DNA from: a virus
IMG/VR virus record: IMGVR_UViG_3300049846_001677
Location: 1-37,477 of that record
Direction: 5' to 3' (one strand)
Length of the DNA: 37,477 bases
Shown here: positions 1 to 37,477 of the stretch, piece by piece
Numbering within the stretch: the first letter of the stretch is position 1
Layout of the letters: each line of letters starts with the position of its first letter
Notes under the pieces: generated by a model
The model's database searches: none
What the model was told of the DNA's origin: nothing
What the model saw: only the letters and a program-made list of their open reading frames with translations
Translations under genes and position numbers: made by a program

Positions 1-119
1 GCAAGGATACCACACGCACACTCAAGCTCATGGACCTCCGCACCGTCGCCGAAGGTTCCTTCCCAGGCACACTCGCCCGGCTCGTGGGGGTCATGGCCGC
101 AGTCTTCACACATGGGCAC
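1..119 (-). CDS. Cys-rich small protein, partial (runs off window)
   Basis: A minus-strand reading frame starts near 113 (ATG) or 119 (GTG, with AAGGCG seven bases upstream) and is open to the window edge. It reads MCEDCGHDPHEPGEC..., followed by ELECACG, so it has CxxC, a single Cys and a CxC pair within the first 35 codons, which suggests a zinc-binding knuckle. It is the next gene after the holin-like gene in the virion operon, separated by about 112 bases that contain two palindromes. The family is not recognised and the C-terminus is missing. The acidic, Cys-rich composition is plausible for a small phage protein, but only 37 codons are visible. Confidence 0.5.
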   Translation of the reverse strand, partial: MPMCEDCGHDPHEPGECAWEGTFGDGAEVHELECACGIL

Positions 120-130
120 AGTGTATCGCC

Positions 131-196
131 TTGCCGGCGCCGGCAAAGGGATAGGCCAACTGTCCGAAGAGTTGACCATCTTGCCGACGCTGGCAA
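131..196. repeat. Pair of related 16-bp palindromes, 50 bp apart
   Basis: TTGCCGGCGCCGGCAA at 131-146 is a perfect 16-bp palindrome. TTGCCGACGCTGGCAA at 181-196 matches it at 14 of 16 positions and keeps the five outer base pairs. Their starts are exactly 50 bp apart, in the gap between the holin-like gene and the next minus-strand gene. They could be operator half-sites or RNA hairpins. No U-tract follows either one on the minus strand, so they do not look like intrinsic terminators. Confidence 0.55.
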
Positions 197-231
197 TATG
201 GGAAAGCATATTGGCCACATCACCAGAATGG

Positions 232-525
232 TCACTTGGTTGCGGAGAAGATGTCCGTCCAGTTCTCATAGATGAGCTTGACCCCGAGCGTGAAGGCCGA
301 CGCGGTGCCCGCCAGCGCCAGCTTGCCCACGGCGAAGAATCCTTCCGCGCGTGCGTGCTTCTGGTCGTGGGCGGCCATCCGCTTTGCGAGGTCCTGCACC
401 GTCGCATGTTGGTCGTCGAGGCGTTTGTTGTAGGCCGGGATGACCTCGTCGAGCTGGCCCCGCGTATGGGCGGCGTCCTCCGCGATGCGGTCGAGTTTTT
501 CACGGATGTAGGTGGCGTCGTCCAA
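232..525 (-). CDS. Holin-like small membrane protein
   Basis: 97 aa. Residues 1-55 are charged and heptad-like (helical, probably coiled coil). Residues about 63-85 are a single hydrophobic segment (FFAVGKLALAGTASAFTLGV), followed by a short polar tail. This resembles XhlA-type hemolysin/holin accessory proteins, which act at the inner membrane in lysis. The start is TTG at 525, with GGAG about nine bases upstream inside the 12-base gap after the tail gene; no ATG is available near it. It is the last complete gene of the virion operon, a usual place for lysis functions. No endolysin is visible beside it, so the lysis role is an inference; a membrane-anchored structural protein is possible. 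Confidence 0.5.
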   Translation of the reverse strand: MDDATYIREKLDRIAEDAAHTRGQLDEVIPAYNKRLDDQHATVQDLAKRMAAHDQKHARAEGFFAVGKLALAGTASAFTLGVKLIYENWTDIFSATK

Positions 526-537
526 GGCGGGCGCTCC

Positions 538-1617
538 TTAGCCGATGAGTTCAGCGATGAACCCTTCGATGATGAATGAGTTGTTGGCAACCCCACTGGA
601 GAGTTGGGCCGTAACTTCCAATGTCTTGTTGCTCGCCGTGTTCACCGACGATGTGGCGTAGATGGGTGACTGGGTCAGGATTTCGTCCGTCCCAAGCGAG
701 CCGTACCCTGTCGCGGCGGTGTCGTTCGCGCCCACCACAAGCAACCCGCCCCAAATCTGGGCCGAGGTAGAAGCGTTGCTCATGATGAGGATTTCAAGAG
801 AGATGGCCCGCGCCTCGGATGTCCCGATGACCGCGGTCACATCCTCCCAGATAAGCGTGCTGTCGAAGTAGAGCCGGATGGTTACGTCTGGACCGGTTGT
901 ACCGCTGGTGAAAAGGCCGAAGGCGCGGATGCGGATGAGTGATGTCGTCGTCATTGACCCGCCCACCACCGTGAAGCTGAAGCACGTCGTCTCTGAGGTC
1001 GTCGCTCCAGGGCCGCCAGCCGTCGCCGACGCCGTAATGAGCGAGTGGGACTGTGTCATGTTGATGCCGAGCGCGCCACTCCCCAGCGTGAGCGGCGAGG
1101 ATACCGTCAACTCCTCGATGTTCCCCGAGCTGGCAGTCGTGCGCCCCAGAATGCGCGACGTGGTCATGTTCTGAATCTTGGCGTAGGTGACCGCGTCGTC
1201 TTGGATGGCGGCCGTATCCACCGCGCTGTCCGCAAGCTCGCTCGCCCCTACCGCGTTGGCCGCAATCTCAGTGGCCCCGACTGAGTCAGCGTCGAGCTGC
1301 CAGTTCGTCCCGTCGGTGGAGACGGTGATATCGCCCTTGTCTCCGTCGTTGAGGTACATCCTCCGCCATCCGTACGTGCCGCCCGCGTTCTTGCCGCAGA
1401 AGTACATCTCGTCTGGCGTTCCGGGGATAAAGATGAGGCATCCCGCAAGGTCGGCCGTGGCTGTTGGTAGCGCTTCGCGGGCAGGAACGCGGGCAAGGCC
1501 ACCCCATACCGGGTCCATCCACTGCGCCCCCTTGAGTTGGGAGCGCAGCATCGACAGCGCCTCAGGTGCGTGGGCATGCTCGACGGATGGCGTGTCGGTG
1601 CGCTGCGATTGGCTCAT
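538..1617 (-). CDS. Tail fibre-like structural protein
   Basis: 359 aa. The start at 1617 overlaps the stop of the upstream gene (ATGA). Residues about 60-100 contain the segment GDKGDITVSTDGTNWQLDADSV, and residues 110-150 carry short alanine-rich repeats (GATEIAANAVGASELADSAVD) typical of the trimeric shaft of phage tail fibres. The C-terminal half is Ser/Thr/Gly-rich predicted beta structure (TASATAGGPGATTSETT...). The composition fits a receptor-binding or fibre protein attached to the tail. It is the most distal recognisable tail gene, just before the holin-like gene. No catalytic motif is seen. Confidence 0.7.
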   Translation of the reverse strand: MSQSQRTDTPSVEHAHAPEALSMLRSQLKGAQWMDPVWGGLARVPAREALPTATADLAGCLIFIPGTPDEMYFCGKNAGGTYGWRRMYLNDGDKGDITVSTDGTNWQLDADSVGATEIAANAVGASELADSAVDTAAIQDDAVTYAKIQNMTTSRILGRTTASSGNIEELTVSSPLTLGSGALGINMTQSHSLITASATAGGPGATTSETTCFSFTVVGGSMTTTSLIRIRAFGLFTSGTTGPDVTIRLYFDSTLIWEDVTAVIGTSEARAISLEILIMSNASTSAQIWGGLLVVGANDTAATGYGSLGTDEILTQSPIYATSSVNTASNKTLEVTAQLSSGVANNSFIIEGFIAELIG

Positions 1618-2615
1618 GTGTACAGCGCCTCCATAAGTTCGACCTGCGCAACCGTTGTCCACTTCCGCGTCAGGCTGGACAGGACTTCCTCGTAGGTGAC
1701 ACTCTTCACCATAGCGTACCCTTCCTCTTCCATCGGGGTGCGGTACGGGACTATCTGCCCATGGATGGATTCGAGGTCGGTGCGCTGGGCCGCGACAGAG
1801 CGCCGCATGGAAGCCACATCCGCAAACTCACCGTCGCCAAGCTGGAGTGAGACCAGGATGCGGCGGCGCATACGCGGCTTGAGCCCGGCGATGATGCGCC
1901 ACTCGTAGAGCGAGACCTCGGTGTTTGTCTGCCCAACGCCCGGCGTAGGGACGATGAATTGCAGGTAGCACCATGCGCCCTCAGTGCCGACCGGGAAGTA
2001 GGCCCGATGCTGGCCCGTGGTGGTGAAGGTCGCGCCCGCGCCGGCCGCGCCGGTGAGAAGCTGGAAGGCTGTGCCGTCCTCGATACTCGCCCAGACCTGG
2101 AGCCCAGCGCAGCTTGTGGGGCCTATCTCCGCGTAGAACTCCACCGCGTTCCACGTCTTGTCCGTGAAGCGGTCGGGGATGTAGATGCGGCTCGTTTGGA
2201 GTGTCGCGCCGGAGGATGCCTTCGGGACGTTTGGGTCGTTACCAACGGTGAGCCCCGCCCGCGGGAGCGCATAGATGCGCGGCGTCACCGTCGAGCGGTC
2301 GTCGTCGACTTCCATCACCGCGAGGAAGGCGGGGTTGTCTACGTTGCTGGGGAGGGTGGTATGGACGCGGATACCGATGCGGTCTACACGCGCGGTGCCG
2401 CCGTTGTTGAGCACAGACAGCACGACGCCAAAGTCTGATGCGTTGACCTCGGCCACGGTGAGCGTGGTACCCCAGAGGCTGGACGCACCTCCGTACTGGA
2501 CTTCGATGTCGGTGGACGGCCACTTGGTGGCGGACGCCTGGCTCGTGCCAACGACCGCTCCGCCCTTGACGAGCTTCAACGTTGAGTCTGCTACATCGGT
2601 GTAGGTATACGGCAC
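1614..2615 (-). CDS. Tail protein starting with the second half of a beta-sandwich domain
   Basis: 333 aa, GTG start at 2615 with a GAGG-type Shine-Dalgarno 12 bases upstream. Residues 8-85 (DSTLKLVKGG, YGGASSLWGTTLT, NASDFGVVLSV, RVDRIGIRV) match the C-terminal half of a beta-sandwich domain common in phage tail proteins. The N-terminal half of that domain (TNFGFNIPSSATITGV) is the C-terminus of the gene at 4008-5411. About 1.4 kb, carrying an IPT/TIG tail gene and an HNH gene, separates the halves. The remainder (residues 90-333) is beta-rich with an Arg-rich, helical C-terminal part. It may work as a free subunit that completes the sandwich in trans. The tail role is inferred from domain and position. 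Confidence 0.65.
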   Translation of the reverse strand: MPYTYTDVADSTLKLVKGGAVVGTSQASATKWPSTDIEVQYGGASSLWGTTLTVAEVNASDFGVVLSVLNNGGTARVDRIGIRVHTTLPSNVDNPAFLAVMEVDDDRSTVTPRIYALPRAGLTVGNDPNVPKASSGATLQTSRIYIPDRFTDKTWNAVEFYAEIGPTSCAGLQVWASIEDGTAFQLLTGAAGAGATFTTTGQHRAYFPVGTEGAWCYLQFIVPTPGVGQTNTEVSLYEWRIIAGLKPRMRRRILVSLQLGDGEFADVASMRRSVAAQRTDLESIHGQIVPYRTPMEEEGYAMVKSVTYEEVLSSLTRKWTTVAQVELMEALYT

Positions 2616-2647
2616 GGCTAGCGCCCCCCTCGCCCCGGTGGTACATT

Positions 2648-3127
2648 ATGTGTTACATGAGGTACACTCGCCACGACAACGCAACCATCCCCCAATTGTT
2701 CTGGAGCAAGGTCGAAATTACGGAAGAGTGCTGGCTGTGGGTCGGCGGAAAGATGGCAAATGGCTACGGGCACTTCGCCGTGCGCCGAAACGGTGTACTG
2801 ACTCAGGCATATAGCCATCGCTGGGCCTACGAAGCGATGGTCGGCCCCATCCCTTGCGGATTTCAAATCGACCATCTTTGCCGCGTGCGTCACTGTGTTA
2901 ACCCTAGCCATTTGGAGGCGGTCACGCCTCGTATCAACACGCTGCGCGGAGACACTATCCAAGCCAAAAACGCAGGCAAGACCACGTGCCCTCAGGGGCA
3001 TCCCTACGATATCCGCTGGCGGAACGGTGGCCGCGCCTGTAAGCAATGCAGGCGCGAGCAGCGGAAGAGGAGAGGGAGCCAAGCTAAGGTTAAACATCAG
3101 TACGTGGCGCTCCCTTCGTCCGTGTAA
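2648..3127 (+). CDS. HNH homing endonuclease, inserted on the opposite strand
   Basis: 159 aa from ATG 2648 (or 156 aa from ATG 2657). The HNH core is clear: SHRWAYE, then IDHLCRVRHCVNPSHLE with the metal-binding His/Asn residues and two structural Cys. A C-terminal zinc knuckle follows (KTTCPQGHPYD ... ACKQCRREQRKRR). This is a free-standing phage HNH family. It is the only plus-strand gene within 26 kb of minus-strand virion genes. It lies between two tail genes and its 3' end overlaps the downstream end of the IPT/TIG gene by 31 bases. Its GC content looks lower than its neighbours. These are signs of insertion by homing. The endonuclease probably cleaves alleles lacking the insertion; this is inferred. 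Confidence 0.9.
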   Translation: MCYMRYTRHDNATIPQLFWSKVEITEECWLWVGGKMANGYGHFAVRRNGVLTQAYSHRWAYEAMVGPIPCGFQIDHLCRVRHCVNPSHLEAVTPRINTLRGDTIQAKNAGKTTCPQGHPYDIRWRNGGRACKQCRREQRKRRGSQAKVKHQYVALPSSV

Positions 3128-4008
3128 ACCGCTAGGGTTTTAGCGCCTACTGTGCCCGCGGGGGTCGTGGCCGTGACCTGCGTCGAGCTGACTACGGTGA
3201 TGCCGGGGCATGGCGTCCCGCCGATGGTGACTTCGGTGGACGCGTTGAAGTTCGTCCCGATGATGGTAATGGACTCACCGCCCGAGACCGGGCCGTGGTC
3301 TTGGGTCACCGACGTGATGGTCGGTGCGGAGCCGGGGTTGAGGAAGATGACGATGCCGTTGTAATTGACCGACCCGCTACCGATGTTGTTGTAAGGCTCA
3401 TTAAACACGTACGGGTATGGAGCAGTGCTCGACTGCGGGGGCGGGGCTCCCGTCCCTATGGCGAGTTGTACTTCGTCGGCCTCGCCCTCGTCCACGCGCT
3501 CAGTTATGCCACCACCCGCCCAAGTGTGCGTTATGCCGCCTGCGCCAACTTGGTAGAAAGTCGCGATGTAGATGCCCAGGCGCCCTGTACCGGACGGTGT
3601 GATGGATAATTGCGTCGAATCGAACGCCGGAAATCCGTAGACACGGAGTCCGTCGGCAATCGACTGCGATGCGTCCACCATGTCGCTGCCTTTACCGCCG
3701 GAGAAGGCAAGACACGCCCAAGACGAGATAGCCGACGGGGAGATGGTGAACCCTGCCCATGAGGCGGCCTCGCTCGCGCCAGCCTGGCGAATCCAGACCT
3801 TCGTCACAAGGTTGGAGCCCGCGAGGGTGATGGTCTCCGCGCTTCCCCATGCCGTCTGAGCCGCGCCCGAGAGCCCGAGTGTAGCCGCGGGAGCGGAGAC
3901 GACCGCGACAAGGATATCGCCGCGGACAACGCCCGAGGGCTTGTTTACAGTGATGCTTGAGCCGCTGACTTCGTCGGCATTGGCTGCGGAGCGGAATGCA
4001 AGGGCCAT
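3097..4008 (-). CDS. Tail protein with C-terminal IPT/TIG domain
   Basis: 303 aa. The start at 4008 overlaps the upstream stop (TAATG). Residues 1-60 (ITVNKPSGVVRGDILVAVVSAPA) resemble the N-terminal domain of the 645-aa protein at 6511-8448 (LVVDKPNSITPGDLLVIICGS), a beta domain found in phage appendage proteins. Residues about 228-303 form an IPT/TIG immunoglobulin-like domain: PTITSVTQDHGPVSGGESITI, then GTNFNASTEVTIGGTPC and TTPAGTVGAKTLAV. The protein ends at GSATY, a few residues short of the usual last strand, where the HNH gene begins to overlap, so a slight truncation is possible. Such domains mediate surface or carbohydrate contacts on phage tails. Confidence 0.75.
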   Translation of the reverse strand: MALAFRSAANADEVSGSSITVNKPSGVVRGDILVAVVSAPAATLGLSGAAQTAWGSAETITLAGSNLVTKVWIRQAGASEAASWAGFTISPSAISSWACLAFSGGKGSDMVDASQSIADGLRVYGFPAFDSTQLSITPSGTGRLGIYIATFYQVGAGGITHTWAGGGITERVDEGEADEVQLAIGTGAPPPQSSTAPYPYVFNEPYNNIGSGSVNYNGIVIFLNPGSAPTITSVTQDHGPVSGGESITIIGTNFNASTEVTIGGTPCPGITVVSSTQVTATTPAGTVGAKTLAVYTDEGSATY

Positions 4009-5411
4009 TACTCCACCGCGCTCCTTTCGATGTACACGGTCACACCCGTGATGGTGGCAGACGACGGGATGTTGAACCCGAAGTTGGTCAGTTTCAGGTA
4101 GTGCGAGGTCCCCACGCCCGCGGTAGCGTAGTTGTCGTTGGATGAGACCGCGTTCGCCGTGCTCGCCCACGTGACCGTTCCGACCGCGCTGTCGTCGGCC
4201 GTGGTTGAAGCCTGCTTGATGGACGATGGCTCCGAAGCGGAGGACAGGACAACGACGGCTTCGTAGGTCGCGTCAGTGACTGACTGATGCATATGGGGCG
4301 TGATAGCCTGCGTAGGTCGCCCAAGCGCCGGGTTGAACGAGATGAGCGCGCCGCGCGTGTTGGTGTAGTCGTTCACGGTGGCGAAGAACTGCTTACCCGC
4401 TGGCGCAATCTGCATCGTCCGCCCCCAGCCACGAGAGAGGTCTCCGTCCAGACCCCCCTCGGCTTCGAGCCCCACAAACTGCCAGGTGTCCCCGGAGTAT
4501 TCGATGAGACCCATCTTGTGCGGTGCGTAGACTCGGCCTTGGATGACGTTCATCCCCATGAAGTTGGAGTCGTCGGCAATACCCACCAGGTCGCGGAGGA
4601 CGTTCACGGCGTTCAGGGTTTCATCGAAGGAGAAGATGCCGTCCTGCTTGCCGATGAGCAGGATACGGCCATAGACCATGAGGTCGGTGATGTTGAAGCC
4701 GGAGTCGCCGACGGTGTAGTCCGCACCCCAGTTGCCGCCCGTCGTCGGGGTGACGGAGCACTTCGAAATGACGTTGGTGTTCCCGCGGACAAGCTCCTCG
4801 CGCCAGACTTCGAAGCAGAGGGCCTCCTTGCCCGCTGGCCCACTGGCCCACGAGTCCGTACCGCCCGGCGTCAACTCCTGCCAGTTGGTTGCGGACCCGC
4901 CGGCGCCGATGCGCACGGGGAAGTATCCCTTGCCGCGGAAAGCGACAGGCCGCCCACCGATGACATTGGCCGCCCCCAAGTCCTTCGTGTCTGCCACCGC
5001 CCATGTCGAAGATGGCGTCGCGTCGGGGACGTACTTCTTGATGTACCGGCCGCGGGCGATATAGAGGAAGCCGCCAAGGTAGAGCGCCCAGCCACGGGAG
5101 TCGGTGGAGGTGAAGGACGCACCGCTCGCGTAGGCGGGCCATGTGACGGCCTTGCCGGGCGTGCTCAAGTCCCAACCGTTCGCCCAGTCGTAGGTGCCGT
5201 CGGGGCCTTGCCAGGTGAAGCCGCCGCCCTTGGACATGTCGGCAAAGCGCATGGTGACTTCCTGCTGCGCGTCCACGTCCTGGTCGGTGACAAGCTGTAC
5301 GGACATCGCGACTTGACCGCGGCTGTCAGTGCGCAATAGGTACCGCTGGCTGTTGAGCCGGAGGACGGATTCGGTCGAGCGCGGGGAACCGGAAGCGAAC
5401 GCGTTAGCCAT
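4008..5411 (-). CDS. Beta-propeller-like tail protein ending in a half beta-sandwich domain
   Basis: 467 aa from ATG 5411, which overlaps the upstream TGA (TGATG) and has GAGG eight bases upstream; GTG codons at 5417 and 5414 are alternatives. The body has repeated short motifs such as GWALYLGGFLYIARG, DLMVYGRILLIGKQDGIFSF and MGMNVIQGRVYAPHKMGLIEY, as in beta-propellers built from repeated four-strand blades. The last 70 residues (VTWASTANAVSSNDNYATA, then YLKLTNFGFNIPSSATITGV and YIERSAVE) are the first half of a well-known tail beta-sandwich. The second half opens the gene at 1614-2615. The domain is therefore cut between strands by the intervening insertion. A tail tube or host-contact role is inferred. 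Confidence 0.65.
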   Translation of the reverse strand: MANAFASGSPRSTESVLRLNSQRYLLRTDSRGQVAMSVQLVTDQDVDAQQEVTMRFADMSKGGGFTWQGPDGTYDWANGWDLSTPGKAVTWPAYASGASFTSTDSRGWALYLGGFLYIARGRYIKKYVPDATPSSTWAVADTKDLGAANVIGGRPVAFRGKGYFPVRIGAGGSATNWQELTPGGTDSWASGPAGKEALCFEVWREELVRGNTNVISKCSVTPTTGGNWGADYTVGDSGFNITDLMVYGRILLIGKQDGIFSFDETLNAVNVLRDLVGIADDSNFMGMNVIQGRVYAPHKMGLIEYSGDTWQFVGLEAEGGLDGDLSRGWGRTMQIAPAGKQFFATVNDYTNTRGALISFNPALGRPTQAITPHMHQSVTDATYEAVVVLSSASEPSSIKQASTTADDSAVGTVTWASTANAVSSNDNYATAGVGTSHYLKLTNFGFNIPSSATITGVTVYIERSAVE

Positions 5412-6493
5412 CACCACAACCTCGCGCGCGTACTTGGCTCAAGCTCGTCACGTGACGCGAGGAAGTTGGTTTCCGCGTGCGCCAGCTCGGTCGCGTACTT
5501 CCCAGTGAGGGCGTTCATCATCCGGTACGCCTCAGCGACGATAGCCCGGACACACGCCTCATACGGTGCCCGCGTAGCGTCGGTATCGAGGTAGAGCGCG
5601 TCACTGGCGACCAGCGCCTCGACGATGACCGTCTCGGTCGTGGTTGGCGCGAAGTTGAAGCGCACCTTCAGGGTCTCTGGGCCGTTGCCTTCAAGCCACC
5701 AGTGATACCCGCTCTTGCTGGCGTCCTGGTCGTAGACAACTCCATTGGTGTCCGTGGTGCGGATGAAGACGCGGGTGATGTTCCGGGAGCCAAGGTCGTC
5801 GAGATGGGGGGCGAGGGAGAACGCCATCGTCTCATCGTCGCCCGGCCCAAGGTCGAGTTGGTCAAGGAATCGGACACGGGAGAGGCCCTGCCGGATGGCC
5901 CTGTCCCATGAGTAGGCGATGCCCGGCTGGTCTACGGGCGGCATCAGCGCGTACGCCTGGTACTCTTCGCTCGCCACCGGGGCATTGGTGTAGTCGCGCA
6001 CTGTGAGCGCGCCGGTCGCAACAGTGAACCCCGAGCGAGCCACGCGCCGCGTCTTGTCCCCGGCTGCCGCAGCGTCAGGGCGGTACAGCCACGACCCTTC
6101 CATGAAGTCGGTGTCTACCCCTTGGTCCACAAGAGAAGAGTCCACCAGGGTCGTCGTAGAGCCCCCAGTCGCGGTTGCCTTGAAGCCCACGCCTGCACGG
6201 ATGGCCGCGTCGATGCGAAGGTCGCGCATGGTAATGCCGACCGTCTGGAACGGTGGCCCCTGTTCACTCTCAAGGGGGCCGCTGGCCGTGTAGTAGCTGA
6301 TGCGGTACCAGGAGCGCGGCGTGCCCGAAGCGTCTGAGACGCTGTAATTCTCCGTGCCGGCCACGACCGCGACGGTGTCCACGAGGGTACCGGAGGTGGA
6401 TGTCGGGGACGAATGCCGGTAGAGGCGAAACGACGTGTAAGTCGCCAGCGCCGTGGCGGTGTCCTCGATATAGACGCGTACCGTATTCGCCAT
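5411..6493 (-). CDS. Tail or head-tail structural protein with FN3-like N-terminus
   Basis: 360 aa. Residues 1-85 (VRVYIEDTATALATYTSFRLYRHS ... YSVSDASGTPRSWYRISYYTA) resemble a fibronectin type III-like fold in which values are unpacked from a sequence of strands. The middle is beta-rich with a long Asp/Gly segment (LDQLDLGPGDDETMAFSLAP). The C-terminal 60 residues are helical (YEACVRAIVAEAYRMMNALTG, then ELAHAETNFLASRDELEP). The helical tail and position between capsid-side and tail genes suggest a protein of the neck or tail hub. The family is not certain. Its stop overlaps the start of the next tail gene. Confidence 0.55.
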   Translation of the reverse strand: MANTVRVYIEDTATALATYTSFRLYRHSSPTSTSGTLVDTVAVVAGTENYSVSDASGTPRSWYRISYYTASGPLESEQGPPFQTVGITMRDLRIDAAIRAGVGFKATATGGSTTTLVDSSLVDQGVDTDFMEGSWLYRPDAAAAGDKTRRVARSGFTVATGALTVRDYTNAPVASEEYQAYALMPPVDQPGIAYSWDRAIRQGLSRVRFLDQLDLGPGDDETMAFSLAPHLDDLGSRNITRVFIRTTDTNGVVYDQDASKSGYHWWLEGNGPETLKVRFNFAPTTTETVIVEALVASDALYLDTDATRAPYEACVRAIVAEAYRMMNALTGKYATELAHAETNFLASRDELEPSTRARLW

Positions 6494-6510
6494 GATTCGT
6501 CCTCAGTGTA

Positions 6511-8448
6511 TCAGTTTCTTGATGAGCGCCCCTTTGGGGGCCTGTTTATGGACGAACGGCCTTGCGGCTTTACGTCCGACGTAGACGACTGCCCGGTTGG
6601 CAGGTTGATGTTGCGGGCAGAGCCGGACGGCCCAGCATCGATGCCAGAACTCTGGCCGGTAGGCCCGCGCTGTTGCCCCGCCGCGTTCCCTTCGGACTGC
6701 CAGCCCATCGGCCACGGTGGATGAAAGATGTGGGCCTCAAGGACTTCGACAAGCGCGGAGTATGTGAACCCCCAGTGCAACGAACGTCGCCCACGGGGGG
6801 GCATCCACTCAATCGCGTACGGTGGCGGGACATTGAGCGCGAAAAGCTCCGCAGCGGTGAAGCTGCGCGCCTCGCCAACGCGGATGCCACGGCGCCCCTT
6901 TGGCGGCATCCACCCAATCTCGTAAAGAGGCGGCTGGATAAGGCCGACAATCTCCGCGACCGTGAAGCCATGCGTCTCTCCGCCGCGCATGCGACGGCGT
7001 GGGCGCGGTGGCATCCAATCGACTTCATGCGGTGGTGGCTGGACGAGGCCCACAATCTCGTTGGCCGTAAGCCCGCGGGTAAAGTCCTGTGGGATTCGCG
7101 CCACTCGCCTGACTGGCATACCCAGCATTGGCTGCGGGAAGAAAGTCTCGACCGCTTCCGTAAGCGGGATAGTGAGCCCGCTCGGAAGGACAAGGTCGAT
7201 ACGCGGACGCACCAGCGGCCGCGGCTGGGCGATGAGCAACTGCCCGATTGGGACTTGCTCGGGGAGGTAAATGGGGAAGTTTAGGGCGAACCCTAACGCT
7301 CCGGTATTTCGCCGGGCTGGGGGCATCCTGTCCGGTTGCGCGCTGAGACCCGGCGGGAGGGCCGATAGCACGATGCTCGCCGCATCGGGGACGGGTTTGA
7401 GGTGCGGTAAACCTGGTACGCGCCGCGTGGTGGATGGAAGTGACGACGAGCCGGGCGGGTACTCCAGGATAGGGAGCCATGTCGGGTCGACCTGCGGCTG
7501 CCAGACACGCCGTGGCGGGAAGCGGTCAGGGTAGAGTTCTCGGCCATCCGGCAGGGACTCCGGTGGTGGCGTCTCACTGAGCGCGAGGAACGAACCGCTG
7601 ATATCCGTGATGCCGTAGCGGCGACGGACTAGACGGAGGGTGTCCTCTTGTAGGCCAGGCGGGAGCGCTTCAACCGCGACCTCTTCGAGGATGGCGCGGG
7701 ATGGGACAACGCTGCCCGTGTTGAGTGGGGGGCGTCGCGGTGGCGAGGCTACGGGGATGGCACTCCCGCCCGCCGGGTAGAACTGGAAGAACGCGAGACC
7801 GACACGGCCGGCCTTGGCTGTCGTGCAGTCCGACCGCGTCGTCTGCGCCCCTGAGCCACCGGTCGCCCACGTCAACTCGACCGATGGGGAGTTAGCAACG
7901 GAACCCTCGGATGTCTCTAAGTACCCCGATGTAACCGGCGCCCACGGATTGGCGGACGTATCATCATCGACCGCGAAACCACCGATGGCGAGTTCGCCTG
8001 TCGCGGCAGGCGTGACGCTTGGGGACGTGTGTTGCGTCCCGCTAGCAGTGTCCGCCGCGTTTTGGGTATCAAGGACAATGCGCCCGTAGCCCGCGCTGTG
8101 GTAGTAAGCCCCACAGGCGAGCGCCATGGCGCTGTTGCCACCTGCCTGGTTTACCGTGAAGGTGGAGCCCTCGGTGCCATCCGCGATGCGGTAGAGGCCC
8201 TGCATCGCCATGCCGGTGCCGCCCGCGGTAAACAGCGTCTGGAACCCGGTACACGAAAATGTTCGGCCAGCGTTTACGGAACCGCAGATGATGACTAGCA
8301 GGTCGCCAGGGGTAATAGAGTTGGGCTTGTCTACGACAAGGCTAGAAGCGTTTGTGCCCTGGGCCGCAGATGTGCCTGTCCCGCGCTGCCTCCAGCCGGT
8401 CGGGATTGGGAGCAAGGGGACAATGTTTCGCGTGCTTGGCGCAGCCAT
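6511..8448 (-). CDS. Large tail/appendage protein with (W/R)MPPxxRR repeats
   Basis: 645 aa. Residues 1-228 form a beta-rich domain with the motif SLVVDKPNSITPGDLLVIICGS, shared with the IPT/TIG tail gene at 3097-4008. From about residue 300 the protein is Pro/Arg-rich and holds degenerate repeats centred on (R/W)(M/F)PPxxRR: PDRFPPRRVW (307-316), PDRMPPARRN (372-381), DWMPPRPRRR (477-486), GWMPPKGRRG (512-521) and EWMPPRGRRS (547-556). The last three are regular 35-residue units that each begin FT/LT..E(I/L). Residues 587-645 are a low-complexity Gly/Ser/Gln/Arg/Asn tail. A minor virion or tail-appendage role is inferred from the N-terminal domain and context. The repeat function is unknown; binding to a polyanion is possible. 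Confidence 0.6.
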   Translation of the reverse strand: MAAPSTRNIVPLLPIPTGWRQRGTGTSAAQGTNASSLVVDKPNSITPGDLLVIICGSVNAGRTFSCTGFQTLFTAGGTGMAMQGLYRIADGTEGSTFTVNQAGGNSAMALACGAYYHSAGYGRIVLDTQNAADTASGTQHTSPSVTPAATGELAIGGFAVDDDTSANPWAPVTSGYLETSEGSVANSPSVELTWATGGSGAQTTRSDCTTAKAGRVGLAFFQFYPAGGSAIPVASPPRRPPLNTGSVVPSRAILEEVAVEALPPGLQEDTLRLVRRRYGITDISGSFLALSETPPPESLPDGRELYPDRFPPRRVWQPQVDPTWLPILEYPPGSSSLPSTTRRVPGLPHLKPVPDAASIVLSALPPGLSAQPDRMPPARRNTGALGFALNFPIYLPEQVPIGQLLIAQPRPLVRPRIDLVLPSGLTIPLTEAVETFFPQPMLGMPVRRVARIPQDFTRGLTANEIVGLVQPPPHEVDWMPPRPRRRMRGGETHGFTVAEIVGLIQPPLYEIGWMPPKGRRGIRVGEARSFTAAELFALNVPPPYAIEWMPPRGRRSLHWGFTYSALVEVLEAHIFHPPWPMGWQSEGNAAGQQRGPTGQSSGIDAGPSGSARNINLPTGQSSTSDVKPQGRSSINRPPKGRSSRN

Positions 8449-8481
8449 GTGTCCCCCTTGCTATTCGCTAGGCCACCTCTC

Positions 8482-8742
8482 TTAGGTGAGCGTGATGGTC
8501 ATGCCGTTGGCTATCGCGGTGTTCAGCGGGGTGCAGCCGTTGTTGTAGGCCCCAGCAAGGCGCGTGGTGAGCAGCGTACGAAGCTGCTGCTGGTTCAGGT
8601 TCTCCGGGATTTCCGCGAAGGTGCAGAAAGCGAAATACTCGCTTGGCTGGTCACCGCCTGGGTCGGGGTTCACAAAGTGAACCTTCCACATGCCGTTCTC
8701 GATGGTGTAGTCAGGCTGGAGGATAAACTGTCCCTTGGCCAC
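8482..8742 (-). CDS. Small conserved virion-operon protein
   Basis: 86 aa (MAKGQFILQPDYTIENGMWK...). It is not recognised. It has no membrane segment or Cys motif and appears to be a small globular alpha/beta protein (residues 48-70 helical, NLNQQQLRTLLTTRLAG; C-terminal strand MTITLT). It lies between tail genes with the same orientation and codon use. A short hairpin (CACCT/AGGTG with a five-base loop) overlaps its stop codon. A tail-associated role is inferred only from position. Confidence 0.6.
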   Translation of the reverse strand: MAKGQFILQPDYTIENGMWKVHFVNPDPGGDQPSEYFAFCTFAEIPENLNQQQLRTLLTTRLAGAYNNGCTPLNTAIANGMTITLT

Positions 8743-8754
8743 GGGCTTTCCCCT

Positions 8755-9312
8755 TTACATGGTGGTGTGGAACTGGATGCCGATGGCGGCAATCAGTGGA
8801 GTAGTGTTTGTTGAGAGCGCGGGGGAGGCGGTCGCGCCTAGTGGCAGGCCGCCTGTTGCCCAGTCATAGACTGGGTGGCTACAGAAGAGAAGTTCGTCTG
8901 ATGGCTTAACGCCCATCACTGTCCCGGCCGTTGTAGAGCACGCCCCAGCCAAGAAGTAGTCCCCTGGTGGGAGTTCAGTATCCGTAATGGGCAGAATCTG
9001 GACGGTATTCACCGTGGCAGACATGGCCGTGGTGCCCGCGCCAACGATGAGTTGTCCTTGGCTGGTGTAGATGCCCACGTCGATGTTCCCCGAAGAGGTC
9101 CCGCCAACGAACCAGAACAACTCCCGTGCCGTCGCCCAGTCTGTGAGAGTGAATGGGTAGAGATACGCCAGGTTGTTGGTTGACCACGTCTGGGTGGTGG
9201 CCCCGGCAAGGTTTCCAGCGGATATCAGGTTTGTAAGATGCCCCAGCGACTCAGGGCTCCACGGCGTAAGGACTGGGCTCACGGGCCTCCTGTTGTCAGT
9301 CCAGTCGCCCAT
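8755..9312 (-). CDS. Tail/appendage beta protein, paralogue A
   Basis: 185 aa. The central region NIDVGIYTSQGQLIVGAG ... ILPITDTELPPGDYFLAGA aligns with NFKVGIFDVSGNNIVASA ... IIDITDTAIGPGRYYLGMA of the next gene upstream (9315-9863). The two are divergent tandem copies of one fold. The pattern of alternating strands and the PGxYyL motif is typical of small jelly-roll-like proteins on phage tails or capsids. No catalytic residues are evident. The two genes are two bases apart, consistent with co-translation. The exact virion location is unknown. Confidence 0.6.
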   Translation of the reverse strand: MGDWTDNRRPVSPVLTPWSPESLGHLTNLISAGNLAGATTQTWSTNNLAYLYPFTLTDWATARELFWFVGGTSSGNIDVGIYTSQGQLIVGAGTTAMSATVNTVQILPITDTELPPGDYFLAGACSTTAGTVMGVKPSDELLFCSHPVYDWATGGLPLGATASPALSTNTTPLIAAIGIQFHTTM

Positions 9313-9314
9313 GG

Positions 9315-9863
9315 CTAATAGCTCCTGAGATAGGCGGCGATGGCCGGGATGGCCACGGTCGTCCGGGTCACCATCGTCTGCGCACTCGTGAACGAGCTGT
9401 AGGCGCTGGCCGCCTCCAGTGTCCCTAAGACGCGGCTCTTCTGGAGGGGGACGGGGGACGTTCCCGCTGGCGTATACATGGCGTAGTTGTTGGTGCCGTC
9501 GGCGGCCATGCCAAGGTAGTAGCGGCCTGGCCCGATAGCCGTGTCAGTGATGTCGATGATGTGCTCGACCGAGGAGCCCTTTGCAGTGGCGGCCGACGCC
9601 ACGATGTTGTTTCCGCTCACGTCGAAGATGCCGACCTTGAAGTTCCCCGCTGCGGTCACGCCCGCGCCCACTGCGAGCTTGGTCACGACGACGGCTCGCT
9701 CCAAGAGGATGGGGCAAAACACGGCCATGTTGGCCGTTGGCCAAGCTGTCGATGAGGGCGTGGAGGAAGAAGCACTGCCGTAACCGGCCCAGAGCGAGAT
9801 GGTCGAGATGACCGACTCCCCGCCGTGGTTGGTGAGAAAGCGATGGGGTGCCCAGTCTGCCAT
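9315..9863 (-). CDS. Tail/appendage beta protein, paralogue B
   Basis: 182 aa, a diverged tandem copy of the protein at 8755-9312 (shared GNxxVGI, ITDTxxxPGxYyL). Residues 20-45 are Ser/Ala-rich (GYGSASSSTPSSTAWPTANM). Both copies probably form the same beta-sandwich and may make a hetero-oligomer or alternate surface decorations. The virion role is inferred from the operon and the shared fold only. Confidence 0.6.
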   Translation of the reverse strand: MADWAPHRFLTNHGGESVISTISLWAGYGSASSSTPSSTAWPTANMAVFCPILLERAVVVTKLAVGAGVTAAGNFKVGIFDVSGNNIVASAATAKGSSVEHIIDITDTAIGPGRYYLGMAADGTNNYAMYTPAGTSPVPLQKSRVLGTLEAASAYSSFTSAQTMVTRTTVAIPAIAAYLRSY

Positions 9864-9872
9864 GCCGCCCTC

Positions 9873-10220
9873 CTAGCTGTACTTCCAGACCGACCACGCG
9901 AAGTTCCGGCTTGTCCCATGCGTTTGCTTGAGACTGAACCGAAGCGCGTTGGTGTCGGTGAGGGCGGTGGAGATGGGGACAGAGATGGCAATCATGTCGT
10001 CTGTGGGCTGGGCACCCTCGTAGCGCATGAAGTAGGCCACGCGCTGCGTCCCGGCCGTGATGACCATCTGGTAAGCGCGAAGCTCCAGTACGTCGCCCGC
10101 GACCATGTTCACCTTGTCAACTTGGAGGGTGTACGTCCCGGCCTCGTTTGGGGAGGACAGGAAGTGCTCCGTCGTGACGGTGGCAGACTGAGTGCCAGAC
10201 GCAAAAGTTGAGACTGCCAT
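9873..10220 (-). CDS. Small virion-operon beta protein
   Basis: 115 aa (MAVSTFASGTQSATVTTEHF...). It is predicted mostly beta (YTLQVDKVNMVAGDVLELRAYQ, ISVPISTALTDTNALRFSLKQ) and ends with SWKY-like aromatic residues (AWSVWKYS). The fragment VDKVNMVAGDVLELRAY recalls the VDKPN...PGDLL motif of the larger tail proteins. It lies ten bases from the next gene in the tail block. No family is recognised. A minor tail or head component is likely from position. Confidence 0.55.
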   Translation of the reverse strand: MAVSTFASGTQSATVTTEHFLSSPNEAGTYTLQVDKVNMVAGDVLELRAYQMVITAGTQRVAYFMRYEGAQPTDDMIAISVPISTALTDTNALRFSLKQTHGTSRNFAWSVWKYS

Positions 10221-10230
10221 CTGCTAGCCC

Positions 10231-10716
10231 CTAGATTTCCTCGAAGATGATGTGGTCGGACACAGTACCGGCCCCAGATTCTGACGCAAGGACTACGTCA
10301 CTGTTCGGGGCGGTGGTAGTCGTAATCCACACCTCCTCGTCGGGGGCCGCTACCCAACGGACAACCCCGCCGAACGCGTTAAAGCCAAGCTCCAAGGTCG
10401 GCGGGTTTGAGGTGATGGTCGGCCTGGTGGTGGCTACAGCCACGTAGCCCCTAGCTACAGCCGCCGCAGAGAGAGGGTTCAGGTTGGCGGGAGTCACGTC
10501 GGTAGGGCCAGTCGAGTTTGTAGACGCGCGCGCCAGACGCATGCGGACGACAGTTGAGGTGGTCGATTCGCCAGCGAGGTAAACCTCTTGGATTCTCGCT
10601 GTATTGGTGGAGGACGCGGTCCGCAACGCATGAAAGATGTTGTTAGCCGCCGGGATGGCACCCGCGGCAGTCGCGGTGGTCGTCCAGCCAGCGGCTGTGA
10701 CGGTGTACTTGGCCAT
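10231..10716 (-). CDS. Small virion-operon structural protein
   Basis: 161 aa, Ala/Thr-rich and predicted beta (ARIQEVYLAGESTTSTVVRMRLARAS, TLELGFNAFGGVVRWVAAPDEEVWI). The last feature, W(V/I)APDEE plus a strand, occurs in several small phage surface proteins. The start at 10716 overlaps the stop of the upstream gene by one base. No enzymatic motif is visible. A head- or tail-surface role is inferred from composition and context. Confidence 0.55.
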   Translation of the reverse strand: MAKYTVTAAGWTTTATAAGAIPAANNIFHALRTASSTNTARIQEVYLAGESTTSTVVRMRLARASTNSTGPTDVTPANLNPLSAAAVARGYVAVATTRPTITSNPPTLELGFNAFGGVVRWVAAPDEEVWITTTTAPNSDVVLASESGAGTVSDHIIFEEI

Positions 10717-11036
10717 TAGTGAATCCTCCGCGCATCGCGCTTCAGTGGGTCGAACAGGATTTCGCCGTCTGGCCCGCGAAGCAAGTAGGGTTCGTCGCCC
10801 TTAAACTTCAGCGCCAGTTCGATGGATTCCTGGAAAGGGTTGCATTCCGCGCGGCAGCCGCCTGAGTCACAGACGTAGGCGTCGCACTTCTGGCAGTACC
10901 CTCGCTCCCGAGTACGCTCGGGGTTGAGGATGACGACACGGTCGCAGTGGCAGCAGGTCATCGTGTGGACTTCCATGCGCTGCCCTCCTACAAAGGCGTT
11001 GTCGATAAGCAGTGTGCTCTTTCCGCCGCGCGGCAT
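10716..11036 (-). CDS. Zinc-binding phage protein in the head block
   Basis: 106 aa. Residues 27-66 hold a treble-clef-like Cys cluster: TCCHCDRVVILNPERTRERG, YCQKCDAYVCDSGGC and RAECNP, with up to nine Cys. The C-terminus LLRGPDGEILFDPLKRDARR is conserved in appearance among similar phage proteins that accompany capsid genes. It probably binds one or two zinc ions. The function is unknown; the position between small beta proteins of the head/tail block suggests an assembly role rather than a transcription factor. Confidence 0.65.
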   Translation of the reverse strand: MPRGGKSTLLIDNAFVGGQRMEVHTMTCCHCDRVVILNPERTRERGYCQKCDAYVCDSGGCRAECNPFQESIELALKFKGDEPYLLRGPDGEILFDPLKRDARRIH

Positions 11037-11050
11037 GCTCCCCCTCCTGG

Positions 11051-11512
11051 TTAGGCGGCTGTCACCGGGTTGCCCTGCTCAAGCGGGATATACCAGAGGT
11101 CCCACTTGACCTGGCCGGTGTTGGAGGCGGCACACGAGAGGTTCAGGGTGCCGGGCTCCAGGACGATGCGCCGGGCGGGGAACGGAGCCGCAGCCCCAGC
11201 CCCCACAAGCGCATCGGTGAAGGTGCCGGTGACGCCGTAGAGCTGACCCACGGCGTCACCGGTGATATCGAGGACCGCGCAGATGTCCACGTCCGCAGAC
11301 GCGCCGGCCGTGGCATCAAGCAGGAGCTTGGTGTTGTTGGCCTGCGTCTGAATGACGGTCGTGACTTCCCCGATGATACCCGTCACAAGGATGCGGACGG
11401 GAATCGTGAAGAGCGCGTGGTTGGTCGTCTGGGGGAGGTTGGCCGTCGCCCTCGACACCTTGATGCCGAGCATGTCGTTGGCCGCGTTCTGCCCAAGTCG
11501 GGTGACTCGCAT
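11051..11512 (-). CDS. Head/tail accessory protein
   Basis: 153 aa. It is beta-rich with alternating hydrophobic strands (ALFTIPVRILVTGIIGEVTTVI, DVDICAVLDITGDAVGQLYGV) and ends NTGQVKWDLWYIPLEQG, a WDLwY(I/V)PL motif seen in small capsid-linked phage proteins. It sits two genes after the major capsid gene. It may be a capsid decoration or neck protein. No Cys motif or membrane segment is visible. Assignment is from pattern and position. Confidence 0.55.
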   Translation of the reverse strand: MRVTRLGQNAANDMLGIKVSRATANLPQTTNHALFTIPVRILVTGIIGEVTTVIQTQANNTKLLLDATAGASADVDICAVLDITGDAVGQLYGVTGTFTDALVGAGAAAPFPARRIVLEPGTLNLSCAASNTGQVKWDLWYIPLEQGNPVTAA

Positions 11513-11524
11513 GATGTGGCCTCC

Positions 11525-11920
11525 TTAGGCGACGCCGCTGCCGCCAGCAATGCCAGCGGGCGGGACAAGGACGTAGCACATGGTGCCCGCGTCGGTGCAG
11601 GTCGCGACGATGGTGCCGTTGGCCTGCATGTGACGCGCTGGCTCAATCCAGACGGCCCGGAGGTCCGATGCCGCAAGGACGATGGAGACTGCGCCCAGGT
11701 TCTTGAGATGGCCGGGCGGATTGGAACCGGCCGTGATGGTCACGGTATCGCCGGACGCGTCGGCCTCGAAGATGAGGCACATCGCGGCCGGGTTCGACTT
11801 CGCGGGCGGGGTGATAACCCAACCATCGGTTGGGGTGGTCGCCACCGTGCCGACGCCGACGAGGTCAGCGGAGCGGGTAGCCATGGTCTGAAGAACAGGC
11901 GTAATAGCCGTCGTGGCCAT
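11525..11920 (-). CDS. Capsid-adjacent protein, possible decoration protein
   Basis: 131 aa, directly after the major capsid gene (12-base gap). Ala/Thr/Gly-rich and beta (GDTVTITAGSNPPGHLKNLGAV, LAASDLRAVWIEPARHMQ, GTIVATCTDAGTMCYVLVPP). Small beta proteins next to the capsid gene are often head decoration or stabilisation proteins. Size and location fit, but no specific family match can be shown. Confidence 0.5.
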   Translation of the reverse strand: MATTAITPVLQTMATRSADLVGVGTVATTPTDGWVITPPAKSNPAAMCLIFEADASGDTVTITAGSNPPGHLKNLGAVSIVLAASDLRAVWIEPARHMQANGTIVATCTDAGTMCYVLVPPAGIAGGSGVA

Positions 11921-11932
11921 TGGTCATGCCTC

Positions 11933-12808
11933 CTAGTAGTACGCGCCGGCGATGACTTCGGCAGCGACGAGGTTCTCCGGCCGGGTGACTTTCGCACCGT
12001 AGACGTGGAGTCCCTTGACCGCGGCACCGAAGCGCTGCTCGGGCTTGTAGGCTTCCATCTCCTGGAGCTGCTCGGCGAAGGTGACTGCGCCGTTGTAGCC
12101 GCCAAGGATGACGGTCGAGGACGATGCACCGGAGGGCAGGTTGTTCGACTTGTAGATGGTGAAGTCTGCAAGCCGCCCAATCGCGTCGCCGCGGGCCACA
12201 TCCCGGTTTGCCGGGGTGCCGAACGAGACGAAGCGGGAGTCCAGCCGGAGGTGCGCCTCGAAGAACGGTGGGACGACAAGCCACCGGCCGCCGCGTGGCG
12301 TGTTCGCCACGTCCAGGCGTTCCATCAGCCGGACGGTGATACCGTACGCGTCGATTTCACCAACACCCTGACCGATGGTCAGCGGGGTGCCGTTGGTGAT
12401 GTCGTTGCCGGTACCGTCCACGCCGGTGTTGATGGTCGTGGCCAAGAACACGTCGATGGTCTCGGAGATGCCCCAAGACGCTTCCTTCATGGCATCGGCG
12501 CGGATGTCGGCCCGCATCTGGGCCTTGTCCACGTCGTCGATGTAGAAGTGGAAGACTTTGCCCTGGTCAATCACCAGCGCCATGTCCGCGAGGTTCAGCG
12601 TCTCGGCGGCCGTGATGTTGGTGTTGCGGGTGTAGTTGCTGATGGTGATGCGCCCAATGGTGTTGATGCGCACCGAAGAGCCGAAGCCCTTGATTTCGCC
12701 CTCGTACTTCCGGTTGACGACGTTGGGCTGGGCGAAGATGTGCGTGTCGTTCAGGTTCTCCTGAAGGTCAGCGGCCCAAATCGTCGGGATGAACGACTCG
12801 ATAGTCAT
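11933..12808 (-). CDS. Major capsid protein (HK97-fold, P22-coat-like group)
   Basis: 291 aa. The N-terminus SFIPTIWAADLQENLNDTHIF, the block VNRKYEGEIKGFGSSVRINT, and IDQGKVFHFYIDDVDKAQM are hallmark motifs of a widespread phage coat family with the HK97 fold, in which they form the N-arm, E-loop and P-domain. The centre GGRWLVVPPFFEAHLRLDSRF and the end YGAKVTRPENLVAAEVI also fit. About 290 residues is usual for the family. It follows the scaffold gene by 23 bases and precedes a probable decoration gene. It assembles the icosahedral shell together with the scaffold and portal. Confidence is high. Confidence 0.9.
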   Translation of the reverse strand: MTIESFIPTIWAADLQENLNDTHIFAQPNVVNRKYEGEIKGFGSSVRINTIGRITISNYTRNTNITAAETLNLADMALVIDQGKVFHFYIDDVDKAQMRADIRADAMKEASWGISETIDVFLATTINTGVDGTGNDITNGTPLTIGQGVGEIDAYGITVRLMERLDVANTPRGGRWLVVPPFFEAHLRLDSRFVSFGTPANRDVARGDAIGRLADFTIYKSNNLPSGASSSTVILGGYNGAVTFAEQLQEMEAYKPEQRFGAAVKGLHVYGAKVTRPENLVAAEVIAGAYY

Positions 12809-12831
12809 TCGAGTGCTCCTTCGCTAGCGTT

Positions 12832-13809
12832 CTAGCGGGAGCGCGCCAAAGCCTTATCCACATCCTTGCGCCAGTCTGGGCGCGCGCGAAGCTCATCAGC
12901 TGACATTCTCCGAATCATGTCCAACGTCAATTCGCCTACGGCGAGGTTCCCGGTCGGGGCGGCCCCCTTCGGTCGGTTGGCATGCTCCCTCGCCTTGGCG
13001 GCGCGTTCCGCGGCGGCGGCCTTATCGGGCGCGTCCACGGCAGCTTTCGCCTTGGCAACTTCCCGCTCAACGTCACGCGTCAAGCGCGCGAGTCCTTGGG
13101 CGGTTGAGGGGTAAGGATTCACAGCCGCGATGGCCACAATAGCTTCCTTCACCGAGGGGTACTCGGCGTAGGCCGCATCGCAGACGTCGGCGGCAGCAGC
13201 AGCTATCTCAGCTTCAGACACGCCCCTCGTGTTCGGTGCGCTCAAGCGCGACCGGGCAGCGAGGTAGGCTTGGAATTGACGGGGCTCGGCCTGCTCCCAC
13301 TCGACGTACCCTTCCGGGTCGTCTCTCTTGAGTGCGTCGATGCGGTCCACAAGGGCCTTCAGCTCCGCGTCTTGCGTCGCCGTCTGGTATCCCTTCTGGA
13401 CTCCCTGTCGTTCTGCATGCGCCTGGGCCTGGAGAAGCAGCCCCTTCCAGATGGTGAGCACTTCGGCTCGCATCTTGACGGGCACTTCGTTGATACGCTG
13501 TTCAGCAGTCATCAGCACGTTCGCCCACTCATGGGCGGAATGCCTCGGCTTCGCGGGCTCTTGGCTCCGGTCGCCTGCCTCAGTAGGCTGGGCGTCCTCT
13601 TCGTCGAAGTCTTCGGCGTCTGTGACCTGCTCGGCCTCATCCTGCGGGGTCTCAACATCCGATGGCGCTTCAAAGCCTAGGGGGATGTCGAACTTCTCTC
13701 GCGGTGGGGCATCCATCGTTGCCACGGGCGCGGAAATGGGCCGACCTCTGGTTTCAGGCGCACTCGCCGGAGCGGATTCAGCAGCCTCTACCGTCTTGGT
13801 CTGTGCCAT
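12832..13809 (-). CDS. Capsid scaffolding protein
   Basis: 325 aa, highly charged, Ala/Glu/Asp-rich, with an acidic disordered N-terminus (residues 40-85, e.g. DAEDFDEEDAQPTEAGD) and long helices (MRAEVLTIWKGLLLQAQAHAE; REVAKAKAAVDAPDKAAAAERA). The basic C-terminus ELRARPDWRKDVDKALARSR fits the helix-loop-helix that binds coat protein in scaffolds. It lies directly upstream of the major capsid gene, the usual place. The motif LTLDMIRRMSADEL is common in such proteins. The first ATG is preceded by AGGAG about 12 bases upstream. Confidence 0.8.
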   Translation of the reverse strand: MAQTKTVEAAESAPASAPETRGRPISAPVATMDAPPREKFDIPLGFEAPSDVETPQDEAEQVTDAEDFDEEDAQPTEAGDRSQEPAKPRHSAHEWANVLMTAEQRINEVPVKMRAEVLTIWKGLLLQAQAHAERQGVQKGYQTATQDAELKALVDRIDALKRDDPEGYVEWEQAEPRQFQAYLAARSRLSAPNTRGVSEAEIAAAAADVCDAAYAEYPSVKEAIVAIAAVNPYPSTAQGLARLTRDVEREVAKAKAAVDAPDKAAAAERAAKAREHANRPKGAAPTGNLAVGELTLDMIRRMSADELRARPDWRKDVDKALARSR

Positions 13810-13874
13810 TCTCTTGCAGTCTCCTCATCGGCCGTCGCGCATGGCGTCCCAAATCGGCAGCCGTTGTCACACGC

Positions 13875-13901
13875 ATCCTAGCATACGTCAGGAGTTGTCA
13901 G
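13875..13901 (-). promoter_or_regulatory. Candidate promoter for scaffold and capsid genes
   Basis: Read on the minus strand, CTGACA (13901-13896) and TGC-TAGGAT (extended -10 with the -10 at 13880-13875) are separated by 15 bases. They lie in the only gap of any size (78 bases) within the head block, just before the scaffold gene, where extra expression of capsid protein would be expected. The spacing is shorter than ideal, so this is a weak prediction. Confidence 0.3.
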
Positions 13902-16900
13902 GAAGTACACGCCGAATGCTTGCCGCCATTTCAGGGGTCAATGGGCCGCGGCCGGTCAGGATGGCAATCTCAGGATGTGAGCGCGCGTACTGCCCGCGGC
14001 CTCGCGACTCGCGGAGGAGGCCAAGGATAGAGCGCCGGACGCCGCGCACGGCCTGCTCGCTCCACTGCCCAGACGCGGCAATCTGGCGGAGCGCGCGAAG
14101 CTTGGCCGCGTCGCTGCCGCTTGTGGCAGTGTTGGCGACGACCTGGAAGAGGTTGTTGATTTCGTGCCCCGTGTCCGCGTCGTAGCCGCGGTACTGCGGG
14201 ATGTCGTAATACTCGGCCGCCAGCTTCTTGCGCAGCTTCTCCAGGGGGGTCGCGTCCACTCCCACGTTGTCGGCGATGTACTTTCGCCCCGCGTCGTCGA
14301 GCGTCGCGAGATACGATTCAACCACGTCATAGTTAAACACGCCATGGTTGTCGGCCTTGTCGAGCGCGTCAAAGTACCCCTGGAGGATGGGGTTTGCGCG
14401 GTTCTCGAAGTGCTTGTCCTTGAAGATGGCCTGGAATTGCCCAGAGCGCTCCGCAATCTCGTTCGACCGCGCGTCGCGCCACTGCTCTACCGTGATTTTC
14501 CCTGACAGGAGGTCATTGTCGCGCTGGCGCTGGTCAGAGACGTACTGCGCCTTGACCTCTTCCCACTGTTGCCCAGCCTGGTCCTTGCGGGACACGGCAC
14601 GCTCCCACAATTCCGGGTGCGCCTCTTTCATCGCCTTCTTCTGGGATGGGTCGAGGTCATAGAATGACTCGTTGTACTTGGCCCGTGCGAGCGCGTCCAG
14701 TTGCTCGGTCGGCGTCATCGCACTGGCCTTGATGCCAGTGAGGCCGAGTCCCGTCGGGATAGGCCCTTTGTCCCCGCCAAGGAGCACGGAGTCAGAGACA
14801 GAGAACGGCGCTACGAGTTCCCGGAGCACCGACCCCACGCTGCGATTCTCCCCGCGGAAGTTTTGGCCCGAGAGTAGCGTCCACGCCGTACCAACCAGGG
14901 GTGATGCCTTACTGCGATAGAACGCTCGCGGGTCTCCGTCATCCTTAACCGTGTTTACGATGCCGCGGGCAAGGGAGTCCCATGGCCCGAAGATGGACAC
15001 ATCCTGGCCCTTTACCCGGAAGCGCATAAAGTTGGATGACATCGGGTCAAAGACTTGCTCAAGCGGTATGCCATCCTCCTGGGCCACGTTCGCCATAACG
15101 GTCGTCATCACGCCGAGCCCCACGAACTGCGCGAGCATGCGCCGGGCTTCCCACGCGCCGGGGCCGCCGCCAGCCGCGGCCTGCGTCAGAAACTCCAGTT
15201 GCGATTGGAAGAAGCGCGGAGCGAAGAGCGCCATCTCCCCGGCGTCTCCGGCGAAACGGTTAGGCGACCACCCCGTAGCGCGGTCGACCGCCGACGCGAC
15301 GCTCTCCAAGTTCTTCGGGTCTTGCATATTGAAGCCAAAGAACTTGGATGAGCCGTAGGCGGTGTTCGCCAACTCCAGCCTCAGAGCGTCGCCGAAGTTT
15401 CCGAAGGCACGGTTAGAGCCGCGGATGGGGTTCACCTTGCCGCCGTATTGGAGTGCGTCGCCAATCTTTCCAAGGCCGGAGCCGATGGTAAACTCAGTCT
15501 GTGTCCCGCCGATATGGAGCCCGCGGGCAGCCCATTCCCGGGACGTAGGCCGACCTGCGCGAAGGGCCTTCTCATCGAATTGCTTAATGTACGAGCCTAG
15601 GACGGTCTCATCAGCCATCGACTGAAAGGCAACCTTCAGGGCCTTGGCGTAGGCGACAGGGTTCCGCGCCAAACCGATAGCGCCCTGGATGCCCATGAAG
15701 GACACGTCGAGCGTCGCCCGCAGTCCGCGAGAGAGCGTGTTGAAAGCGTTGGCCGCCTCGATAAGCTGAGCGCCCTTCCCGGAGGCTGGCTTTTCGGCGT
15801 TCAGGAACTTGTTCGCGACGTTGGCCATCTCGGCGGGGAAACCGTACTGCTCCAGCCCGGCCATTTGGATGATGCCTTCGCCGCGACCTACCTTGTGCGA
15901 TTGCTCCAACGCAGCTTTATAGGTCGGCCGGAACTCCTTGATGCGCTCCTGGATGTGCTCAATCTCGCGCTGCAAGCTGTCGGCCGCGATGTTGTACTTG
16001 CCGCCTCGCTGCCGCAGGACGTTGATACGCCGTTGAGTGCGGTTCATGGCCGTCTCGAGGAATCGCAAGCGGTCCACGTCAGGCGGGATAAGCTCGCCCA
16101 CCTTGTCGGTCACGCGCTGGATTTCCTCTGCCCTAGCCTCGTAGAAGCGCGCACGCAATCGCTCGGCTTCCGTTGCTGGCTGCGAGGTGCGGATAGGGCC
16201 GCCCGCCGTCATCTTGCGTCGCGACTTGTCTCCCGCCAGCTTCTCCCCTTGTGCCGCCATCCGCTCGCCGCGCGCTGCTTCTTGCTGGACACGCGTACCC
16301 ACGCGAGCCACTCCGCGCGTGCCTTCGTCAGGGATACCCCGGTCGAACTCCGCGACAGCCTTATCAAGCTCATCCTCTTTACTGATTGCAATGCGTGCGC
16401 GCTTCTCCGCAGTAGCCAGCCGGGACTTAACCTTCCCAAGCTCGGCCGTCAGGTCTTGCCAGTGGGCGCGGATGTTGTTGGGCATCCGGTCTGCCGGAGT
16501 GGACGCGACGCGGACTTCTGGGAAGTCATCGAGAGTGACGCCTTTGAGGTACTCGCGGATGTGGTTGTCAATCGCGTGGCGGCCAGTGATACGCGCCATG
16601 GACTCGACGGCTTCTTGGAGACTGGCGTACTCGTAGCCCTTGGCGAACGCCTCTTCTTGGGTCTTGAACTTGGCGTGGGCCAGCGGCCCAGTGCGCGAGC
16701 CGGGTCGGCCACCACCGTACGCCCGCGGCAAGTCCATCCCTTCGATTTCGGCGCTACCGCGAGGGATGTAGAAGCCGCCCGGTTCGATATCCGGCCGGTT
16801 GTGGATGACGACTCCGGCCTCATCCAACTTCGCCTTGAAGGGCGCCAACTCGGCGCGGATGTACTCCATTGCCTGCCGCTGCTCAGTCGTTAGGAATGGA

Positions 16901-18171
16901 CTCATGCGCTCGTAGGCGGCAGCCAGCCCGGAGACGGTCGGGTTGCCGGGGATGGTTGTAATTCGCCCGAGGTTGTCGCGCTCAAACGCCTTCCGCGCTA
17001 CATCTTCGACCGCAATGCCAGCGCGGGCAGCCTGCGACTCGACGATGGGCTTAAGCTGCTCCCGCGCCTTAAAGATGGGGTAGACCGTCTCCTCGCGCAG
17101 AATTGGTTCGCGAAAGATGGTCTTGGCCACAGAGTTGTACGCCTTGTCCATTACGCTCAGCGGCTTTCGCTCCAGCTTCGGCAAGTCAAAGATGCTCGCC
17201 TTGCTGTAATCAGGGAGGCCGGGGTCTTGTGGTGGGATGGGGCGCTTGGGGGCTTCCTCTGCCACCATTCCAAGCCGGGGCGCCGTCCTCCCAACACGCC
17301 CAGCCACCTTCGCCCCAGCCACGCCGCCGATGCCGGCCGCGAGCAATTGCGCACCTGCACTGTCAAAGCCCATCCGGTCCGCAGCCTCAGATGCGAGCGC
17401 TCCGCCAACGGTTGCCCCAGCCACGGCCGTACCAGGGACCTCGAAGCTCCGCGCGATTGGGCCAGCGATAATGCCCGCTTTGGAACTACGGACAGCTGCA
17501 GGGAGCAGCCGGGACGCATGCTTAGCCGCGCCGATGCCGACAAAGTTCAGCGGGTCATACGCGGCCTGGAGGAGAAAGCGTTCGCCTGCGGAAAGGTTGG
17601 GGTCGCGTAGCCGCTCATCGCTAGCGGTGCGCGCTTCCTTGTAGGTCTCGACCGGGCTCCGCGTAAACGCTTCAGCGAGTGAGCGGCCCACGTCCTTGAA
17701 CCCCGGCTTGCTCCGGTAGGTCTGTCCTGTCTTGGGGTCGACCTGCGTTTCCTGGCCGGTAACACCCGTGACCACGGACGCGAGGGGTGCGCCTACGTAC
17801 TTTCGCCCAGCGTCGAGCGCGGTGGTGGCCCCCTTGATGGCGGGCTCCACAAACTCCGGGGTGATGCGGTCGAGTGCGCCAATAACGCCGCCCTGCTTCG
17901 GCTTTGTGGGCGTGGGCTGGAATGGCTGCGAGACGAATGAAAGCGCCGACGCGGCTCCGCGGGCAGCAGACTGCCGTGCTGGGCTTGGTCGTTCCTGGCG
18001 GGCGGCCTGGACATCTGGCATCGTCAGCGCGGTTTCTTCGAGCTTGGCGCGCGCTCCGCCGTAGTCTCCGGCATCGACGTAGGGCTGTATCGCCTGCGTG
18101 GCGCGCTGGAGCTCGGCAATCATGCGCTGCCGTCGTTGCCGCCGGGACTCGTACCGCCATTCAGCGGCCAT
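13888..18171 (-). CDS. Large internal virion / ejection-type protein
   Basis: 1427 aa, the largest gene. The N-terminus is basic and helical (WRYESRRQRRQRMIAELQRA). Around residues 235-300 there is an Ala/Gly-rich hydrophobic stretch (GTAVAGATVGGALASEAADR, LAAGIGGVAGAKVAGRVG) that could insert in a membrane. Long charged helices follow (about 560-790). Near 980-1060 the segment NRFAGDAGEMALFAPRFFQ and MRFRVKGQDVSIFGPWDSLA recalls large polyvalent/internal virion proteins of phages. With the neighbouring 496-aa protein and transglycosylase it probably forms the set ejected with DNA. The ejection role is inferred from size, composition and position; no nuclease or polymerase motif is seen. Confidence 0.65.
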   Translation of the reverse strand: MAAEWRYESRRQRRQRMIAELQRATQAIQPYVDAGDYGGARAKLEETALTMPDVQAARQERPSPARQSAARGAASALSFVSQPFQPTPTKPKQGGVIGALDRITPEFVEPAIKGATTALDAGRKYVGAPLASVVTGVTGQETQVDPKTGQTYRSKPGFKDVGRSLAEAFTRSPVETYKEARTASDERLRDPNLSAGERFLLQAAYDPLNFVGIGAAKHASRLLPAAVRSSKAGIIAGPIARSFEVPGTAVAGATVGGALASEAADRMGFDSAGAQLLAAGIGGVAGAKVAGRVGRTAPRLGMVAEEAPKRPIPPQDPGLPDYSKASIFDLPKLERKPLSVMDKAYNSVAKTIFREPILREETVYPIFKAREQLKPIVESQAARAGIAVEDVARKAFERDNLGRITTIPGNPTVSGLAAAYERMSPFLTTEQRQAMEYIRAELAPFKAKLDEAGVVIHNRPDIEPGGFYIPRGSAEIEGMDLPRAYGGGRPGSRTGPLAHAKFKTQEEAFAKGYEYASLQEAVESMARITGRHAIDNHIREYLKGVTLDDFPEVRVASTPADRMPNNIRAHWQDLTAELGKVKSRLATAEKRARIAISKEDELDKAVAEFDRGIPDEGTRGVARVGTRVQQEAARGERMAAQGEKLAGDKSRRKMTAGGPIRTSQPATEAERLRARFYEARAEEIQRVTDKVGELIPPDVDRLRFLETAMNRTQRRINVLRQRGGKYNIAADSLQREIEHIQERIKEFRPTYKAALEQSHKVGRGEGIIQMAGLEQYGFPAEMANVANKFLNAEKPASGKGAQLIEAANAFNTLSRGLRATLDVSFMGIQGAIGLARNPVAYAKALKVAFQSMADETVLGSYIKQFDEKALRAGRPTSREWAARGLHIGGTQTEFTIGSGLGKIGDALQYGGKVNPIRGSNRAFGNFGDALRLELANTAYGSSKFFGFNMQDPKNLESVASAVDRATGWSPNRFAGDAGEMALFAPRFFQSQLEFLTQAAAGGGPGAWEARRMLAQFVGLGVMTTVMANVAQEDGIPLEQVFDPMSSNFMRFRVKGQDVSIFGPWDSLARGIVNTVKDDGDPRAFYRSKASPLVGTAWTLLSGQNFRGENRSVGSVLRELVAPFSVSDSVLLGGDKGPIPTGLGLTGIKASAMTPTEQLDALARAKYNESFYDLDPSQKKAMKEAHPELWERAVSRKDQAGQQWEEVKAQYVSDQRQRDNDLLSGKITVEQWRDARSNEIAERSGQFQAIFKDKHFENRANPILQGYFDALDKADNHGVFNYDVVESYLATLDDAGRKYIADNVGVDATPLEKLRKKLAAEYYDIPQYRGYDADTGHEINNLFQVVANTATSGSDAAKLRALRQIAASGQWSEQAVRGVRRSILGLLRESRGRGQYARSHPEIAILTGRGPLTPEMAASIRRVLPDNS

Positions 18172-18173
18172 GG

Positions 18174-19664
18174 TTACCTCCCGTAGGTCGCGACAGGAAG
18201 GGTGCCCCCGGTCGGGGCCGCGCGGCGTGCCTGTTCGTACACGTCCCGGAAGTCAACGCCATAGGCGCCGTAGAGCCCCTGGGCCTGGTCGAACTCGCTG
18301 GGGTTCAACTCCGACAGCGTCTTGTAGTTGAGCGCCCACGGCATATTGCTTACGCCGATGCGCGGATTGTTCAGTGATGCCCCGAAGGCGCCGTAGGGCC
18401 GTGAGCCCGCTTGTCCGGTGAGCTTCTGGATAAAGGGCTGGTTCCCGAGTTGCTGCGGGCTGTAGCGGTTCACCTGAATCGTCCCGGTGCCGATGCCAGC
18501 GTCATACACGCCACCCTCTGCCGCGCGCGGGACGCCCCGAGGGATAGGATTGTTGCCGATGGGGATAACGCCGATACGGTCGTTTGGGTCGGGGTTGAGG
18601 TTGACGACCATCTCTTCCACGCCGGTCCGCCTGCCCGGCGCGTCGCCGACGACGGCCATGCCTCGGGGCTGGCCAGCACCACCACCGAAGATGCGCCCGA
18701 TGTCGATGTTCCCACCAAGCTGACCGCCGCCGAGGGGCATACCAGGGCGCATGCCGGGGGTCTCAATCGGCTGCGTCTGAATAGGCGGGGGCTGACCGCC
18801 GGGCTGGGCTGGTGCGGGGCTAGGCGCAGGGGAGGGCATACCTGCGGCTGGAGCCCCGCCTGTAACTGGGGGCTGGGCACCCTGAACCTGTTGGCGCATC
18901 GGGTTGAACAGCGACATCACGTCGATGTTCTGTGTCGCCTGCGGGTCCGGTGCACTGAGCCCATTCAAGAGCGAGTTGTACTTGACCCAATCCTGAGGGC
19001 CGGAGCGGTCGGCCAGCATCCCGAGGGCCTGGAGTTCGCGGCCAGCGAGGGTGTCGGCGCGATTGAACGCCGAGTTCTCCTGGTCCATGCCGAGGCGGCG
19101 TTCGTCCAGCCCGAGCCGGGCCATGTTGTATTTCTCTTGGGCGTCCGCCAGCTTCAGGTTTAGGTCGTACTGAAGCTGCGCCATCTTCTCATTGAACGCG
19201 CGGGACGCTTGCTGCTCGCCGAACTGGAGCTTGTCCAATTCGTACTGACGCTGAGCCTGTGCCTGCTGTTCCGCGAATGTCGCGTTGAACTGCCGCGTCT
19301 GCTCGTTGAGTGTGTCCTGCGCAATCTTGGTGCGGGCCGCGTTGTCGGCGATAGTCGCTTCGTCGATGCGAATCTGTGAGCCCGTCACCACGCTCTGCGA
19401 CGTTGAGGTCGGTGGCACCTTCTGGCCACCTGGGAGGACGACAGAGCCAGACGCAGCATCCCATGAGCCAGGCGGAGGAGGGGCGCCGATGCTAATCCAT
19501 ACGCCTGGAGGGATGGTCGCGCCCTTGGGAAGCGGCGTGCCGTCAGGGGCGTAGACTGGCTGGCCGCCGTAGTCGTCAACATTCGAGGGCCCGGCTCCAC
19601 CGGTCTGGACAAGCTGGCCGACCGTGAATCCGCCAGCAGGGACGCCTGAATACTGTCCTGCCAT
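18174..19664 (-). CDS. Coiled-coil internal virion-type protein
   Basis: 496 aa. Residues about 100-215 are a long Gln/Ala-rich coiled coil (TRQFNATFAEQQAQAQRQYE, RAFNEKMAQLQYDLNLKLAD). Residues about 255-330 are Pro/Gly/Gln-rich and probably disordered. The C-terminal 170 residues are mixed, with a helical end (NPSEFDQAQGLYGAYGVDFR). Coiled coil plus Pro-rich linker is typical of internal core or ejection proteins of short-tailed phages. It sits between the transglycosylase and the 1427-aa protein with 2- and 8-base gaps. The role is inferred from architecture and position. Confidence 0.6.
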   Translation of the reverse strand: MAGQYSGVPAGGFTVGQLVQTGGAGPSNVDDYGGQPVYAPDGTPLPKGATIPPGVWISIGAPPPPGSWDAASGSVVLPGGQKVPPTSTSQSVVTGSQIRIDEATIADNAARTKIAQDTLNEQTRQFNATFAEQQAQAQRQYELDKLQFGEQQASRAFNEKMAQLQYDLNLKLADAQEKYNMARLGLDERRLGMDQENSAFNRADTLAGRELQALGMLADRSGPQDWVKYNSLLNGLSAPDPQATQNIDVMSLFNPMRQQVQGAQPPVTGGAPAAGMPSPAPSPAPAQPGGQPPPIQTQPIETPGMRPGMPLGGGQLGGNIDIGRIFGGGAGQPRGMAVVGDAPGRRTGVEEMVVNLNPDPNDRIGVIPIGNNPIPRGVPRAAEGGVYDAGIGTGTIQVNRYSPQQLGNQPFIQKLTGQAGSRPYGAFGASLNNPRIGVSNMPWALNYKTLSELNPSEFDQAQGLYGAYGVDFRDVYEQARRAAPTGGTLPVATYGR

Positions 19665-19672
19665 GGTCTACC

Positions 19673-20917
19673 TCACAATCCCTGCGCCGGGCCGTACGTG
19701 ACGGCTGGCTTCTGTCTGTATTGCCACCACCAGGTATTAGAGTCCGGGTTTGGCGTCCAACTCCCACCCATTGACCGGCCGTCTCCGCCTACCGGGATAG
19801 TTCCCGGAGACGTACTAACTGGGCCGGCCGCCGGACCACCGCCTGCGTTCGGCCCGCCCGCCGCGATGCGTTCGGCTGGGGAGCCGGTTGTGCCCGTCGT
19901 GGCAGTGGCCGTCCCTTGGCCCGGAAGGGCCGCTGAGCCGCCTGCAGGCGTGTTGTAGGGGATGGGAATCTGGCCCGGCTGGGTCTGCATGGCGGGGATA
20001 GTGGGCAACTGGCCGGTCACGCCGAACTGGGAATCGTACTTGGAAAGGTCACCTTCAACGTCCAGGTACTGCGTCCCGCCGTACTTGGCAAAGTCCTGGC
20101 TATTGCGGTCAATCCCGAGGATGTCCGCGTACACGCCGAATGCTGCGCCGAGGTCGTTTGCGCTGAAGGTGTTCTTTCCCGGAGCGGTGCCGTACTTCTG
20201 GACGGTATCCTGCTGGGCCTGCTTGAGCCCTGCCCGCGCGCGTGACTCTTCCTTGCCGCTGAGGAAGCGGTCGATATCCGCGACAACGTGGGCGAGATTC
20301 GTGGAATCGTACTGAAGCCCAGTCTGTACGGCTGCGACGCGCCGGTTAAAATCCGCGGCCGCCGCAGCCACAGCAGGGTCCTCGCTAGTGTCCGGCCGGA
20401 AGCTCCTGGCAAGGTTCCCAATGCTGGTGACTTCCTGGAGCCACGTATCGTATTCGTCCGTGCCCGGTGGCGGCGGGCTCATGAGAAGCTTGTTGAGCCG
20501 GTCGACAAGTTGGGCGTAGGAGGTTGCCGTGCCAGTGGTGGCGGTGTCCGTCATTGGGGTGCCCCCTGGGAAAGGATTGTTGCCGAGCGCGCCAAAACGG
20601 TTGCCACGCTCGTCGACGACGCCCTCGCCCCAGTCAGACCACTTCCCGGAAGCGGCGCCGAGATTCTGGGCCGCGTACCGGATATTGAACTCGGGGTCGA
20701 GGAGCTGCTCTTTGGTTGGGCGTCCGGCCCATCGGTCAGAACTTTGAATCTGAAAGAGGCCGACAGCGACGCCATTGTCGCCTATTGAGGTCGGATTTCC
20801 GGGCGGGACACTCTCGTGCTGGATGACCCAAAGCGCCTTGTCTACCAGTTCAGGCGGGAAATACTTGGCGACCGTGGCGCGCCAGCGCTCTACCTCTGGA
20901 GGAAACTGACTAGCCAT
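19673..20917 (-). CDS. Virion lytic transglycosylase (SLT domain)
   Basis: 414 aa. Residues 14-90 form a lysozyme-like SLT domain: LVDKALWVIQHESVPPGNPT has the catalytic Glu35 followed by Ser36, then GDNGVAVGLFQIQSSDRW (GLFQI motif) and the family-typical LLDPEFNIRYAAQNL. The rest (residues about 130-414) is helical then Gly/Pro/Thr-rich linker with no catalytic motif. Such proteins cut peptidoglycan locally while DNA is injected. It lies two genes after the portal and before two large internal proteins, which fits a virion-associated enzyme rather than the endolysin. Confidence 0.85.
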   Translation of the reverse strand: MASQFPPEVERWRATVAKYFPPELVDKALWVIQHESVPPGNPTSIGDNGVAVGLFQIQSSDRWAGRPTKEQLLDPEFNIRYAAQNLGAASGKWSDWGEGVVDERGNRFGALGNNPFPGGTPMTDTATTGTATSYAQLVDRLNKLLMSPPPPGTDEYDTWLQEVTSIGNLARSFRPDTSEDPAVAAAAADFNRRVAAVQTGLQYDSTNLAHVVADIDRFLSGKEESRARAGLKQAQQDTVQKYGTAPGKNTFSANDLGAAFGVYADILGIDRNSQDFAKYGGTQYLDVEGDLSKYDSQFGVTGQLPTIPAMQTQPGQIPIPYNTPAGGSAALPGQGTATATTGTTGSPAERIAAGGPNAGGGPAAGPVSTSPGTIPVGGDGRSMGGSWTPNPDSNTWWWQYRQKPAVTYGPAQGL

Positions 20918-21229
20918 CTACATGACACCCCCACCGGGATAGGAACCTGCGCCGAGCGGGTCAACGGCCGGCCCCATGCCGCCGTACCGTGGCTCCAGAC
21001 GCGCTAGCGTTTTGATAGCATCGGGGTCTTCCCAATATCGCGGGTCGCCGGCGTCGCGCATGGCAACCAGTCGCATGTACTGCTCGGCCGGGCTCAATGG
21101 CACAGAGAAGGGCGGGAAGCCGTCGGCCATGAGCGCGTCAACGAGCGCGGGTTTGTACTTGTCGTGGAAGTAGCGCGCATGGTCGAGAATGCGATTCCAA
21201 CGCGCGCCGCTCAGCCGTCCGCCTTTCAT
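20918..21229 (-). CDS. Small protein between portal and transglycosylase
   Basis: 103 aa. The ATG at 21229 overlaps the portal stop (ATGA) and the stop abuts the next start. The sequence is helical at the N-terminus (SGARWNRILDHARYFHDKYK) and Pro/Gly-rich at the C-terminus (RYGGMGPAVDPLGAGSYPGGG). No domain is recognised. It is translationally coupled to the portal, so a role in head assembly or DNA ejection is likely, but this rests on position alone. Confidence 0.6.
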   Translation of the reverse strand: MKGGRLSGARWNRILDHARYFHDKYKPALVDALMADGFPPFSVPLSPAEQYMRLVAMRDAGDPRYWEDPDAIKTLARLEPRYGGMGPAVDPLGAGSYPGGGVM

Positions 21230-23277
21230 GCACCTACCCTCGACATGGAGCCCTGCCCGGCACTTGCGCTCGATGCGCTCTGCGGGGCTGGCCCAGACTT
21301 GGTTTCAAACGGGGCCGCACTACCCGCCGCGCCGGCCCCGCCCACCGATGGCGGCTGCATCTGCGCTGGCACAGCGCCGACGTTCATACCCTGCGGCTGG
21401 CTCTGGAGCGGGTTGCCGTATTGGTCAACGAGCCCACTGGCTGGCTGCTGGGGTTGCATGTACGTCCCCATGACCTCGGCCTTGGCTTCTTCGATGACCA
21501 TGCGGGCAAGTTCGGCTTCCATCGTATCCTCGATGATGTCCTCGTCCTCGGCCTCGAAGTCGTCGATGCCGTGGGCTTCCTGGACGCGCCAGCGGGAGAT
21601 AAAGCCTTCCTTGTTGGCTTGGCGCCGGGCCTGCTGCACGGCAATACGATTAACATCACTGAGCGGGTCGATGGTGCAGACGATGGGCGTCTCATCGATA
21701 TCGTCCGGGCTCAGCCCCAGCCATGCCGTCCCGCCCTTCCGTCCGTTGCTCATCACGCCCGAGAGGTACCAAGGGAGCTTGTCGCGGCGGATGGTGACGC
21801 GAATCTTGTTGATGAGGTCCGCGTGCGCCCGCGAAGCGTTGTCCAACGCGACCTCGTACATGCTCTGCGCCGCGCTCTGGAGGGCGTTGATGGCGTACCC
21901 CGCAGGGTCGCTGCCGGGAGACTCACCCTGTGCAATCGGGTTGAGCCCGGAAATTTGAATCAACTGCATGATTTCGGCACGCAGCCGGGACGAGTCGAAC
22001 GGGACAAACTGCGAGGTCACGTTGACCGGCACTTCACCCGGCCGAAGCCGTGGCACGTTTCCATTGCTGAAGTCGAGCGGCGGTGGAGCATCGTTCTGGC
22101 CCGGTGGCACCACGTCCCGCATCCCGCCGTTCGGCCCCTGCGGCTGCGTGATGACCACCTTGGGCTTCGAGAGCGTAAAGGCCGTATCGGTGTCCAGGGT
22201 CATGAGCCAGTCAATCGCCTTCTCTAGGCCGCTCATCCCCCAGAACACGCCCTGGTAGCGCTCCGTCCGGTTCGGACTGCCAGTCGTCATGCCCTCGTAA
22301 AGGACGATGGGGACGAAGCTGAACCCATGCTCGACCGGCCCCTCCACGCACTTGTTATCCACAAAGAACGCGTACCAGCGCTTGTCGTAGTACCAGACAC
22401 ACTTCGCCACATCCATCGGCCGGTCGCTGTTCGACGTGTTCCACGATGGCGACCCCGTCCGCTTCGACAGCGACTCCGCCCGCCATTCGGTGTACTCCTT
22501 CTCGCTCAGCCGCCGCTTCAAGACCGAATCCATGACGCCGATGGCAACATCCTGCTCGATGAGCGCGGTACACACTTCGTCGCCGTCCTCATCCCACATG
22601 AGCGAAAGCGGGTCAATGGGCCGGATACCGTACGGGTCACCCGCGCGCTTGAAGTCTTCCTCTGTGCGTCTCAGGTACGCCTTGGGCGTCTCCCCGTCCC
22701 GCATTTCATGGTCCATGTCGTCATATGCGCCAGTCCGGTAGATGAGCAGCGCCCCGAGCCCGTCCCCAAGCTGGTTATCGACAATGACGCGGAGCTTTGC
22801 CTTCTGACGTTCCATGGCTGGCCAGAAGTTGTTTGCCCACCGGGTCTGCTTCTCCGACCGCTCTTTGTCGTCCTCTTTGCCACCGGCTGGCTCGACCCGA
22901 AACTTAGGGGGATTGCGCGTCGCCATCGCAGCCACGCGCATAATCATGTTGTGGCCGAGACGGGAGTGAATGTGCTCATCCGTGCCGATGCTCAGCTGCT
23001 TGGCCCACTTCTCCGGCATCTTGGCGCGGAGATAGCGCACGTCACGTTCAAGGCGAATCTGGTTGTGCCAGGTGGAGAAGTCCCCGCGCAGCCGCTCCAA
23101 CGCGCTCAGGACATCCTTCTCTGACGGCTTTGGGTAGCGCTCCTTCCAGGAATCGTGCGCGTCACGAAGCTCGCGGAGCGTCCGTGGGTCGTCGGAAAGT
23201 TCACGCTCGATATCGGCCGTGATGTCTGAGAGGGCCAACCTGGCCGTCCGGCCGCCGTGCGCAAGGGAAAACCGCAC
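21226..23277 (-). CDS. Portal protein
   Basis: 683 aa. Features of phage portals include the N-terminal helical clip region with RVAAMATRNPPKFRVEPAGG, the PYGIRPIDPLSLMWDEDGDE segment, the strand FVDNKCVEGPVEHGFSFVPI, the LEKAIDWLMTLDTDTAFTLSK crown-side helices and the C-terminal low-complexity tail (QPQQPASGLVDQYGNPLQSQ). It forms the dodecameric ring for DNA entry and exit and binds terminase. The gene lies 69 bases after the large terminase gene, the usual order. The start is uncertain: GTG at 23277 has no strong Shine-Dalgarno, and a TTG about 18 codons in, preceded by AGG, is an alternative. Confidence 0.85.
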   Translation of the reverse strand: MRFSLAHGGRTARLALSDITADIERELSDDPRTLRELRDAHDSWKERYPKPSEKDVLSALERLRGDFSTWHNQIRLERDVRYLRAKMPEKWAKQLSIGTDEHIHSRLGHNMIMRVAAMATRNPPKFRVEPAGGKEDDKERSEKQTRWANNFWPAMERQKAKLRVIVDNQLGDGLGALLIYRTGAYDDMDHEMRDGETPKAYLRRTEEDFKRAGDPYGIRPIDPLSLMWDEDGDEVCTALIEQDVAIGVMDSVLKRRLSEKEYTEWRAESLSKRTGSPSWNTSNSDRPMDVAKCVWYYDKRWYAFFVDNKCVEGPVEHGFSFVPIVLYEGMTTGSPNRTERYQGVFWGMSGLEKAIDWLMTLDTDTAFTLSKPKVVITQPQGPNGGMRDVVPPGQNDAPPPLDFSNGNVPRLRPGEVPVNVTSQFVPFDSSRLRAEIMQLIQISGLNPIAQGESPGSDPAGYAINALQSAAQSMYEVALDNASRAHADLINKIRVTIRRDKLPWYLSGVMSNGRKGGTAWLGLSPDDIDETPIVCTIDPLSDVNRIAVQQARRQANKEGFISRWRVQEAHGIDDFEAEDEDIIEDTMEAELARMVIEEAKAEVMGTYMQPQQPASGLVDQYGNPLQSQPQGMNVGAVPAQMQPPSVGGAGAAGSAAPFETKSGPAPQSASSASAGQGSMSRVGA

Positions 23278-23346
23278 GCCCCATCTAGGGACACAGCGCA
23301 GGGTGACTAGGGCAAGCGTACCACAATGTCATTCACGGAATGCAGG

Positions 23347-24936
23347 TCACCATCGCACTCCCGAGTAGGCCGTCGTCTGGCCCTGGCTCGAATTGAGTAT
23401 CAGGAAGTGTAGGCCCAGAACGCCAAGGCGCCGCGCGTCCATGGCGTCGGCATGGTTCGCCACCGGCGTATCCGTTGCGTACTCGTCTTTGCTGTTTGGG
23501 TCACGCCGCTTGGCCCACCGGTAGCTTGGGAATTCGGCGATGCTGTCCACACACGCCGCGTTGATGGTGAACTGCCCGGACGCCAGGTACCCCCGGAAGG
23601 TGTCGATACCCTCGCCTCGAGCCCAGTTGCCCTTGCGTATCGGCCAGCGATGGCGCTGCGGGTCTTTGCAATCGAGTCCCTCGTCCAACCTGCACATCGC
23701 CCCGAGCGTCGCTATCAAGGTCGGCTGTATCGGGTCGGCCTCAATGAAGTCGATGAGGGCTATCGCGTCTTGCGGCCGGAGGATGTCCGCGTGAATCTCC
23801 TGAGCGCTTGGCGTCCGCCGCTGATACCACTCGGCGTATTGATGGATGCGCCATTGCCGCGTCTCCACATCCGGCCACGCCCCAAGGAACACAAACGCCG
23901 TAGGGTCGCCACCACCAAGGTCGTAGCCCACCACACGATAGGTGCACGCTTCCCAAGGCACCGGGTCGTCCTTGACCACGTGCGTCGCCTTACTGAACTC
24001 GGGGTACACGAGACCCTCGCGCCCCGTGAACGCCTCGTCCGGAGTGCTTGGGTACCAGGCGCTGAACGCGGCGCCGTCCATGTTCGGATATCGTCGCTTC
24101 TCCTCCTCGAGCCATGCTCCATCACGCCCTGGCCGCACGTCCCAAGGGAGGAATACCGGCATCAAGGACTTCGGGCTCAGCGCCGGCAGCGTCCACACGC
24201 CGGATTCATCGATAGCCCAGTCGTCGCGGTCGCCCACGCTCGCGGTCCAAAGGTCATAGAACGCACCGTTAGGCCCAAGGCTGGGGTTCGTCGTGCTCGA
24301 CACGATGGCTTGGCCGCCCGCGCTCAAGGTCGGCCCCACGTGCTCCCAGTTTGTTTCGGCGTACGCGTGCATGGCGAACTCATCGAACACGGCAGCGTCG
24401 AACGTGTAGGACGTGCCGCCCGTCTGCGTCGCTGCGAATATCTGAATCAAGCCCTTGCCCGAAAACTCTGTGATGGGAAGCGCCTTCCGGTACGTGACGC
24501 GCTGCTCCTCCGGAAGCGAGTCGACCATCGCCAGCATGCGGCGCTCGAGCTCGTGCTTGGCCGCTTCCTCGTTCAGGCTCCAGTAGCCTACACGCCAGCC
24601 ATCAAGCACGGCCCTACGGTCGGCGTAGAGTCCCAAGAGCCAAGACATTCCCAACTGACGGGCCTTGAGGATGATGACGCTCTTGCCCTGGTCGAGCAGT
24701 GCAGCTACGAAGCGCTGGTAGGGGAACATCTCGAAGGGGATAAGCTCCGGGTCCGGCGGGTCGCTCAGTATGCGCACGTGCCCGCTCAGTGCTTCTGTCG
24801 TCTCCCAGATGGCCCTACGCGCGGCAGACTTCCGCCGCTTGGCATCCAGTGCCGCCTGTAGAAGTGCAGGATTGGCAAGCAACGTGCGCTCGAGGTCGCG
24901 CACGCGGAACGACGTGGGCCTAAGCGGGCGACTCAT
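23347..24936 (-). CDS. terL: Terminase large subunit
   Basis: 529 aa from ATG 24936, which overlaps the upstream stop (ATGA). ATPase motifs: Walker A-like KARQLGMS at 91-98, Walker B AAVFDEFA with Asp185-Glu186, and coupling motif SSTTNP at 213-218. Nuclease (RNase H-like) motifs: VVGYDLGGGDPT with Asp339 and Asp344, and a C-terminal NHADAMDARR with Asp497 and Asp500. It drives DNA packaging through the portal and cuts the concatemer. Codons 477-487 lie in a 29-bp stretch repeated exactly at 35440-35468 on the same DNA strand orientation. Confidence 0.92.
   Translation of the reverse strand: MSRPLRPTSFRVRDLERTLLANPALLQAALDAKRRKSAARRAIWETTEALSGHVRILSDPPDPELIPFEMFPYQRFVAALLDQGKSVIILKARQLGMSWLLGLYADRRAVLDGWRVGYWSLNEEAAKHELERRMLAMVDSLPEEQRVTYRKALPITEFSGKGLIQIFAATQTGGTSYTFDAAVFDEFAMHAYAETNWEHVGPTLSAGGQAIVSSTTNPSLGPNGAFYDLWTASVGDRDDWAIDESGVWTLPALSPKSLMPVFLPWDVRPGRDGAWLEEEKRRYPNMDGAAFSAWYPSTPDEAFTGREGLVYPEFSKATHVVKDDPVPWEACTYRVVGYDLGGGDPTAFVFLGAWPDVETRQWRIHQYAEWYQRRTPSAQEIHADILRPQDAIALIDFIEADPIQPTLIATLGAMCRLDEGLDCKDPQRHRWPIRKGNWARGEGIDTFRGYLASGQFTINAACVDSIAEFPSYRWAKRRDPNSKDEYATDTPVANHADAMDARRLGVLGLHFLILNSSQGQTTAYSGVRW
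23480..23508. repeat. 29-bp exact direct repeat, copy 1 (inside terL)
   Basis: Positions 23480-23508 are identical over 29 bases to 35440-35468 (both begin TACTCGTCTTTG and end TCACGCCG). The flanking bases differ on both sides. Here the minus strand encodes RRDPNSKDEY of the terminase nuclease domain, so this is the likely source copy. Confidence 0.95.
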
Positions 24937-25121
24937 GCATACCAACGGGTCACAGCGTTGTAGGCCGCGGTAACCGCGGGGTTGCCGATGTACTCCAGGA
25001 GCGCAGCATCCGCCCTTAGGTGCGCGTCCTCCGTGTCACTGAGTTCCGCCGCCTCTGAGAGAGCCCGCAGCAAGTGCAGTAGGTCGCCGGGCCTTGGTGG
25101 CCGAACTGGGGTCGCGCTCAT
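24933..25121 (-). CDS. Small conserved protein upstream of terminase
   Basis: 62 aa (helical: GDLLHLLRALSEAAELSDTE, then DAALLEYIGNPAVTAAYNAV, ending RWYA). It overlaps the terL start by four bases. Short helical proteins of this pattern precede terL in other phages. They may assist the terminase, but no function is known. It is too short and lacks the HTH expected of a small terminase. Confidence 0.6.
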   Translation of the reverse strand: MSATPVRPPRPGDLLHLLRALSEAAELSDTEDAHLRADAALLEYIGNPAVTAAYNAVTRWYA

Positions 25122-25152
25122 GTGGGGCTAACCTCAAGTACGCGCCATGTCC

Positions 25153-25845
25153 TCATGACGGCTCACTCACGCTCCCATCGGAGAACGGGCAATCGTGGGC
25201 GTCGTGGATGCTGTAGGTCGCATCACATCGCTCGCACCAGCGAAACGTGGTGCCCCAGGCGCTCGACGTCGTCGCTTGAGGCCCCGTGCAGTAGTGCCAA
25301 CCATCCCCGTAAGTCACTCCCCCGCAGACCGCGCAAGCGTGTTTATCCGAGGTGGCAATGGGCTCTCGGGGAGCTTTGGGCGTTTTCCCCGCTTTTTTCG
25401 AGCCTTTGCGCAGATTGTATTCGGCAACCGTCATATCTAGGCGGCCCAAACGGAACGCTAGGCCGTTCACATCCTCCCTGAGGCGCGCCTGCTCGTCCCT
25501 CTGCCCGGCCGAATCGAATTCCAGGCGCGCAATCCGGGCCAGAAGCGCCTCAATATCCGCTTCTGTGCTTGGCTTTCGGGGCTCCGGTGGCGTTTTCCCC
25601 GCGTTTTCGGCGCCTTCTATCTTGGATGCGTCATAGGCGAGGGTTGCCCGGAACCCCATGTGTCCCTTCAGGACATCCTCTGTAAACCCGCGTACCCAAT
25701 CCCACGAGAGCCCCACGTGGTCTCCGGCGTACTCATGAATGCGCTGCAACGCCAGCCGGTAGGACTGCGCCTCATCGGCGTATCGGTCGGCTGGCCGCTG
25801 CCATGCGAATTGGCCCCAGTAACGCGGGTCCTCTGTGTTCGCCAA
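25153..25845 (-). CDS. Coiled-coil protein with C-terminal zinc ribbon
   Basis: 230 aa. Residues 1-75 are helical. Residues 80-95 hold GAENAGKTPPEPRKPS, and residues 145-165 hold the related GSKKAGKTPKAPREPI, flanking a predicted coiled coil (ADIEALLARIARLEFDSAGQ, LREDVNGLAFRLGRLD). The C-terminus has CAVCGG ... HYC ... WCERCDATYSIHDAHDC, a zinc-ribbon-like array. It lies between the HTH protein and the small protein next to terL, so it may belong to the packaging complex. It resembles no family that can be named. Confidence 0.6.
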   Translation of the reverse strand: MANTEDPRYWGQFAWQRPADRYADEAQSYRLALQRIHEYAGDHVGLSWDWVRGFTEDVLKGHMGFRATLAYDASKIEGAENAGKTPPEPRKPSTEADIEALLARIARLEFDSAGQRDEQARLREDVNGLAFRLGRLDMTVAEYNLRKGSKKAGKTPKAPREPIATSDKHACAVCGGVTYGDGWHYCTGPQATTSSAWGTTFRWCERCDATYSIHDAHDCPFSDGSVSEPS

Positions 25846-25883
25846 TGTCTCAATCCCTCCTTGTGGCGCGCATTGTAGCGCCC

Positions 25884-26318
25884 CTACTCGGCCGTTTCGC
25901 CTACTTCGCGGTACTCACCCTCAATAGACTGCGCACGCTCGGCTAGGGCCTCTAGGCGGTCCTCTGAGAGCATCTGAATGGCCAAGGCGAGGATTTCGGC
26001 GCTCGCGAGTGCATTCGAGCCCGGCGTGTAGCCCGGATGGCCGGTCTGAGCCAGCCATTTCAGCGCTACGTATGGGTCTGTGCATGCCGCTCGATAGGCT
26101 GCGAGCTCGGGGCCGGCGGCTGCTTTCCCGCGTGCAAGCTCACATTTGCGGGCGAATTCGGGGTCACGCTCCCAATATGTGGCCGTTTCAGTGACCACGC
26201 CCGCCTTATTGGCAGCCCCACGCTGAGAGTAGCCGAGTGCCAGATTCTCTAGGTAGGCGGCCTGGCACGCGTCATGCTCAGCACGTTTCATGCGCCCACG
26301 GTCTAAGAGTGACCCCAT
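25884..26318 (-). CDS. HTH protein, probable terminase small subunit
   Basis: 144 aa from ATG 26318; GTG 26336 and ATG 26291 are alternatives, none with a strong Shine-Dalgarno. Residues 10-50 form a homeodomain-like HTH typical of small terminases: AAYLENLALGYSQRGAANKA, GVVTETATYWERDPEFARKC, with the ...DPEFARK... signature. The next helices (ALKWLAQTGHPGYTP) fit the oligomerisation core. It is the first gene of the virion operon, two genes before terL. It would recognise packaging DNA and load TerL. A transcription factor with the same HTH cannot be excluded. Confidence 0.65.
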   Translation of the reverse strand: MGSLLDRGRMKRAEHDACQAAYLENLALGYSQRGAANKAGVVTETATYWERDPEFARKCELARGKAAAGPELAAYRAACTDPYVALKWLAQTGHPGYTPGSNALASAEILALAIQMLSEDRLEALAERAQSIEGEYREVGETAE

Positions 26319-26360
26319 GGTCACGTATGGTAGCACGCCTGCAATTACGACCCTACCGCA

Positions 26361-26389
26361 TTGTCCCTACCACGCATGCGGTCGATACT
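26361..26389 (+). promoter_or_regulatory. Candidate promoter for the early operon
   Basis: TTGTCC (26361-26366) and GATACT (26384-26389) are 17 bases apart, four matches of six to each sigma70 box. Transcription from here would start near 26396 and produce a leader of about 330 bases containing several hairpins and the hammerhead. The prediction is moderate because both boxes are imperfect. Confidence 0.35.
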
Positions 26390-26492
26390 AGACTGTCTTG
26401 GGGAATCTAGGTAAAGGTACTTGTTTGGGGAGTAGGGGACGCGTAGTGTTCCTATCACGGCAGACGGATTCAGCCGAAGGCGCCACGAACAA

Positions 26493-26651
26493 CCCGGAGG
26501 GCACCGGGCGCAGGGCCACCAGGTGGCGCGCTGTAACAGGCGCGCGGATGCACTCGCGGAGGCTACCGGGAATCGACCGGTGCGATTGAGGCGAACCTAC
26601 AGCGGGCGTACACGTAACCAATCGTGCGGCGCGGCGATATGCGGGAGCCTC
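26493..26651 (+). ncRNA. Structured leader RNA upstream of the ribozyme
   Basis: The leader has consecutive hairpins: CCCGG/CCGGG (26493-26508), GCCAC/GTGGC (26515-26527), then CGCGCTG/CAG-g-CGCG (26527-26544). They are followed by an outer helix GAGGCT (26559-26564) with AGCCTC (26646-26651). That helix encloses ACCGG/CCGGT (26565-26581, seven-base loop) and a seven-pair helix GCGATTG/CAATCGT (26582-26588 with 26619-26625), a three-way-junction layout. No gene with a good Shine-Dalgarno fits this stretch. The fold is by eye, without energy calculation. It could protect the mRNA, influence transcription or hold a ligand-binding domain. Confidence 0.45.
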
Positions 26652-26656
26652 GATAC

Positions 26657-26715
26657 CTAGCGGTCGCCGGGCAGTGACGAGCCCGGCCTGATGAGAGCGT
26701 CAACGAAACCGCAGG
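26657..26715 (+). ncRNA. Hammerhead ribozyme (type III topology) in the early leader
   Basis: All core elements of a hammerhead are present in order. Stem III: GCGGT (26660-26664) with ACCGC (26708-26712), plus two outer pairs past a mismatch. Cleavage site GTC, cut expected between 26665 and 26666. Stem I: GCCGGGC (26666-26672) with GCCCGGC (26681-26687), seven pairs and loop AGTGACGA. CTGATGA at 26688-26694; G26695-C26704 as the only stem II pair; then GAAA at 26705-26708. Loop I TGACG (26675-26679) is perfectly complementary to loop II CGTCA (26698-26702), a five-pair kissing contact that replaces a long stem II. The Shine-Dalgarno AGGAG (26713-26717) of the first gene abuts stem III. Known biology: hammerheads self-cleave to a 5'-OH and 2',3'-cyclic phosphate. 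Confidence 0.85.
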
Positions 26716-26725
26716 AGACAGAGAG

Positions 26726-26989
26726 ATGGCGAAGAAAATCCGGCACGCGTGCATCAATCCGGCATGGCGCCTGGAACGCGCGACGACACGCGCTGACGGC
26801 TCGACTGACTGGTTTTGGCTGGAGGTTACATCTCGAAGCGTAGATGAAATCCTGGACGCGCTTAAAACGTATCGGAACCATGCAGCGGTCCGGCACGCCA
26901 CATATCGCGCGGTTCCGACATGCGAGGAGCACGGCGACCGCTTCCGCTGCCCAATCGCCACCATCGATACGGATGGCAATCGCATCTAA
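26726..26989 (+). CDS. First early gene, unknown protein
   Basis: 87 aa (MAKKIRHACINPAWRLERAT...). AGGAG eight bases before ATG is adjacent to the hammerhead, so ribozyme folding or cleavage could govern translation. The sequence is mixed alpha/beta, basic at the N-terminus, with a His/Cys pattern near the end (CEEHGDRFRC). No family is recognised. As the first gene after a ribozyme leader it may be a host-takeover or regulatory protein, but nothing in the sequence shows this. Confidence 0.75.
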   Translation: MAKKIRHACINPAWRLERATTRADGSTDWFWLEVTSRSVDEILDALKTYRNHAAVRHATYRAVPTCEEHGDRFRCPIATIDTDGNRI

Positions 26990-26991
26990 CA

Positions 26992-27048
26992 GTCGCGGCG
27001 TGAAACCCGTGCGGGGGCTCCGGCCCCATCCTCGAAAAGAGGAGCGAC
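26992..27048 (+). ncRNA. 57-nt RNA motif, copy A
   Basis: Helix P1 GTCGC (26992-26996) pairs with GCGAC (27044-27048). The 17-base strand GGCGTGAAACCCGTGCG (26997-27013) is identical in all three copies. P3 is GGGGC-TCCG-GCCCC (27014-27027). One base, then P4 TCCTC-GAAAA-GAGGA (27029-27043). It starts two bases after the stop of the first early gene and ends 18 bases before the next ATG. Confidence 0.8.
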
Positions 27049-27066
27049 ACACAGAGGAGATGAGAG

Positions 27067-27414
27067 ATGGCTATCGAAAACAAAGTGAAGCGCGGCGACT
27101 ATGTCGCGATATGCGAAATAGTCCGGCGCGAATGGAAACTGGGCGCGACGCACGAAACGGAAGAGCGATGGAGCATTGCTGTAGTCGCAAGCGCGACGCG
27201 CGATGGCATCATCAAGCGCGCGTACCTGCGGCCGAGTGACCAAGCTGCCAATCGGCACTATGAGATGGCGCCATCCGAAATCCGCACGCTGTCCGCTGGA
27301 TACCAGGAAGCAGCATCGGCATTGTTCGCCAAGCAAGACGAGCGATGGGATTTCTGGCTTAGCTCGGCGGACGAGCTAGTCAAGGCACTCATGACACAGA
27401 ATGTCGCGGCGTGA
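27067..27414 (+). CDS. Early protein of unknown function
   Basis: 115 aa from ATG 27067, with GAGGAG nine to twelve bases upstream. It is mixed alpha/beta (KRGDYVAICEIVRREWKLGA, RWSIAVVASATRDGIIKRAY) with a helical C-terminus (SSADELVKALMTQNVAA). The final codons GTC GCG GCG TGA are the 5' part of RNA motif copy B, so the stop codon sits within its conserved strand; translation to the stop would unfold P1. No family is recognised. Confidence 0.8.
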   Translation: MAIENKVKRGDYVAICEIVRREWKLGATHETEERWSIAVVASATRDGIIKRAYLRPSDQAANRHYEMAPSEIRTLSAGYQEAASALFAKQDERWDFWLSSADELVKALMTQNVAA

Positions 27415-27459
27415 AACCCGTGCGGGGGCTTCGGCCCCGTCCCTGAGAAAGGGAGCGAC
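27403..27459 (+). ncRNA. 57-nt RNA motif, copy B (overlaps upstream stop codon)
   Basis: P1 GTCGC (27403-27407) with GCGAC (27455-27459). The conserved strand at 27408-27424 is identical to copy A. P3 GGGGC-TTCG-GCCCC (27425-27438) carries a UUCG tetraloop. P4 TCCCT-GAGAA-AGGGA (27440-27454). Compared with copy A, P4 pairs change on both strands (TCCTC/GAGGA to TCCCT/AGGGA), which supports the fold. Confidence 0.8.
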
Positions 27460-27471
27460 GACAACTAGGCG

Positions 27472-27494
27472 GCCCGGCGCAATCCGGGCGGAGG
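27472..27494 (+). promoter_or_regulatory. Hairpin/Shine-Dalgarno leader, copy 1
   Basis: GCCCGG (27472-27477) pairs with CCGGGC (27484-27489) around loop CGCAAT. GGAGG (27490-27494) follows directly and ATG is nine bases further. The same arrangement is found at 27720-27742 with different, compensating stem bases and the identical loop. The hairpin ends one base before the ribosome site, so a protein or RNA binding the loop could control translation. Confidence 0.65.
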
Positions 27495-27503
27495 TTAGAA
27501 CAG

Positions 27504-27692
27504 ATGGCGACGTACACGACGATGACGACAGCACACCTGGGCGACGGGGCGACAGACGACGACCTGGCCGAATTCGTGGCTCTCTGCAGGGAGGTAGCGC
27601 GCCGGCACCCGTCATGGAGCGAACAAGCCGTAACGGACGCGGTCTGGGGCGATGGTGACTACATCCGCAACGCTGCCCAGCTACTCGCCTAG
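27504..27692 (+). CDS. Small early protein
   Basis: 62 aa (MATYTTMTTAHLGDGATDDD...). Acidic and helical (DLAEFVALCREVARRHPSWS, EQAVTDAVWGDGDYIRNAAQ). GGAGG lies 10 bases upstream, next to the hairpin leader. The first codons MATYTT are nearly the same as those of the gene at 27751-27942, whose leader is duplicated, so the two genes share a copied start region with different bodies. The family is unknown. Confidence 0.75.
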   Translation: MATYTTMTTAHLGDGATDDDLAEFVALCREVARRHPSWSEQAVTDAVWGDGDYIRNAAQLLA

Positions 27693-27719
27693 CCCACCAC
27701 ACACGACGACCAGTAGGCG

Positions 27720-27742
27720 ACCTGGCGCAATCCAGGTGGAGG
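27720..27742 (+). promoter_or_regulatory. Hairpin/Shine-Dalgarno leader, copy 2
   Basis: ACCTGG (27720-27725) pairs with CCAGGT (27732-27737) around the same loop CGCAAT, followed by GGAGG (27738-27742) and TTAGAACG before ATG 27751. Two of the six stem pairs differ from copy 1, and both differences are compensated on the other strand. TAGGCG precedes both copies. Confidence 0.65.
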
Positions 27743-27750
27743 TTAGAACG

Positions 27751-27942
27751 ATGGCAACCTACACGACGACTGGAATCACACCTTGCACATGCTGCGCCAC
27801 CCTATGCGCTGGCGGCCCGCTTTGTCTCGGCTGCGGCGGTGGCGGGTGGCCGTACGAACTGGGCTACTCGCGGCTGCGTGGTCTCCCATGGGCCATATGG
27901 GCTGCCCGTGCGGCCTGTGAGCATGCTCGCAATCGCTCCTAG
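27751..27942 (+). CDS. Cys-rich small early protein
   Basis: 63 aa from ATG 27751 (GGAGG nine bases upstream). After the shared MATYTT start comes a Cys cluster CTCCATLCAGGPLCLGCGGGG, with six Cys in 19 residues, then a hydrophobic Trp-rich helix (LPWAIWAARAACEHARN). It may bind zinc; the second half could bind a membrane or partner. The family is unknown. Its stop codon TAG shares a base with the P1 strand of RNA motif copy C. Confidence 0.7.
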   Translation: MATYTTTGITPCTCCATLCAGGPLCLGCGGGGWPYELGYSRLRGLPWAIWAARAACEHARNRS

Positions 27943-28000
27943 CCGCGGCGTGAAACCCGTGCGGGCCGGGCAACCGGCCGCCCTCGTGAAGAGGGGTGGC
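27942..28000 (+). ncRNA. 59-nt RNA motif, copy C
   Basis: P1 GCCGC (27942-27946) pairs with GTGGC (27996-28000). The second pair is C-G here but U-A in copies A and B, a double compensatory change. The 17-base strand (27947-27963) is unchanged. P3 is GGCCGG-GCAA-CCGGCC (27964-27979), a GNRA tetraloop in place of UNCG. P4 CCCTC-GTGAA-GAGGG (27981-27995). The single junction base between P3 and P4 is kept. Confidence 0.8.
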
Positions 28001-28023
28001 GACAACGCAAAGGAGATTGGGGA

Positions 28024-28248
28024 ATGACCACCTACACCATCCGATGGCTGGACGAGTCCAAGCCAGACCCGATTCAGACCATCATGTTTGACCACCTGGA
28101 CAGCGTCCGCGGCTACATCCGCGCCGCCAACCAACAAGCGGGCATCGCGCCGCGTCGCTGGCTCGGGCTCACGGAAACGACGTACACGCACTTCGGCGGG
28201 GATGACCCGCTTTTCGCCACCGGGCTCAAGTCGGAGCACGCGCGATGA
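28024..28248 (+). CDS. Small early protein
   Basis: 74 aa. AAGGAGAT lies eleven bases before ATG. MTTYTIRWLDESKPDPIQTI starts with a TYT pattern similar to the two previous genes. The motif FDHLDSVRGYIRAANQQAGI is helical and GLTETTYTHFGG is strand-like. It overlaps the next gene by four bases (ATGA). The family is not recognised. Confidence 0.75.
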   Translation: MTTYTIRWLDESKPDPIQTIMFDHLDSVRGYIRAANQQAGIAPRRWLGLTETTYTHFGGDDPLFATGLKSEHAR

Positions 28249-28415
28249 ACCTTGCCGAAGCCGCGGCAGCGCTCGGCATGAACCAAGGCGCGCTCTGGGC
28301 CAGCCTCGCGACCGGGCGCATCATCGGGGCGGGACGAAAGGACGCGAACGGCCGCTGGCAATTCACCGACGACGACATCGCGGGCATCCGCGAATTGAGA
28401 GGGAGAAGACGATGA
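28245..28415 (+). CDS. Small MerR/excisionase-type HTH protein
   Basis: 56 aa, start ATG 28245 coupled to the preceding stop. MNLAEAAAALGMNQGALWAS is a helix-turn-helix and GRIIGAGRKDANGRWQFTDD followed by DIAGIRELRGRRR is the wing and last helix typical of the minimal MerR-like (HTH_17) fold. It likely binds DNA, either as a regulator of the early region or as a directionality-type factor. No integrase is visible that would need the latter. Confidence 0.7.
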   Translation: MNLAEAAAALGMNQGALWASLATGRIIGAGRKDANGRWQFTDDDIAGIRELRGRRR

Positions 28416-28624
28416 CGTACCAGGAAAGCGAAATCCGTTCCACATCCCTCGACCGCATGGCCGAAGTGCTGGCCGACGTGGCGCTGTCCATGCAGGCCGA
28501 GCAGTACGAGCACCCTGGCGCTCTGTCGGCTGCCCGTGCGGTCGAAAAGGCCATCCGTGAACTATGCGAGGCGGCCGAGTGCTACCGCGCCGGCAGCGTC
28601 ACCCTTGAAGGAGCACCACAGTGA
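28412..28624 (+). CDS. Small helical early protein
   Basis: 70 aa. The ATG overlaps the previous TGA (ATGA). Helical throughout (STSLDRMAEVLADVALSMQA, GALSAARAVEKAIRELCEAA). No motif is recognised. It belongs to a run of five genes with four-base overlaps (28024-29123), which implies coordinated translation. Confidence 0.7.
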   Translation: MTYQESEIRSTSLDRMAEVLADVALSMQAEQYEHPGALSAARAVEKAIRELCEAAECYRAGSVTLEGAPQ

Positions 28625-28962
28625 CCGGCGAAGAAGCTAGCGCCCTCAAGGTGGGCGCCACCATCTGGCTGGCCAACGCGGCCGAGCCAATCGAGTACAC
28701 GGTCACGGCCGTCACCCCAAAGACGGTCAAGGTGAAACCGGTACACCCTGACGCCGGGATGGCAGCCCTTGGGATGACCCCGAGTGTCATCCGCGCCACC
28801 GCCTTCACGCAGTACCATCTGACCCGCATCGCCGCCCTCCTCGACTCCTACCGGGGCCAGCGCGCCCGCCTCTTCTACGCAGAGCAGGGCGCCCAGTACG
28901 AAAGGGGCATGCTCGCCAAGATTGAGGCCGCCTACGAGGCGGAGAAGAGGCGGGCCCAATGA
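28621..28962 (+). CDS. Early protein of unknown function
   Basis: 113 aa from GTG 28621, which overlaps the previous TGA. Residues 1-65 are beta-rich (ALKVGATIWLANAAEPIEYT, VTAVTPKTVKVKPV), possibly a small SH3-like barrel. The C-terminal 50 residues are a basic helix (RIAALLDSYRGQRARLFYAE, MLAKIEAAYEAEKRRAQ). A barrel plus basic helix might bind nucleic acid; this is inferred. Confidence 0.65.
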   Translation: MTGEEASALKVGATIWLANAAEPIEYTVTAVTPKTVKVKPVHPDAGMAALGMTPSVIRATAFTQYHLTRIAALLDSYRGQRARLFYAEQGAQYERGMLAKIEAAYEAEKRRAQ

Positions 28963-29123
28963 CCGGCGAACAAATCACCGCCGTACTCTGCTTCGCCATC
29001 ATCTCGGCATCGGCGCTCATCGCCTACTACCTCTCGCTGCGTGACGGCTGGATGGCCGACGACGCCGACGATTGGACAGACGACGACCAGGACGAGCCCA
29101 ACGTCCCGATTGAATGGAAGTAG
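28959..29123 (+). CDS. Small single-pass membrane protein
   Basis: 54 aa from ATG 28959 (ATGA overlap with the previous gene). Residues 5-27 (QITAVLCFAIISASALIAYY) are one transmembrane helix. The C-terminus is short and very acidic (ADDADDWTDDDQDEP). It is the last gene before the terminator. Its form resembles small phage membrane proteins used in superinfection exclusion or lysis control, but nothing specific supports either. Confidence 0.65.
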   Translation: MTGEQITAVLCFAIISASALIAYYLSLRDGWMADDADDWTDDDQDEPNVPIEWK

Positions 29124-29145
29124 GCGCCAAACGACCAGGACACAA

Positions 29146-29177
29146 AGAAAAGGCCCCCAGTTACGGGGGCCTTTTCT
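29146..29177. terminator. Bidirectional intrinsic terminator
   Basis: AGAAAAGGCCCCC (29146-29158) is perfectly complementary to GGGGGCCTTTTCT (29165-29177) across loop AGTTAC. It lies 22 bases after the last early plus-strand gene and ends transcripts with TTTTCTGTT. On the minus strand TTTTCTTTG follows, so it also serves the converging operon 32527-29343. Confidence 0.9.
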
Positions 29178-29226
29178 GTTGGGCGCTTGGTTTACGCTCG
29201 CGGCCGTTGGGGTTGGTTATTGTTTG

Positions 29227-29344
29227 TGGCTCGCTTCAATTCTATGGTGGTTGGCCACACTCGATGGCTCGCTCGCTCCGATTGGAGTCGGTGCAGCATT
29301 TTGGCTCGCTTGTCCACTTTGGGGGCCGTTCTGGCGTCTGGCTT
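29227..29344 (+). repeat. Repeat array 1 (37-38 bp period) downstream of the transposase-like gene
   Basis: The core TGGCTCGCT occurs at 29227, 29265 and 29302, with a degenerate copy TGGCTT at 29339, so starts are 38, 37 and 37 bases apart. Another partial copy may lie near 29193. A weaker second box, roughly CTATGGTGG or CTTTGGGGG, follows about 15 bases after each core start. The intervening bases differ. The last copy overlaps the stop of the minus-strand gene. The period is close to 3.5 helical turns. Confidence 0.8.
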
Positions 29345-30461
29345 AGGTCATCCGCCCTCCTTTCAGCGGAGTGTAGCCCGGCGGCGGGGCGTAGTCGTGG
29401 TGGCCGCCGAACTCAATCACCCACGGCTGCGGAACGGGTCGGCCGGTCCGCAACTCCCACGTCACCGTGTGCCAGTCTGAGAGGAAGCGCTTGACCGCGT
29501 ACCGCTTGGCGCGGGCGTGGATGTGGGCAGGGGGGAGCTTGCCTTGGGCGTACGCCTTGTACGCGTCCGTCCCTTTGTTCCACTTTTTGTCTTCGAGTGC
29601 GCGTGCCGCCGCTGGCGCAAGCTCACCCTCTTCATTCCGTTCGACCTCCATCATCTTCCGCTCGGCGTAAAGCGCACCGTAGTACGCATCCTGCGACCCG
29701 CTCACCTTGACGAACGACTCGCCAATCTTCCAACACAGCATCTTGAGGGACTTGTTCCACGGGATGCGGGCCAAGTACGCCTGGAGGCTGGCCTTCGTCA
29801 CCGGCCCTCCGGTCGGGCCTTCCTTCGTGCGCGGACCGGCACCGCGGATGATGCTGCGGAACGACCGGTTAGTGAGCTTCGCGACCGCCAGCAACTGGGG
29901 GACGGACAGGCCGAAGTCCTCCGGGATGTCGCCCATGATGTCCGCCAGCTTCTTTTCCTCCATCTCGGTCATCTGGCCAGGAAGGTCGCCGTTGAAGTCC
30001 TCATCATAGATGTACGGGATGAGCGCCAGCGCCTTCTCCTTCCCCAGCCACTTGATGTGCGGGTCGAGCCCGGCGAAGCGGAAGATGTGCGACACCGTCG
30101 GGCACTTCTCGATGTCGATGTGCGCGCTCAGGCCGCCCGAGAGGATGGGGCCGATGCCTTTCTGGGCCATCGCCCACTCGGCCTCAGGCTGCACCTCCGC
30201 CCAACGCGTGATGGCCTTCGCCATCTGCTTCTCCAGCACCTCCGCCTGGACGGTGAGGAAGTCCAGCGTGTCGGCCGCGTTGTCGTCGGATGCCTGCCGG
30301 ACCGCGCGAAGGCGGTTCTCGGCGATGATGCGGATGGCCTGGAAGTCGTAGTAAGTGTCCACCAGGTGCCTGGCCTCGCGTGGGCCGAGCAACGCTCCGG
30401 CCTTCGCAAGGTCACGGTTCAGCCGCTGTACGGGTTCGAGGTCAAGGTCAATGGCATCCAA
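29343..30461 (-). CDS. IS110-transposase C-terminal-like (Transposase_20) phage protein
   Basis: 372 aa from TTG 30461, which has GGAGAGAG seven bases upstream; longer starts would run into the repeats. The N-terminus is helical (residues 1-95). Then come GIGPILSGGLSAHIDIEKC (102-120) and HIFRFAGLDPHIKWLG (125-140), which match the helix-hairpin-helix and GLDP motifs of IS110-family C-terminal domains. The C-terminus has HIHARAKRYAVKRFLSDWH. The N-terminal DEDD (RuvC-like) domain of true IS110 transposases is absent, and the catalytic Ser expected after GLDP is not seen (IKWLG). It is therefore probably a DNA-binding protein rather than a transposase. Repeat arrays flank it on both sides. Confidence 0.7.
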   Translation of the reverse strand: MDAIDLDLEPVQRLNRDLAKAGALLGPREARHLVDTYYDFQAIRIIAENRLRAVRQASDDNAADTLDFLTVQAEVLEKQMAKAITRWAEVQPEAEWAMAQKGIGPILSGGLSAHIDIEKCPTVSHIFRFAGLDPHIKWLGKEKALALIPYIYDEDFNGDLPGQMTEMEEKKLADIMGDIPEDFGLSVPQLLAVAKLTNRSFRSIIRGAGPRTKEGPTGGPVTKASLQAYLARIPWNKSLKMLCWKIGESFVKVSGSQDAYYGALYAERKMMEVERNEEGELAPAAARALEDKKWNKGTDAYKAYAQGKLPPAHIHARAKRYAVKRFLSDWHTVTWELRTGRPVPQPWVIEFGGHHDYAPPPGYTPLKGGRMT

Positions 30462-30492
30462 AGGTTCTCTCTCCTTCGTGGGGTGTGCGCTT

Positions 30493-30686
30493 TGGCGCTC
30501 GGGTTGTATGGGGTTAGTCGCCGTGCATGGCTCGCTCAAGCTTCATGGGATGTCGTCTATTTCAATGGCTCGCTCGCTCATCTTGGTGGCAGTTCCCGGT
30601 GTATGGCTCGCTCGAGACCTATGGGGGCAACCGGACAGGATGGCTCGCTCTTCACTATTGAGGGTCGTCGCGGCGCGTGGCTTGCG
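30493..30686 (+). repeat. Repeat array 2 (37-38 bp period) upstream of the transposase-like gene
   Basis: TGGCTCGCT starts at 30528, 30566, 30604 and 30641. Degenerate copies are TGGCGCTCG at 30493 and TGGCTTGCG at 30678. Spacings are 35, 38, 38, 37, 37. A second box resembling CTATGGGGG or TCTTGGTGG follows about 15 bases after each core start, as in array 1. It fills the whole gap between the gene's TTG start and the end of the next minus-strand gene, with the same orientation as array 1. Confidence 0.85.
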
Positions 30687-30693
30687 TGGCCGC

Positions 30694-31065
30694 TTAGCTC
30701 ATCGGCTCCTCCTCCCACGGCAGCGGCACGTGGACTGGGATACGGCCGATGATGTTGTCCATCACCGCGCGCATCTCAGCGCGCCAGCCATCCTCCATGA
30801 TGTCGAGGAACCGCTCGGCCCAGACGCGGTCACACACCGCGGCAATCACGCCCGCTTGGAATCCCGCCCGCCAAACCATGGCGTTGACGACAGCAGGCGC
30901 GAACGCCGGGGCGACAGACAGGGCGAACGCCGCTATCTCCGCGGCGTTGGCACGGACAGACGCCATGGCCATCGACGCCAAACGCCCTGCAATCGCACGC
31001 CGCAGCTCGTCCAGTTCGTCCACCGCGTCCGCAATGGCCGCGGCCTCTTCCAAGATGTCAGTCAT
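30694..31065 (-). CDS. Early helical protein of unknown function
   Basis: 123 aa from ATG 31065, with GAGGAGG seven bases upstream and four-base overlap with the previous gene. Helical and Ala-rich (ILEEAAAIADAVDELDELRR, MAMASVRANAAEIAAFALSV, APAVVNAMVWRAGFQAGVIA), ending in IPVHVPLPWEEEPMS. Two helices are hydrophobic enough to be membrane-associated, but Arg and Glu residues argue for a helical bundle. No family is recognised. Confidence 0.65.
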   Translation of the reverse strand: MTDILEEAAAIADAVDELDELRRAIAGRLASMAMASVRANAAEIAAFALSVAPAFAPAVVNAMVWRAGFQAGVIAAVCDRVWAERFLDIMEDGWRAEMRAVMDNIIGRIPVHVPLPWEEEPMS

Positions 31066-31226
31066 CCCCGTGCCTCCTCGTACTGGGCTCGCGTGCGCCT
31101 GATGACCCATGACGCCTTACGCGTGGCGTTGGCGCCGCCGTGAAGGAGGCAGTAGACCTCCCCCTTGATATCGACTCCCCGGTACCGGCACGGCTCACCC
31201 TTGGCCGTGTACGCTTGGCACAGCAT
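31062..31226 (-). CDS. Small Cys/His zinc-finger-like protein (CxnC...CxxH)
   Basis: 54 aa. ATG 31226 shares its A with the preceding TAA. MLCQAYTAKGEPCRYRG ... GEVYCLLHGGANATRK matches a small phage zinc-binding pattern in which C-x(9)-C ... C-x2-H is followed by GG. The end is helical and basic (WVIRRTRAQYEEARG). Likely binds zinc; role unknown. Confidence 0.65.
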   Translation of the reverse strand: MLCQAYTAKGEPCRYRGVDIKGEVYCLLHGGANATRKASWVIRRTRAQYEEARG

Positions 31227-31642
31227 TACTTCACCTCGGCTAGTTGGTCTGCCAGCGACCTAACCTCTTTGGTCACGTACTGGATGTCCCGATAGATATC
31301 CCCTTGGATGGCAAAGCCTTCCTCATAATCGCGCGGGACAAGGTCAAAAGCGTGGTCGCACTCAAACCCGAACCACCAGACATTGTCTGGCGAACCCGGC
31401 TCCGGTCGGTGGCAGATGCCGTTTCCCTCATCTCCGTCGCAATGCGCCGCATAGGTCAGCCCGCCGTGCACTTCGACGTTGTAAACGGGCTCATCGCTGT
31501 ATCCGCGCTCGAACCAAGGATGGGACGGCGGAACAGCCACATAACCGCAGAGAAACCCCGCGCGGGCGCGGCGGATTAGGCATGGGTACCCCGTGGATGC
31601 GTCCACCCATGCGACGCGATTCGGTTCAGATTTCCACTGCAT
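31226..31642 (-). CDS. Conserved phage hypothetical protein
   Basis: 138 aa from ATG 31642, overlapping the upstream TGA (TGATG). The segment NVWWFGFECDHAFDLVPRDY and the end YRDIQYVTKEVRSLADQLAE follow a pattern seen in many phage hypothetical proteins (W(F)GFDC(A)HA.DL.P ... YRDI.YV..E...LA.QL). The function is not known. The sequence GYPCLIRRARAGFLCGYVAV suggests a beta-rich first half. Confidence 0.75.
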   Translation of the reverse strand: MQWKSEPNRVAWVDASTGYPCLIRRARAGFLCGYVAVPPSHPWFERGYSDEPVYNVEVHGGLTYAAHCDGDEGNGICHRPEPGSPDNVWWFGFECDHAFDLVPRDYEEGFAIQGDIYRDIQYVTKEVRSLADQLAEVK

Positions 31643-32145
31643 CACTTCACCTCCGGTGCTGGCACGAGGGCCTCGGCGACCTCGACCCATTGGCTCGACG
31701 TGTAGGTGATGGCGCGCCGGATAGCGTCACCGATGGGGTCTTGCGGGAGCGCTGACGCCTTCCACGACGACACAGCCGGGAGGATGTCCTGGAGGATGTC
31801 GAGCGCGGCCCTTGAGCCGAGCACGTCCAGCGCGTGGATGATGTCCGGCGAATCCTCCAGCCACGCAATCACCCGGCCAGCGTCAAACTTCTGGCTCGAC
31901 GAATCCCGGATGCGCCACTTGAGCCCGTCGTCGGACTGCATGTAAACCATGGGTGCGACGCCCGCCTCTTTCATCTTGGCGCGGACAACGGGCTGTATCT
32001 TGGCAACCTCCTTGGCCCAGCCGTTCTGGTTTCGGCGGGCATCGTAGAGCCGCCGGACAAGCGCTTCGAGGCTGGCATCGACCGCGAGCAGTTCACCGCT
32101 GTCCTCGTCCACCCAATTCCCGTGCTCGTCTTGGATGGCGCTCAT
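31642..32145 (-). CDS. Early protein of unknown function
   Basis: 167 aa from ATG 32145 (ATGA overlap). N-terminus NWVDEDSGELLAVDASLEALV; the middle AKMKEAGVAPMVYMQSDDGL is mixed; the C-terminal half is helical (HALDVLGSRAALDILQDILP, DPIGDAIRRAITYTSSQWVE). No motif is recognised. Located mid-operon between two zinc-type proteins and the conserved hypothetical. Confidence 0.65.
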   Translation of the reverse strand: MSAIQDEHGNWVDEDSGELLAVDASLEALVRRLYDARRNQNGWAKEVAKIQPVVRAKMKEAGVAPMVYMQSDDGLKWRIRDSSSQKFDAGRVIAWLEDSPDIIHALDVLGSRAALDILQDILPAVSSWKASALPQDPIGDAIRRAITYTSSQWVEVAEALVPAPEVK

Positions 32146-32282
32146 GCGTGACGCTCCCGTCGGCAAGAAGTACACCGGTACATCTGGTTTTCGGGGACGC
32201 TCTTCATCGCGTTGTGGACGCGCTTGTTGAGGCCATACCGCTCATCCTGGAAAGCGTTCTTGCAAGAGCATTCGAGAATCAC
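32142..32282 (-). CDS. Small zinc-ribbon protein
   Basis: 46 aa from GTG 32282 (GGAGGGAG five bases upstream, GTGA overlap with the previous stop). CSCKNAFQDERYGLNKRVHN ... YRCTSCRRER has two Cys pairs and the FQDxRYGxxxRVHN motif known from many phage small proteins. It probably binds one zinc ion. An ATG at 32297 would add five residues but has a poorer Shine-Dalgarno position. Confidence 0.75.
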   Translation of the reverse strand: MILECSCKNAFQDERYGLNKRVHNAMKSVPENQMYRCTSCRRERHA

Positions 32283-32527
32283 TGTGTCTCCCTCCATTCC
32301 TTGAGAGCCTTCCGGCCCGTTGGCGTAAGCACGACGCTGCGGACAACGCGTGCGTTCATCGTGAGTAGTCCCCTGTCCCGGCCACGGCGAAGGTGGTAGC
32401 GGGCCGTCGATGCGTGTCGCACCCCGAGCCCGGCCGCCACCTCGTCCATGGTCGGCGGGAACACATGCTGGCGCTGGTAGCGGTCCACCACGTCGAGCGC
32501 CCGCATCCAACCCGGCACACGTTTCAT
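32279..32527 (-). CDS. LexA-type winged-helix DNA-binding protein
   Basis: 82 aa from ATG 32527 (GGAGGGC two bases upstream). WMRALDVVDRYQRQHVFPPT, MDEVAAGLGVRHASTARYHL and RRGRDRGLLTMNARVVRSVV follow the LexA N-terminal winged-helix fold, in which the second helix-turn-helix contacts DNA. There is no C-terminal protease domain. It is the first gene of the minus-strand operon, just downstream of the paired promoters, and is a good candidate to regulate them. Confidence 0.7.
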   Translation of the reverse strand: MKRVPGWMRALDVVDRYQRQHVFPPTMDEVAAGLGVRHASTARYHLRRGRDRGLLTMNARVVRSVVLTPTGRKALKEWRETQ

Positions 32528-32559
32528 CTGCCCTCCGTCGCGCTGGTTGCGCAGCCCGA

Positions 32560-32588
32560 ACCATAGGGCCGCCGCGAAAATAATGCAA
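32560..32588 (-). promoter_or_regulatory. Promoter for the minus-strand operon
   Basis: Minus strand -35 TTGCAT (32588-32583) and -10 TATGGT (32565-32560) with a 17-base spacer. Transcription would start about 25 bases before the LexA-like gene. The -35 is half of a perfect inverted repeat shared with the opposite promoter. Confidence 0.55.
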
Positions 32589-32600
32589 CCCCTCTTGCAT
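32583..32600. promoter_or_regulatory. Inverted repeat formed by two -35 boxes, candidate operator
   Basis: ATGCAA (32583-32588) and TTGCAT (32595-32600) are perfect inverted repeats separated by CCCCTC. Each arm is also a predicted -35 box of the divergent promoters. A dimeric regulator bound here, perhaps the LexA-like protein made from the adjacent gene, would block or exchange both promoters. Confidence 0.55.
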
Positions 32601-32622
32601 GTTTTTGGCAGAGGCGTATCAT
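32595..32622 (+). promoter_or_regulatory. Promoter for the plus-strand operon
   Basis: -35 TTGCAT (32595-32600), 16-base spacer, -10 TATCAT (32617-32622; five of six matches). Transcription would start near 32629, about 34 bases before the ATG at 32663, which has AAGGAGG at a good distance. Confidence 0.6.
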
Positions 32623-32662
32623 CCAACCCGCGCCCCAGCCAGGGGCAAGGAGGTTCGGATAC

Positions 32663-32892
32663 ATGGAAGCCTTGAGAACGATGCGCGATGGATGGGCGGT
32701 ATTTGATTCCATCCGACCCGCGTCTTACTGGGTGGCAAGCAGAGGTGTCAGCGCCGACGTTGAGCGGCTCTCTGAGTCATCGTGGATTGCCCGCTGCCTC
32801 ATCATCGGCCCGAATACGGCCACTTTATCGCCAAGCACGACAACCACGATGACGAAAACTACGATGAATGGCTCCGCCGGGAGGTGCGCTGA
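32663..32892 (+). CDS. Small early protein, apparent -1 frame change
   Basis: ATG 32663 has a strong AAGGAGG nine bases upstream. The reading frame is natural for about 49 codons (MEALRTMRDGWAVFDSIRPA ... SWIARCLIIGP) and then becomes Thr-rich and implausible. One base back, from 32812, a frame reads EYGHFIAKHDNHDDENYDEW then LRREVR and stops at 32890-32892, two bases before the next ATG. A -1 shift near 32805-32812 joins them into 75 residues. A separate GTG (32782) gene of 36 codons is the alternative. It could be a real programmed shift, a mutation or a sequencing error. Confidence 0.5.
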
Positions 32893-32894
32893 AA

Positions 32895-33197
32895 ATGACC
32901 CCAACCGTGCTCCAGGTCAACCCTGACATCCGCATGGAATGGGACGGCGGCCAGGTCATCATGACCAGGCGCGTCACACGCACGCCGAAGGGCAAGGAAA
33001 AGGGCGGCGCCCACGATTACGAGGCATGGGACCTCATCGGGTACTACTCCGGCTTCCCGGCCGCGGCCAAGAAGCTGCTCGACCTGGGAATCGGCCAGAT
33101 GGGCACCGTCACGGTGGCCCAGTTCATCGCGCATTCTGAGCGCATCGCGAAAGAGGTTCGCGAGTCCGTGGCCAAGGCGCTGGAGGGGAAGGCGTGA
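32895..33197 (+). CDS. Conserved early protein
   Basis: 100 aa from ATG 32895 (GGGAGGTG ten bases upstream, inside the previous gene's end). MTPTVLQVNPDIRMEWDGGQ and VIMTRRVTRTPKGKEKGGAH are strands; DLIGYYSGFPAAAKKLLDLG and VAQFIAHSERIAKEVRESVA are helices. The arrangement resembles small conserved phage proteins preceding recombination genes. Function unknown. Its stop overlaps the next GTG start. Confidence 0.7.
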   Translation: MTPTVLQVNPDIRMEWDGGQVIMTRRVTRTPKGKEKGGAHDYEAWDLIGYYSGFPAAAKKLLDLGIGQMGTVTVAQFIAHSERIAKEVRESVAKALEGKA

Positions 33198-33400
33198 AAA
33201 TCATGCTGGTGGCAGAGTGCCAGATTTGCCTGCGTCGGGAGCCCATCAACCCCGACAGGAAGCTGTGGTGGCAATCCCGTCCGTACTGTATCACCTGTGA
33301 GGTGGACTTTGCCGATGCGCTTGCGCGGCTTGTAACCGGTGACCCGCATGCGGAAGCGGTGGCGCAGAAGCTGTGGCAATGGGAGGTGCGCCGTGACTGA
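33194..33400 (+). CDS. Small zinc-ribbon protein
   Basis: 68 aa from GTG 33194 (GTGA overlap). CQICLRREPINPDRKLWWQS and YCITCEVDFADALARLV hold two CxxC pairs, a one-zinc ribbon, followed by a helix (AEAVAQKLWQWEVRR). It overlaps the annealing-protein gene by eight bases and may act with it, but this is inference. Confidence 0.65.
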   Translation: MKIMLVAECQICLRREPINPDRKLWWQSRPYCITCEVDFADALARLVTGDPHAEAVAQKLWQWEVRRD

Positions 33401-34259
33401 GCCTATCGAGGTTGCCCCGCACAAGGACGTGTACGAGGCGATGGCGGCGGCCATGCACGATTGTGGCTACGTGGAGAAAGGCCGCCGAATGGTGCCGGAT
33501 GGGCGTGGCGGAATGAAAGACGCGCTCGGGTACAGCTTTGCGAGTGAGCGAGCTGTCCTTGAAGAAGTCCGCCCAGCGTTTATCCGACACGGGCTGGTTG
33601 CCTTCGTGGCGGGATACGAGCGCCTGGACATCACCGAGCATGAGCGCACCAACAACTACGGCAAAGAGCAGGTCATCACCACTGCGCGAGCCATCGTCCA
33701 AGTCCGTATCCTCCACGGCCAGAGCGGGACGCACCTCGATGTGTTCGACCTTGGGGAAGGCGCAGACTTCGGGGACAAAGCGCTCGGCAAAGTGACCACG
33801 TACGCTTTCAAGGGCGCGCTTCGCCGGGCAATGATGCTTGTCACAGGTGACGACCCGGACGAGACGCCCTCATCCGAGTACGAACGCGAGCCAGACCAGC
33901 AACGACGACCACCAGCGCAACGCCAGCAACAGCGCCCCAAGGCCGAGCCGCCACCGCGCCCAAGCCTCGCCGACCGCATGGCCGACGTGGTGCCCGAAGC
34001 CGCGACCGCGGAGACGTGGCAGTTCCCAGACCCAAAGTCCGTGCAGGAATACGTGCTTGAGGTCCGCATGGGGCCATTCGAGGACAAGGAAACGCGGGCC
34101 GCAGCTTGGGCGCGCTTCATCGCATCGTTCAAAGGGGAGCTTAAACGCAAGGGCATCGACGGCAACTTTGCCGAGTGCATGGAAGCCATGAAGGAAGCCG
34201 ATGGCGACGCGGGGCTCTTCCGCGTCATCGACCAGGCCATCAAGGACGCGATGAAATGA
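33393..34259 (+). CDS. erf: ERF-family single-strand annealing protein
   Basis: 288 aa from GTG 33393, with GGAGGTG four bases upstream. Residues 10-150 match the ERF domain: KDVYEAMAAAMHDCGYVEKG, YSFASERAVLEEVRPAFIRH, GLVAFVAGYERLDI, TARAIVQVRILHG and the signature DKALGKVTTYAFKGALRRAM with DDPDE. ERF proteins anneal complementary single strands in phage recombination and replication repair. Residues 160-205 are a Gln/Arg/Pro-rich linker, and residues about 205-288 form a helical C-terminal domain (WARFIASFKGELKRKGIDGN). Its neighbours are small zinc proteins. A partner exonuclease is not seen in the window. Confidence 0.88.
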   Translation: MTEPIEVAPHKDVYEAMAAAMHDCGYVEKGRRMVPDGRGGMKDALGYSFASERAVLEEVRPAFIRHGLVAFVAGYERLDITEHERTNNYGKEQVITTARAIVQVRILHGQSGTHLDVFDLGEGADFGDKALGKVTTYAFKGALRRAMMLVTGDDPDETPSSEYEREPDQQRRPPAQRQQQRPKAEPPPRPSLADRMADVVPEAATAETWQFPDPKSVQEYVLEVRMGPFEDKETRAAAWARFIASFKGELKRKGIDGNFAECMEAMKEADGDAGLFRVIDQAIKDAMK

Positions 34260-34597
34260 AGTGCCGGCGCTGTACCCGTACGCCGCTGGTCGCGCATGGC
34301 GAAGCTTGGTGCATCGTCCATGGCACCGTCTACGAGCTCCAGCCCATCCCGCCAGAAGGGATAGGCTCGGCGCGGCAGCACGGGTACACGCCTGCCCGCA
34401 TCAGCAACCGCGACCGCCGCATCTTGGCGGGAGAGGTGCCCGACGATTGGGGCTTTGAAGAGAGACTGGAGGGAGAGATTCTGGAAGCACCATCGGGCCT
34501 AGATGACGTGGCCCTACTCGACCACCTCGCCAAGCGCCTGGACGCGAGCCCGCGTGCAGTGCTGCGCCTACTCCGAAGGAGCGCAAAGAACGCATGA
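34256..34597 (+). CDS. Zinc-knuckle early protein
   Basis: 113 aa from ATG 34256 (overlap with the erf stop). MKCRRCTRTPLVAHGEAWCI and VHGTVYELQ give C-x2-C ... C-x2-H, a zinc knuckle. The C-terminal part is helical (DDVALLDHLAKRLDASPRAV, LRLLRRSAKNA), possibly a small HTH. Role unknown; coupling to erf suggests DNA metabolism. Confidence 0.65.
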   Translation: MKCRRCTRTPLVAHGEAWCIVHGTVYELQPIPPEGIGSARQHGYTPARISNRDRRILAGEVPDDWGFEERLEGEILEAPSGLDDVALLDHLAKRLDASPRAVLRLLRRSAKNA

Positions 34598-34794
34598 CCG
34601 GACAACAACCACAACTCCCTGGCGTCCAACCATGGGACAAAGCAGAGGATGCCCCCGGCGGCGATAGGGCTCGTGCCAAGGGATGCCAGTGCCCCATAGA
34701 CGAGAACGGGCAGCGTTACAGAGGGCTCCGGGGATGGATTATCGTCCTCAGTTGCCCCGTCCACGCCGCGCCTAAGGCACTCGACGATGAGTAA
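34594..34794 (+). CDS. Small Cys-containing early protein
   Basis: 66 aa, ATGA overlap with the previous gene. CQCPIDENGQRYRGLRGWII and VLSCPVHA give a C-x-C ... C-x2-H pattern after a Pro/Asp-rich start (QQPQLPGVQPWDKAEDAPGG). Could bind zinc. The family is not recognised. Confidence 0.6.
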   Translation: MTGQQPQLPGVQPWDKAEDAPGGDRARAKGCQCPIDENGQRYRGLRGWIIVLSCPVHAAPKALDDE

Positions 34795-35065
34795 GTGGCC
34801 CAAAGCCTACCTTCGCCGCCCAGTCATGGTAACGGCCATCCGGTACACAGCCGAGACCTGCGCGCAACTCTGCGATACCTGGCTCAGCGACCCGCACACT
34901 CCAGATGACGACTGTGGAAACGTTGTGCTGCTCATTCCTACCCGCTCGGGCCATCTGAAAGACTGTGCCCCTGGGGAATGGGTTGTCCGCGACGCCGCTG
35001 GGAATCTCTCCGTGTGGAAACACAAACGATTCAAGGCCGCGTTTGAGGCGGTGTCCGATGAGTAA
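34787..35065 (+). CDS. Conserved phage hypothetical (PGxWVVRD motif)
   Basis: 92 aa. The middle VNLLIPTRSGHLKDCAPGEW-like segment (here VVLLIPTRSGHLKDCAPGEW) followed by VVRDAAGNLSVWKHKRFKAA matches a common small phage protein in which a Gly-Asp/Glu-Trp turn precedes two strands and a final F.A.YE-like helix. The function of that family is unknown. It overlaps its neighbours by eight bases on each side. Confidence 0.7.
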   Translation: MSKWPKAYLRRPVMVTAIRYTAETCAQLCDTWLSDPHTPDDDCGNVVLLIPTRSGHLKDCAPGEWVVRDAAGNLSVWKHKRFKAAFEAVSDE

Positions 35066-35291
35066 GGTGCCGCCAAAGGCTGCTACGCGCGTCCTGGAGA
35101 CCTACAGCGGCCAATTCCAACCATGCACGCACCACTGGGTCATCGAGACGCCAGCGGGCCCTACCAGCGAAGGCCAGTGCAAGAAGTGCGGGGCTCAGCG
35201 CAACGACTTCGCGAACTGGGTCGAGAAGGACTACTTCCGCGACAACGAGACTGGCCTGACGTTCAAGGGCCAGTGGCAAGGGAGGTTGTGA
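35058..35291 (+). CDS. Small zinc-binding phage protein (HHW...CxxCG)
   Basis: 77 aa from ATG 35058. CTHHWVIETPAGPTSEGQCK-KCGAQRNDFANW is a pattern found in small phage and actinobacterial proteins: Cys-His followed by a CxxC pair, probably one zinc. The C-terminus is charged (DYFRDNETGLTFKGQWQGRL). The function is unknown. Confidence 0.7.
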   Translation: MSKVPPKAATRVLETYSGQFQPCTHHWVIETPAGPTSEGQCKKCGAQRNDFANWVEKDYFRDNETGLTFKGQWQGRL

Positions 35292-35533
35292 TGGACGAGG
35301 ACGATATCCGCGCGGCGCTCATGGAGCACCTCATGGCATTCGCTCAAGGGCTCTCGCGGGAACAGCTCGACATTGTCGTGCGCATGGCGATAGACCTGTC
35401 CCACCACGGCGTCGAGCCGAACGCAGCGAAGGAGGCACTTACTCGTCTTTGCTGTTTGGGTCACGCCGTGAACCTCATGCTCCGGGCGGTTCGGGCACTG
35501 ACCATCGCCCTGGCCGCGGAGTCACAGCCATGA
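35291..35533 (+). CDS. Early helical protein carrying the 29-bp repeat
   Basis: 80 aa from ATG 35291 (TGATG overlap, GGGAGG eight bases upstream). Helical (IRAALMEHLMAFAQGLSREQ, LDIVVRMAIDLSHHGVEPNA). Residues about 50-60 (TRLCCLGHAV) are encoded by the 29-bp stretch identical to terL DNA in the same strand orientation, so these residues derive from the antisense frame of terL. The family is unknown. The plus-strand mRNA is thus complementary to the minus-strand terL mRNA over 29 bases. Confidence 0.7.
   Translation: MDEDDIRAALMEHLMAFAQGLSREQLDIVVRMAIDLSHHGVEPNAAKEALTRLCCLGHAVNLMLRAVRALTIALAAESQP
35440..35468 (+). repeat. 29-bp exact direct repeat, copy 2 (antisense to terL mRNA)
   Basis: Identical to 23480-23508 over 29 bases, with different flanks. 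It lies in the reading frame of the 80-aa gene without breaking it. Transcription here is on the plus strand, so the RNA would pair perfectly with the terL message. Confidence 0.95.
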
Positions 35534-36009
35534 CCATCCAACTTCACCCCGAAGCGCGCTCGGTCGGCGGGGCGCGGTACCAGAAGAATCGCCACCGGGC
35601 TACGCGCTCGCAGCATCGCCTCGCGAGCTTCCTGACTCATCAGCGTTTCCCGCCTTCGGCCATCGCCGTACTTGTGAACCGGTCGCGGACGTGGGTGGTG
35701 GAAAACATGGCAGAGGAACGGGTTCGTGCTTGGGTAGCCACGACCCCAATGCCTGAGGTCCGTAAGCCACTGACTGTGAGCGAGGCGACATTGTGGGCGC
35801 GGCTTGCCCGAGACGCTGGGCAACCGGTATCCCACACAGCCTTGGTTCAGGCGTTGGGGGGGGCCACCTACGAAGGGTGGGCCGACCCGTATACCTGCCG
35901 CACGCACATATGGAACCTTCGCCGCAAAGGATGGCCTGTCCGCAGCGCTGGCCACGGTGCCGGGTACGTGGTGCCGGCATCCGCAAAGGGTGTGCCATGG
36001 CGCTCCTGA
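35530..36009 (+). CDS. DNA-binding protein with OmpR/PhoB-like winged helix
   Basis: 159 aa from ATG 35530 (ATGA overlap). The N-terminus is basic, with a possible HTH (FPPSAIAVLVNRSRTWVVEN). Residues 95-155 match the PhoB-type winged helix: LARDAGQPVSHTALVQALGG, TCRTHIWNLRRKGWPVRS, and the closing GHGAGYVV, equivalent to the G.GY wing of that family. No receiver domain is present. It is probably a phage transcription regulator. Confidence 0.7.
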   Translation: MTIQLHPEARSVGGARYQKNRHRATRSQHRLASFLTHQRFPPSAIAVLVNRSRTWVVENMAEERVRAWVATTPMPEVRKPLTVSEATLWARLARDAGQPVSHTALVQALGGATYEGWADPYTCRTHIWNLRRKGWPVRSAGHGAGYVVPASAKGVPWRS

Positions 36010-36248
36010 CAGAGCAGGAAGTTAAGTCATCGAGGTTGCTTGGGCTGGCGTTCATCCTCACCGAACGCTGGTTTTCGACGAGAGAACTGGCGGAGAGAGC
36101 GGGGACGGCACAGCGCACCGCTCAGCGTGACATCATCGCGCTGAGCCGCATGTTTCCAGTCGAAGAGCGAGACGGTCGCAGCAGGTGGGAGCCACCTCGC
36201 TACCACATCCCAAAGAGCGCACTCAGGAGGTACAGAGATGGAGTTTGA
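35997..36248 (+). CDS. HTH regulator (DeoR/HTH_11-like)
   Basis: 83 aa from ATG 35997, with AAAGGG six bases upstream; it overlaps the previous gene by 13 bases. LLGLAFILTERWFSTRELAE, RAGTAQRTAQRDIIALSRMF and PVEERDGRSRWEPPRYHIPK form a winged helix in which the second helix aligns with the recognition helix (TAQRDI). Common as the N-terminal DNA-binding part of WYL/DeoR proteins; here no effector domain follows. Likely a regulator of phage or host promoters. Confidence 0.7.
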   Translation: MALLTEQEVKSSRLLGLAFILTERWFSTRELAERAGTAQRTAQRDIIALSRMFPVEERDGRSRWEPPRYHIPKSALRRYRDGV

Positions 36249-36606
36249 ACCATACACGGTCACGGTGACGGTCGAGACGGACAACCACAGTTTTGGGCAT
36301 CGGCGGACTGCCACTCGATTCAACAACCGGACACTATGCTTCGCGACGACAGCCGCCACCGAACCCGGAGCCCGCGCCAATCACGCCGTCGCGTGCCAGA
36401 AATACGGACTCCGCAACGTCTGGCCCGTCAGCGAGGGGGAACTTTCGATATCCACACAGACATGGGTGTGCGACGTAGAGGAAGGGTGGGCCACAACCGT
36501 GTGGCGCGTAGGGAGTTCTTCCGTGGTACTCACCTGCTTCTGGCCCACCGAGGCCGAAGCCGCCGAAGGGCACAAGGCGGTCGCCCGAAGGTACGGCGCG
36601 CTGTGA
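36238..36606 (+). CDS. Early protein of unknown function
   Basis: 122 aa from ATG 36238 (AGGAGGT six bases upstream). The first half alternates strands (YTVTVTVETDNHSFGHRRTA, TRFNNRTLCFATTAATEPGA), followed by a helix with Cys (NHAVACQKYGLRNVWPV) and a beta C-terminus (STQTWVCDVEEGWATTVWRV). No family is recognised. Coupled by overlap to both neighbours. Confidence 0.65.
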   Translation: MEFEPYTVTVTVETDNHSFGHRRTATRFNNRTLCFATTAATEPGARANHAVACQKYGLRNVWPVSEGELSISTQTWVCDVEEGWATTVWRVGSSSVVLTCFWPTEAEAAEGHKAVARRYGAL

Positions 36607-36953
36607 AACTGGCTCACCAATGTGGGGAATTTTGGTCAGCAGAGCATGGCGCGTTCTTCTGCCCTGGCTGCGACGCCGTAAAACAGCATCGCGACGACCT
36701 GATGACGCTCATCGACGCAGTTCAGTGTCTCGTCAACCGGGCGATGCCTCCGGACCGCTCAGATTTCGAATTTCTCCACCACTGGGCGCATTGGATGGAG
36801 ACCGGGGAAAGCCCGGAGCCTTCGCTTGCCAAGGCGCTGCGCGAATGGGCAGAGGACATCGCGTCGACGTTCCGCTCATGGCCACCGCACCATGTTTCCC
36901 GAGACATCGCGCGGCGGCTTGAAGACATCGTGAGGGGGTACAGCGATGACTGA
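36603..36953 (+). CDS. Helical early protein with small Cys cluster
   Basis: 116 aa from GTG 36603 (GTGA overlap). The start KLAHQCGEFWSAEHGAFFCP-GCDAVKQ has three Cys and two His that could bind zinc. The rest is helical (DDLMTLIDAVQCLVNRAMPP, LREWAEDIASTFRSWPPHHV, ARRLEDIVRGYSDD). Function unknown. Confidence 0.65.
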   Translation: MKLAHQCGEFWSAEHGAFFCPGCDAVKQHRDDLMTLIDAVQCLVNRAMPPDRSDFEFLHHWAHWMETGESPEPSLAKALREWAEDIASTFRSWPPHHVSRDIARRLEDIVRGYSDD

Positions 36954-37323
36954 CACAGACCCCGAGTTCATCCTCCGCGTCCTTCGCGCAGTGGCCCCAG
37001 AGAACACTGACGACCTGTGGTGGCGCTGCGACGGTACCTACGGGCCGGTGACGTTCTTCATCACGTGCAACGACGAGTTCTACCCTGGCGGTGACTGCGA
37101 GGCGGTCACTCCGGAGAACATCCACATCCTTGAGGCGGCCTACGAGGACTGCCGAAGGATTGCGGACATCGCCGACACGTGGGCGCACACACTCTTTGTC
37201 GCCCGCGTCCGCGGCCAGCGACCGCGGCAGAGGGTCTACCCGAAGACTGCCGCCGGAATTCTCACAGAGTCAGCCGCGAAGGCGCTCAGCGCGCTCTTGG
37301 ATGCTTGCGGGGATGCCAGGTGA
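36946..37323 (+). CDS. Conserved phage hypothetical protein
   Basis: 125 aa from ATG 36946 (eight-base overlap). ENTDDLWWRCDGTYGPVTFF and ITCNDEFYPGGDCEAVTPEN, followed by LEAAYEDCRRIADIADTWAH and FVARVRGQRPRQRVYP, match a family found in many phages: W(R)C(D)(G) with ND.F..G..D.E.IT.EN. The function is unknown. A Tyr/Cys-rich fold with a helical centre is suggested. Confidence 0.75.
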   Translation: MTDTDPEFILRVLRAVAPENTDDLWWRCDGTYGPVTFFITCNDEFYPGGDCEAVTPENIHILEAAYEDCRRIADIADTWAHTLFVARVRGQRPRQRVYPKTAAGILTESAAKALSALLDACGDAR

Positions 37324-37477
37324 GCCGAGATACGGGGCATTTCAAATCGAATGAAGAAAGGGTTTCCCCCGTACCCCTTTCCCAAAGAACTCTTTATCCC
37401 TCTTTAGGTACTACTCGCCTTCCGAAGGCTTCATCACCGGGTACCTTCGATGGGGCATCCTACGGTGACCACCACCC
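37320..37477 (+). CDS. Partial gene at window end
   Basis: GTG 37320 overlaps the previous TGA (GTGA) and the frame is open for 52 codons to the window edge (MSRDTGHFKSNEERVSPVPL...). Coupling and the open frame suggest a real gene start, but the visible part is Ser/Pro-rich and without a recognisable domain. No identity can be given. Confidence 0.45.
   Translation, partial: MSRDTGHFKSNEERVSPVPLSQRTLYPSLGTTRLPKASSPGTFDGASYGDHH

Follow-up and report, generated by a model that had tools for sequence, protein, structure and literature searches.

What is the compact RNA that lies directly in front of the first rightward gene of the uncultivated virus record IMGVR_UViG_3300049846_001677, and what purpose does it serve there? 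The window analysed here is the whole record of 37,477 bases. A leftward strand block carries the structural genes, including those for the terminase small subunit (25884-26336) and large subunit (23347-24945), and a divergent rightward block begins at 26726 and, further to the right, encodes an Erf-like annealing protein. The RNA is located on the + strand inside the gap of ~390 bases that separates the two blocks; no convincing co-oriented gene was found on its 5' side, and a promoter-like site was sought upstream of it and none was found. The gene behind it, which the sequence-only reading had called the first early gene, is indeed the first gene of the rightward block, opposite the terminase genes, and its early expression would be an interpretation of this layout. 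The 87-aa product of this gene has no relative in Pfam, PHROGs or PDB sequences. No close kin of the window phage was found by a nucleotide search of phages or by comparison of the downstream protein and the terminase with viral contigs, and the terminase gave only distant, partial matches among cultured phages. A transposase-like gene (29343-30539, - strand; PHROG 4285, E 2e-42) breaks into the rightward block.

All elements of a hammerhead ribozyme are present between 26660 and 26712 (+), in type III order and at the very positions that the sequence-only reading had given for them. These elements and their immediate surroundings are as follows.

26656-26658 (+), CCU able to lengthen stem III by pairing with the AGG of the Shine-Dalgarno (SD) sequence in the minimum-energy fold, with A26659 bulged
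26660-26664 (+), 5' strand of stem III, GCGGU, pairing with 26708-26712 (5 bp; U16.1 is 26664)
26663-26665 (+), GUC cleavage triplet, with the predicted cut between 26665 and 26666
26666-26672/26681-26687 (+), stem I of 7 bp, GCCGGGC/GCCCGGC, forming the hairpin 26666-26687
26673-26680 (+), loop I, AGUGACGA, 8 nt in the sequence
26675-26679 (+), kissing half of loop I, UGACG, a perfect complement of 26698-26702
26688-26694 (+), catalytic core CUGAUGA, invariant across relatives apart from N7
26695-26704 (+), one-pair stem II, G26695-C26704 (G10.1-C11.1), which is G-C in 18 of 18 aligned members
26696-26703 (+), loop II, AGCGUCAA, 8 nt in the sequence
26698-26702 (+), kissing half of loop II, CGUCA, pairing with UGACG of loop I (5 bp)
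26705-26712 (+), GAAA (26705-26708) and 3' strand of stem III, ACCGC (26708-26712), from the sequence and the alignment of relatives
26713-26717 (+), SD sequence AGGAG, abutting stem III without a gap
26726-26989 (+), downstream gene of 87 aa, with its ATG at 26726

The core CUGANGA, the GAAA and an NUH triplet occur in the correct order, the chain enters and exits via stem III, and stems I and II are closed by loops. The chain topology is thus that of a type III hammerhead, and the testable features of hammerheads are all present with two exceptions: the Rfam score is insufficient, and stem II is not a multi-pair helix but consists of the invariant G10.1-C11.1 pair only, both in the window and in the aligned relatives. 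Judged from its sequence, the RNA is almost certainly a type III hammerhead in which stem II has been cut to this single pair and a pseudoknot substitutes for the remainder. Assignment of the window RNA to type II was considered and rejected; the position corresponding to A14 is a U upstream of the cleavage site, and the intact GAAA lies downstream. Immediately before the cut site, at 26651-26665 (+), the string C-GAUA-CC-UAGC-GGUC looks like the part of a type II hammerhead that carries GAAA and the hairpin of stem III, apart from one altered core base, and we judge this CGAUACC-UAGC-GGUC segment to be a chance resemblance, a relic or a trace of circular permutation.

The window holds a single hammerhead, and the standard models do not report it. 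In the scan with Rfam 15, none of the hammerhead families (RF00008, RF00163 and RF02275-RF02277) gave a gathering-level match, and the best sub-threshold match, to Hammerhead_II (RF02276), scored 23.8 bits where the cut-off is 37. A match to the c-di-GMP-II-GCG riboswitch (19.2 bits, cut-off 47.9) was dismissed as chance. Pattern scans of viral contigs, in contrast, yielded about 20 distinct relatives of the same layout in unrelated phages, and nearly all of these were also recovered by scans that made no demand on loop complementarity, the exception being L115/L123. The sequence-only reading had proposed a covariance search as a check: the window falls below the Rfam cut-off, and a covariance model built only from the relatives in other phages, with the window left out, recognises the RNA with a score of 49.8 bits (E 5.5e-14) and makes no second match anywhere in the window. 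When the window was randomised 150 times with a first-order Markov model, the structural scan gave no match on either strand, and it gave none in 3.8 Mb of reversed loci. The 5-bp kissing complement taken alone has a chance rate of about 1.4%.

Covariation was assessed in an alignment of 18 members from different phage contigs, the window included. In this alignment 96.1% of the pair cells are formed, compared with 70.0% after shuffling, and changes on both sides were seen at 11 of the 17 pairs. All seven pairs of stem I covary (99% of cells paired); in stem III double changes occur at three of the five pairs, namely the outer three, and the remaining two never vary, so that 97-99% of cells are paired in stems I and III. 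The cleavage triplet is GUC in every aligned relative but one, which has GUU. Several candidates were removed from the family: the recurrent hits whose gap measures 37 nt (L004-L006 among them) and the hits starting 'aaaataaccgaagtc' do not have a stem I in common and were regarded as chance coding sequence, and L089 and L095, which have the same sequence, are ordinary type II hammerheads, as shown for L089 by Rfam.

Outside these viral contigs, 84,980 genomes of bacteria and archaea were scanned for the consensus loop contact, with a pattern that would overlook window-type loops such as UGACG/CGUCA; of the 23 matches, none has mismatch-free flanking hammerhead stems. The absence of such stems hints that the carriers are mainly lytic phages. 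Covariance model R1, run without a positive control on 398 genomes from a single phylum, gave no match. At the nucleotide level, the relatives L052, L117 and L057 had no match among cultured phages, and L116 matched only Pelagibacter phages, distantly and in the terminase.

The loop I-loop II contact, which the sequence-only reading had proposed as compensation for a one-pair stem II, is borne out by covariation in the relatives. Watson-Crick pairing of at least 4 bp between the two loops is found in 19 of 24 members, compared with 5.1 expected when loop II is shuffled, and loops exchanged between members never reached the observed pairing total in 2000 trials, own loops always being better. 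The contact of the relatives can be written UGGY/RCCA; at its variable position, 13 of 19 sequences, each read in its own register, have U-A, the other 6 have C-G, and none is mismatched. The window contact carries an additional double change, A-U for G-C. Because the loop pairing covaries and G10.1-C11.1 is invariant, the stem II that had been described as degenerate is a real architecture: the count of one pair was correct, and the word degenerate is better replaced by a description in which a pseudoknot helix takes the place of stem II (PMC11300833). In the aligned sequences, the role of stem II appears to have been taken over by a loop I-loop II pseudoknot of 4-6 bp. At the level of sequence comparison, the architecture, its conservation and its covariation can be taken as shown.

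This architecture shares parts with several known hammerheads and is identical to none of them. The PK hammerhead, which is reportedly credited to Weinberg et al. 2015, offers one comparison. In its crystal structure (PDB 8YDC), a pseudoknot replaces helix II save for G10.1-C11.1, and the published ribozyme strand reads CUGAUGA-G-ACUGGA-C-GAAA (PMC11300833). The window RNA likewise has a stem II consisting of G10.1-C11.1 with a pseudoknot helix adjoining helix I in its role, but in the PK hammerhead the partner loop is carried on a separate helix IV hairpin, which an A-rich strand connects to helix I. The window RNA was thus rejected as a hammerhead of the 8YDC type, given that it has no helix IV and loop I itself supplies the partner.

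With the type II pseudoknot hammerhead (RF02276; PMC3088659), the window RNA has in common the core, a stem I of the 7-bp class, a weak stem II, the phage context, and a UGG-type loop I that pairs with the segment directly after the first base of stem II (the UGG/CCA module). They differ in that the pseudoknot segment of the window-type RNA runs back, as a closed loop II, into C11.1-GAAA and leaves stem III as the open end, which amounts to a circular permutation. Both types coexist within one phage in L117 and L112. The plant satellite type III hammerheads (sTRSV; Hammerhead_3) share the open end of stem III, the contact between loops I and II and the core, but their stem II comprises several pairs and their loops touch through non-Watson-Crick contacts (PMC6155905), whereas the window-type RNA has a one-pair stem II and a Watson-Crick contact helix. 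The window-type members are below the Rfam cut-off or unreported, except L109, which has an extra upstream GAAA and also scores as type II (37.3 bits). They may constitute an uncatalogued hammerhead sub-family, an assignment that is limited by being set apart from the types of Perreault 2011 and Weinberg 2015 through their descriptions rather than alignments. Such a sub-family, which escapes the current Rfam models at their thresholds and replaces stem II without the extra hairpin of the PK type, would be spread over many unrelated phages.

Among published ribozymes, both a type II hammerhead (PMC3088659) and that of 8YDC (PMC11300833) function with a one-pair stem II. A type II hammerhead with a one-pair stem II and a pseudoknot cleaves at >1.2 per min at 0.5 mM Mg2+, and compensatory changes restore activity to its pseudoknot mutants; in the same work by Perreault et al., 4 of 18 consensus-like hammerheads were inactive (PMC3088659).

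The adjacency of the ribozyme to the SD sequence, noted in the sequence-only reading, proved to be strongly conserved. An SD sequence, a start codon and an open frame follow the GAAA by 8-24 nt in 18 of 20 relatives, compared with 2.1% of random positions on the same strand, and the start codon lies 12-19 nt from the ribozyme in 17 of 21 cases. The genes behind the relatives mostly differ from one another and are mostly of no assigned function, although that of L007 resembles an AAA+ ATPase by eye. Because the downstream genes are mostly different, the ribozyme is a modular element tied to the ribosome site: conservation applies to the spacing from this site, not to the gene family. The open frame that starts 19 nt after the GAAA of L116 appears by eye to encode a polynucleotide-kinase-like P-loop kinase with a GAAGSGKS motif, and such a gene would be of interest beside an RNA that is predicted to generate 5'-hydroxyl ends. 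The near-fixed distance to the SD sequence, itself read from the genomes, makes the purpose of phage hammerheads, long an open question, directly testable.

The explanation that we consider probable as a whole comprises the identity given above, a constitutive cut made during transcription and an insulator-like 5' end. The ribozyme would cut the leader transcript after C26665, co-transcriptionally and constitutively, and cleavage would strip the promoter-dependent 5' leader. The resulting mRNA would have a defined 5'-hydroxyl end, with the hairpin of stem I and the pseudoknot as its first structures, and the SD sequence and the start codon would follow this new end after ~47 and ~60 nt, respectively. 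Where a relative has several ribozymes, the same cleavage would trim a polycistronic phage RNA into units that each start beside an SD sequence. What is inferred here is that the RNA is catalytic, that it acts constitutively and what cleavage does to the mRNA. In a halovirus, a hammerhead lies 13 nt before a start codon, and its cut site coincides with the mapped mRNA 5' end within three nucleotides (PMC3088659).

An effect on mRNA stability or insulation is suggested by analogy with RiboJ, a synthetic part that increases protein output two- to tenfold and the transcript about twofold in E. coli (PMC6206723). In both cases a hammerhead lies between promoter and SD sequence, and cleavage sets, or in the phage would set, the 5' end of the mRNA; a shared role may be supposed. 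RiboJ was, however, engineered from the sTRSV hammerhead and differs from the window-type RNA in stem II and loop architecture. On this analogy we lean slightly towards a ribozyme that provides a stable, context-independent translation start and is a natural counterpart of RiboJ. If cleavage does set the mRNA 5' end, its stability and its independence of context, then this synthetic-biology part has a precedent in nature.

It is also conceivable, if rather unlikely, that the ribozyme serves to separate neighbouring messages for the sake of their own stability or stoichiometry, with the effect on the 5' end being secondary. Hammerheads do occur in successive gaps in several of the relatives: L117 contains six in a row over ~2.8 kb (5323-8117, +), of which one is a type III lacking stem II and five are type II; L112 has four in all and L109 three, and L060 and L037 also contain several. 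In L090 (-), a type-P5 twister and a hammerhead of the window's kind (12149-12219 and 12447-12504) lie within ~350 bases. Prophage hammerheads that flank genes, including in clusters, have been published (PMC3088659). The window ribozyme, however, resides in a divergent gap with no convincing co-oriented upstream gene, so that there is nothing for it to separate, and cutting between messages does not require the tight spacing to the downstream SD sequence.

The sequence-only reading had instead proposed a timer, in which cleavage frees or traps the SD sequence. In this scheme, which appears unlikely, the uncut 5' strand of stem III masks the SD sequence and is released upon cleavage, resulting in delayed translation. 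In the window, the CCU at 26656-26658 does pair with the AGG of the SD sequence in the minimum-energy fold, and the SD accessibility predicted by partition-function folding of the uncut and cut RNA rises from 0.38 to 0.52; in L057, L083, L052 and L034 the SD sequence is partly within stem III. But this CCU pairing is not general among the relatives, stem III overlaps the SD sequence in only 8 of 21 members, and mean accessibility over the 21 members barely changes, from 0.50 to 0.55 (0.49 to 0.49 without the ribozyme constraint). The masking strand amounts to merely 5 + 3 pairs, and hardly any delay would be expected from a hammerhead that cuts rapidly and constitutively. Concealment of the SD sequence as a mechanism of the whole family, and with it the timer as a general role, is rejected by these overlap counts and accessibility means, and masking may contribute in some members.

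An RNA that cuts constitutively is also preferred to one whose activity is regulated. Without tertiary contacts, the minimum-energy fold of the window RNA is not the active one: the UGAUG of the core pairs with CGUCA, and this alternative is predicted at -26.3 kcal/mol compared with -20.9 kcal/mol for the hammerhead secondary structure. This predicted minimum might be a physiological off state that is shifted by a protein, a ligand or temperature, but we regard such a switch as improbable. The competing helix is specific to the CGUCA of the window and is not conserved, most relatives reading ACCA or GCCA there; as bare duplexes, UGACG-CGUCA (-4.5) is stronger than UGAUG-CGUCA (-2.7); and no conserved aptamer-like domain is present. 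That the RNA is a chance resemblance or a decayed, functionless ribozyme is hardly credible: the score under the Rfam cut-off and the failure to find a relative of the window phage that preserves a copy are outweighed by the lack of any equally good structure in randomised windows, the leave-one-out E-value, the conserved SD position and the fully intact core bases.

The hammerhead is followed, in the same operon, by other structured leaders. An undescribed cloverleaf RNA of 57-59 nt, which folds with single-nucleotide linkers, was found in each of the three intergenic gaps that come next, and homologues were found in the unrelated contig L217.

26992-27048, 27403-27459 and 27942-28000 (+), cloverleaf RNAs of the window
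10742-10812, 11419-11492 and 12404-12477 (+), cloverleaf homologues of contig L217, one with an exact core and two divergent

The layout consists of P1, P2 and P4 of 5 bp each and P3 of 5-12 bp. Pairing in P1, P2 and P4 is 100% over the six copies, and each of the five P1 pairs has changed on both sides; P2 is an invariant GCGUGAAACCCGUGC in four copies and varies in the other two with pairing kept. Every copy sits in the gap ahead of a gene start, the L217 copies 3-15 nt before open frames. Neither Rfam nor ARAGORN gave a match to the cloverleaf in the window, and Rfam gave none in L217. Because the slots of the cloverleaf correspond to those that additional hammerheads occupy in other phages, it is a candidate processing element, tRNA-like signal or self-cleaving RNA. 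A broader scheme, in which uncultivated phages use interchangeable RNA devices at each gene start to make the 5' ends of their messages and the window combines a hammerhead with a self-cleaving or tRNA-like cloverleaf, is possible but doubtful.

A second repeated leader was observed at 27456-27501 and 27704-27749 (+). It consists of a hairpin whose arms differ between the two copies (CCCGG-CGCAAU-CCGGG and CCUGG-CGCAAU-CCAGG), followed by GGAGGUUAGAAC, and it precedes near-identical frame starts, ATGGCGACGTACACGACG and ATGGCAACCTACACGACG.
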